A DNA stretch of 40,379 nt from Miltoncostaeales bacterium (GTDB lineage Bacteria; Actinomycetota; Thermoleophilia; Miltoncostaeales; Miltoncostaeaceae), in NCBI GenBank assembly GCA_030833665.1, contig JAURGT010000014.1, positions 1 to 40,379 of the forward strand. The letters are read 5' to 3'. Positions 1 through 40,379 of this stretch are shown here, piece by piece. How positions within the stretch are numbered: the stretch's first letter is position 1; each line of letters begins with the position of its first letter. A model generated the notes under the pieces. It ran no database searches. It saw only the letters and a program-made list of their open reading frames with translations, and was not told the DNA's origin. A program made the translations under genes and the position numbers.

Positions 1-536
1 AGCAAGGCGCAGGCGCGCTCGTCGTCGTCACCCTCGGGCCCGATCGGCTCGTCCGGTCCGTCGAGGCGTGGCACGCCGCCGCGCCGCCGGCGCTGTCGGT
101 CGGCGCGGCGCTCGCGCAGTGCGGCGAGCTCGGCAACGCGGTCGCGCGCGACGCGGTCGACCTGGTTCACCACCACCACCACCGGAATGCCCGTCGATGC
201 CAGTCGCTCGGCGATGAAGCGGTCGCCGCGACCCATCTCCTCGGCCGCGTTCAGCACGAACAGCGCGGCGTCGGTGTCGGCCACGGTGCGGTCGACGGTG
301 TCCTGCATGCGCTCGGTCAGGCGGTCGGCGGGGCGCTGGAACCCCGGGAGGTCGAGCAGCACGGCCTGCCAGCCGTCCCCGCGCGCCACGGCCAGCACCC
401 GCCTGCGAGTGGTCTGCGGGCGGGCGGACACCGCCGCCACGTGCTCGCCGGCAAGGGCGTTGGCGAGGGTCGACTTGCCCACGTTCGGGCGGCCCGCCAG
501 GGCCACGAGCCCCGATCGCAGCATCTCGGGGGCCAT
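1..536 (-). CDS. era: GTPase Era, N-terminal part (runs off the left edge)
   Basis: Ras-like GTPase that in other bacteria binds 16S rRNA and helps 30S maturation. ATG at 536 starts four bases beyond the stop of the dgkA fusion, as the last visible gene of the murJ run. Seen: G1 loop GRPNVGKST at residues 15-23, QTTRRR (41-46) as the Era switch I signature, G3 as DLPG (62-65, usually DTPG) and G4 as NQVD (124-127, usually NKxD). The 178 visible residues cover the G domain; the KH domain would lie outside. The last 50 residues are Arg/Asp-rich and I cannot find the usual G5 (S-A-K/L) in them. Either the protein diverges or the frame is disturbed there. Family assignment of the first 130 residues is secure. 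Confidence 0.85.
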   Translation of the reverse strand, partial: MAPEMLRSGLVALAGRPNVGKSTLANALAGEHVAAVSARPQTTRRRVLAVARGDGWQAVLLDLPGFQRPADRLTERMQDTVDRTVADTDAALFVLNAAEEMGRGDRFIAERLASTGIPVVVVVNQVDRVARDRVAELAALRERRADRQRRRRGGVPRLDGPDEPIGPEGDDDERACAL

Positions 537-540
537 CCGG

Positions 541-1317
541 TCAGCCCCAGATCTGGAAGAGGAGCAGAGTGACCCCCGCGCCAAGGAGGGCCCCGGCCAC
601 CACCTCGACCGCGGAGTGGAACCCGGCCTCCACGCGCGACTGCGCCACGAGCAGGGCGATGAGGAACGCCAGGGTGGACACCAGTGCCCCGTGCGTGAGC
701 GGCAGCACGATGAGGGTGATGGCCATCCAGGCCGCGAAGGCCACGGCGGCGTGCCCCGACGGGAATCCACCGCGAAGCGCCGTTCCCGCGCCGGAATAGG
801 CCTTGAGGGCCACGACGGCGATTACGGCTACCACGATGACGATCACCGCCACGTGCGTGGGCGCCTGCCGCACTCCCTGCAGCAGGTCGCGCCCAGGCTC
901 CGACAGCCGCCCGTAGAGGATGAGGTACGCCACGGCGATCGCCGCGAGCGCGGCGATCAGCACCGCGCCTGCTGCGACGTCCTTCGCGACCTTCACGAGC
1001 GGGTGGTAGGAGGTGATCACCGCGTCGATGGCCGCCTCCAGCGCCGTGTTGAACATCTCCGCCACGAGCACGAGCGCCACAACGATCACCAGGGCGAGCA
1101 ACTCGAAGCGGCTCACCCCGAGCACCAGCGCGAGGATGAGCACCAGGAGGCCGGCGGCCACGTGGATCTGCATGTTGCGCTGCGTCCGCAGCACGAACAC
1201 GATGCCCTCGAAGGCCCAGGTAAACGACCACCGCAGCGACCCCTGCCGGGGAAGCGCCCCGGGCCGCGGCTCCCGCAGAAGGCGCTGTGCCGGGCGGTCG
1301 TCCTCCGGCGTGCTCAT
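541..1317 (-). CDS. Fusion of DgkA-type lipid kinase and PAP2 phosphatase, integral membrane
   Basis: 258 residues. The N-terminal half (about 30-135) is a prokaryotic diacylglycerol/undecaprenol kinase: three hydrophobic segments and the signature E87-M-F-N90-T-A-L-E94, with K-D at 112-113. The C-terminal half (about 150-258) is a PAP2-superfamily phosphatase with PSGH at 186-189 and S227-R228...H234. The last PAP2 residue is Glu238 where Asp is usual, and the first motif is K172-x9-R182 rather than the classical spacing. Known roles: DgkA enzymes phosphorylate diacylglycerol or undecaprenol; PAP2 enzymes dephosphorylate lipid phosphates such as undecaprenyl diphosphate. Both activities in one chain suggest handling of lipid carrier phosphates (inference). 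ATG at 1317 overlaps the ybeY stop by 4 bases (ATGA). Confidence 0.85.
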   Translation of the reverse strand: MSTPEDDRPAQRLLREPRPGALPRQGSLRWSFTWAFEGIVFVLRTQRNMQIHVAAGLLVLILALVLGVSRFELLALVIVVALVLVAEMFNTALEAAIDAVITSYHPLVKVAKDVAAGAVLIAALAAIAVAYLILYGRLSEPGRDLLQGVRQAPTHVAVIVIVVAVIAVVALKAYSGAGTALRGGFPSGHAAVAFAAWMAITLIVLPLTHGALVSTLAFLIALLVAQSRVEAGFHSAVEVVAGALLGAGVTLLLFQIWG

Positions 1318-1742
1318 CGCGCCTCCGCCGCGTGCACGATGTCGTCCTGCAGGGCCAGCATCTCGCCGTCGTCGGCCTCGTGGTCGTAGCCCACGAGGTG
1401 CAGCAGACCGTGCACGGCGAGGGTGGTGAGCGGCTCCTCGGCAGCCTCGGGGCAGATCAGGATGTCGCCGAGTTCGGGGGGAGGGCCGTCCAGCGGCCAA
1501 TCACGCGCCTCCGGGCCGTCCACCGGAAATGACAGCACGTCGGTGGGCTCGGGCTTCCCGCGGTGCTCGCCGTTGATCGCCGCCATCTCGGCGGGTGACA
1601 CCACCACCAGCCCAACCGTCGCCCGCTCCACGCCCACCTGCGCGCAGGCGAACGTCACGTGCTCGACGAGCGGCGCAAGGTCCGTGACCCGTGCCCCGTC
1701 GCCCAGGCGTGCCTCGACCTCGATCAGGTCTCGTCGCCCCAC
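1314..1742 (-). CDS. ybeY: Endoribonuclease YbeY, rRNA maturation factor
   Basis: 142 residues, a normal length for YbeY. The zinc-binding signature H-x3-H-x5-H is complete: H111, H115 and H121 in HGLLHLVGYDH. The upstream PTDVLSFP (66-73) is also typical of the family. Known role: single-strand RNA endonuclease needed for 16S rRNA 3'-end processing and 70S ribosome quality control. The chosen ATG at 1742 lies inside the end of phoH (19-base overlap), an order (phoH-ybeY-era) conserved in actinobacteria. The following kinase-phosphatase gene starts in its stop codon, so the three are probably co-translated. Confidence 0.93.
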   Translation of the reverse strand: MGRRDLIEVEARLGDGARVTDLAPLVEHVTFACAQVGVERATVGLVVVSPAEMAAINGEHRGKPEPTDVLSFPVDGPEARDWPLDGPPPELGDILICPEAAEEPLTTLAVHGLLHLVGYDHEADDGEMLALQDDIVHAAEAR

Positions 1743-2689
1743 GGGTTATCGCCCTCCTCGTGCACGCGGTAGGCCTCGACGATGCGCTGCACGAGCTTGT
1801 GGCGCACCACGTCGTCCTTCGTGAACCGCACCACCCCGATGCCGGGGATGCCCCCCAGCACGCGCTCGATGTCGGCCAGGCCCGAGCGCCGGTCGCGCGG
1901 CAGGTCCACCTGCGTGATGTCGCCGGTCACCACGACCGTGGAACCGAAGCCCAGACGGGTGAGGAACATCTTCATCTGCTCGATCGTGGTGTTCTGTGCC
2001 TCGTCGAGGATGATGAACGAATCGTTGAGCGTGCGGCCGCGCATGAAGGCCAGCGGCGCCACCTCGATCTGCCCGCGCTCGAGGTACTGCTGCGCCCGGT
2101 CGGCGTCGAGCATGTCGTGCATTGCGTCGAAGAGCGGCCGCAGGTAGGGATCCACCTTGGCGGCGATGTCACCCGGGAGGAACCCCAGCTTCTCCCCCGC
2201 CTCCACCGCGGGGCGGGTGAGGATGATGCGGCCCACCTCGCGCCGCGACAGCGCTGCCGCGGCGAGCGCCACGGCGAGGTAGGTCTTGCCCGTGCCGGCC
2301 GGACCGATGCCGAAGGTGATGGTGTTGGTGCGGATGGCGTCCACGTAGGCCTTCTGGCCGGCCGTCGTGGGCGTGATGCTGCGCTGGCGGTGGCGCCACA
2401 CCACGTCGCCGAGCAGGGCGTCGGGGCGGCCGGCCTGCTCCACGGCGGATGCCACGGCCTCGATCATCGTGGGCGCGATGGTGCGTCCCGAATCCACGAG
2501 GCGCGCCAGCTCGTCCACCACGGCCACGCCGCGATCCACGCGGGGGTCGTCGCCGGTGAGCACGAGGCGGTTGCCCCTCAGGCTGATGTCGAGCTTCAGG
2601 CGATCCTCGAGCGCGCGGATCACGGCGTCGTGCTCGCCCGCGAGCTCGACGGCCACGCGGTCCGGCACCTCGATGACCCTCTCGCTCAT
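1724..2689 (-). CDS. phoH: PhoH-like ATPase
   Basis: 321 residues. Walker A is GPAGTGKT at 129-136 and Walker B is in [11 protein letters not shown], the latter diagnostic of the PhoH family, an RNA-helicase-like P-loop ATPase. The N-terminal ~100 residues correspond to the small KH-like region of PhoH-like proteins. The cellular function remains poorly defined; conserved linkage with ybeY and era points to RNA or ribosome metabolism. ATG at 2689 is 7 bases after the HIT gene stop. Confidence 0.92.
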
Positions 2690-2696
2690 GCGCGCC

Positions 2697-3041
2697 TCAC
2701 ATCATGTCCGACATGCGGGTTCCGCCCATCACGTGCCAGTGCAGGTGATGGACGCTCTGGCGACCGTCCTCGCCGTGGTTGGTGGTCACGCGGTACCCCG
2801 TGCCCTCGAGGTCGTGGTCGCGCGCGACGGCAGCGATGAAGGCCAGCATGTCCGATCGCTCCTCCGGGGTGAGGCCATCCACCCCCGCGAGCGAGTCGAC
2901 GTGGCGCTCGGGGATGACCAGCACATGCACCGGGGCCTTCGGGCTGATGTCGTTGAACGCCACCATGCCGTTCTCGCGGCGCACCACCTCGGCCGGGATC
3001 TCTCCCGCGGCGATCCTGCAGAAGAGGCAGTCATCGGCCAT
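2697..3041 (-). CDS. HIT-family nucleotide hydrolase (HinT-like)
   Basis: 114 residues, typical of a single-domain HIT protein. The start DCLFCRIAAGEIPA is the classic HinT N-terminus, with a CxxC pair. The histidine triad is H-L-H-W-H-V near residues 99-104. HinT-type enzymes hydrolyse purine nucleoside phosphoramidates such as AMP-lysine. ATG at 3041 shares one base with the rsmE stop (TGATG), which fixes the start and implies coupled translation. Substrate cannot be read from sequence. Confidence 0.92.
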   Translation of the reverse strand: MADDCLFCRIAAGEIPAEVVRRENGMVAFNDISPKAPVHVLVIPERHVDSLAGVDGLTPEERSDMLAFIAAVARDHDLEGTGYRVTTNHGEDGRQSVHHLHWHVMGGTRMSDMM

Positions 3042-3790
3042 CACCCGGCCCCCATGCGCCCGGCGGTGGCGAGCGCCAGCGCGGTGATGGCCGCGGTCTC
3101 GGTGCGCAGCATGCCCTCGCCGAGGCCCGCCGGGGCCATGCCGCGGGCGGCGGCTGACTCGAGCTCGTCGTCGGCGAATCCGGTGTCGGGGCCCACCAGC
3201 AGCGCAACCGGGGCATCGTGAGGGCGGGCGCGAAGCACCTGCGCGAGCGGCGCGGTGGCGCGGGGATCGAGGATGACCCCCTGCTCGGGAACGATCTGGC
3301 TCAGCACGTGCTCGAACGGTATCAGCGTCCCCGGGGCGGGCCAGGTGCCGCGACCGCTCTGGCGGGCGGCTGCCTCGGCCACCCGGGCCATGCGGTCGGC
3401 GCGCCTGCCCCACGCAGCGGCGTCGGGCACGCGGCGCGCCCGGGCCGTGACCACCACGCCGAGCGATCGCGCGCCGAGCTCGGCCGCCTTCTCGGCGATG
3501 AGGTCGAGGCGCCCCGCATCGCAGAGCCCCACCCAGAGGTCCACCGGCGGAGCGGCCGGCGCAGGGCGCGGATCCCCGATGACGCGCAGCACGGCCGGGG
3601 GTCCCGGATCGTCCACGGCGCACGGCCAGAGGAGGCCCGAAGGCGCGATCACCTCCACCGCGTCCCCTGGGCGACGGCGCACGACGCGCGCGAGGTGGTG
3701 GGAGTCCCGGTCGCCGAGCACCACAGCGGCGCCCGGCACGGGCTCGGAGTCGACCACGTACCGGAACCGGTGCGCCGCGGACGCGCTCAT
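3041..3790 (-). CDS. rsmE: 16S rRNA (uracil-1498-N3)-methyltransferase RsmE
   Basis: 249 residues, normal for RsmE, a SPOUT/trefoil-knot methyltransferase. The knot signatures are present: LVGPDTGF (the family more often has GPEGGF) and LGEGMLRTETAAI near the C-terminus. An N-terminal PUA-like region occupies about the first 75 residues. ATG at 3790 overlaps the prmA stop (ATGA) and its own stop touches the HIT start. It lies in the usual actinobacterial dnaJ-rsmE-HIT-phoH order, here with prmA inserted. Confidence 0.93.
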   Translation of the reverse strand: MSASAAHRFRYVVDSEPVPGAAVVLGDRDSHHLARVVRRRPGDAVEVIAPSGLLWPCAVDDPGPPAVLRVIGDPRPAPAAPPVDLWVGLCDAGRLDLIAEKAAELGARSLGVVVTARARRVPDAAAWGRRADRMARVAEAAARQSGRGTWPAPGTLIPFEHVLSQIVPEQGVILDPRATAPLAQVLRARPHDAPVALLVGPDTGFADDELESAAARGMAPAGLGEGMLRTETAAITALALATAGRMGAG

Positions 3791-4629
3791 GCGCACAGCC
3801 TCACCGACGCCCAGCCGTCCTCGGACAGCCGCTCCGCCTCGACCAGGCCGAGCGGCGCGAACGCCGCCACGGCGGCGTCCACCTCGTGCTCGCGCAGCCC
3901 GGACAGCACCGCGTGCGCCACCGCCGTCGTGGGCCCAGTGCCCCCAGTGCCACGACTGCTCCCGGCGATTGCCGCCGCGAGCACGCTGAGCACCTCGAGG
4001 GTGATGTTCGCAAGCAGCACTGGGGCGATGGGCAGGGGGTCTTCGCCGATCACCGCGCGGTGCACCGTGATGGCATCGACCATGTTGGCACGGGCCGCGC
4101 GGGCTGTGGCCGCGACCGAATCGGGGTCGAAGTCGATCGCCACCACCGGCGCGAAGCCCAGGCGGCGGGCCGCGATGGCGAGGATGCCCGATCCGCACCC
4201 GGCATCGAGCACGGGGGCCCTCACCGGTATGCGCTGCAGCAGCTCGAGCGCCGTGCGCGTGGTGGGGTGCTGGCCCGTGCCGAACGCCATGCCGGGATCG
4301 ATCACCACGTCGTGCATGCCCGGCACCGGCGCCACCCATGGCGGGCGCACCCGCACCCGTCCGGCCACCACGGGCTGGTGGAAGTCGCGCAGGGCGTCGC
4401 GCCAGGCGTCGTCCTGTTCGGCCTCCGCCACCTCCGCGGCGATGCCCGCGGCCGCGAGGTGCTCGGCCAGGGCAGCCGCACCCGGGCAGCCGATGGCGGG
4501 CATCCAGATGTCGATTGCCACGCGACCACCCGCAGCGTCGCCCTGCATGCACCCCACCCCCGTGAGCGCATGGCACTCGGCCACCGCGAGGTCGGCGTCG
4601 CCCGCGGCCACCACGGCCGTGAGCCTCAT
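3787..4629 (-). CDS. prmA: Ribosomal protein L11 methyltransferase PrmA
   Basis: 280 residues. DPGMAFGTGQH (111-121), the SAM-binding LDAGCGSGILAIAA (141-154) and LLANITLEVL are the PrmA hallmarks. Known role: SAM-dependent trimethylation of lysines and the N-terminus of ribosomal protein L11. The frame is open further upstream into dnaJ. I chose ATG at 4629, which follows the dnaJ stop by seven bases and leaves MRLTAVV as a sensible beginning. In many actinobacteria this gene is missing or elsewhere; here it sits between dnaJ and rsmE. Confidence 0.9.
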   Translation of the reverse strand: MRLTAVVAAGDADLAVAECHALTGVGCMQGDAAGGRVAIDIWMPAIGCPGAAALAEHLAAAGIAAEVAEAEQDDAWRDALRDFHQPVVAGRVRVRPPWVAPVPGMHDVVIDPGMAFGTGQHPTTRTALELLQRIPVRAPVLDAGCGSGILAIAARRLGFAPVVAIDFDPDSVAATARAARANMVDAITVHRAVIGEDPLPIAPVLLANITLEVLSVLAAAIAGSSRGTGGTGPTTAVAHAVLSGLREHEVDAAVAAFAPLGLVEAERLSEDGWASVRLCA

Positions 4630-4636
4630 GATGCGA

Positions 4637-5755
4637 TCAGCGGAAGGCGTGGCGGAGGCGGCCGAAGAAGCCCTCGTCGTCGCCGTCATCCCCGTGCTCC
4701 TCGAGGTGCTCGGCCAGCGGACGCATGGCCTCGCGCCCCTCGTCCGACGTGATGCGCGGCACGCGGACGTCCACGATGACCACCTGGTCGCCGTGCTGGC
4801 GGCCGTGCACCACCGGGAAGCCCTTGCCCTTGAGGCGGATCTCCGCGCCGGGCTGGGTGCCCGCGCGCACCTCGACCTCCTCCTCTCCCTCGATGGTGGG
4901 CACCGAGATGGTGGTGCCGGTCATCGCGGCGGTCACGGGGATGCTGACCTCGTGGATGATGTCGAGCTCGTCGCGGATGAAGCGCTCGTCGGGCTGCACG
5001 CGCACCTCCACGTAGAGGTCGCCGTCCGGCGCCCCGGGGTCGCCCGCTCCCCCGCGGCCCTGCAGGCGGATGCGCTGCCCGGTGGCGATGCCGGCCGGCA
5101 CCCGCACGCTGACCGTCGACCGCGCGCGCACCCGTCCGCGCCCGCGGCAGGTGTCGCACGGCACCGAGATCTCGCGCCCGGAGCCGCGGCACGACGGGCA
5201 GGGCGTCTGGCGCACCATCTGGCCGAGGGGGGTGCTCACGGCCTGGCGCATCTGCCCTGCGCCCCCGCAGGTGGCGCACGCGTGCACCTCGCTGCCGGGA
5301 GCGGCGCCGCTGCCTTCGCACGCCTGGCACTCCTCCACGCGCTCCACCACGACGTCCTTCTCCACGCCGAGTGCGGACTCTGCGAACGTGACCTGCGTCG
5401 CCACGAGCACGTCCTCGCCGGCTGACGGCCCCCCGGCGCCGAAGATGTCCGCGCCGCCGAAGAACGCGTCGAAGATGTCCTGGAACGACCCGAATCCCTG
5501 CGCGCCGGCACCGCCCCCGCTCGCACCGCGCACCCCCGCGTGGCCAAAGCGGTCATACCGGGCGCGCTGATCGGAGTCGGACAGCACCTCGTAGGCCTCA
5601 GCGACCTCCTTGAAGCGCTCCTCCGCCGACGGGTCGTTCGGGTTCAGGTCGGGGTGGAGTTCGCGCGCCAGGCGCCGGAATGCCGATTTGATCTCCTTGT
5701 CGGACGCATCACGCGAAACGCCCAGCACCTCGTAGTAATCACGCGTGGTCGGCAT
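4637..5755 (-). CDS. dnaJ: Chaperone DnaJ
   Basis: 372 residues: J domain (1-70) with the HPD triad in ELHPDLN, a Gly/Phe-rich linker (about 75-115), and a zinc region with four C-x-x-C-x-G-x-G/R repeats (CQACEGSG, CATCGGAG, CPSCRGSG, CDTCRGRG), then the substrate-binding C-terminal domains. It is therefore a type I DnaJ that stimulates DnaK ATPase and holds unfolded clients. No dnaK or grpE is in the window, so this is likely the hrcA-linked second dnaJ common in actinobacteria. ATG at 5755 overlaps the preceding unknown gene by 17 bases. Confidence 0.95.
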   Translation of the reverse strand: MPTTRDYYEVLGVSRDASDKEIKSAFRRLARELHPDLNPNDPSAEERFKEVAEAYEVLSDSDQRARYDRFGHAGVRGASGGGAGAQGFGSFQDIFDAFFGGADIFGAGGPSAGEDVLVATQVTFAESALGVEKDVVVERVEECQACEGSGAAPGSEVHACATCGGAGQMRQAVSTPLGQMVRQTPCPSCRGSGREISVPCDTCRGRGRVRARSTVSVRVPAGIATGQRIRLQGRGGAGDPGAPDGDLYVEVRVQPDERFIRDELDIIHEVSIPVTAAMTGTTISVPTIEGEEEVEVRAGTQPGAEIRLKGKGFPVVHGRQHGDQVVIVDVRVPRITSDEGREAMRPLAEHLEEHGDDGDDEGFFGRLRHAFR

Positions 5756-6404
5756 CGTCCCCTCCGGGGTGCTCTTCCGGATGCGTGGCCAGGTTGGCCT
5801 GCGCCGACTCCACCAGCCCCCGGGCCTCCTCGAGCGTGGAGGCCTCCAGCAGCATGCGGGCCAGGCTGCGGGCGTCCCGGGCGGCGAGGTGGTCCACCGC
5901 GCCCTGCTCGATCCAGAACGGCGCGGAGTCGGGATCCTGCCGCAGCAGTTCCACGGCCTGGTGTCCGCAGTCGAGCGTGTAGGTGGCGATGGCCCACCGG
6001 GTGGAGGCCGGCGCGTCCATGGGGTCCCACGGCACCAGCGGAGTCGACTTCACCCCGCCCGGCTCCACGACCACCGACGACAGGTCGATGTCGCGCCACT
6101 CGAGGTCGACCGGCACGCGCAGGTCGAACAGCAGCGCCTCGGCATCCTCGGCGCACCGCTCGTTGCTGGCGATCACCGCGGCCACCCAGTGGGCCTCGGC
6201 GAAGGTGAGCCCCGAGAACACATCCGTCTCCTCCGACACCGGATCAAACACCGAGTCGGGGTCCACGCTCACGCCCACCGCATACTCCTCGGGCCCATAC
6301 GCGCCCGACTCCACGCGGGCAAGCACCCGCACGGCCGCGGTGCCCTCCTCGCCGAGCGGGCGGCGCCAGACCTCGAGGATCTCGAACCGCGGGTCCTCGC
6401 TCAC
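5739..6404 (-). CDS. Protein of unknown function between hrcA and dnaJ
   Basis: 221 residues, GTG start at 6404 overlapping the hrcA stop (GTGA), end overlapping dnaJ. I do not recognise a family. It is acidic, with no signal peptide or transmembrane segment. The N-terminal half looks like mixed alpha/beta (VLARVESGAYGPEEYAVGVS); around residues 150-205 are helices rich in Leu/Ala/Glu. There are only two Cys and no obvious catalytic motif. Because translation is coupled on both sides to a heat-shock repressor and a chaperone, a stress-related role is possible, but this is context only. Confidence 0.75.
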   Translation of the reverse strand: MSEDPRFEILEVWRRPLGEEGTAAVRVLARVESGAYGPEEYAVGVSVDPDSVFDPVSEETDVFSGLTFAEAHWVAAVIASNERCAEDAEALLFDLRVPVDLEWRDIDLSSVVVEPGGVKSTPLVPWDPMDAPASTRWAIATYTLDCGHQAVELLRQDPDSAPFWIEQGAVDHLAARDARSLARMLLEASTLEEARGLVESAQANLATHPEEHPGGDDADHA

Positions 6405-7453
6405 CCGTACACATCCTCCACGTATGCCGACAGCGCCCGGGACGCCTCGCGCACGGTTGCGATGGCCAGCGCGTAGTCCATGCGCACCGGCCCGATGAGC
6501 GACACCGCCCCGAGGTTCCCGCGTGGTGGACCGTACCCGGCGGCGACGATCGACACCCCCGACAGGTCGGTGGGAAGCTCCGAGCCGATGCGCAGGTAGG
6601 TGCGCGATCCGTCGAGCGCGCCGCGCAGCACCGCGAGCAGCGCGTAGCGCTCCTCGAGCGCGCGCATGAGGCCGTCGATCTCGGAGATCTCCCCGCGGCG
6701 GGCATCGGTGAGCACACGGGCCTGGCCCGACATGTACACCGCGCGGTCCTCCTGCATGTCGGTGAGCGCGGGCATGATGGCCTCGAGGAAGGCGCGCTCC
6801 GTCGGCCCGAGGGACGGGTCGCTGAGGCGCGACGCCAGGCTGCGCGCGCCCACGGCGAGCCCCTGCACGCGCTCGTTCAGGAACACGGCCGCCCAGTCGG
6901 CAACGCCGGGGTCCACCGGGCGATCGAAGGCGAAGAGCCTCTTGGTGACGTCCCCGGTGGACGTGATGACCACCACGGTCACGATCTGAGGCTGCAGCAG
7001 CAGGACCTCCACGTGGCGCACGGTCGCCGACGCCACCGGGGGGCCGGTTACGACCCCCAGCAGGTCGGTGACCTCCGAGATCGCGTCGGCGAGGCGGCGG
7101 AGCGTCTGGTCCACCTCCACGTGGGCCACGTCGGCGCCGAGGGTGCGCTGCAGGTCGGTGCCGGTGGATGGCAGGGGCTCGCGCGGCAGCAGCTCGTCCA
7201 CGTAGTAGCGGTAGCCCGCCTCAGTGGGAACCCGGCCCGCCGAGGTGTGCGGGTGGTTGAGGTACCCCAACTCCTCGAGCCGGTGCAGCTCGTTGCGGAT
7301 CGTGGACGACGCCCAGTCGAGCCCGCCGCTGCCGGCGATGTGCTTGCTGCCCACGGGCTGGCCGCTGGCGACGTGACTGCGCACGACGGCCCTCAGGATG
7401 TCCTCCTGGCGCGGGGTGAGCGGCATGGTGGCGTCGGCGTCGGCTGTGCTCAT
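6401..7453 (-). CDS. hrcA: Heat-inducible transcription repressor HrcA
   Basis: 350 residues. The N-terminal winged helix is clear: LTPRQEDILRAVVRSHVASGQPVGSKHI followed by SSTIRNELHRLEELGYL and the HTSAGRVPTEAGYRYYVD signature. The rest is the GAF-like HrcA dimerisation domain. Known role: binds the CIRCE element and represses groE/dnaK-type operons. ATG at 7453 overlaps the hemW stop (ATGA); the long open frame upstream of this ATG is antisense/other-frame noise inside hemW. I could see no CIRCE-like GAGTGCTAA/TTAGCACTC pair in the window. Confidence 0.95.
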   Translation of the reverse strand: MSTADADATMPLTPRQEDILRAVVRSHVASGQPVGSKHIAGSGGLDWASSTIRNELHRLEELGYLNHPHTSAGRVPTEAGYRYYVDELLPREPLPSTGTDLQRTLGADVAHVEVDQTLRRLADAISEVTDLLGVVTGPPVASATVRHVEVLLLQPQIVTVVVITSTGDVTKRLFAFDRPVDPGVADWAAVFLNERVQGLAVGARSLASRLSDPSLGPTERAFLEAIMPALTDMQEDRAVYMSGQARVLTDARRGEISEIDGLMRALEERYALLAVLRGALDGSRTYLRIGSELPTDLSGVSIVAAGYGPPRGNLGAVSLIGPVRMDYALAIATVREASRALSAYVEDVYG

Positions 7454-8565
7454 GCGAAGTCCATTATCTGCTGCATCACCGCATTTTGAAGCAGCCGGCC
7501 ACGGCGCGTGAGGAGGACGGTGCCGTCGCGTCGCTCGATCAGCCCGCGATCCTCCAGTACGACCAGCGCTTCGGGGTTGTCGGGATCCCCCGCCCAGGCC
7601 ACGTCGAGGGGCTCGTCGAGCCGGGTGCCGAGCATCCATCGCTCCCGGCGACGGGTGTCGGCGTCCACGGCCTCCCGCGTACGCGGGGGCTCCTCTCCAC
7701 CGGGCAGCGCCGCGATGTAGCGGTCGAGGCCCGGGGCGTTGCGCCGGCGCTCGCCGCCCAGCGTGCTCACCGCGCCCACCCCGATTCCGAGGTAGTCCCG
7801 GGCACGCCAGTAGGCGAGGCTGTGACGGCACTCGGCGCCGGGGCGGGCGAAGTTGGCAAGCTCGTACCAGCGATAGCCGGCGTCCTCGAGGCCCTCAACG
7901 GCCTGCTCATAGAGGTCTGCCGCCAGTTCGTCGTCGGGAGGGGAATGCGGTCCACGGGCGATGGCGCTGCCCTCCTTGAACTCGAGTTCGTACCACGACA
8001 CGTGATCGGGGTCCTGCGCCACCACCCACTCCAGGTCGGCCGCCAGGTCGCCGGCTGACTGCCCTGGCACTGCCAGCATGAGATCCATCGAGAGGCGCGG
8101 GATCCCCGCCGTGCGCACCGCACGCACCGCGCGCTCGGCGTCGCCGGGTTGCGCCCGCCGGTCGAGGATGCCGAGAAGATGCGGGCGCGAGGACTGCGCA
8201 CCCAGCGACACCCGGCTCACGCCGGCTGCGGCCAGCGACGCGGCGAGGGCGTCGTCCATGGTCTCGGGGTTGGCCTCCACGGTCACCTCGGCGCCGGGCG
8301 CCAGCATGGGTGCGATGGCGCCCAGCAGCCGCGACAGCCGCTCAGCGCCCATGAGCGTGGGGGTTCCCCCACCCAGGTACACGGTGTCGAGCGCGCCGAG
8401 CACCGCGCGCTCGCGCTCGAGCTCGGCCAGCACGGCATCGAGGTAGGCGTCGCGGGCGTCCTCGCGACCCACCTCCACCACGAACGCGCAGTACCCGCAC
8501 CGCGAGGCGCAGAACGGCAGGTGCACGTACAGGTGCGCGACCCCCGCGGGATCGCCGCCGGTCAC
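7450..8565 (-). CDS. hemW: Radical SAM heme chaperone HemW
   Basis: 371 residues. The radical SAM cluster motif is C19-x3-C23-x2-C26 in CASRCGYC. The following GGGTPTLM and [12 protein letters not shown] segments and the C-terminal HemW domain (with HSLAYW where HNxxYW is usual) distinguish it from oxygen-independent coproporphyrinogen oxidase, which HemW is often mislabelled as. Known role: heme binding and delivery to respiratory proteins. GTG at 8565 overlaps the lepA stop (GTGA), the usual lepA-hemW-hrcA order. Confidence 0.92.
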
Positions 8566-10370
8566 TGCCCCGATGCCCCGTCCAGCTGCAGCACGGCCAG
8601 GAAGGCCTCCTGCGGCACCTCGACGCTGCCGACGTGCTTCATGCGCTTCTTGCCCTCCTTCTGCTTCTCGAGCAACTTGCGCTTGCGGCTGATGTCGCCG
8701 CCGTAGCACTTGGCCAGCACGTCCTTGCGCTTTGCCTTCACCGTCTCGCGGGCGATGATCTTCCCGCCGATCGCGGCCTGCACCGGCACCTCGAACATCT
8801 GGCGTGGGATGGTCTCCTTCAGCCGCTCCACCAACCCCTTGCCGCGCGCGTACGCGCTGTCGCGGTGCACGATCATCGAGAGCGCGTCCACCGGTTCGCC
8901 CGCCAGCAGGATGTCCAGCTTCACGAGTGGGCTCTGGCGATAGCCGATGGGGTCGTAGTCGAGCGAGGCGTACCCGCGCGTACGCGACTTCAGTTGGTCG
9001 TAGAAGTCGAGCACGATCTCGGCAAGCGGCATGTCGTACACGACCTGCTGGCGATTCTCGATCGGCGTCATCGTCACGAAGTTGCCGCGGCGCTCCTGGC
9101 AGAGCCCCATCACCGCGCCCACGAAGTCCTGCGGCACCAGCATGGTGCAGCGCACGTAGGGCTCCTCGATCTGCTCGATGTGATTGGGGCTGGGCAGGTC
9201 AACCGGCGATCGCACCTCGAGCATCTCGCCCGATGTGGTGGTGACCTCGTACTCCACATTCGGCGTGGTGGTGATGAGGTCGAGGTCGTACTCGCGCTCG
9301 AGCCGCTCGCGGATGATGTCCATGTGCAGCAGGCCGAGGAACCCGCAGCGGAATCCGAACCCGAGCGCCTGCGAGGTCTCTGGCTCCCACACCAGCGAAG
9401 CGTCGTTGAGCGACAGCTTCTCGAGGGCGTCGCGAAGATCGGGATAGTCGTCGGCATCCACCGGGAACAGTCCGCAGAACACCATGGGCTTGGCCTCGCG
9501 GTAGCCGGGCAGGGCCTCGGCGGCCGCTGAGGCCGTGAGCGTGAGGGTGTCGCCCACCCGCAGCTCCACCAGGCTCTTGAGCCCCGTGACGATGTATCCG
9601 CTCTCCCCGGCGGACAGGTGGCCGATGGGAGTCATGACGGGAGACATGACTCCCACCTCCTCGGCCGTGAAGTCGGACCCGGTCGCCATCGCGCGCACCT
9701 GCTGGCCCGACTTCAGCTCACCGTCCATCACCCTCACGAATGCCACGACGCCCCGGTACTGGTCGTACACCGAGTCGAACACCAGGGCGCGCAGGGGGGC
9801 GTCCGGGTCGCCGGCGGGCGGGGGCACGCGGGTGACGACCGCCTCGAGCACGTCTCTCACGCCCTGGCCGGTCTTGGCCGAGATACGCAGGACGTGCTCG
9901 GGATCGTCGCCGATGAGGTCGGCCAGTGCCCGGGCATGCAGCTCGGGATCGGCTGCCGGCAGGTCGATCTTGTTGAGCACCGGCACCAGCTCGAGGTCGC
10001 CCTCGATGGCCAGGTAGGCGTTGGCGAGCGTCTGCGCCTCGATGCCCTGGCTGGCGTCCACCACCAGCAGCGCGCCCTCGCATGCCGCGAGGCTGCGGGA
10101 CACCTCGTATGAGAAGTCCACGTGTCCGGGCGTATCGATGAGGTTCAGCTGGTACGTCTCGCCGTCATCGGCCGTGTACATCACCCGCACGGCCTGGGCC
10201 TTGATGGTGATGCCGCGCTCGCGCTCGAGGTCCATTGAGTCGAGCACCTGCTCGCGCATGTCGCGGTCGCTGATGGCACCCGTGAGCTGGAGGATGCGAT
10301 CCGCCAGCGTCGACTTGCCGTGGTCGATGTGGGCGATGATCGAGAAGTTGCGGATGTGCGACTGGTCCAC
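8562..10370 (-). CDS. lepA: Elongation factor 4 (LepA), ribosomal back-translocase
   Basis: 602 residues, family length. G motifs: AHIDHGKST (13-21), [12 protein letters not shown]. Domains II, III, V and the LepA-specific C-terminal domain follow, ending with the characteristic [22 protein letters not shown]. Known role: GTPase that acts on stalled or mis-translocated ribosomes and in 30S biogenesis. GTG start at 10370, ten bases after the murJ stop. Confidence 0.96.
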
Positions 10371-10380
10371 GGAGGCGACC

Positions 10381-11973
10381 CTATCGCAGTCGGCGACGGC
10401 GGCTGAGCACCCTCAGTATCGCCGTCATCTCGGGCATGTTCATGGCGCGGGCCGCCGCGATGATCGCGAACACCGTGGCGGCGCAGGCAGCGCCCACCGC
10501 GATGAGTTGGCCGATCAGCGACGTGCCCAGCGCCTCGTCGAGAACCCGCCACACCAGCCACCCGAGGACGCCCGCGACGATCGCCGCGCCCAGGGCCTGC
10601 ACGAAGCCCTCGGCGATGAAGCGGCCGTCGAGGTCGCCCGTGCGCTTGCTCAGGTAGTAGACGAGCGCGAGGAAGGTGACGAGGCTCGTGATGGACGTCG
10701 AGAGCGGGATGCCGCCGATGCCCAGCGGGATGTAGAGGATGGCGTTCAGGGCGGCGTTCACGGCCACCCCGATGCCGGCCACCGCCGTCGGCAGCCACGG
10801 CTGCTGCAGGCTGAAGAACGCGCGGATGAGCAGCAGGCTCGCCCCGTTGAAGACCAGCCCGATCGTGAAGAAGAACAGCGCCTCGGACGTGATGAGCGTC
10901 GAGAATGAGTCAAAGGCGCCGCGCTGGTAGACCAGCCGCACAACCGGCTCGGACAGCACCATGAGGAATGCCGAGGCGGGAAGCAGGAGGAAGAAGATCT
11001 GGCGCAGCCCCGACGCCACGGCGTCCCGCAGGCCCGGGTAGTCGCGGTTGGCCGCCATGCGGGAGATCGTCGGGAACAGCACGGTGGAGATGGCCACGCT
11101 GAACACGCCCTGCGGGAGGATGTACAGGCGGAACGCGGCGTCGATGGCGCGCGGGGCCTGGTCGCTCACGAGGGTGGCGAAGATGCCGTCGACCACCGCG
11201 TTGATGTTGATCAGCCCGAGTCCGACCGTGACGGGCAGCATCAGCACGAGCACGCGGCGCACGAGGCGGTTGCCGAACCCCAGCGAGATCGGGAACGGAC
11301 CGAACCCCTGCAGCTTCGGGAGCAGGTAGAGCAGTTGGGCGAGCGTGCCGGCGAGGATGCCGACCGCGTAGATCCAGATTCGGTTGTCGGGCGGGGCAAA
11401 GGGGGCGAACACGCCGAGGGCGACGATGATCACCGCATTCCAGAGCACCGGCACGAACGCCGTGGGCGTGAAGCGCCCCTCTGCCTGCAGCACGCCGGCC
11501 ACGATGCCCGTGAGGCCCAGCAGCGGAACGATCGGGAACATCAGCTGCGCGAGCCACACCACGTCGTCCTGCAGTGATGAGTCGAGGCCGGGTGCGAACA
11601 GCGGCATCAGCCACGGCGCGATGAGGATTGCCACCACGGTGATGGCGCCCAGGCCGAGCGTGATGACGCTCGCGAGCGCGCCGACCAGGCGCTTCGCCTC
11701 GCGGTCGCGGCCCTCCTCCTGCAGCTGCGTGTAGATGGGCACCATCGCCGCCGAGATGGCCGAGTCGGCCACGAGGCTGCGCAGCAGGTTGGGCACCTGG
11801 AACGCGATGACGAACGCGTTGATGGTGCCGACGGTGCCGAACAGCGCGGCGGCGAGGATCTCGCGCACCAGCCCGGCAACGCGGCTCACGGCCGTCCAGA
11901 ACGAGAAAAGCGCCGTCGACCGTCCGAGCCCGCCGGTCCCCCGGCGGCGCTGAGCAGTGCCTGTGTCCGTCAC
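10381..11973 (-). CDS. murJ: Lipid II flippase MurJ (MviN)
   Basis: 530 residues with about 14 hydrophobic segments. The N-terminal stretch [28 protein letters not shown] and the [29 protein letters not shown] segment are typical of MurJ in the MOP exporter superfamily. Known role: moves the peptidoglycan precursor lipid II across the inner membrane. GTG start at 11973. It is the first gene of the long minus-strand run and diverges from rpsT across 71 bases, so its promoter must lie there; I see only a weak candidate. Confidence 0.93.
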
Positions 11974-12000
11974 GCTCGCGGCGTCGCCCCGGTCATCCGT

Positions 12001-12009
12001 TGCTACGAT
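12001..12009 (+). promoter_or_regulatory. Candidate extended -10 promoter of rpsT
   Basis: TG-C-TACGAT reads as an extended -10 element (TGn then TAnnnT), about 35 bases before the rpsT GTG, with a GGAG ribosome-binding site at 12033-12036. No convincing -35 hexamer is present, which is normal for extended -10 promoters. It lies in the short divergent gap with murJ. Confidence 0.4.
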
Positions 12010-12044
12010 ACCCGGCCGACCTACCGCAATACGGAGAATCCCGC

Positions 12045-12308
12045 GTGGCCAACATCAAGCAGCAGAAGAAGCGCAACCGTCGATCCCTCAAGCAGAGGGA
12101 CACCAACATCCGCTACCGCTCCACGGTGCGAAGCGGCATGAAGCGCCTCTCCACTGCCGCCGACTCGGGTGAGGCCATCACCCCGGAGCAGGCCGCCGAG
12201 ATGATGAAGACCATCGACCGCGCCGCCGCGCGCGGGGCGATGCACAAGAACACCGCCGCCCGCCGGAAGGCCCGAGTGGCGCGCCTCGCGGCAAAGTCCG
12301 CCGCCTGA
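12045..12308 (+). CDS. rpsT: Small ribosomal subunit protein bS20
   Basis: 87 residues, family length. The Lys/Arg-rich helix ANIKQQKKRNRRS at the start and the NTAARRKARVARLAAK end are typical of S20, a primary 16S rRNA binding protein. GTG at 12045 was chosen because S20 begins (M)ANIK and GGAG lies eight bases upstream. An earlier in-frame ATG at 12000 would add 15 non-conserved residues. It is one of few plus-strand genes here and is isolated from holA by the inverted repeat that follows. Confidence 0.95.
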   Translation: MANIKQQKKRNRRSLKQRDTNIRYRSTVRSGMKRLSTAADSGEAITPEQAAEMMKTIDRAAARGAMHKNTAARRKARVARLAAKSAA

Positions 12309-12313
12309 CCAAA

Positions 12314-12382
12314 CCCCGGTGTCAGGCACTTAACCGTGCCGCGTGCATCGCGTGACGCAGGGTTAAGTGCCTGACACCGGGG
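12314..12382. repeat. 22-bp perfect inverted repeat filling the rpsT/holA gap (REP/BIME-like)
   Basis: Left arm 12314-12335 and right arm 12361-12382 are exact reverse complements over 22 bases, separated by a 25-base loop that itself holds a small CGCG hairpin (12340-12352). The arms carry the core GGTGTCAGGCACTTAA. The right arm ends at the base before the holA stop codon, and the left arm starts five bases after the rpsT stop. It can act as a bidirectional terminator for the convergent genes. The GTGTCAGGCAC core resembles repeats I recall near REP-associated tyrosine transposases, so it may be a dispersed element. Confidence 0.85.
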
Positions 12383-13408
12383 TCAGCGGCCCCGGCAGGC
12401 TCCGATCAGGTCGCGCACCCCGAGCTCGAGCACCATGCGCTCGCCGTCGCCGCGCGACGTGCCGAGGTCGGTGAGCGCCGAGACGCGCAGGTCGAGCTCC
12501 AGGTCGGCGAGGCGGGCCACGCACCACTCCCCCGCGCCCGGGGCAACCTGGCGGGCGTGCTCCAGCGCCTTCTGCGCCGGATAGCCCTTCAGGCCCGTGA
12601 TGCGCTCCACGTCGTCCTGGGTGGCACCCGCGGCCTGGGCCACGGCGATGCCGCGGAAGTGCCGGGCCAGTGTTCTCTGGATCACGATGGGGTCGGTGGT
12701 GTCGCTGCCGCCCGCCAGGTCGGCGAGCAGGTCCTGCGCCGCGCGTGAGTCGCCCGACACGATGAGGTCGCCCAGCAGGTAGGCGCGCGCCTCCGGATCG
12801 ACCACCACGAGCGCCGCCACGTGCTCCCGCTCGACCGGCCCGTCCCCCGCGGCCACCGCGAGCTTCGTCGCCTCGTTGGCCAGGTGACCGGCATCCGATC
12901 CCGCGCGCCCAGCGCGGCGCACCACATCATCGGCCAGAGAGGCGCTGATCGAGCTGCCGCGCTTCTTCACCTCGCCCTGGATGAACTCGCGGAACCACTT
13001 CGCCCGCGCCTTCTCGTTGCCGCGCCTGTCCGGCGGCGGCCCGTAGGCCAGGAGCTGGCCGACGGCCTCCACGGCCTTCTGCATGCGGGGGGTCGGCGCC
13101 CCCCCGGCCACCAGCGCCAGGCAGGTGGTGGGCACCGGGTCGTCCAGGTACTCGATGAGGGGCTCCACGTCGGCGGCCTTCCAGCCATCGGCGCGGCGCA
13201 CCAGCACCAGTCGCGTACCGCCGAAGGAGAGTGCCTCGCATGCGGCCCGCACCTCGGTGGCCGGCACCTCCGCTGCCTCGAAGCGCTCAGCGGGCATGCC
13301 CCCCTCGGCCTCCACGCGCGCGATCAGCCGGTGCACCGCGAGGTCCACCTTGGCGCGGTCCTCGCCGTGGATCCAGTAGACGGGCTTGAGCGGCTCCTTC
13401 GCGGACAC
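12383..13408 (-). CDS. holA: DNA polymerase III delta subunit
   Basis: 341 residues. The opening KPVYWIHGEDRAKVDLAVHRLI, the LSFGGTRLVLVR segment and the C-terminal helical region with ARHFRGIAVAQ...GLKGYPAQKALEHAR match HolA, the clamp-loader subunit that opens the beta clamp. It has the AAA+ fold without a working Walker A, as expected for delta. GTG at 13408 comes ten bases after the comEC stop. The comEC-holA-(rpsT) cluster is widely conserved. Confidence 0.93.
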   Translation of the reverse strand: MSAKEPLKPVYWIHGEDRAKVDLAVHRLIARVEAEGGMPAERFEAAEVPATEVRAACEALSFGGTRLVLVRRADGWKAADVEPLIEYLDDPVPTTCLALVAGGAPTPRMQKAVEAVGQLLAYGPPPDRRGNEKARAKWFREFIQGEVKKRGSSISASLADDVVRRAGRAGSDAGHLANEATKLAVAAGDGPVEREHVAALVVVDPEARAYLLGDLIVSGDSRAAQDLLADLAGGSDTTDPIVIQRTLARHFRGIAVAQAAGATQDDVERITGLKGYPAQKALEHARQVAPGAGEWCVARLADLELDLRVSALTDLGTSRGDGERMVLELGVRDLIGACRGR

Positions 13409-13417
13409 ACGCCAAGG

Positions 13418-15763
13418 CTACCCGCGGGTCACGATGATGCCGCCGCCGGAACGGCGCGCATCGAGGTCGCCCACCAGGTCGGTGCGGGCCACCTGCGCGC
13501 CCGCATCCGCGAGGGCGCGCAGGGTGGCCGGGCGGGGATGCCCGTACCGGTTCCCCTGCCCCGCCGAGACCAGCGCCACGGATGGGCGCAGGCGACCCAG
13601 CACCGCAGGCAGGCCGGGATCCTCCGATCCGTGGTGCGGCACCTGCAGCACGTCCACCGGGCCCAGGTGGAGCCCCGCCAGCGATGGGCTCTCGGCGTCT
13701 CCCGGGATCAGCGCCGTGAGCCCCGGCGCGCGCGCCGCCACCACGAGGCACCTCGCGTTGGGCTCGGCAGAGGAGGGCACGTGCGCGCCGGGGCCGATGA
13801 CATCAACACGCCACGAGCCCGCCCGCACCCCCGACGCGGACCCCACCCACTCCACGGGAACCGCGGCCGCGCGGGCGCGGGCGGCCAGCCGGCGCACGAG
13901 AGGGGCGTCGGAGTCCGGTTGCGGCAGCAACAGGCGCCCCACCCGCACGCGTCCCAGCAGCTCCTCGGCCCCGCCCGCGTGGTCGTCCGCCCCGTGGCTG
14001 ATCACCAGCGCGCCGATGGACGGCGAGCCCATGCGCTCCATGGCCGCGACCACCGGCGCGGGTTCACCCGGCGGTCCCGCATCCACCAGCACGTCGATGG
14101 AGTTGCCCGTGCGCAACGCCACCGCCGAGCCCTGCCCCACGTCGAGCATGCGCACGGCGGGACCGGTGGACATCGGCGGCGGGCCGCATCCCGGGATCAG
14201 CGGCCCGAGCAGCCACGCGAGCACGAGGCTGCCGACCACCGCGACGCCAGCGCGCGCGGCGCGCACCTGCCCGTGAATCCGCCAGCCGCGCGACGCGGGC
14301 ACGCGGCGCAGCCACCACCAGGCCACGGGCGGGGCGACGGCCAGCATCCCGAGCGGAAGCGCACCCCACGCGGGAACCTGCTGCACCGCTCCCGGGATCG
14401 CCGCGGCGACGCGCGCCACCCAGAGGATGATCCCGGCGCCCAGCGAGGCGATCCATGCGAGCACGACGCCGATCGGATGCCACAGGGCATTTCCGGCGAC
14501 GCCGAGCATGGCGGCCACCACCACGGGGCCCGCCACCGGCACGGCCACGAGGTTCGCGATGAGCCCGACCAGCGAGATGCTGCCGAAGCCCAGTGCAAGC
14601 ACCGGCGCGGTGGCCAGGCCCGCGCCCGCGGACTGGGCCACCAGGTCCGCGGTGCGCTGCGGCATGACCCCGCGCAACCACTCGCCGACCGGCGGGGCGA
14701 TGGCGAACAGGCCCGCCACGGCGGCGAACGACAACTGCAGGCCCGGGTCGCCGATGGCCAACGGGTCGAGGGCCAGCATCGCGGCCAGCGCCAACAGCAG
14801 GGCGTTCCACGGCGCACGGTGGCCGCCGCGAAGATCGGCCGCCACCCCGATCGCGCCCATGATCCCCGCGCGCAGCACCGACGCCCCGCCATCACAGGCG
14901 AGGCAGTAGGCGAGCATCGCCGTCCCGGCCATCGCCACCCGCCGCAGGCGCGCTACCCCGAGGGCGCCGAGCGCAGCGACCACGCCGATGCCGATCACCG
15001 CGACGTTCTGCCCGCTCACGGCGAGCAGGTGCCAGAGCCCGGCATCGCGCATGCTCGTGGATGCCTCGTCCGAGAGGCCGTCGCCTCCCCCGAGCGCCAT
15101 CCCGCGCACCATCGCCTCGCGATTGCCTCCGAGGCCGGCCGCCACATGGCGCTGCGCGAACCGTCGCAGGGCGTCGCGCGCGCCGGCCACTCCCCCCCGC
15201 CAGCCGACCGCCTGCCACCCGTCGCCCCGCAGCCGCGCCGATACCCTCTGCCGCCGCAGCCATGCCTTCCACCAGCCGGGCGACCCGTCACGTGATGCCG
15301 GGCCCACGGACCCGGAGACCCGCACCACCTGGCCCACCTCCGGAGGCGTGACACCCCGTGGCAGCTCGAGCAGCAGCCCGGTGCCCGCCGGGGGCGCCCC
15401 GGGGCCGGTCATGCGCCCGGCCTCCACCCGCATGCGCGTGCCGCGCGTGGTGGTGGCCGGCAGGGCGGTGAGGGTGACCACGCCGGACGCCGGCCCGAAC
15501 CGGTGCACCGGCATGGGCGCGGTGTCCGCCACGCGCGCCGTGGCCCAGGCGGCGCCCCCGAGGGCCGCCGAGGCGCACAGGAACGCCATGGCCGCCACGG
15601 CAGCGCGTGCGCGCAGCGCGCCCGCCGCGCCAATGGCAAGAGCCACGGCGAGCAGGGCGATCACGACCGTCGGGACGCCCTCCATGGCCGGCGGCCCAAG
15701 GCCACCGGCCATGAGACCCGCGACGAGCGCCGCCGGCACCGCCAGCGGCAGGTGGCGGATCAC
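13418..15763 (-). CDS. comEC: DNA-uptake channel protein ComEC/Rec2
   Basis: 781 residues: N-terminal hydrophobic segments, an OB-like extracytoplasmic part (about 85-190), the competence domain beginning near DAGLWHLLAVSGQNVAVIG with about eight membrane helices, and a C-terminal metallo-beta-lactamase-like domain with SHGADDHAGG and VPHHGSED. ComEC forms the inner-membrane channel for single-stranded DNA in transformation; the lactamase-like domain is thought to degrade the other strand. GTG at 15763 overlaps the comEA stop (GTGA). Confidence 0.95.
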   Translation of the reverse strand: MIRHLPLAVPAALVAGLMAGGLGPPAMEGVPTVVIALLAVALAIGAAGALRARAAVAAMAFLCASAALGGAAWATARVADTAPMPVHRFGPASGVVTLTALPATTTRGTRMRVEAGRMTGPGAPPAGTGLLLELPRGVTPPEVGQVVRVSGSVGPASRDGSPGWWKAWLRRQRVSARLRGDGWQAVGWRGGVAGARDALRRFAQRHVAAGLGGNREAMVRGMALGGGDGLSDEASTSMRDAGLWHLLAVSGQNVAVIGIGVVAALGALGVARLRRVAMAGTAMLAYCLACDGGASVLRAGIMGAIGVAADLRGGHRAPWNALLLALAAMLALDPLAIGDPGLQLSFAAVAGLFAIAPPVGEWLRGVMPQRTADLVAQSAGAGLATAPVLALGFGSISLVGLIANLVAVPVAGPVVVAAMLGVAGNALWHPIGVVLAWIASLGAGIILWVARVAAAIPGAVQQVPAWGALPLGMLAVAPPVAWWWLRRVPASRGWRIHGQVRAARAGVAVVGSLVLAWLLGPLIPGCGPPPMSTGPAVRMLDVGQGSAVALRTGNSIDVLVDAGPPGEPAPVVAAMERMGSPSIGALVISHGADDHAGGAEELLGRVRVGRLLLPQPDSDAPLVRRLAARARAAAVPVEWVGSASGVRAGSWRVDVIGPGAHVPSSAEPNARCLVVAARAPGLTALIPGDAESPSLAGLHLGPVDVLQVPHHGSEDPGLPAVLGRLRPSVALVSAGQGNRYGHPRPATLRALADAGAQVARTDLVGDLDARRSGGGIIVTRG

Positions 15764-16359
15764 GGGGTGAGATGCGGCCGGAGCGCCTCCATGCGGGCCG
15801 GCCCGATGCCCGGCACCTCGTCGAGGGCATCCACCGATGAGAACCCGCCGTGGGAATCGCGCCAGGCGATGATGCGCGCCGCCAGCGCCGGGCCCACGCC
15901 GTCGAGCGCCTCGAGGTCCGCCGCCGTGGCCGACGACAGGCTCACGGGCCCGCTGGCGCCGCCTGCGGTGCCCCCAGCGCCCGCCCCGCTGGCGGCCACT
16001 CCGACCACGCCGGGCCGCGGACGGGATGGGATGACCACCTGCTGCCCATCGACCACGGGGGCGGCGAGATTGAGCCGCGAGAGGTCGGCGTCACGCGTCG
16101 GGCCGCCGGCAATGCGCACCGCCTGGATGACCCGGGAGTCACCGCCCACCCGGTATACGCCGGGCGTGCGGACCTCCCCGGCCACGTGCACGAGGGTCAT
16201 CTTCGGCACGTCGGGCGCCCTGCTCACGCGCGCGGCGGGGGCGGGCGCCCCCTGCTCGCCCCCGCCGCCCATGGACCGCCAGGCCATCACCGCGAGCACG
16301 AGGGCGATGAGCCCGTACATCCACCCCGACCTGCGCAGCCACGGCAAGAGGCGATCCAT
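15760..16359 (-). CDS. comEA: DNA receptor ComEA
   Basis: 199 residues: one N-terminal membrane anchor (about 12-30), an SLBB domain (about 55-108, VHVAGEVRTPGVYRV), a Gly/Ala linker and a C-terminal double helix-hairpin-helix (about 140-199, LEALDGVGPALAARIIAWR and LDEVPGIGPARMEALRP). That is the ComEA architecture, which binds incoming double-stranded DNA at the membrane and hands it to ComEC. ATG at 16359. It is the first gene of the competence pair, 67 bases after leuS. Confidence 0.94.
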   Translation of the reverse strand: MDRLLPWLRRSGWMYGLIALVLAVMAWRSMGGGGEQGAPAPAARVSRAPDVPKMTLVHVAGEVRTPGVYRVGGDSRVIQAVRIAGGPTRDADLSRLNLAAPVVDGQQVVIPSRPRPGVVGVAASGAGAGGTAGGASGPVSLSSATAADLEALDGVGPALAARIIAWRDSHGGFSSVDALDEVPGIGPARMEALRPHLTP

Positions 16360-16426
16360 GCGGCCACCGTATGGCGACCCGCATCACCCATGGCGCGCGC
16401 CCCGTCACGAGGGGCACGCGGGTGCG

Positions 16427-18967
16427 TTACTTCCCGCCCACCACCACGTTCACGAGCTTGCCGGGCACCACGATGGTTCGTTTCGGCTCGGCACCGCCCA
16501 TGGCCGCCTGCACCTTGGGCAGGGACAGGGCCATCGCGATGAGGGCGTCCTCGTCCATGTCGGGTGCCACATCGGCGCGATCGCGCAGCTTGCCATTCAC
16601 CTGGAAGACGATCGTGATGCTGTCGGCGACGAGGAAGGCCGGGTCGGCCTCGGGCCAGGGCTCCTCCCACAGGCGCTCGCTACCCATGGCCTCCCAGAGC
16701 TCCGACGCGATGTGCGGGGCGAACGGGAAGATGAGCGACACCGTGGTGCGCGCGGCGTGCCACAGCGCCTTCCCCCCGGACTCCGAAGCGAGCGCACCGT
16801 CCGCGGCGTCGCGAGTGGCCTGGTTCACCAGTTCCTGGATCGCGCTGATGGCCGTGTGGAACGAGAAGCGCTCCCCGATGTCCTGGGTCACCTTCTCCAC
16901 CGTGGCCTCGGCCTTGCGCACCAGCGCGAGCGCCGCCCCATCGCCCTCCAGGTCCCCGGGGGACGGGCGCCCCGGATCCACGTCGCCGGGCAGGCCGCGC
17001 ACCAGGCGCCACACGCGGTCCAGGAACCTCCTCTGCCCCTCCACCCCGCTATCGCTCCACTCGGCATCGTCGGCCGCGGGGCCCATGAACAGGATGTAGA
17101 GCCTGAGGGTGTCGGCGCCGAAGCGCTGGATGATGTCGTCGGGGGGCACCACGTTGCCCCGGCTCTTGCTCATCTTCGCGCCCTGGTGATGGATCATCCC
17201 CTGCGTGAAGAGGCGCGCGAACGGCTCGCGCGTTCCCACCAGGCCGAGGTCGTGCATGACCTTTGTGAAGAAGCGCGCGTAGAGCAGGTGCAGGATCGCG
17301 TGCTCCACCCCGCCGATGTACTGGTCGACCGGCAGCCAGTAATCGGCGATGTCGCGATCGAAGGGGCCGCCGGTGAAGTGCGGTGCGGTGTAGCGCAGGA
17401 AGTACCACGACGAGTCGACGAAGGTGTCCATGGTGTCGGTCTCGCGCCGGGCGGGGCCACCGCACGAGGGACACGTGGTGGCCAGCCAATCCTCCGCGGC
17501 CGCGAGCGGGCTCTGCCCCTGGGGCGCGTAGTCGTCCACGTGGGGGAGCAGCACCGGCAGCTGGTCGTCGGGCACCGGCACCACGCCGCACGCGTCGCAG
17601 TTGACCACCGGGATCGGCGCCCCCCAGTACCTCTGTCGCGAGATCAGCCAGTCGCGCAGTCGGTAGCCCACCGTGGCGTCGCCCTCGCCGCGCGCGGCGA
17701 GCTCGGCGCACATGGCCCGCTTGGCCTCCTCCACCTCCATGCCGTCGAGCGGGCCGGAGTTCACCAGCTGCCCGGGGCCGGTCCAGGCCTCGTCAAGCGG
17801 GGCGTCAGGCGGCGAGCCCTCCGGCGCGATCACGCGCTGCACCGGCAGGTCGTGCGCACGGGCGAAGGCGAAATCGCGCTCGTCGTGCCCCGGCACCGCC
17901 ATGATGGCGCCCGTGCCGTAATCCATGAGCACGTAGTCGGCCACCCACACGGGAATCTCCTCGCCGTTCGCGGGATTCACCACGTACCGGCCCGTGAAGA
18001 CCCCGGTCTTGGGACGCTCCGCCGCGCTGCGCTCAGCCACCGCGGTGCGCGCGGCGGTGCCCACGTAGGCGGTCACCTCAGCCTGCTCGGGACGCCCGTC
18101 CACCAGGCGCGGCACCAGAGGGTGCTCAGGAGCCATCAGGAAGAACGTCGCGCCGTAGAGGGTGTCGGGGCGCGTGGTGAACACGGGGATCACGGTGCCC
18201 GGGTCGTCGGCCACGCGGAACTCCACGCGCGCGCCCACCGACCGGCCGATCCAGTTGCGCTGCATCGTCAGCACGCGCTCGGGCCAGTCGTCGAGCAGGT
18301 CCATGTCGTCGAGCAGCGCCTGCGCGTAGTCGGTGATGCGCAGGAACCACTGGGGTAGCTGGCGCAGCTCCACCGGGCTCTTGCAGCGCTCGCAGAGGCC
18401 GTCGACCACCTGCTCGTTGGCAAGAACGGTCTGGTCCGTCGGGCACCAGTTGACCGCGGCCTCGCGGCGCTCCACGAGCCCCTTCTCGAGGAACCTCAGG
18501 AAGATCCACTGCGTCCAGCGGTAGTACTCGGGATCGGCCGTGGAGATCTCCGTGTCCCAGTCGATCGAGAAGCCCAGGCGCCGGAGCTGCGCGCGAATGC
18601 TGGCGATGTTGCGCGCCGTGACTTCCGCCGGCGGCTCGCCGGTGCGGATCGCGGCGTTCTCGGCGGGCAGCCCGAATGCGTCATATCCCATCGGGTGGAA
18701 CACCACGTGCCCGGTGCGGCGGCGGAAGTGCGCCACCACGTCGCCCATGGTGTAGTTCTTGACATGCCCCATGTGGATCTCGCCCGAGGGGTACGGCAGC
18801 ATCTCGAGCACGTACGCCTTGGGGGCATCGGGGACGGAGGCAGGCTCGCCGTCGCGGGCGACGGGCTCCGCGTGGAACGCCCGCGCGGCGTCCCACTCGG
18901 ACTGCCATCGGGCCTCCGTCGCCGCCGGGTCGTAGCGTTCCGGGAGTGCGCTCGGCGGTGCGGTCAT
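16427..18967 (-). CDS. leuS: Leucyl-tRNA synthetase
   Basis: 846 residues. HIGH motif is HMGH (65-68) in [15 protein letters not shown]; the KMSKS motif is intact near residue 597. The CP1 editing domain has [12 protein letters not shown], and a zinc-binding insertion with two C-x-x-C pairs (CDAC, CPSC) is present. It charges tRNA-Leu. I chose ATG at 18967; a longer frame adds 15 unrelated residues that would overlap the divergent GNAT gene. No T-box leader is possible in the 38-base gap. Confidence 0.96.
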
Positions 18968-18991
18968 CGGCGGGCGACAGTACCAAGTCAC

Positions 18992-18996
18992 GGAGG
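18992..18996 (+). promoter_or_regulatory. Shine-Dalgarno GGAGG that selects a CTG start
   Basis: GGAGG stands nine bases before CTG at 19006, the only start that keeps the whole first strand of the GNAT fold. The nearby ATG at 18999 is in another frame and ends after 19 codons. Confidence 0.6.
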
Positions 18997-19005
18997 GGAT
19001 GACCC

Positions 19006-19440
19006 CTGACAACGCTCGGAGCCAAGACGGAGATCCGCGAAGCCGACGTCGCGGCTGACTTCGACGCCATCCTTGCCGTGTACGCGGCCAACCGATGGAG
19101 CCATGCCCGCGAGCCCGAGCGCCTGCGCATCGCGGTGGAGCGGGCCGACCTGGCGCTCGTGGCCGTGCAGGATGGTCAGGTGGTCGGATTCGTGCGCACC
19201 ATGAGCGACGGCGCCTTCGCGGTGTACATCGCGGACATCCTCGTGCTGCCCGACGTCCAGCGGCAGGGCATCGGCAGCCAACTGCTGCAGGCCGTGCTCG
19301 ACCACTACCCGATGAAGACCTTCCACCACCAGGTGCTCATCGCGGAGCGCGATGCCGATGGCTTCTATCGCCGCATGGGGCTGTCCGCAGTCGGCGCGTT
19401 CGGGCTCACGGCCTTCATACGCACACGCGACAAGCGGTAA
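19006..19440 (+). CDS. GNAT-family N-acetyltransferase, probable CTG start
   Basis: 144 residues. The acetyl-CoA binding motif A is [23 protein letters not shown] (Q-x-x-G-x-G in QRQGIG), followed by [11 protein letters not shown], typical of the GNAT C-terminal half. The strand [20 protein letters not shown] at the start matches GNAT beta1/alpha1, but it lies upstream of the first ATG/GTG/TTG in frame (GTG 19078). The frame is closed by TGA at 19000, so CTG at 19006, with GGAGG nine bases ahead, is the best start. Substrate unknown. It is divergent from leuS with a gap of only 38 bases. Confidence 0.8.
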
Positions 19441-19589
19441 CGATTGGACCGCTGCGGGGGCCTGTCGCCGAGGACCGGACTAGCGTTCCGGGTACTCCTC
19501 ATGTGAGGACAAGAAATGCGTGGACGTGCAGGCCGTCGGTACCCAAGTTCGACGAGCAGTGGCAAGCCTCGCCGAACAAGGTGGAAAAC

Positions 19590-19793
19590 GTGCCGGAAGG
19601 CGTCGTCAAGTGGTTCAACGCTGAGAAGGGCTTCGGCTTCATCACCCCCGATGACGGGGGCAAGGATCTGTTCGTGCACTTCTCCGAGATCCAGGGTTCG
19701 GGCTACCGCACCCTCGATGAGGGGCAGCGCGTGAGCTACACCGCTGCGGAGGGCCCCAAGGGCCCGCAGGCACAGGGCGTCAACGCCGTCTGA
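19590..19793 (+). CDS. Cold-shock-domain protein (CspA family)
   Basis: 67 residues. [16 protein letters not shown] contains RNP1 (KGFGFI) and LFVHFSEI contains RNP2, so single-strand nucleic-acid binding is near certain. It acts as an RNA chaperone in other bacteria. GTG at 19590 with AGGTGG five bases upstream gives the standard (M)PEGVVKWFN start. GTG 19581 or GTG 19503 in the same frame would add 3 or 29 residues. The 149-base leader before it contains small inverted repeats (CCGGA/TCCGG at 19475-19491, TCCTCA/TGAGGA at 19496-19509), reminiscent of structured csp leaders, but no clear promoter. Confidence 0.93.
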
Positions 19794-19799
19794 GCCAGC

Positions 19800-19856
19800 G
19801 GCGCCCCCGAGGGCGCCCGCATGAAGCACCCGACGGGCCCCGCGAGGGGCCCGTCG
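19800..19856 (+). terminator. Two tandem GC-rich hairpins after the cold-shock gene
   Basis: First hairpin: 7-bp arms 19800-19806 and 19811-19817, loop CCGA. Second: 11-bp perfect arms 19831-19841 and 19846-19856, loop GCGA. Both are purine-capped tetraloops. There is no T tract, as is common for terminators in high-GC genomes. They sit between the cold-shock gene and the next plus-strand gene. Confidence 0.75.
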
Positions 19857-19879
19857 GCGTTCTCGGGCACAATCGGGCC

Positions 19880-20818
19880 GTGGGCCGCCCGCCGGGGAAC
19901 GATGATCACTACCGCGCGCGCCGATGGGCCGCGGCGCGCAGGAGGCTGCGCTCGGCCATCGCCTGGACGGTTACCGGCCTCGTCGTCTTCGTCCCGCTCT
20001 GCGCCTATGCGGCGTCGCCCAACGGCACCGCCTGGACCATCGGCGGCGGGATCGTCGCGGCGGTGCTCGTGCTGGCCTTCGCCGCCCTGTTCGCCTGGCG
20101 TGCGGCGGGACGCCACGCCACCTCGGAGCTCGTGCGCGATTGGGCAGCTGCCCGCGGGGCGGGCTACTGGGGGCGCGACATGCCGGCGCAGCCATCCCCC
20201 GACCCCCCGGAGGCCCTGTCCGACCTCCAGCAACTCGCCGACTCGGGCATCCCGGAGGCCACCCCCCTTCTTCGCATGGGGGATCGCCGATACGTCACCG
20301 ACGTGGTGGCGATCACCGTCGATGGCATTCCGGCGCGCATCGCGAACCACTGCTACGAGGAGGACACCTATGGGTCGAAGGGCGAGCGGCACACCACGTA
20401 CACGCACGACCTCATCGCGCTGCTCGAGTACCCGCTCCGGGTGACCCCCATGCGCGTGGTGCGCCGATCCGCGGTCGGCCGCCTGCTCCGCGGCGCGGGT
20501 GACGCCATCCGCGGCATCGGGGCCATGCGCGTGGAGGATCTCGAGAACGACCTGTTCCGCGAGCGCTACGCCGTCGAGGTCGCGGACGATGCCGATCCGG
20601 TTGATGTGTTCGCGGTGTTCGACCCCTCGGTGCAGGAGCGGCTGGCCCACGGCCGGACGATCCCCGACATCGACCTCATCGAGGTGGAGGGGCCGTGGTT
20701 GCTCCTCGCCTGGAGCGGCGAGCTCGATGGCGACGAGCTCGAGCGGCTCGATGTCATGGTGGAGGCCGTGCGCTGGGGCATCGCCACTCTCGGCTCCCGC
20801 CGCTTCACGGAGCGCTAG
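19880..20818 (+). CDS. Membrane protein of unknown function, two N-terminal helices
   Basis: 312 residues, GTG start at 19880. After a basic N-terminus (RARRWAAARRRLR) there are two hydrophobic helices at about 26-46 and 52-74, then a ~235-residue soluble part. That part has strand-rich segments such as RYVTDVVAITVDGIPARIANHCYEEDTYG and a C-terminal acidic portion ending GPWLLLAWSGELDGDELERLDVMVEAVRWGI. I do not recognise a Pfam-type family; the general look resembles actinobacterial proteins with a membrane anchor and a DUF3137-like beta domain. The next gene, a drug exporter, starts 55 bases downstream and may be co-transcribed. Confidence 0.8.
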   Translation: MGRPPGNDDHYRARRWAAARRRLRSAIAWTVTGLVVFVPLCAYAASPNGTAWTIGGGIVAAVLVLAFAALFAWRAAGRHATSELVRDWAAARGAGYWGRDMPAQPSPDPPEALSDLQQLADSGIPEATPLLRMGDRRYVTDVVAITVDGIPARIANHCYEEDTYGSKGERHTTYTHDLIALLEYPLRVTPMRVVRRSAVGRLLRGAGDAIRGIGAMRVEDLENDLFRERYAVEVADDADPVDVFAVFDPSVQERLAHGRTIPDIDLIEVEGPWLLLAWSGELDGDELERLDVMVEAVRWGIATLGSRRFTER

Positions 20819-20873
20819 GGTCCCGCGCCGTGCCCGCGGCAGCGCGCCCGGGAAGGACGACGAGGAGGACCGC

Positions 20874-22349
20874 GTGTCAGAGGCCGTGGAGGGGACCCCG
20901 CAGCAGCGCCAGCACAGCCGCCGCTGGGTGATCCTCGCGATCCTGGGGATCGCCCAGCTCATGGTTGTGCTGGACGCCACCATCGTCAACATCGCGCTGC
21001 CCTCGGCCCAGGCCGACCTCGGGTTCTCCGACTCCAACCGCCAGTGGATCATCACCGCCTACGCGTTGGCCTTCGGCAGCCTCCTGCTGTTCGGGGGGCG
21101 CCTCAGCGATGTGCTCGGTCGCAAGTGGGTCTTCTTCTGGGGCCTCATCGGCTTCGCCGTGGCGTCGGCGCTCGGCGGCATCGCGCAGGACTTCACGGTT
21201 CTGGTCACCGCCCGCGCACTGCAGGGGGCGTTCGGAGCGCTGCTCGCGCCGGCCGCGCTGTCGCTGCTCACCACGACGTTCACCAACCCGAAGGAACGCG
21301 GGAAGGCCTTCGGCATCTATGGCGCCATCGCGGGTGCCGGCGGCGCGCTCGGGCTGCTCCTCGGGGGCATTCTCACCGAGTACCTCTCATGGCGCTGGTG
21401 CCTCTGGGTGAACCTGATCCTCGCAATCCCGGCCGCGATCGGTGCCGTCGTGCTGCTCGTGCACCAGGGGCGCCGCAAGGCCAGCCTGGACATCCCGGGC
21501 ACCATCACGTCGGTGCTGGGCCTGCTCGCGCTGGTCTATGGCTTCACCAAGGCCGAGACCGACGGCTGGACCTCCGGGGTCACCATCGGGCTGCTCGTTG
21601 TGGCGTTCGTCCTGCTCGCGGCCTTTGTGTGGATCGAGATCGGGTCGAAGGAGCCGATGCTCCCCATGCGCGTCCTCACCGACCGCAACCGCGGTGGTGC
21701 ATACCTGGGCCTCGCGCTGGCCTCGGCGGGCCTGTTCGGCGTGTTCCTGTTCCTCACGTACTACCTGCAGGCAACGCTGGGCTACTCGCCCATCACCACG
21801 GGGCTGGCGTTCCTTCCGATGATCGGCGCGATCATGCTCACGGCAACCACGAGCACGGCGCTCATCCTCCCCCGCACCGGCCCGCGCCTGCCGGTGACGC
21901 TCGGAATGGTGCTCGGCATGGCCGGCCTGCTGCTGTTCACGCAGATCGGCGTGGACACCGCCTACGTCACGCACGTGCTGCCCGGCCTGCTCGTCACCGG
22001 ACTCGGGCTCGGGCTGGTCTTCGCCTGCTGCTTCGAGGTGGGCACCATGGGAGTGGAGGCCAACGACTCCGGCGTGGCCTCGGCCATGGTCAACACCACG
22101 CAGCAGGTCGGCGGATCCATCGGCACCGCGCTGCTCAGCACCATCTTCGCCAGCGCGGTCACCGGCTTCGTGGTCACGAGCTCCGACCCCGAGTCGCCGG
22201 CCACGCAGGCGGCCGCGCAGGTGGACGGCTACGCCACGGCGTTCTGGTGGGCCGCAGGCATCTTCCTGCTTTCGGCCGTGGTCTGCGGGCTGCTCATGAC
22301 CCGAGGCCTTCCGGAGCACGATCCGGATGCACCCCGGGTCGTCGCCTAG
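20874..22349 (+). CDS. DHA2-type (14-helix) MFS drug:proton antiporter
   Basis: 491 residues with about 14 hydrophobic segments. Motif D1 LDATIVNIALP (33-43), motif A GGRLSDVLGRKWVF (74-87) and an antiporter motif C-like GAGGALGLLLGGIL place it in the EmrB/QacA group of multidrug exporters. GTG at 20874 is preceded by GAGGAGG with a 5-base spacer. The frame is open far upstream, but only in the shadow of the previous gene. Substrate cannot be told; no TetR/MarR regulator sits next to it. Confidence 0.93.
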   Translation: MSEAVEGTPQQRQHSRRWVILAILGIAQLMVVLDATIVNIALPSAQADLGFSDSNRQWIITAYALAFGSLLLFGGRLSDVLGRKWVFFWGLIGFAVASALGGIAQDFTVLVTARALQGAFGALLAPAALSLLTTTFTNPKERGKAFGIYGAIAGAGGALGLLLGGILTEYLSWRWCLWVNLILAIPAAIGAVVLLVHQGRRKASLDIPGTITSVLGLLALVYGFTKAETDGWTSGVTIGLLVVAFVLLAAFVWIEIGSKEPMLPMRVLTDRNRGGAYLGLALASAGLFGVFLFLTYYLQATLGYSPITTGLAFLPMIGAIMLTATTSTALILPRTGPRLPVTLGMVLGMAGLLLFTQIGVDTAYVTHVLPGLLVTGLGLGLVFACCFEVGTMGVEANDSGVASAMVNTTQQVGGSIGTALLSTIFASAVTGFVVTSSDPESPATQAAAQVDGYATAFWWAAGIFLLSAVVCGLLMTRGLPEHDPDAPRVVA

Positions 22350-22422
22350 GCGGCCACCCGACGGCGTACTGCGCCCCGCCGGGTTGCGCCCATGCGCGCG
22401 TGGCCACCGCGGGCGCCGTGCC

Positions 22423-24048
22423 TCACTCCTGCTCAGCCATGCCGATCATCGGGCCAAGCGCCACCTGGCTCTTGCCGGCGGCCTTCGCCTCGTAGAGCAG
22501 CGCATCCGCGCGCTGGTACGCGTCGTCCCACCCGACGCCGCCCCACCCCACCGGCACGGCACCCGCTGACGCGGAGATGCCGGGGCCGCCCGCAGGGGCC
22601 ACGGCCGATACGGCGTCAACCATCCGCTGGCCGGCTGCCGCAATGACGTTCGGGTCGCCCGACTCCAGGAGCACCACGAACTCATCGCCGCCCAGGCGCG
22701 CGACGACATCGCCCTCGCGCACCGTACTCGCAAGCGCCGTGGCGACCGACACGAGCACCTCATCGCCCACCGCGTGGCCGAGCTGGTCGTTGATGTCCTT
22801 GAAGTCATCGAGATCCACGATCATCACGCCGAACGGGCGGGCGCCAGCATCGATGCGGCGCAGGCGGCGCTCCACGGCCTGCAGGAGCGCACGGCGGTTG
22901 GCAAGGCCGGTGAGCGGATCGCGGAGGGCGTGCGACGCGATGTCCTCCCTGAGCGCCACCTGGGCGACCGCCCCGGCCAGCCGGTCCACCGACTCCGCCA
23001 GCTCCGTGCCGCGCAGGCCGTCGCCACTGCCCTCGGCATCCCGGGCGCAGCAGATGAGCAGACCGAACTCGTCGTCCTCGGTGGCGATGGGGCAGCACAG
23101 GGTCACGGCGTTCAGCGGGTCGACATGGCGGCAGGAGTCGAGTCGCAGCCCCGGGAGGCTCACGTGCAGTTGGCCGCCCTGCAACGCCTGGCAGTCGGTG
23201 CGATCGAAGGCCTCGCCGCTCCCGTTCACGCAGATAAGACGTTGGGGGTCGTCGGGGCCCTCAGCCATCACCCCGGCAGTCACCCCCGGGGCGAGCTTCT
23301 GCGCTGCGGCCACCGCGGCGCTGCCCGCCTCGAACAGCGAGCCCGCGGCGAGGATCGCCCGCACGGCATCATCAACGATCAGGCGCTGCTGCTCGGCGCG
23401 CGTGAGGTGCTCCACGGCCGACCCGAGTTCCTCCACAACGGCCGTCGCCGCCGCGGCACGGCGCTCCACGCGCTCACGCGCCACCATCGCGGCGATCACC
23501 GAGAGCACGGGGCGAAGCTCATCCGTGAGCGAGGCATCGTAGCCGCCCACCCGGTTGGCCATGCCGACCATGCCGATGAGGTCATCCCCCTCGCGCAGCG
23601 GAATGCCCATGTACGAGTCCAGCGGCGGGTGCCCCGGCGGCAAGCCACACCGGCGGGGATCGGTTGCCGGGTCGTCGCTGACCACGAGTTCCCCAGTGGC
23701 CACCGTGACGCCGAAGAGCGAGTTGAGGTTCCGGAAGTCGAGGCCATCGGCCGCGAAGTCGTCGAACACCTGGCGCGACCACTCATTCCACGCGATGTCG
23801 GTGATGGACAGCGAGTGCAGGTAGGGATCGCCGTGCTCGTCGTCCTCGATGCGACCGATGAAACCGAACTGGCTCCCGGTGAGCGCGATCACGGTGCGAA
23901 GTGCGGCGTCCCACCAGGCCCGATCAGCGCCGTTCCTGATGTAGAGGTCCTGCAGTTCGCCCTGGGCCGTCAGCACCGCGATGAGCCGATCGCGCTCCTG
24001 CTCCGCGGTGACTGGAGCGCTCTGCATGCCCGCGTCGGCGTTTCTCAT
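22423..24048 (-). CDS. GAF-GAF-GGDEF diguanylate cyclase
   Basis: 541 residues. Two GAF-like domains (about 20-195 and 220-365) precede a GGDEF domain (about 375-535). The active loop is intact at residues 453-457 (RLGGDEF), and an R-x-x-D inhibitory site (REGD) lies five residues before it, so an active cyclase with c-di-GMP feedback is expected. The second GAF contains several Cys (CCPIATEDDEFGLLICC, DSCRH, TDCQ) that might bind a ligand or cofactor. No signal peptide or membrane segment, so a cytosolic sensor. ATG at 24048 is my choice; ATG at 24027 is also possible. It converges with the exporter gene. Confidence 0.92.
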   Translation of the reverse strand: MRNADAGMQSAPVTAEQERDRLIAVLTAQGELQDLYIRNGADRAWWDAALRTVIALTGSQFGFIGRIEDDEHGDPYLHSLSITDIAWNEWSRQVFDDFAADGLDFRNLNSLFGVTVATGELVVSDDPATDPRRCGLPPGHPPLDSYMGIPLREGDDLIGMVGMANRVGGYDASLTDELRPVLSVIAAMVARERVERRAAAATAVVEELGSAVEHLTRAEQQRLIVDDAVRAILAAGSLFEAGSAAVAAAQKLAPGVTAGVMAEGPDDPQRLICVNGSGEAFDRTDCQALQGGQLHVSLPGLRLDSCRHVDPLNAVTLCCPIATEDDEFGLLICCARDAEGSGDGLRGTELAESVDRLAGAVAQVALREDIASHALRDPLTGLANRRALLQAVERRLRRIDAGARPFGVMIVDLDDFKDINDQLGHAVGDEVLVSVATALASTVREGDVVARLGGDEFVVLLESGDPNVIAAAGQRMVDAVSAVAPAGGPGISASAGAVPVGWGGVGWDDAYQRADALLYEAKAAGKSQVALGPMIGMAEQE

Positions 24049-24083
24049 CAGGGTTGACCCGCCAGCCTCTTCACCATCACACC

Positions 24084-24127
24084 TATTGTGGCGACCCCCG
24101 AAGGCCGTCGCCCGCCACCTCACAATA
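24084..24127. repeat. Nested inverted repeats upstream of the diguanylate cyclase
   Basis: TATTGTG at 24084-24090 is mirrored by CACAATA at 24121-24127, and inside it GGCGAC (24090-24095) is mirrored by GTCGCC (24107-24112). The pair lies 36 bases before the cyclase start and is AT-richer than the surroundings. It could be an operator or a leader hairpin; no regulator gene is nearby. Confidence 0.4.
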
Positions 24128-24196
24128 ACCTTGCAAGTGGTCCTCGCGCCACAACGGGGGTTGCCCGCTGGGCAGCCATCGCGGCGCGGGCATGAA

Positions 24197-24219
24197 AAGG
24201 CCCCGCTGAACGGGGCCTT
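24197..24219 (-). terminator. Intrinsic terminator of tRNA-Ala
   Basis: On the minus strand a perfect 9-bp GC-rich stem (arms 24211-24219 and 24197-24205, loop of 5) is followed by a TTTT run. It starts about 7 bases after the tRNA 3' end, a textbook Rho-independent terminator. Confidence 0.9.
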
Positions 24220-24225
24220 CATACA

Positions 24226-24298
24226 TGGAGGATACCGGGATCGAACCGGTGACCTCTACGCTGCCAGCGTAGCGCTCTCCCAGCTGAGCTAATCCCCC
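24226..24298 (-). tRNA. tRNA-Ala, anticodon GGC
   Basis: 73 bases fold into a full cloverleaf. The seven-pair acceptor stem includes the G3-U70 wobble pair that marks alanine tRNAs. The D arm is AGCTCAGCTGGGAGAGC; the five-pair anticodon stem CTACG/CGTAG frames loop CTGGCAG with anticodon GGC, which reads GCC codons. The T arm has GGTTCGATCC, and the discriminator base is A. The 3' CCA is not encoded. It has its own promoter and terminator and lies between rsfS and the cyclase gene. Confidence 0.98.
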
Positions 24299-24311
24299 GG
24301 GTGCGGCGTGG

Positions 24312-24341
24312 AGTATAGACCGACGGCGCGCGCCGTGGCAG
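24312..24341 (-). promoter_or_regulatory. Promoter of tRNA-Ala
   Basis: Minus strand: -10 TATACT at 24312-24317 and -35 CTGCCA at 24336-24341 with an 18-base spacer. The -10 ends 13 bases before the tRNA 5' end. A 14-bp perfect palindrome built on GGCGCGCGCC (24323-24336) fills most of the spacer. Confidence 0.65.
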
Positions 24342-24349
24342 CACCGGCG

Positions 24350-24727
24350 TCAGGCCGGGGAGGGCGCGAACTGCTCGAGCGGGGCCTCACGCCACAGGCG
24401 GTCGAGGCGGTAGAAGTCGCGCGCCTCGGGCGTGAATACGTGCACGACGATGTCGAGGGCGTCGATGAGGATCCAGTCGCCCTCCTTCTCGCCCTCCACC
24501 CTGCGCGGCGTAACCCCCAGGTCGGTCTTGAGCCGGTGGCGGATCTCCTGCGAGATCGCCTTGGTCTGACGGGGCGTGCGGCCCGTGCAGATCACGAGGA
24601 AGTCCGTGTAATCCACCAGTCCGCGCATGTCGAGCAGCACGATGTCCTCCGCCTTCTTCTCGTAGGCGATGGCCGCGGCTGCGAGCGCGAGTTCCCTGGT
24701 GTCCGAGGGGTCTCCCCTGTAGATCAA
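24350..24727 (-). CDS. rsfS: Ribosomal silencing factor RsfS
   Basis: 125 residues. KKAEDIVLLDMRGLVDYTDFLVICTGRTPRQTKAI and the EGEKEGDWILIDALDIVVHVFTPEARDFYRLDRLW end are diagnostic of RsfS, which binds L14 and blocks subunit joining under nutrient limitation. The only start that includes the first helix is TTG at 24727; a TAG stop lies six codons upstream. It follows nadD by 37 bases, the usual nadD-rsfS pairing. Confidence 0.93.
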   Translation of the reverse strand: MIYRGDPSDTRELALAAAAIAYEKKAEDIVLLDMRGLVDYTDFLVICTGRTPRQTKAISQEIRHRLKTDLGVTPRRVEGEKEGDWILIDALDIVVHVFTPEARDFYRLDRLWREAPLEQFAPSPA

Positions 24728-24764
24728 TCTGACTCGCTCAGGCTACTCGCGCTCGCGGCGCCCA

Positions 24765-25352
24765 TCAAGACGCCGCGTCCGAGTGCAGCAACGCCGCCAC
24801 GGGGGCGGGCACGAGGTGCGAGACGTCCTCTCCGGCCGCGATGCGGGCCCGCACGTCCGTGGACGAGATGGGCACCTCGGGCATATCCACCACGTCCACG
24901 CGTCCGGCGGCCACGGCGCCCGCCAGGAAGTCCATCGCGGGATCACCTGCGCCCGGACGCGATGCCACCGCCAGCCGCGCGAGCTCCACGATGCGCTCGG
25001 GCCGGCTCCAGCCCGGGAAGCCTTCCAGCTGGTCGGCGCCGAGGATGAACCACAGGTCGGCACCGGGGTGCTCCGCGGCGATGCGCTCGAGCGTATCGGC
25101 GGTGTAGGAGGGGCCCGGCCTGTCGACCTCGTCGGACGACGCCTCGAGCACCGGGTCGCCCTCCACCGCGGCTCGCACCATCGCGATGCGCTGCGCGGCG
25201 GGCATGGTGGCGCCGCCTGGCTTGTGCGGGGGCTGGGCGGCGGGCACGAGCATCACCCTGTCGAGCCCCAGCTGCGCGGCCGCGGCACGCGCCAGCGCGA
25301 GATGGCCGTCATGCGGCGGGTCGAATGTGCCGCCCATCACCCCGATGCGCAT
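24765..25352 (-). CDS. nadD: Nicotinate-nucleotide adenylyltransferase NadD
   Basis: 195 residues. The nucleotidyltransferase signature GGTFDPPHDGHL starts at residue 7, and the second motif ISSTDVR is near the C-terminus. FILGADQLEGFPGW is typical of NadD rather than pantetheine-phosphate adenylyltransferase. Known role: makes deamido-NAD from nicotinate mononucleotide and ATP. ATG at 25352, three bases after the proA stop. Confidence 0.95.
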   Translation of the reverse strand: MRIGVMGGTFDPPHDGHLALARAAAAQLGLDRVMLVPAAQPPHKPGGATMPAAQRIAMVRAAVEGDPVLEASSDEVDRPGPSYTADTLERIAAEHPGADLWFILGADQLEGFPGWSRPERIVELARLAVASRPGAGDPAMDFLAGAVAAGRVDVVDMPEVPISSTDVRARIAAGEDVSHLVPAPVAALLHSDAAS

Positions 25353-25355
25353 GGG

Positions 25356-26621
25356 TCAGCGGGTCTGGCCGGTGCCGGTCACGAGGTACTTCACGGTCGT
25401 GAGGTCGGCGAGCCCGATGGGGCCACGGGCATGGAGCTTCTGGGTGGAGATGCCGATCTCGGCGCCCATGCCGAATTCGCCTCCATCCGTAAAGCGCGTG
25501 GAGGCGTTCACATAGACCACCGCGGAGTCCACGCCCTGCTGGAAGGTGCGCGCGGCGTCGAGCGAACGGGTGATGATCGCCTCGCTGTGGCCGGACCCGA
25601 AGCGGTTCACGTGGTCGACGGCCTCCTTCACCGATCCGACGATCCCCACCGAGAGGATGAGATCCAGGAACTCCGTGGCGAAGTCCTCGTCCGTCGCCTC
25701 GGCGACATCGTCAGCGAAGCCGTCGAGGTGGCTGCGCACCTCGTCCGACACCCGGAGCTCCACGCCCTCCGCGAGCAACGCCCCGGCGACGCGTGGCAGG
25801 AACTCCCCGGCGACTTCGCGGTGCACGAGCAGGGTCTCGCAGGCGTTGCACACGCCCGGGCGCTGCACCTTCGCGTTGACGGCGATGGCCAGGGCCTCAT
25901 CGAGGTCGGCGTCCGCGTCCACATACACATGGCAGTTGCCCGATGCCGCGTAGATCACCGGCACCCGGGCGTTCTGCTGCAGGTACGCCTTGAGGTCCTC
26001 CCCGCCGCGCGGGATGACCAGGTCGACCTTGCCCTCGGCCTGGATGAGCCGCAGCATCTCCTCGCGATCGGTGCCCAGCATCGTGACCGCCGCGGGCGGC
26101 ACGCCCGCGGCGGCGATGGCGTCGGACACCACCTCTCCCAGCACCTCGTTCGATCGTGCTGCGATACGACTGCCCCGCAGCACGATGGCGTTGCCGCTCT
26201 TCAGCGCCAGCGCGGCGGCGTCGGTGGTCACGTTGGGGCGGCCCTCGTAGATCACGCCAATCACGCCAAGAGGCACCCGCGTCTCCACGATCTCCAGCCC
26301 GTTGGGCACGCGCCACCCGCCGCTGATCGTGCCCACCGGGTCGGGCAGCGCCGCAACCGCGCGGATGGCCTCGGCCATGCCCTCGATCCGCGCCCGGTCG
26401 AGCATGAGCCGGTCCACCATGGCTGCAGGCGCATTCGACTGCCGGGCGTCGGCCAGGTCATCGGCGTTCATCGCGATGATGGCCTCCGAGCCCGCCAGCA
26501 ACGCCTGGGCCACGGCCTCGAGCACGTCCACCTTCTCGCCCGGGGACATCGCGGCCAGCACGCGCCCTGCAGCCCGCGCGGCATCGAGGCGCTCGTCGAG
26601 GGATGCGTTCGTGGTCGTCAT
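25356..26621 (-). CDS. proA: Gamma-glutamyl phosphate reductase ProA
   Basis: 421 residues, family length. The aldehyde-dehydrogenase-fold protein has VPLGVIGVIYEGRPNVTTDAAALALKSGNAIVLRGS and the catalytic cysteine in QRPGVCNACETLL. GGEFGMGAEIGISTQKLHARGP near the end is a ProA signature. Known role: second step of proline synthesis, NADPH-dependent reduction of glutamyl phosphate. ATG at 26621 is preceded directly by an in-frame GTG at 26624, so the start may be one codon earlier. It lies downstream of proB, the enzyme whose product it uses. Confidence 0.95.
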   Translation of the reverse strand: MTTTNASLDERLDAARAAGRVLAAMSPGEKVDVLEAVAQALLAGSEAIIAMNADDLADARQSNAPAAMVDRLMLDRARIEGMAEAIRAVAALPDPVGTISGGWRVPNGLEIVETRVPLGVIGVIYEGRPNVTTDAAALALKSGNAIVLRGSRIAARSNEVLGEVVSDAIAAAGVPPAAVTMLGTDREEMLRLIQAEGKVDLVIPRGGEDLKAYLQQNARVPVIYAASGNCHVYVDADADLDEALAIAVNAKVQRPGVCNACETLLVHREVAGEFLPRVAGALLAEGVELRVSDEVRSHLDGFADDVAEATDEDFATEFLDLILSVGIVGSVKEAVDHVNRFGSGHSEAIITRSLDAARTFQQGVDSAVVYVNASTRFTDGGEFGMGAEIGISTQKLHARGPIGLADLTTVKYLVTGTGQTR

Positions 26622-26633
26622 CACCGGGCCACG

Positions 26634-27731
26634 CTAGCGCACGGACGGCGCGAAGCGGTCGCGGTGGATCACCTCGGCCGAACCGCTGGAGAGCAGCACC
26701 AGGGCATCCTCGGAGTGCATGCCGCGCACCGTGCGTATCTCATCGGCCGACAGGTCGGCGATGCCCTTGCCCACCTCGCGGCCGTCGGGCCCCACCACCA
26801 GCACGGCCTCGCCCGCCGCGAACGCCCCGTCGCAGGCCACCACGCCCACCGGAAGGAGCGACGTGCCCTTGTCGATCAGCGCCCGCACGGCGCCGGCGTC
26901 CACCACCACGCGCCCCTGCGCGGGCTTGGCGTGGCGCAGCCACATCTTGAAGGCGCCGTCCGACCGATCGGACGCCGCGAAGCGCGTGCCCACCGCGCCG
27001 CCCGCCGCCGCGGCGGGGATGACGCCGTCGTGCTCGCCGCTCGCGATGACGCACTCGGTGCCGCTGCCGGTGGCCATCGCCACCGCGGCCAGCTTGCTCG
27101 CGATGCCGCCGCGACCCCGGCCCGACCCGGGGAGGTCGGCCAGCGCGATGTCATCGAGGGCGGTGTCCGCCGCCAGGGCGTCGATGCGCACCGGACCGTC
27201 CGCGCCGGGGGCGTAGAGGCCGTCGCGGTCGGTGAGCAGGACCAGCAGGCGGGCGCGCAGGAGGATCGCCACCTGCGCGGCGAGGACGTCGTTATCCCCG
27301 AACGTGAGCTCGTCGGTCGCCGTGGTGTCGTTCTCGTTGATCACCGGGACGGCGCCCAGCGCCACCAGGCGCTCGAGCGTGTTGCGGGCGTTGAGGTACG
27401 ACGCCCGATGCTCAAGGTCGGCCGACGTCAGGAGCACCTGCCCCGGCACCACGCCGTGGCGGCCAAACTCGGTGATGTACCGCGAGAAGAGCGCGCCCTG
27501 CCCCACGGCGGATGCCGCCTGCAGGTCGGGCAGCGCTTCAGGGCGCGACGCAAAGCCCAGTGTCCCGAGACCGCATGCGATGGCGCCGCTCGACACCAGG
27601 ACGGGGCTCGCGCCCTCGGCCCTCAGGCGTGCGACCTCGGCCACGCGGCGCGCGAGGACCTCCTCGCGCAGGCCCCCCCGCTCGTCCACCAGCGTGGACG
27701 AGCCCAGCTTGATGACGATGACGTCGCTCAT
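26634..27731 (-). CDS. proB: Glutamate 5-kinase ProB with PUA domain
   Basis: 365 residues. The amino-acid kinase domain (1-255) opens VIVIKLGSSTLVDERGGL and contains VSSGAIACGLGTLG, NENDTT and GRGGIASKLAAVAMATGSGTECVIASG. A C-terminal PUA domain (about 275-355) is present. Known role: first committed, proline-inhibited step of proline synthesis. ATG at 27731 overlaps the obgE stop (ATGA); the frame reads on upstream inside obgE without conserved sequence. Confidence 0.95.
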   Translation of the reverse strand: MSDVIVIKLGSSTLVDERGGLREEVLARRVAEVARLRAEGASPVLVSSGAIACGLGTLGFASRPEALPDLQAASAVGQGALFSRYITEFGRHGVVPGQVLLTSADLEHRASYLNARNTLERLVALGAVPVINENDTTATDELTFGDNDVLAAQVAILLRARLLVLLTDRDGLYAPGADGPVRIDALAADTALDDIALADLPGSGRGRGGIASKLAAVAMATGSGTECVIASGEHDGVIPAAAAGGAVGTRFAASDRSDGAFKMWLRHAKPAQGRVVVDAGAVRALIDKGTSLLPVGVVACDGAFAAGEAVLVVGPDGREVGKGIADLSADEIRTVRGMHSEDALVLLSSGSAEVIHRDRFAPSVR

Positions 27732-28657
27732 GACAGCCACCGGATGAGTTCGTCGCGGAGCTCCGCGATCCCCTCCCCGGTCTCGGCGGATGTCGCGAAA
27801 TCTGCCTGGGGCGGGGCGGGCGCCAGGTCGCACTTGGTCGCCACCACCACCTCGCGGCCGGCCTCGGGCACGTAGGGCGCCACGCCCTCACGCACGCGCG
27901 CGAGGCGCGCGGCAGGGTCCTCGGGGTCGGATGCGTCGAGGCAGTGGACCACCACCGATGCGCGCTCCAGCTGGCCGAGGGCCGCCCCGCGGCGCTCGGT
28001 GCCGTCGGCCGCGAGGCCCGGCAGGTCGGCCACGAGGTGGATGACCCCGAAGGCGTCCTCGAGCGGCCCGAATGCCGGCTCGTCTGTGGTGTGCGGGTAC
28101 GGGGCCACCGTGGCGCTCGCACCCGTGAGCGCGTTGAGCAGGGCGGTCTTCCCCGAGTTGGGCAGCCCGATGATGGCCACGGCAACCGGCAGGCGCATCT
28201 CGAGGATGATCCAGGCCTCCTCGCCGTCCTCACCGGGGATCGTGGTGCGCGGCGCGCGGTGCGTGGACGACCTGAACGCGCGATTACCCACGCCGCCGAT
28301 GCCGCCGCGGGCCACGGGCACGACCTCGCCCGGCTCCATGAGCATGGCAACCTCGTGGCCATCACGCAGCACCCGGGTGCCCGGCGGCACGTGCACTTCG
28401 AGGGCATCGCCATTTCGCCCGTGCCGGTTGCGCCCCTCCCCCGCCGCCCCCGCCTGCGCCTTGTGGTGCACGCGCGTGCGGAACGGGGTGAGGTCGGTCA
28501 GCTGGTCATCCGCGATGAGCAGCACGTCACCGCCGCGCCCGCCGTTGCCCCCATCGGGGCCACCCTTCGGCGTGTGCGCCTCGCGGCGGAACGACAGGCA
28601 GCCGTGGCCGCCGCGTCCGCCCTGGACGTGGATCTTGACCCGGTCGGTGAAGGACAC
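27728..28657 (-). CDS. obgE: Obg-family GTPase with divergent G motifs and no OCT domain
   Basis: 309 residues. The glycine-rich Obg fold (1-155) is clear: GGRGGHGCLSFRREAHTPKGGPDGGNGGRGGDV. The G domain departs from the family: G1 GLPNSGKT (164-171, usually GFPNAGKS), switch I YPHTTDEP (usually YPFTTLxP), G3 DLPGL (211-215) followed by TERRGAALGQLER instead of the HEGxGLGxxFLRHIER type, and G4 TKCD (274-277). G5 SAETGEG is normal. The C-terminal OCT domain is absent, as in short Obg proteins. Obg binds the 50S subunit and responds to GTP/ppGpp. Its position in rplU-rpmA-obgE is canonical. GTG start at 28657. Confidence 0.9.
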   Translation of the reverse strand: MSFTDRVKIHVQGGRGGHGCLSFRREAHTPKGGPDGGNGGRGGDVLLIADDQLTDLTPFRTRVHHKAQAGAAGEGRNRHGRNGDALEVHVPPGTRVLRDGHEVAMLMEPGEVVPVARGGIGGVGNRAFRSSTHRAPRTTIPGEDGEEAWIILEMRLPVAVAIIGLPNSGKTALLNALTGASATVAPYPHTTDEPAFGPLEDAFGVIHLVADLPGLAADGTERRGAALGQLERASVVVHCLDASDPEDPAARLARVREGVAPYVPEAGREVVVATKCDLAPAPPQADFATSAETGEGIAELRDELIRWLS

Positions 28658-28686
28658 GGCGCGGGGCGGATCCGCCCCGACCCGGC

Positions 28687-28953
28687 TCAGCCCGCCGGGG
28701 CCTCCACGGGATGCACCGACACGAAGCGCCCCTTGTGGCCGTTGCTGAACTCCACGCGGCCGGAGACGGTCGCGAAGATCGTGTGGTCGCGACCAAGGCC
28801 CGCGCCGTTGCCAGGCCTGAACACGGTGCCGCGCTGGCGCACGATGATGGAGCCGGCCGGCACGACCTGGCCCGCGAACACCTTCACGCCGAGGCGCTTG
28901 GAGTTGGAATCACGACCGTTGCGGCTGGAGCCGCCACCCTTCTTGTGAGCCAT
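28687..28953 (-). CDS. rpmA: Large ribosomal subunit protein bL27
   Basis: 88 residues. [29 protein letters not shown] is the L27 N-terminus, whose tail reaches the peptidyl transferase centre. It begins directly with MAHKKGG, so there is no Firmicutes-type cleaved N-terminal extension. ATG at 28953 follows the rplU stop by two bases. Confidence 0.97.
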
Positions 28954-28955
28954 TC

Positions 28956-29252
28956 CTAGCCCCCGATCCCGGTGATGCGCACGCGCGAGAGGCGCGAGCG
29001 GTGGCCCATCTTGCGCTTGCTGTCCTTCTTGGCGCGGTAGGTGAACACGGTGATCTTCGGGCCGAGCACATGCTCCTCGACCTCGGCGGTCACCGTGCCG
29101 CCGTCGCTGATGCCGTCGGTGCCACCGGTGGCGAGCACCCGCGGCGAGATGGTCTCGCCAGGCTCCGCGGCCACGCGGTCGACGACGATGCGCTCACCCT
29201 CGCGCACCCTGTATTGCTTGCCCCCAAGGGCGATCACGGCGTAATCAGCCAC
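28956..29252 (-). CDS. rplU: Large ribosomal subunit protein bL21
   Basis: 98 residues. [23 protein letters not shown] and [18 protein letters not shown] are L21 signatures. GTG start at 29252 with GGAGAG seven bases ahead. It leads the rplU-rpmA-obgE-proBA-nadD-rsfS run. The 98-base gap to rng (29253-29350) must hold its promoter; a possible -10 TACTGT lies at 29300-29305 on the minus strand without a good -35. Confidence 0.96.
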
Positions 29253-29350
29253 GTTCTCTCCACGTACGTCGATGCGCCCGGCTCCGGACGCGATCGGGGA
29301 CAGTAGCGAAACCGCCCCTCACGCGCCACGGCCCGCGGTGCCCGCCCCCT

Positions 29351-30874
29351 CTACTCGGCGGCGGCATCCGCCGGGGCCTTCGACCGACTACGGGCGCGGG
29401 TGCGCCCCGAGGCCGACGACTTTGCCGCCGCGCCCGCCACGCGTGCCGACCCCGGCGCCATCGAACCATCGCGTTCAAGCGCGATGGAGACCCCGAGGTC
29501 CTCCTCGATCTCCGAGAGCGCAGCGTTGCCGTCGGCCTGCAGGAAATCAGCCACCTCCGGGTGCACGGCCACCGACACCGGCGACTCCGAGGAAGCACCG
29601 ATGAGCAGGCGGATCTGCCGCTCGGCGTCGATCGCGTGGGTCTCGGCGCTCACCACGAAGCCCTGCCCCCCGCATGTTGGGCAGGCCCGGGTCATGATCT
29701 CCCGCGCGCCGTCGCTGATGTTCTGGCGGGTCATCTGCACCAGGCCCAGCGGAGAGATCTCCACCACGAAGGTGCGGCTGCGATCGCCCGCGAGCGCGTC
29801 GTTGAGCGCCTTCGTGACCGCACGCCGGTTCTTGGCGTCGTCCATGTCGATGAAGTCGATGACGATGATGCCGCCGATGTCGCGCAGGCGCAGCTGGCGC
29901 ACGACCTCCTCGGCGGCCTCGAGGTTGGTGCGCGTGATGGTGGCCTCGAGCTGGGTGTTGCCGCGGCCGACGTTCTTGCCCGAGTTGACGTCGATCACCG
30001 TCATCGCCTCGGTGTCGTCGATCACCAGCGAGCCCCCCGACGCCAGCGGCACGCGCCGGCTGAGCGTGGAACGGATGGCCGCCTCCACCCCGTGGGCCTC
30101 CATGAGGGGCTTGTCGCCCTCGTAGAGGCGCACGCGGTCGGCCAACTCCGGCGAGGTGCGCCGGAGGAAGCCCGTGATGCGCTCGTGCTGGCGCGGGTCG
30201 TCCACGAGCACCTCGTCGACGGTCTCGTTGAGGATGTCCCGGATCACCTTGAGCGATGAGTCGGCCTCGCTGTAGAGCAGCGACGGGGTGTCGACCTTGT
30301 CGGAGCGCTCGCGGATGGCCTTCCAGAGAAGGTTGAGCGACGCCAGGTCGCGCGCGAGCTCCTGTGCCGATGCGCCGGCTGCGGCGGTGCGCACGATGAT
30401 GCCCCCGCCGTCGGTGGGCAGGCGCTTGCAGATGTCACGCAGGCGGTGGCGCTCGTCGTCGTCCAGTCGCTTGCTGATGCCGATGCCATCGCCGAAGGGC
30501 ACGTACACGAGGAACCGGCCCGCCAGCGACAGCTGCATGGTCAGGCGCGCCCCCTTCGTGCCCATGGGGTCCTTCACGGCCTGGACGATGATCTGATCGC
30601 CCTTCTTCAGCAGCTCTGCGATGAGGCGCTTGCGCTTGGGCACGCCCATGGCCACCACGTCATCGACGTGGAGGAACCCGTTCTTGCCGATGCCGACCTC
30701 GATGAAGGCGGCCTCCATCCCAGCGAGCACTGACTCGACGCGGCCCTTCCAGATATGACCCACCACGGAGGCCTTGCCACGTCGTTCGATCTGCACCTCG
30801 GCGACGCGGCCATCCTCAACGATGGCAACGCGTGTCTCGGCGCGATCCACGGAAACCAGGATCTGCTTGATCAG
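29351..30874 (-). CDS. rng: Ribonuclease E/G family endoribonuclease, CTG start
   Basis: 507 residues. An S1 domain (about 35-120: GHIWKGRVESVLAGMEAAFIEVG) is followed by the catalytic region with VIDVNSGKN (near 290) and IDFIDMDD (near 338), holding the two metal-binding Asp, and the zinc-link cysteines in CPTCGGQG (near 395). The last ~40 residues are Ala/Arg/Ser-rich and disordered. Known role: 5'-end-sensitive cleavage of rRNA precursors and mRNA. The conserved start IKQILVSVDRAETRVAI is reached only from CTG at 30874, which overlaps the upstream stop as CTGA and has AAGGAG five bases ahead. Confidence 0.92.
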   Translation of the reverse strand: MIKQILVSVDRAETRVAIVEDGRVAEVQIERRGKASVVGHIWKGRVESVLAGMEAAFIEVGIGKNGFLHVDDVVAMGVPKRKRLIAELLKKGDQIIVQAVKDPMGTKGARLTMQLSLAGRFLVYVPFGDGIGISKRLDDDERHRLRDICKRLPTDGGGIIVRTAAAGASAQELARDLASLNLLWKAIRERSDKVDTPSLLYSEADSSLKVIRDILNETVDEVLVDDPRQHERITGFLRRTSPELADRVRLYEGDKPLMEAHGVEAAIRSTLSRRVPLASGGSLVIDDTEAMTVIDVNSGKNVGRGNTQLEATITRTNLEAAEEVVRQLRLRDIGGIIVIDFIDMDDAKNRRAVTKALNDALAGDRSRTFVVEISPLGLVQMTRQNISDGAREIMTRACPTCGGQGFVVSAETHAIDAERQIRLLIGASSESPVSVAVHPEVADFLQADGNAALSEIEEDLGVSIALERDGSMAPGSARVAGAAAKSSASGRTRARSRSKAPADAAAE

Positions 30875-31737
30875 CTCTTCTCCTTGCGTCCCTTCCGGAC
30901 GCGGGTGAGCAGCGACCTGAGCGCGCTTCGCGGATCGGCGGGGAGGTTGTCCTCTCCCATCTGATGCGAGATGCGATCGGTCGCGGCGGCGAGGGCTACC
31001 GTCGCGCCCCATGCGACTGCGCCGCGCACGAGCCACCGCGGAGCGGGGACCACGCGCGACGCGCCACGGGCGACGGCAGCGATGACAAGGCCGCTGGCGA
31101 CGGCCGCGGCGACTTCGGGGACCCGGCGGACATCGAGCTGATGCCCCTCGGCCGAGCCCGTCTTGACGACCATGGCCAACTGCGAGGCCGAGGCGCCGGG
31201 AAACCAGTTGAGCGCCCCCGCCACGGCGGACTCCCGCGCGGCAGAGGACACGATGCTGCGGCGCACGGCGTCGCGCAGCGGCGGGTACCGACGCGCGGCC
31301 GGCACCTTATGGGCCCCGAGGACCCGGATGATGCCGTCCGTGATGGCGGCGAGCGACGCCTCGCTGGTGGCGTCGGGGGCGAACACGAGGTCGCCGATGG
31401 TCACGTCCGGCTCGGCCAGCACCTCCGCCTCGCGCCCGCCGCGGCGGGCGTCGGGGCAGATGACCACCACGAGCGTCCGCAGGTCCTGCCGTGCGCGGGC
31501 CGCGGCCTCGCGCGCTGCCGAGGTGGCGTCGTCGGCCATCCCCAGCGGGATGATGACGAGATCGGCATGCGGGCGGTCACCCACGGGGACGCCCAGCAGG
31601 TCGGACAGGGCGCCGGTGAGCACGGGGTCGCCCGGGAGGATCGCGATGACCCCTCCCTCGAGGGCATCTTCGTGATGCTTGCGCGTGTCCTTCGCGAAGG
31701 TGTTGACCCGCTTCGCGAGCGTGGTGATGGCGCCCAC
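30871..31737 (-). CDS. Unknown protein with a DUF697-like C-terminal region
   Basis: 288 residues, GTG start at 31737, stop overlapping the rng start. The N-terminal ~125 residues look like an alpha/beta domain (GVIAILPGDP, ADLVIIPLG, LRTLVVVICPDA) with a Rossmann or degenerate P-loop flavour but no GKS/T. The C-terminal part (about 170-265) has the pattern of DUF697: NWFPGASASQLAMVVKTGSAEG, then two hydrophobic helices separated by VVPAPRW. DUF697 is found fused to GTPases and in inner-membrane proteins. The end is very basic. Position between rodA and rng suggests a link to the cell-shape operon, but function is unknown. Confidence 0.75.
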   Translation of the reverse strand: MGAITTLAKRVNTFAKDTRKHHEDALEGGVIAILPGDPVLTGALSDLLGVPVGDRPHADLVIIPLGMADDATSAAREAAARARQDLRTLVVVICPDARRGGREAEVLAEPDVTIGDLVFAPDATSEASLAAITDGIIRVLGAHKVPAARRYPPLRDAVRRSIVSSAARESAVAGALNWFPGASASQLAMVVKTGSAEGHQLDVRRVPEVAAAVASGLVIAAVARGASRVVPAPRWLVRGAVAWGATVALAAATDRISHQMGEDNLPADPRSALRSLLTRVRKGRKEKS

Positions 31738-31739
31738 GG

Positions 31740-32918
31740 CTATCTCGTCCGCGGCCCGAGCTCGCGCCCGCGTCGGCCGATGCGAAGGAGCACGCCGACC
31801 GCCACGAGGTTGGTCAGAGTGTGGCTCCCGCCGTACGACATGAATGGCAGCGGGATTCCTGTGATCGGCATGATCCCCACGTTCATGCCGATGTTAACGA
31901 ACACCTCGAACGCGAGCATCGCCGTGAGCCCGGCGGCCACGAGGCGCTCGAGCTCGGTATGGGCTTGTCGCATGATCACCAGGCACCGCCAGATGACGAC
32001 GAAGTACAGGGCGATCAGCAGGCCTGCGCCGAGGAAGCCGAACATCTCGGCGACGACGGCGAAGATGAAGTCGGTGTGATGCTCCGGCAGGAAGTCGTTG
32101 ATCGTCTGGGTGGCGCCGGAAGGCCCCTTGCCGAACGCGCCGCCCGATCCGATGGCCACCTTGCTCTGCTCGAGCTGGTACCCGGTCTCGGAGCGATCGG
32201 CGCCGGAGTCCACGAATGCCGTGAGGCGATCGACCTGGTAGGGCTTCAGCACGTTCACCCCCGCCGCCGGGAGGATGTACAGCACAAGCGCCACCAGCGT
32301 GACAACGACGGTGCCCGCCACGATGAAGTGCGTGATGGGCTGCCCCGCCACCCAAAGGATGGCCACGGTGATCGCGGCGTACACCAGCGACGTGCCAAGG
32401 TCTGGCTGCAGGAACACGATGCCCGCGGGCACTGCCGCGATGCCGGCGACGAACAGCGAGAGACGCGCGGAGTCCATCGAGCGGATGCGCTCCACCACGA
32501 TGACCGCGAGCACGAAGGCGATGATCACCTTGCCCAGCTCGGATGGCTGGAGGCGCAGGGGTCCGAGCTCGATCCATCGCGTGGACCCCCGGGCGGACGA
32601 CCCGAGCACGAGGACGATGCCCACCGCCGCGATGAGCATCGCGTAGAGGGTCCAGACGTAGCGCGAGAGTCGCTCGAGGTCGAGCCGCAGCGTGAAGAAG
32701 AGCGCCACGAGGCCGATGAGCGTGTACGCCACCTGACGGGTGAAGAAGTACCCGGGGTCTGACGGGATGTCGCCATCAGTGGCGACCCTCACCACGTAGA
32801 CACCGAATCCCGAGACGGCGATCGCGCTGCCGAGCAGCCACCAGTCGAGCCCGGCCACCGCCGACTGCGTGCGTGCGCGGGCGGATCCACCCCCGATCTC
32901 CCCGGGGAACGTCGCCAT
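31740..32918 (-). CDS. rodA: SEDS peptidoglycan polymerase RodA
   Basis: 392 residues with about ten transmembrane segments. SEDS signatures are present: RGSTRWIELGPLRLQPSELGK, FLQPDLGTSLVY, FLPEHHTDFIFAVVAEMFGFLG and GIMPITGIPLPFMSYGGS. RodA is the glycosyltransferase of the elongasome and works with PBP2. ATG at 32918 shares a base with the mrdA stop (TGATG). The frame is open upstream only inside mrdA. Confidence 0.95.
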   Translation of the reverse strand: MATFPGEIGGGSARARTQSAVAGLDWWLLGSAIAVSGFGVYVVRVATDGDIPSDPGYFFTRQVAYTLIGLVALFFTLRLDLERLSRYVWTLYAMLIAAVGIVLVLGSSARGSTRWIELGPLRLQPSELGKVIIAFVLAVIVVERIRSMDSARLSLFVAGIAAVPAGIVFLQPDLGTSLVYAAITVAILWVAGQPITHFIVAGTVVVTLVALVLYILPAAGVNVLKPYQVDRLTAFVDSGADRSETGYQLEQSKVAIGSGGAFGKGPSGATQTINDFLPEHHTDFIFAVVAEMFGFLGAGLLIALYFVVIWRCLVIMRQAHTELERLVAAGLTAMLAFEVFVNIGMNVGIMPITGIPLPFMSYGGSHTLTNLVAVGVLLRIGRRGRELGPRTR

Positions 32919-34855
32919 CAGTTGACCTTCGCCCCGGTGCCGCAGGTGTCGGCGGAGAAGCCCACGTACGCGCCGATGGCCCGGCACACGACCGGGGCCG
33001 CGGAGTTCGCGCCCTGCCCACCACGCTCCACCACCACGGCCACGAGGATCTTCGGGTCGTCGGCCGGCGCGTAGCCCACGTACCACGCGTGATCGATGCC
33101 GCTGGGGTTCTCGGCGGTGCCCGTCTTGCCCTCCACCCGGAACTGCTCCGGCAGACCCCCGAAGACCGGCGTGGCCGTGCCCCCATTTCCATTCGCCGCC
33201 CGGCGGAGCCCCGTGCGCACGAGCCGCAGGCTCTGCTCCGAGATGCCGAGCGGGCGCTTCGCCCGTGCGCTCAGCAGGTCGCGCAGCACGCGGCCGTCGG
33301 CGTCCACCACCGCCCGCCCGAGGGTCGGCGTCACCACCGTGCCGCCGTTGGCGATGGCCGCGTAGGCCACCGCCATCTGGATCGGCGTGACGAGCACGTT
33401 GCCCTGCCCGATCGACATGTTGATCGAGTCACCGGGGCGCCACGAGCAGTTGATGGGGTCGACCGCGCGATCGCAGGTACGGCGCTTGTAGGCCAGATCG
33501 GGTACCAGTCCCGCGCTCTCGCCCTCCACGGTGTCGAGGCCGGTCGGGCGACCCAGGCCGAACTTGCGGGACCAGTCCTGCAGGGGCCACCCGCGCACGC
33601 GATACGAGCGGTCACCGATCTCGTAGAAGAACGTGTCGCTCGATACCTCGAGCGCCTCGGACACACCGATCTTCCCGTGGTCGGTCTCGTTGAAGCCCTT
33701 GAAGCGGGTCTTGTAGAGCACCACGGAACCGGGGGACTCGATGATCTCCCCCGGCTTGTACAGCCCGCTCTCGATCGCCGCGGTCGCGGTGATGGCCTTG
33801 AACGTGGACGCGGCGGGGTACTCGCCCCCGATCGCGCGGTCGAGCAGCGGCCGGGCCGGGCTCGTGAGCAGCCGTCGCACCTCGCGCGGGCTGCCCGACT
33901 GGAAGACATCCGGGTCGTACGTGGGGTATGACGCCAGCGCCAGCACGGCGCCGGTCGTCGGGTCGATCGCGACGCCCGCGGCCCCCGTGGACGTGCCCGA
34001 CCCACGCACCTCGTCGCGCAGCGCCGCCTCGAGCGCCTTCTGCACCTTCACGTCGATTGACAGGCGCAGCGTCTGGCCCGGGCGCGGCGGGGTCTGGGAG
34101 AGGATGCCGCGCCCCACCACCTCCCCGCGGGCATCCACCTCCACCTGCTCGCGGCCGGCGATCCCGCGCAGGTACTCCTCGTATTCGGCCTCCATCCCGG
34201 CGCGGCCCACGGTCTCATTGCCGAGGTAGCCGCGGCTGCCGTACTCCTCCGCCTTCTCGGCGGGAATCGGCCCGGTGTAGCCGAGCACGTGCGCGGCCGC
34301 GGTGCCCTCCGGGTAGTCGCGCACGTATGCGGCCTCCAGGCTGATCCCGGGCAACTGCGCACGGCGCTCTTCGACGTACGCCTGCAGCTCAGGGGTCGTG
34401 TCCTCCTCGAGGACCACGGCTTCGAACGGCCGTGACTCGCCGGACTTCTTCACCTTCGCCGCGAAGTAGCCCGGGGGATGCCCGAGCGCCACGGAGAGCC
34501 GCCTGAGAGCCCCCGCGCCCTTCGTCCCGGTGAGCTGGCTCGGCTCGGCGACGAGGTTCAGCACCTCACGGCTCGTGACGAGCGGCGCGCCATTGCGATC
34601 GGTGATCGCCCCGCGTGGCGCCTCCGTGATGACCGTGCGCAGCCTGTTGGCCTCGGCGCGCTCCTGGTAGTCACCGCCGCCGATCACCTGCAGGAACCAC
34701 AGGCGCGCCACGAGCACACCGAGCAGCAGCAGCACGGCCATGGTGAACGACGCCATGCGCAGCACGGGACGCGGTGGGCGGCGGATGCGGCGGCGCGGCG
34801 GGCCGGGCTCGTCGCCGGACGGCAGGTCGGGAGGGATCGGGCTCGTTGTGCTCAC
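32918..34855 (-). CDS. mrdA: Penicillin-binding protein 2 (elongasome transpeptidase)
   Basis: 645 residues. A proline/arginine-rich cytoplasmic tail, one membrane helix (about 34-55), the PBP dimerisation domain, then the transpeptidase: S-T-F-K near residue 350 (catalytic Ser), SSD near 403 and KTGT near 576. It cross-links peptidoglycan with RodA during side-wall growth. GTG at 34855 overlaps the mreD stop (GTGA). A region with DAVDPINCSWRPGD and the C-terminal CRAIGAYVGFSADTC contains cysteines that could form disulfides outside the membrane. Confidence 0.95.
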   Translation of the reverse strand: MSTTSPIPPDLPSGDEPGPPRRRIRRPPRPVLRMASFTMAVLLLLGVLVARLWFLQVIGGGDYQERAEANRLRTVITEAPRGAITDRNGAPLVTSREVLNLVAEPSQLTGTKGAGALRRLSVALGHPPGYFAAKVKKSGESRPFEAVVLEEDTTPELQAYVEERRAQLPGISLEAAYVRDYPEGTAAAHVLGYTGPIPAEKAEEYGSRGYLGNETVGRAGMEAEYEEYLRGIAGREQVEVDARGEVVGRGILSQTPPRPGQTLRLSIDVKVQKALEAALRDEVRGSGTSTGAAGVAIDPTTGAVLALASYPTYDPDVFQSGSPREVRRLLTSPARPLLDRAIGGEYPAASTFKAITATAAIESGLYKPGEIIESPGSVVLYKTRFKGFNETDHGKIGVSEALEVSSDTFFYEIGDRSYRVRGWPLQDWSRKFGLGRPTGLDTVEGESAGLVPDLAYKRRTCDRAVDPINCSWRPGDSINMSIGQGNVLVTPIQMAVAYAAIANGGTVVTPTLGRAVVDADGRVLRDLLSARAKRPLGISEQSLRLVRTGLRRAANGNGGTATPVFGGLPEQFRVEGKTGTAENPSGIDHAWYVGYAPADDPKILVAVVVERGGQGANSAAPVVCRAIGAYVGFSADTCGTGAKVN

Positions 34856-35445
34856 GAGTGAAGCATCCCCGGCTCGACGTCCACCGGGGCCCCGAGGAGT
34901 CGCCTCACGACGAGCAGGAGCGGAAACGACAACAGCCCGGTGAGCAGGATGGTGGGCACGATCACCTGCACGGCCACCGCGGACACCACGAACTCCGTGC
35001 CGAGAAGCAGCTGGAACACCGCGTATCCCACCTGCACGAAGGCGCACGCCGCCACGGCGAGCGCAACCGGCAGCCCCAGGCTCTCGGCCTCGGGGCGATC
35101 GACGAACCGGCCGCACCAGTAGCCCGCCGCGAGGCAGAGGAGGGCGAGCACGCCCAGCGTGCCCACCGGCGTGGTCAGTTCCACGGCGAGGCCGCACGCG
35201 AAGCCGAGGATGGCTCCCACGAACGGGCCGCGGAACACGGCGATGATGACGATGAGCGCGATGCAGATGTCAGGTGCACCATCTGCCACCGTGAGGTACG
35301 GCATGAGCGTGATCTGCAGCAGCACGGCGAGCACGCCCATCAACACGATGCGCCCGATGTGGGCGGGGCGCTGCGGCAGGCTGCGGATGCGCCCGACTGG
35401 CAGCGGGCGGGCCCCCGGGATGTCCCCCGTGATCTGCTCGGCCAC
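34852..35445 (-). CDS. mreD: Rod shape-determining protein MreD
   Basis: 197 residues with five or six hydrophobic segments. LLQITLMPYLTVADGAPDICIALIVIIAVFRGPFVGAILGFACGLAVEL is typical MreD. It is an inner-membrane scaffold of the elongasome. GTG at 35445, seven bases after the mreC stop. Identification rests on topology, the P-D pair and position between mreC and mrdA. Confidence 0.93.
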   Translation of the reverse strand: MAEQITGDIPGARPLPVGRIRSLPQRPAHIGRIVLMGVLAVLLQITLMPYLTVADGAPDICIALIVIIAVFRGPFVGAILGFACGLAVELTTPVGTLGVLALLCLAAGYWCGRFVDRPEAESLGLPVALAVAACAFVQVGYAVFQLLLGTEFVVSAVAVQVIVPTILLTGLLSFPLLLVVRRLLGAPVDVEPGMLHS

Positions 35446-35452
35446 CGTGGCC

Positions 35453-36367
35453 TCAGCCCTCGGCGCGGCGCTTCGCCGCCGCCGACTGCGGAGTGAGCAC
35501 CGCCACCGACGCCAGCTCGCGCACGTCGGCGAAGGGCGTCACCTGGATGGTGAGGAAGGTGTCGACCGGCTGTGACCCGGCCCCGGCCACCTGGCCAATC
35601 GGGATGCCGCGCGGGAATACCGACGGCAGGCGGAGGTCGGCGACGAAGCCGGCTGTGCGCACCACCGCACCATCGCGCACGCGGAAGTCGCGGGGCACGT
35701 TGTCGAGCATCAGCTGCCCGCCCACGGTCGGCCGCAGCACGCCAAGCGCACCACCGGAGCCATCGACCGTCGCCCCGACGCGCGTGGAGGAGTCGGTGAT
35801 GAAGCTGACGATGCTGCTGCCCACAGACGCCGAGGTGATCACGCCGACGAGCGACGCCCCGGGTGCGGCCGCGGCCACCACCGGGCTGTTCACCACCACG
35901 CCGTCATTCGTGCCCGCGTCGATGCGCGCACGCGAGTACCAGTTGGTCGGCGAGCGCCCGATGATCGATGCGACCACGGGCTTGTAGCCGCCGGGCACGT
36001 CATCGGTTATGCGCAGCAGGGCGCGCAGGCGCGCTACCTCGGCGGCCTGGTCAGTTGCCGCCAGTACCTGGGCGCGCAGCGCGGCGTTCTCCTCCTTGAG
36101 GCGCTCGTTCTCGCCGCGGGCGTCAAAGAGACCGGTCACCCAGTCCCACGCGCCCGTGAAGGGCTCCACGATCCGGCTGCCCACCGACTGCAGCGGCGCC
36201 ACGACGGTGCCCGCCAGGCGCTGGGTGCCATGCGCCGGGCCGTCGCCGCCCTCGCGGAAGTAGACCGTGAAGAGGATCAGGCACACGGCCACCAGGCCGC
36301 CGATGACGCTGCGGCGGATGATCGTCCGGCGCCTCTCGAGGTCGTTCTTGCGCGGGGTTCGGGGAAT
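35453..36367 (-). CDS. mreC: Rod shape-determining protein MreC, probable ATT start
   Basis: 304 residues: basic cytoplasmic tail (1-19), membrane helix (about 20-37, VIGGLVAVCLILFTVYF), coiled coil (about 80-120, NERLKEENAALRAQVLAATDQAAEVARLRALL) and the two beta-barrel MreC domains. It is the periplasmic-side scaffold that activates PBP2/RodA. The first GTG in frame (36292) would cut the membrane helix in half. Upstream to the in-frame stop at 36398-36400 there is no ATG, GTG or TTG, only ATT at 36367 with a perfect AGGAGG six bases ahead. I therefore start there. Confidence 0.85.
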   Translation of the reverse strand: MPRTPRKNDLERRRTIIRRSVIGGLVAVCLILFTVYFREGGDGPAHGTQRLAGTVVAPLQSVGSRIVEPFTGAWDWVTGLFDARGENERLKEENAALRAQVLAATDQAAEVARLRALLRITDDVPGGYKPVVASIIGRSPTNWYSRARIDAGTNDGVVVNSPVVAAAAPGASLVGVITSASVGSSIVSFITDSSTRVGATVDGSGGALGVLRPTVGGQLMLDNVPRDFRVRDGAVVRTAGFVADLRLPSVFPRGIPIGQVAGAGSQPVDTFLTIQVTPFADVRELASVAVLTPQSAAAKRRAEG

Positions 36368-36373
36368 CTCGGG

Positions 36374-36379
36374 CCTCCT
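36374..36379 (-). promoter_or_regulatory. Perfect Shine-Dalgarno AGGAGG of mreC
   Basis: AGGAGG on the minus strand with a six-base spacer (CCCGAG) to ATT at 36367. No other start codon lies at a usable distance, so the site itself argues that ATT initiates mreC. Confidence 0.7.
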
Positions 36380-36403
36380 ACGACGCGGCCGGGCCGGCTA
36401 TCG

Positions 36404-36425
36404 GCCCACGATATGCCACGTGGGC
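36404..36425 (-). promoter_or_regulatory. Hairpin in the mreB-mreC gap
   Basis: 7-bp arms GCCCACG (36404-36410) and CGTGGGC (36419-36425) with an 8-base loop, inside the 90-base gap between the mreB stop and mreC. No T run follows on the minus strand, so it looks like an attenuator or RNA-processing/stability hairpin rather than a full terminator. Confidence 0.5.
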
Positions 36426-36457
36426 AGCCATTTCGCCGATGCCGGGGCCGCCATCAC

Positions 36458-37598
<1,141 letters not shown>

Positions 37599-37629
37599 TC
37601 ACAGGGGCCCCGCTGCACGGGCCGTTGCA

Positions 37630-38202
37630 TCACGGGGGAAACAGGCCGGCCCCGCGCAGCAACGTGGCCACATCGGCCACGGGGAGCCCGATGATCGCGC
37701 TCGGCTCGCCCGTGACGGACTCCACCAGCGCCGCGCCGGCGCCCTGGATGGCGTAGGCACCCGCCCTCCCCTGCCACTCGCCCTGCGCCAGGTACCAGTC
37801 GAGGAGTGCGTCGTCGAGCTCCCGGAAGCGCACCTCCGCCACGGCGAGGGCCTCCGACTCGCCGCGCTGGGTGAGCAGCACCACGCCGGACATCACCTGG
37901 TGCGCACGGCCCGACAGCGCAGCCAGCATGGCCCGGGCCTCCAGCGGCCCCGCCGCCTTGCCGAGCGCCCTGCCGTCGAGCACCACCTCGGTGTCGGCGC
38001 CAAGCACGCCTCCCCCCTCCGGCACGCCCACGCGGCCGGCCACCTCGTGCGCCTTGCCGCGTGCGTGCGCCATCACCCGCTCGGGAGCGGGGAGGCCCTC
38101 GTCACTCTGCTCGGGCTCCCCCGAGGCGACCACGCGGAACGGCACGCCCAGCGACCCGAGCAGCGCCCGCCGCTGGGGCGACCGCGAGGCGAGGATGATC
38201 AG
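37630..38202 (-). CDS. maf: Maf nucleotide pyrophosphatase, CTG start
   Basis: 190 residues. [23 protein letters not shown] is the Maf N-terminus (S-x-S-P-x-R), followed by [28 protein letters not shown] and AYAIQGAGA. Maf proteins hydrolyse non-canonical or modified nucleoside triphosphates and have been linked to septum inhibition. The conserved start lies 19 codons before the first GTG. CTG at 38202 overlaps the ndk stop as CTGA, with GGAG eight bases upstream, and is the only start that completes the protein. Confidence 0.9.
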
Positions 38203-38618
38203 CCGATGATCTCCGAGTCGGCGAAGTGGATGCCCAGCTCGCGGGCGGCCGATTCGGGCCCGTCAGACCCGTGGATGACGTTCTGGCCGACCTCGAGCGC
38301 GTAATCGCCCCGGATGGTGCCGGGGGCGGCGTCCTGCGGGTTGGTGGCGCCCATCATGGTGCGGCAGGCCAGGATCGCGCCCTCGCCCTCGATGCACATC
38401 ATCACCACGGGGCCCGAGGTGATGAACTCCACCAGCTCGGCGAAGAACGGCTTGTCGCGGTGCTCCGCGTAGTGCTCCTCCGCAGCGTCGCGCGCCATCA
38501 CGCACTTCTTGAGGCCGAGCACCGCGAACCCGCGCCGCTCGAAGCGGGCGAGGATCTCCCCGGAGAGGCCCCGCGCCACGGCATCGGGCTTGATCATCAC
38601 GAAGGTGCGCTCGGTCAT
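38199..38618 (-). CDS. ndk: Nucleoside diphosphate kinase
   Basis: 139 residues. [22 protein letters not shown] and the active-site NVIHGSD with the phosphorylated histidine near residue 116 are definitive. It balances NTP pools by phosphate transfer from ATP. ATG at 38618 overlaps the zinc-ribbon gene stop (ATGA), and its own stop overlaps the maf start (CTGA). Confidence 0.97.
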
Positions 38619-39091
38619 GAGATGCGTGTCTCCTCGGAGAAGCTTGAGGTGGAGGGCGATGCCGGGGCCGCGCAGTATGGGCACACGCGCCATGAGGGCT
38701 CGAGTGGCTCGGAGCAGCGGCGACATGGCTCGCGCAGAGGGGCGGTGCACATGGGGCACACCAGGAACTTCGGACCCACGACGGCCTCGCACTCGGGGCA
38801 CCGAAGGCCCTCCACCTGCGCCTCGAGCGCGAGCGTCTCGAGCTCGCGGTCGTGGGCGTCCGTGAGGTACTCCGGCGGCCGGATGAAGAGGTAGATCAGC
38901 GGCCCGAGGAACGGGATGACAATCGCGAGCACGGTTGACCCCGTGATCGCGCCGGAATTCTCGAAGCGCCGCCGGGAGTCCTGGTAGACCCAGTACGCCA
39001 GGGCGAGCCACAGGGCGATCGCGAAGACCTGGATGATGACGAGCGCGATGGTCCACGCCGTCGAACCGAAGAAGTCAGAGACTGCGTTCAG
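38615..39091 (-). CDS. Two-helix membrane protein with double zinc ribbon, CTG start
   Basis: 158 residues. Two hydrophobic helices (about 13-35 and 52-70) flank a short basic loop (YQDSRRRFE). A charged helix (about 78-96) follows, then four C-x-x-C pairs (98/101, 112/115, 123/126, 137/140) forming two zinc ribbons, and a Ser-rich tail. I recall very similar proteins beginning (M)-x-A-x-SDFFGS in Thermoleophilia. That conserved beginning is reached only from CTG at 39091, six bases after AGGAAG. It sits between folC and ndk. Function unknown; zinc ribbons near the membrane suggest protein-protein or nucleic-acid contacts. Confidence 0.85.
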
Positions 39092-39094
39092 GGT

Positions 39095-40379
39095 TCACTT
39101 CCTGAAGTCGTCGAGCCGCCACACCGTGGCAAGGCCCTCCTCGGGGCCCGAGGCGGCGGCGAGTGTACCGGACTGCCCCATCACAACGGGGGCGAGATCG
39201 GAGAGCAGGTGCAGCGAGCCGGCAACCAGCACGGCGCCCCCGGGACCGGCATCAGCGCGGGCGGCCTCGAGAGCGCGGGCGGGCCCCGGCACCACCTCGG
39301 CATCCACGCCGCGCTCGCGCAGCATGCGGGCAATCGGTTCGGGGAGGATGGCCCGGCCCGACGAGGCGCGCGTCACATGCGCGCTGCGGATCACCGGGGC
39401 GAGGGCGTCGAGGATCCCCTCGGCGTCCTTGTCGGCCATCATGCCGATCACGGCCACCGGCCTCACGCTGCCGAGGATCACCGGCACGGCCTCGGCCAGG
39501 GCGCGCGCGCCGGCCGGGTTGTGCGCGCCGTCCAGCACCACGGTGGGCTCCCCGTGCACCACCTGCAGCCGCCCGGGGTTGCGCACCGCCGCCAGGCCGC
39601 GCTCCACCTCGTCGCGCACGAGCCCGCGATCGAGCACGCGCTCGGCCGCGGCCACCGCGAGCGCGAGGTTGGCGCGCTGCCAGCGGGCGGGCAGGTCGGC
39701 GTCCACGCGTAGGGCGCCGTTGGGCGTGCGGATGGTCATGGAGTGACCGTTTCCGGCTTGCACGTCGAAGTCCTGCCCCATCCACCAACCCGACATGCCG
39801 CGTGCATCCACGGCCGTCCGCACCTCGGGCAGGCTCGCCGGGGCCTGCGCGCCGACCACGAGCCCGGTGAAGCCGTCGGGGGCCACCCCGAGCTTCTCGC
39901 CGGCGATCGTCGCGACGTCGTCGCCGAGGAGCTCCGTGTGGTCAAGGTCCACGGCCGAGAGGGCCACCACCGGGGCGTCGATGACGTTGGTGGCGTCGAG
40001 TCTGCCGCCGAGGCCGGCCTCGACCACCACGGCCTCCGCGCCCGCGGCGGCCAGGGCGTCGAAGGCCACGGCCGTCATGGCCTCGAACTGGGTGATCGCG
40101 CCCTCCGGAACCCCGGGCACCGCCGCGTGCACGCGCGTGGCCGCGTCGGCGAAGGCATCGGGCGGCATGACGACCCCGTCAAGCTCCACGCGCTCCCGCC
40201 ACCCGAGGATGTGCGGCGAGGTGCAGGCGCCGGTGCGAAGGCCGGCGGCCGCGAGGAAGGCCGCGGTCATGCGGGTGACCGACGTCTTGCCGTTGGTGCC
40301 CACCACGTGCACCGAGGGGATGCCGCGGCACGGCTGCCCCAGGGCATCCATGAGCGCCTGCATGCGCTCGAGCCCGAAC
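39095..40379 (-). CDS. folC: Folylpolyglutamate/dihydrofolate synthase, 5' end outside the window
   Basis: The visible 428 codons begin inside the protein at FGLERMQALMDALG, just before the P-loop HVVGTNGKTSV (family usually GTNGKGS). The Mur-ligase-type central domain has VVVEAGLGGRLDATNV, LSAVDLDHTELLGDDVATIAGEK and the C-terminal domain has VLDGAHNPAGARAL. Known role: adds glutamates to folates and in many bacteria also makes dihydrofolate. An internal ATG at 40363 is not the true start. It is the upstream member of the folC-zinc ribbon-ndk-maf run. Confidence 0.93.
   Translation of the reverse strand, partial: FGLERMQALMDALGQPCRGIPSVHVVGTNGKTSVTRMTAAFLAAAGLRTGACTSPHILGWRERVELDGVVMPPDAFADAATRVHAAVPGVPEGAITQFEAMTAVAFDALAAAGAEAVVVEAGLGGRLDATNVIDAPVVALSAVDLDHTELLGDDVATIAGEKLGVAPDGFTGLVVGAQAPASLPEVRTAVDARGMSGWWMGQDFDVQAGNGHSMTIRTPNGALRVDADLPARWQRANLALAVAAAERVLDRGLVRDEVERGLAAVRNPGRLQVVHGEPTVVLDGAHNPAGARALAEAVPVILGSVRPVAVIGMMADKDAEGILDALAPVIRSAHVTRASSGRAILPEPIARMLRERGVDAEVVPGPARALEAARADAGPGGAVLVAGSLHLLSDLAPVVMGQSGTLAAASGPEEGLATVWRLDDFRK
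39098..39103 (-). promoter_or_regulatory. Shine-Dalgarno AGGAAG selecting the CTG start of the zinc-ribbon gene
   Basis: AGGAAG overlaps the last folC codons on the minus strand and stands six bases before CTG at 39091. The folC stop TGA lies inside the spacer, and no other start codon exists between that stop and the first membrane helix. Confidence 0.6.

Follow-up and report, generated by a model that had tools for sequence, protein, structure and literature searches.

A conserved AUU/AUC codon behind a strong Shine-Dalgarno sequence as the very probable start of mreC in a genus of small-genome actinobacteria

To our knowledge, AUU serves as the start codon of only a few bacterial genes. 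In E. coli, infC is described as an AUU-started gene subject to autoregulation by IF3 (Butler et al. 1987, cited in PMC1780047). The output of E. coli pcnB, which also starts with AUU, is reported to be limited by this codon (Binns and Masters 2002, cited in PMC13009471 and PMC1780047). For lepA of Borrelia burgdorferi and Bacillus licheniformis, an AUU start was proposed by comparison (PMC1780047). In S. aureus, extended Shine-Dalgarno (SD) sequences accompany such codons in cvfC1 (AUU), infC and ccpN (AUA), and the non-canonical start sites reached about 10% of an AUG reporter in poor medium (PMC13009471). The pairing of a weak AUN start with a strong SD is hence already known; mreC as described here is unusual as the gene concerned and for the retention of this arrangement across a genus. 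A literature search combining mreC with 'ATT start codon' found no papers.

The gene lies in a stretch of 40,379 nucleotides (hereafter the window), which is contig G000:C27 of a 1.62 Mb assembly in 121 contigs. The genus consists of small-genome actinobacteria, and the congener records that carry names are metagenome assemblies. On the minus strand, mreC ends at 35453 and is flanked by mreB on one side and by a 197-residue membrane ORF on the other. The features of the locus are the following:

36458..37555, minus strand: mreB, upstream neighbour, with stop TGA at 36460-36458
36408..36413, minus strand: TATCGT (TANNNT) in CATATCGTGG, candidate -10 element in the mreB-mreC gap, from the alignment
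36398..36400, minus strand: in-frame TAG closing the mreC frame on the upstream side
36374..36379, minus strand: SD AGGAGG, separated from ATT by the 6-base spacer CCCGAG
36365..36367, minus strand: ATT, predicted start codon of mreC, fMet expected (ATT/ATC in congeners, onset of coding constraint)
35453..36367, minus strand: mreC as re-defined, 304 aa plus stop (open frame and Pfam match)
36293..36364, minus strand: part lost with GTG 36292, comprising the basic N-terminal tail and the first part of the helix, PRTPRKNDLERRRTIIRRSVIGGL
36290..36292, minus strand: GTG, first canonical in-frame start codon, rejected as start (inside the membrane helix)

An earlier note on this DNA had drawn attention to the ATT six bases behind an AGGAGG, and the sequence on the minus strand is as claimed. 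The same note had called ATT the only candidate before the membrane helix. Indeed, ATG, GTG and TTG are absent from the mreC frame between TAG 36400 and GTG 36292, but the wording was slightly overstated because ACG 36325, ATC 36322, ATC 36319, ATC 36304 and CTG 36295 also lie in frame. These near-start codons are all located downstream of the onset of conservation, and none has a comparable SD. The window contains 42 AGGAGG sites on both strands, and ATT follows 4-9 bases downstream only at mreC. Since this is the sole ATT-bearing AGGAGG, since the arrangement is kept in 18 congeners and since few four-fold positions of the gene are T/C-only (see below), the combination of SD and ATT is more than chance. 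The mRNA shows no unusual folding near the start (z 0.59), and the locus gave no Rfam match.

The re-defined protein matches the MreC family PF04085 of Pfam with E=5.7e-28 (98 bits, cut-off 28). Its assignment to MreC is based on this barrel domain, the single N-terminal membrane helix and the gene order mreB-mreC-mreD; the mreD position is taken by the 197-aa membrane ORF ending at 34852, a putative mreD. Translation from ATT yields the basic tail PRTPRKNDLERRRTIIRR followed by a complete hydrophobic helix (19-residue hydropathy 2.05). By contrast, translation from GTG 36292 leaves only the helix remnant MAVCLILFTVYF (best window 0.84) and loses the preceding basic residues. As it would delete half of the membrane helix together with the conserved basic tail, GTG 36292 was rejected, and the functional initiation at this codon that had been considered earlier finds no support. 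Thus, gene finders limited to ATG, GTG and TTG would let mreC begin inside its membrane helix.

The mreC start can be read in 18 species of the genus, 17 of which have complete genes, whereas in G015 the gene is split over two contigs. The 17 complete proteins are 68-100% identical to that of the window. The codon at the start position is ATT in 13 and ATC in five of the 18 species, and an SD is found in every readable congener, as AGGAGG, AGGAGGA, GAGGAG or, in G012, GGAG. The codon comparison with relatives that had been proposed in the earlier note thus came out in favour of ATT: the same position holds ATT/ATC in 18/18 species, and no congener among them carries the ATG or GTG that would have pointed elsewhere. 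Moreover, the ratio pN/pS is 0.85 for the ten pseudo-codons just upstream of ATT, 0.46 for codons 2-25, 0.47 for codons 2-14 and 0.28 for the rest of the gene, and one group of species has a one-codon in-frame deletion within the N-terminal tail. The drop in pN/pS at ATT and the in-frame indel suggest that coding starts at or close to this codon. The genus also displays the hallmarks of a non-canonical AUN start, namely the lack of any ATG, GTG or TTG giving a full-length protein, a fixed and conserved AUN codon, and a strong SD, which is weaker in G012. Comparison between the species therefore speaks for the start position, the conservation of AT(T/C), the strong SD and the lack of a conserved alternative start, and ATT/ATC is very probably the true mreC start in the genus.

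It is very unlikely that ATT is non-coding and that translation begins downstream, either at a cluster of ACG, ATC, CTG and ATG codons at codons 15-17 (36325-36317) or at GTG 36292. Five congeners do carry ATG at codons 15-16 (GTG ATG in G009; ATG ATG in G004, G002, G003 and G017), which would keep the whole helix and could also initiate, several species have GAGAGG before the cluster, and other non-canonical starts occur in the genus. However, this ATG would remove the conserved tail, and the onset of coding at or near ATT is also seen in these five species. Furthermore, codons 2-14 are under protein-level constraint and contain the one-codon indel, the cluster differs in codon type between species, and GTG 36292 cuts the helix. 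Even less likely is an entry of translation from upstream, be it by readthrough of the mreB stop, at a non-canonical start ahead of ATT or through a frameshift after initiation at an upstream ATG. Such an entry could be imagined for G012, in which mreB ends in the mreC frame with its stop 12 bases ahead of ATT. However, the spacing and relative frame of mreB and mreC vary among species, the in-frame upstream stops sit at differing places, and a coding signature is absent upstream of ATT.

As regards the junction of the two genes, the actual mreB start may be an ATG near 37500, and a separate mreC promoter between mreB and mreC is possible, with TATCGT as a putative element. Most of the genus conserves the stretch GGCATATCGTGG (36406-36417, minus strand) around TATCGT; TATCGT is absent in G012 with its short mreB-mreC distance.

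Outside the genus, mreC starts with ATG in the same-family genera g3, g5, g6, g7 and g12 and with GTG in g2, g9 and g10; the same-family genera that were read exclude g8 and g11. The sister genus g4 has CTG at the aligned start of both mreC genes (L227 and L229; G033 and G022), preceded by GAGG, and in the stretch shown there is no ATG, GTG or TTG until past the arginine pair. In the other families of the class (24 genomes), GTG, TTG or ATG is located near the corresponding place in nearly all cases. Judging from the aligned starts, ATT/ATC in mreC is particular to the genus within the genomes examined, and at least one further unusual mreC start occurs in the family, the putative CTG of g4. 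Counted from ATT/ATC, the tail before the arginine cluster comprises 10-11 residues in the genus, and most of the family relatives starting with ATG or GTG have about ten residues ahead of this cluster. The similar distance lends further support to ATT/ATC as the start.

The strength of the SD was calculated as the hybridisation of the leader with ACCUCCUUU and ranked against 161 genes with a shared canonical start; the usual anti-SD was assumed throughout, as the pattern used did not recover the 16S 3' end of G018. The leader of mreC in the window forms an anti-SD duplex of -10.2 kcal/mol, which is above 96% of the 161 reference genes. In 13 of 17 species, the mreC SD ranks above 96-100% of the reference genes and in three above 88%, while the weaker one of G012 exceeds 68%. 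Part of the weakness of the codon may be compensated by this unusually strong SD.

The third base of the start codon is never G across the genus. In a comparison that is rough because the species are related and the 18 start-codon cases are not independent, four-fold third positions with an invariant amino acid (n=105, 17 full-length species) have G in some species at 97 positions, and four of the 105 columns stay T/C in all 17 species. Twelve of the 17 species have ATT itself, whereas none of the 22 two-fold columns keeps T in at least 12; of 224 internal isoleucine codons, 198 are ATC. According to the tree, the start codon changed twice from ATT to ATC and never to ATG. This pattern points to a start codon that is kept as AT(T/C), unlike an internal isoleucine codon. 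The persistence of AUU/AUC even though the identity of mreC falls to 68% is good comparative evidence for the maintenance of the weak codon. One could still regard ATT/ATC as the true start and yet as a neutral accident, the strong SD making the identity of the codon nearly irrelevant and no regulation of MreC being involved. Few of the genes measured have a stronger SD, the CTG of maf and the ACG of infA are also unusual starts in the genus, and much the same pattern would result from an ancestral lapse that the SD made tolerable, with no selection for low output. However, a single change from T/C to G makes ATG, and none was seen despite the frequency of G in the four-fold columns (97/105), so that the neutral account is considered rather unlikely.

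We regard it as likely that the weak AT(T/C) start carried by the strong SD keeps the production of MreC limited. The ATT/ATC of mreC would be decoded by the ordinary initiator tRNA, and the 30S subunit would dock on mreC through the long SD pairing, thereby allowing initiation despite the third-position mismatch. The fMet-tRNA would pair with AU- and mispair at the third base, and IF3 would reject many of these complexes. Inefficient initiation would limit the supply of MreC, which would rise if the discrimination by IF3 falls. Lower MreC output, dependence on IF3 and selection for low MreC are what we infer by analogy; the first two are plausible in view of the behaviour of infC, pcnB and cvfC1. 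The further proposal of the earlier note, that the weak start sets MreC well below MreB, is speculative. IF3 is present in 17 of 20 genomes, including all 13 good ones. In G018, one tRNA-Met agrees in sequence with an ordinary initiator, its anticodon stem having three G-C pairs, and nothing in the sequences points to a special initiator tRNA. A reason for low MreC exists in E. coli, in which an excess of MreC shortens and widens the cells and co-expressed MreD suppresses this effect (PMC7793260). In the same organism, MreC was estimated to be about twice as abundant as MreD and PBP2-RodA (PMC7793260). The mreC start thus offers a simple test case for whether the dosage of MreC is set by start-codon strength.

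Among the described systems, cvfC1 and ccpN of S. aureus are closest in design to mreC because they share a conserved AUN codon and an unusually strong SD. However, these starts were mapped by Ribo-Ret and measured with reporters, whereas that of mreC is comparative only, and both phylum and gene differ. Like mreC, pcnB has an AUU start outside infC, but its function is different, and the mreC codon is kept genus-wide as ATT/ATC. For lepA as for mreC, AUU was inferred since other starts give no full-length protein; mreC differs by the genus-wide conservation test, of which the available part of PMC1780047 describes none for lepA. With infC, mreC shares the AUU codon and the expected discrimination by IF3. 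The parallel drawn earlier with infC holds for the AUU-type codon and is otherwise loose, as GTG seems to be the start of infC in this genus, and mreC would lack a direct IF3 feedback loop because it does not encode IF3.

Other unusual starts were sought in gene pairs drawn from 0.46 Mb of G007 and almost the whole of G018, and the rates refer to roughly 370-380 such pairs. When G007/G000 was first compared with G018 for coding conservation ahead of canonical starts, out-of-frame ORFs dominated the output; adding a requirement for third-position excess reduced it to ten candidates, mreC and maf being the convincing ones. Estimating starts by log-likelihood walking flagged 160 of 379 genes, mostly falsely. 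A search for rare codons with an SD shared by both genomes returned mreC again, maf and infA, and several other matches were discarded because the ATC immediately followed a canonical GTG or the codon lay within the frame of another gene. There are thus at least three such genes (mreC, maf and infA) in about 380 pairs, a lower bound since the searches are not fully sensitive. The two additional candidates are:

38200-38202, minus strand: CTG, likely start of maf (37630-38202), overlapping the ndk TGA (CTGA), with GGAG eight bases upstream
L239 (G000:C37:20068-20274; loci L236-L252): infA (IF1) with ACG as candidate start

The maf gene has no ATG, GTG or TTG ahead of its conserved protein start, and CTG is kept in 19/19 readable species, so that maf seems to start with CTG across the genus. 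The first downstream ATG, GTG or TTG removes the LASRSP motif; in the window, GTG 38145 deletes SRSP. Similarly, infA seems to start with ACG in 12 of 17 congeners, in which ACG lies behind an AGGA-type SD without a conserved ATG, GTG or TTG nearby and the next in-frame one is mostly at least 33 codons downstream. In the other five (G009, G002, G003, G004 and G017), an ATG is present in frame, seven codons ahead of the codon that aligns with ACG. Gene finders restricted to ATG, GTG and TTG would also cut the SRSP motif of Maf and the start of IF1, and these annotations should therefore be rechecked. It is doubtful that the rare starts of mreC, maf and infA, perhaps with a CTG-started ORF in the infC leader, form a coordinated set under discrimination by IF1 and IF3; such a set would tie genes of cell-wall elongation and the septum to the state of the translation machinery.

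The infC locus itself gave no Rfam match. The gene (L064, others in L062-L078) apparently has a GTG start, which its sole strong SD, AGGAGGGG, precedes by about 25 bases. The leader that contains this SD hardly varies among the 12 congeners that were read. From this SD, a short frame (CTG ACG ACG CCC GTA GCC CGT GCC ACC TAG) would run across the infC start, and it is possible that it encodes a CTG-started leader peptide controlling IF3.
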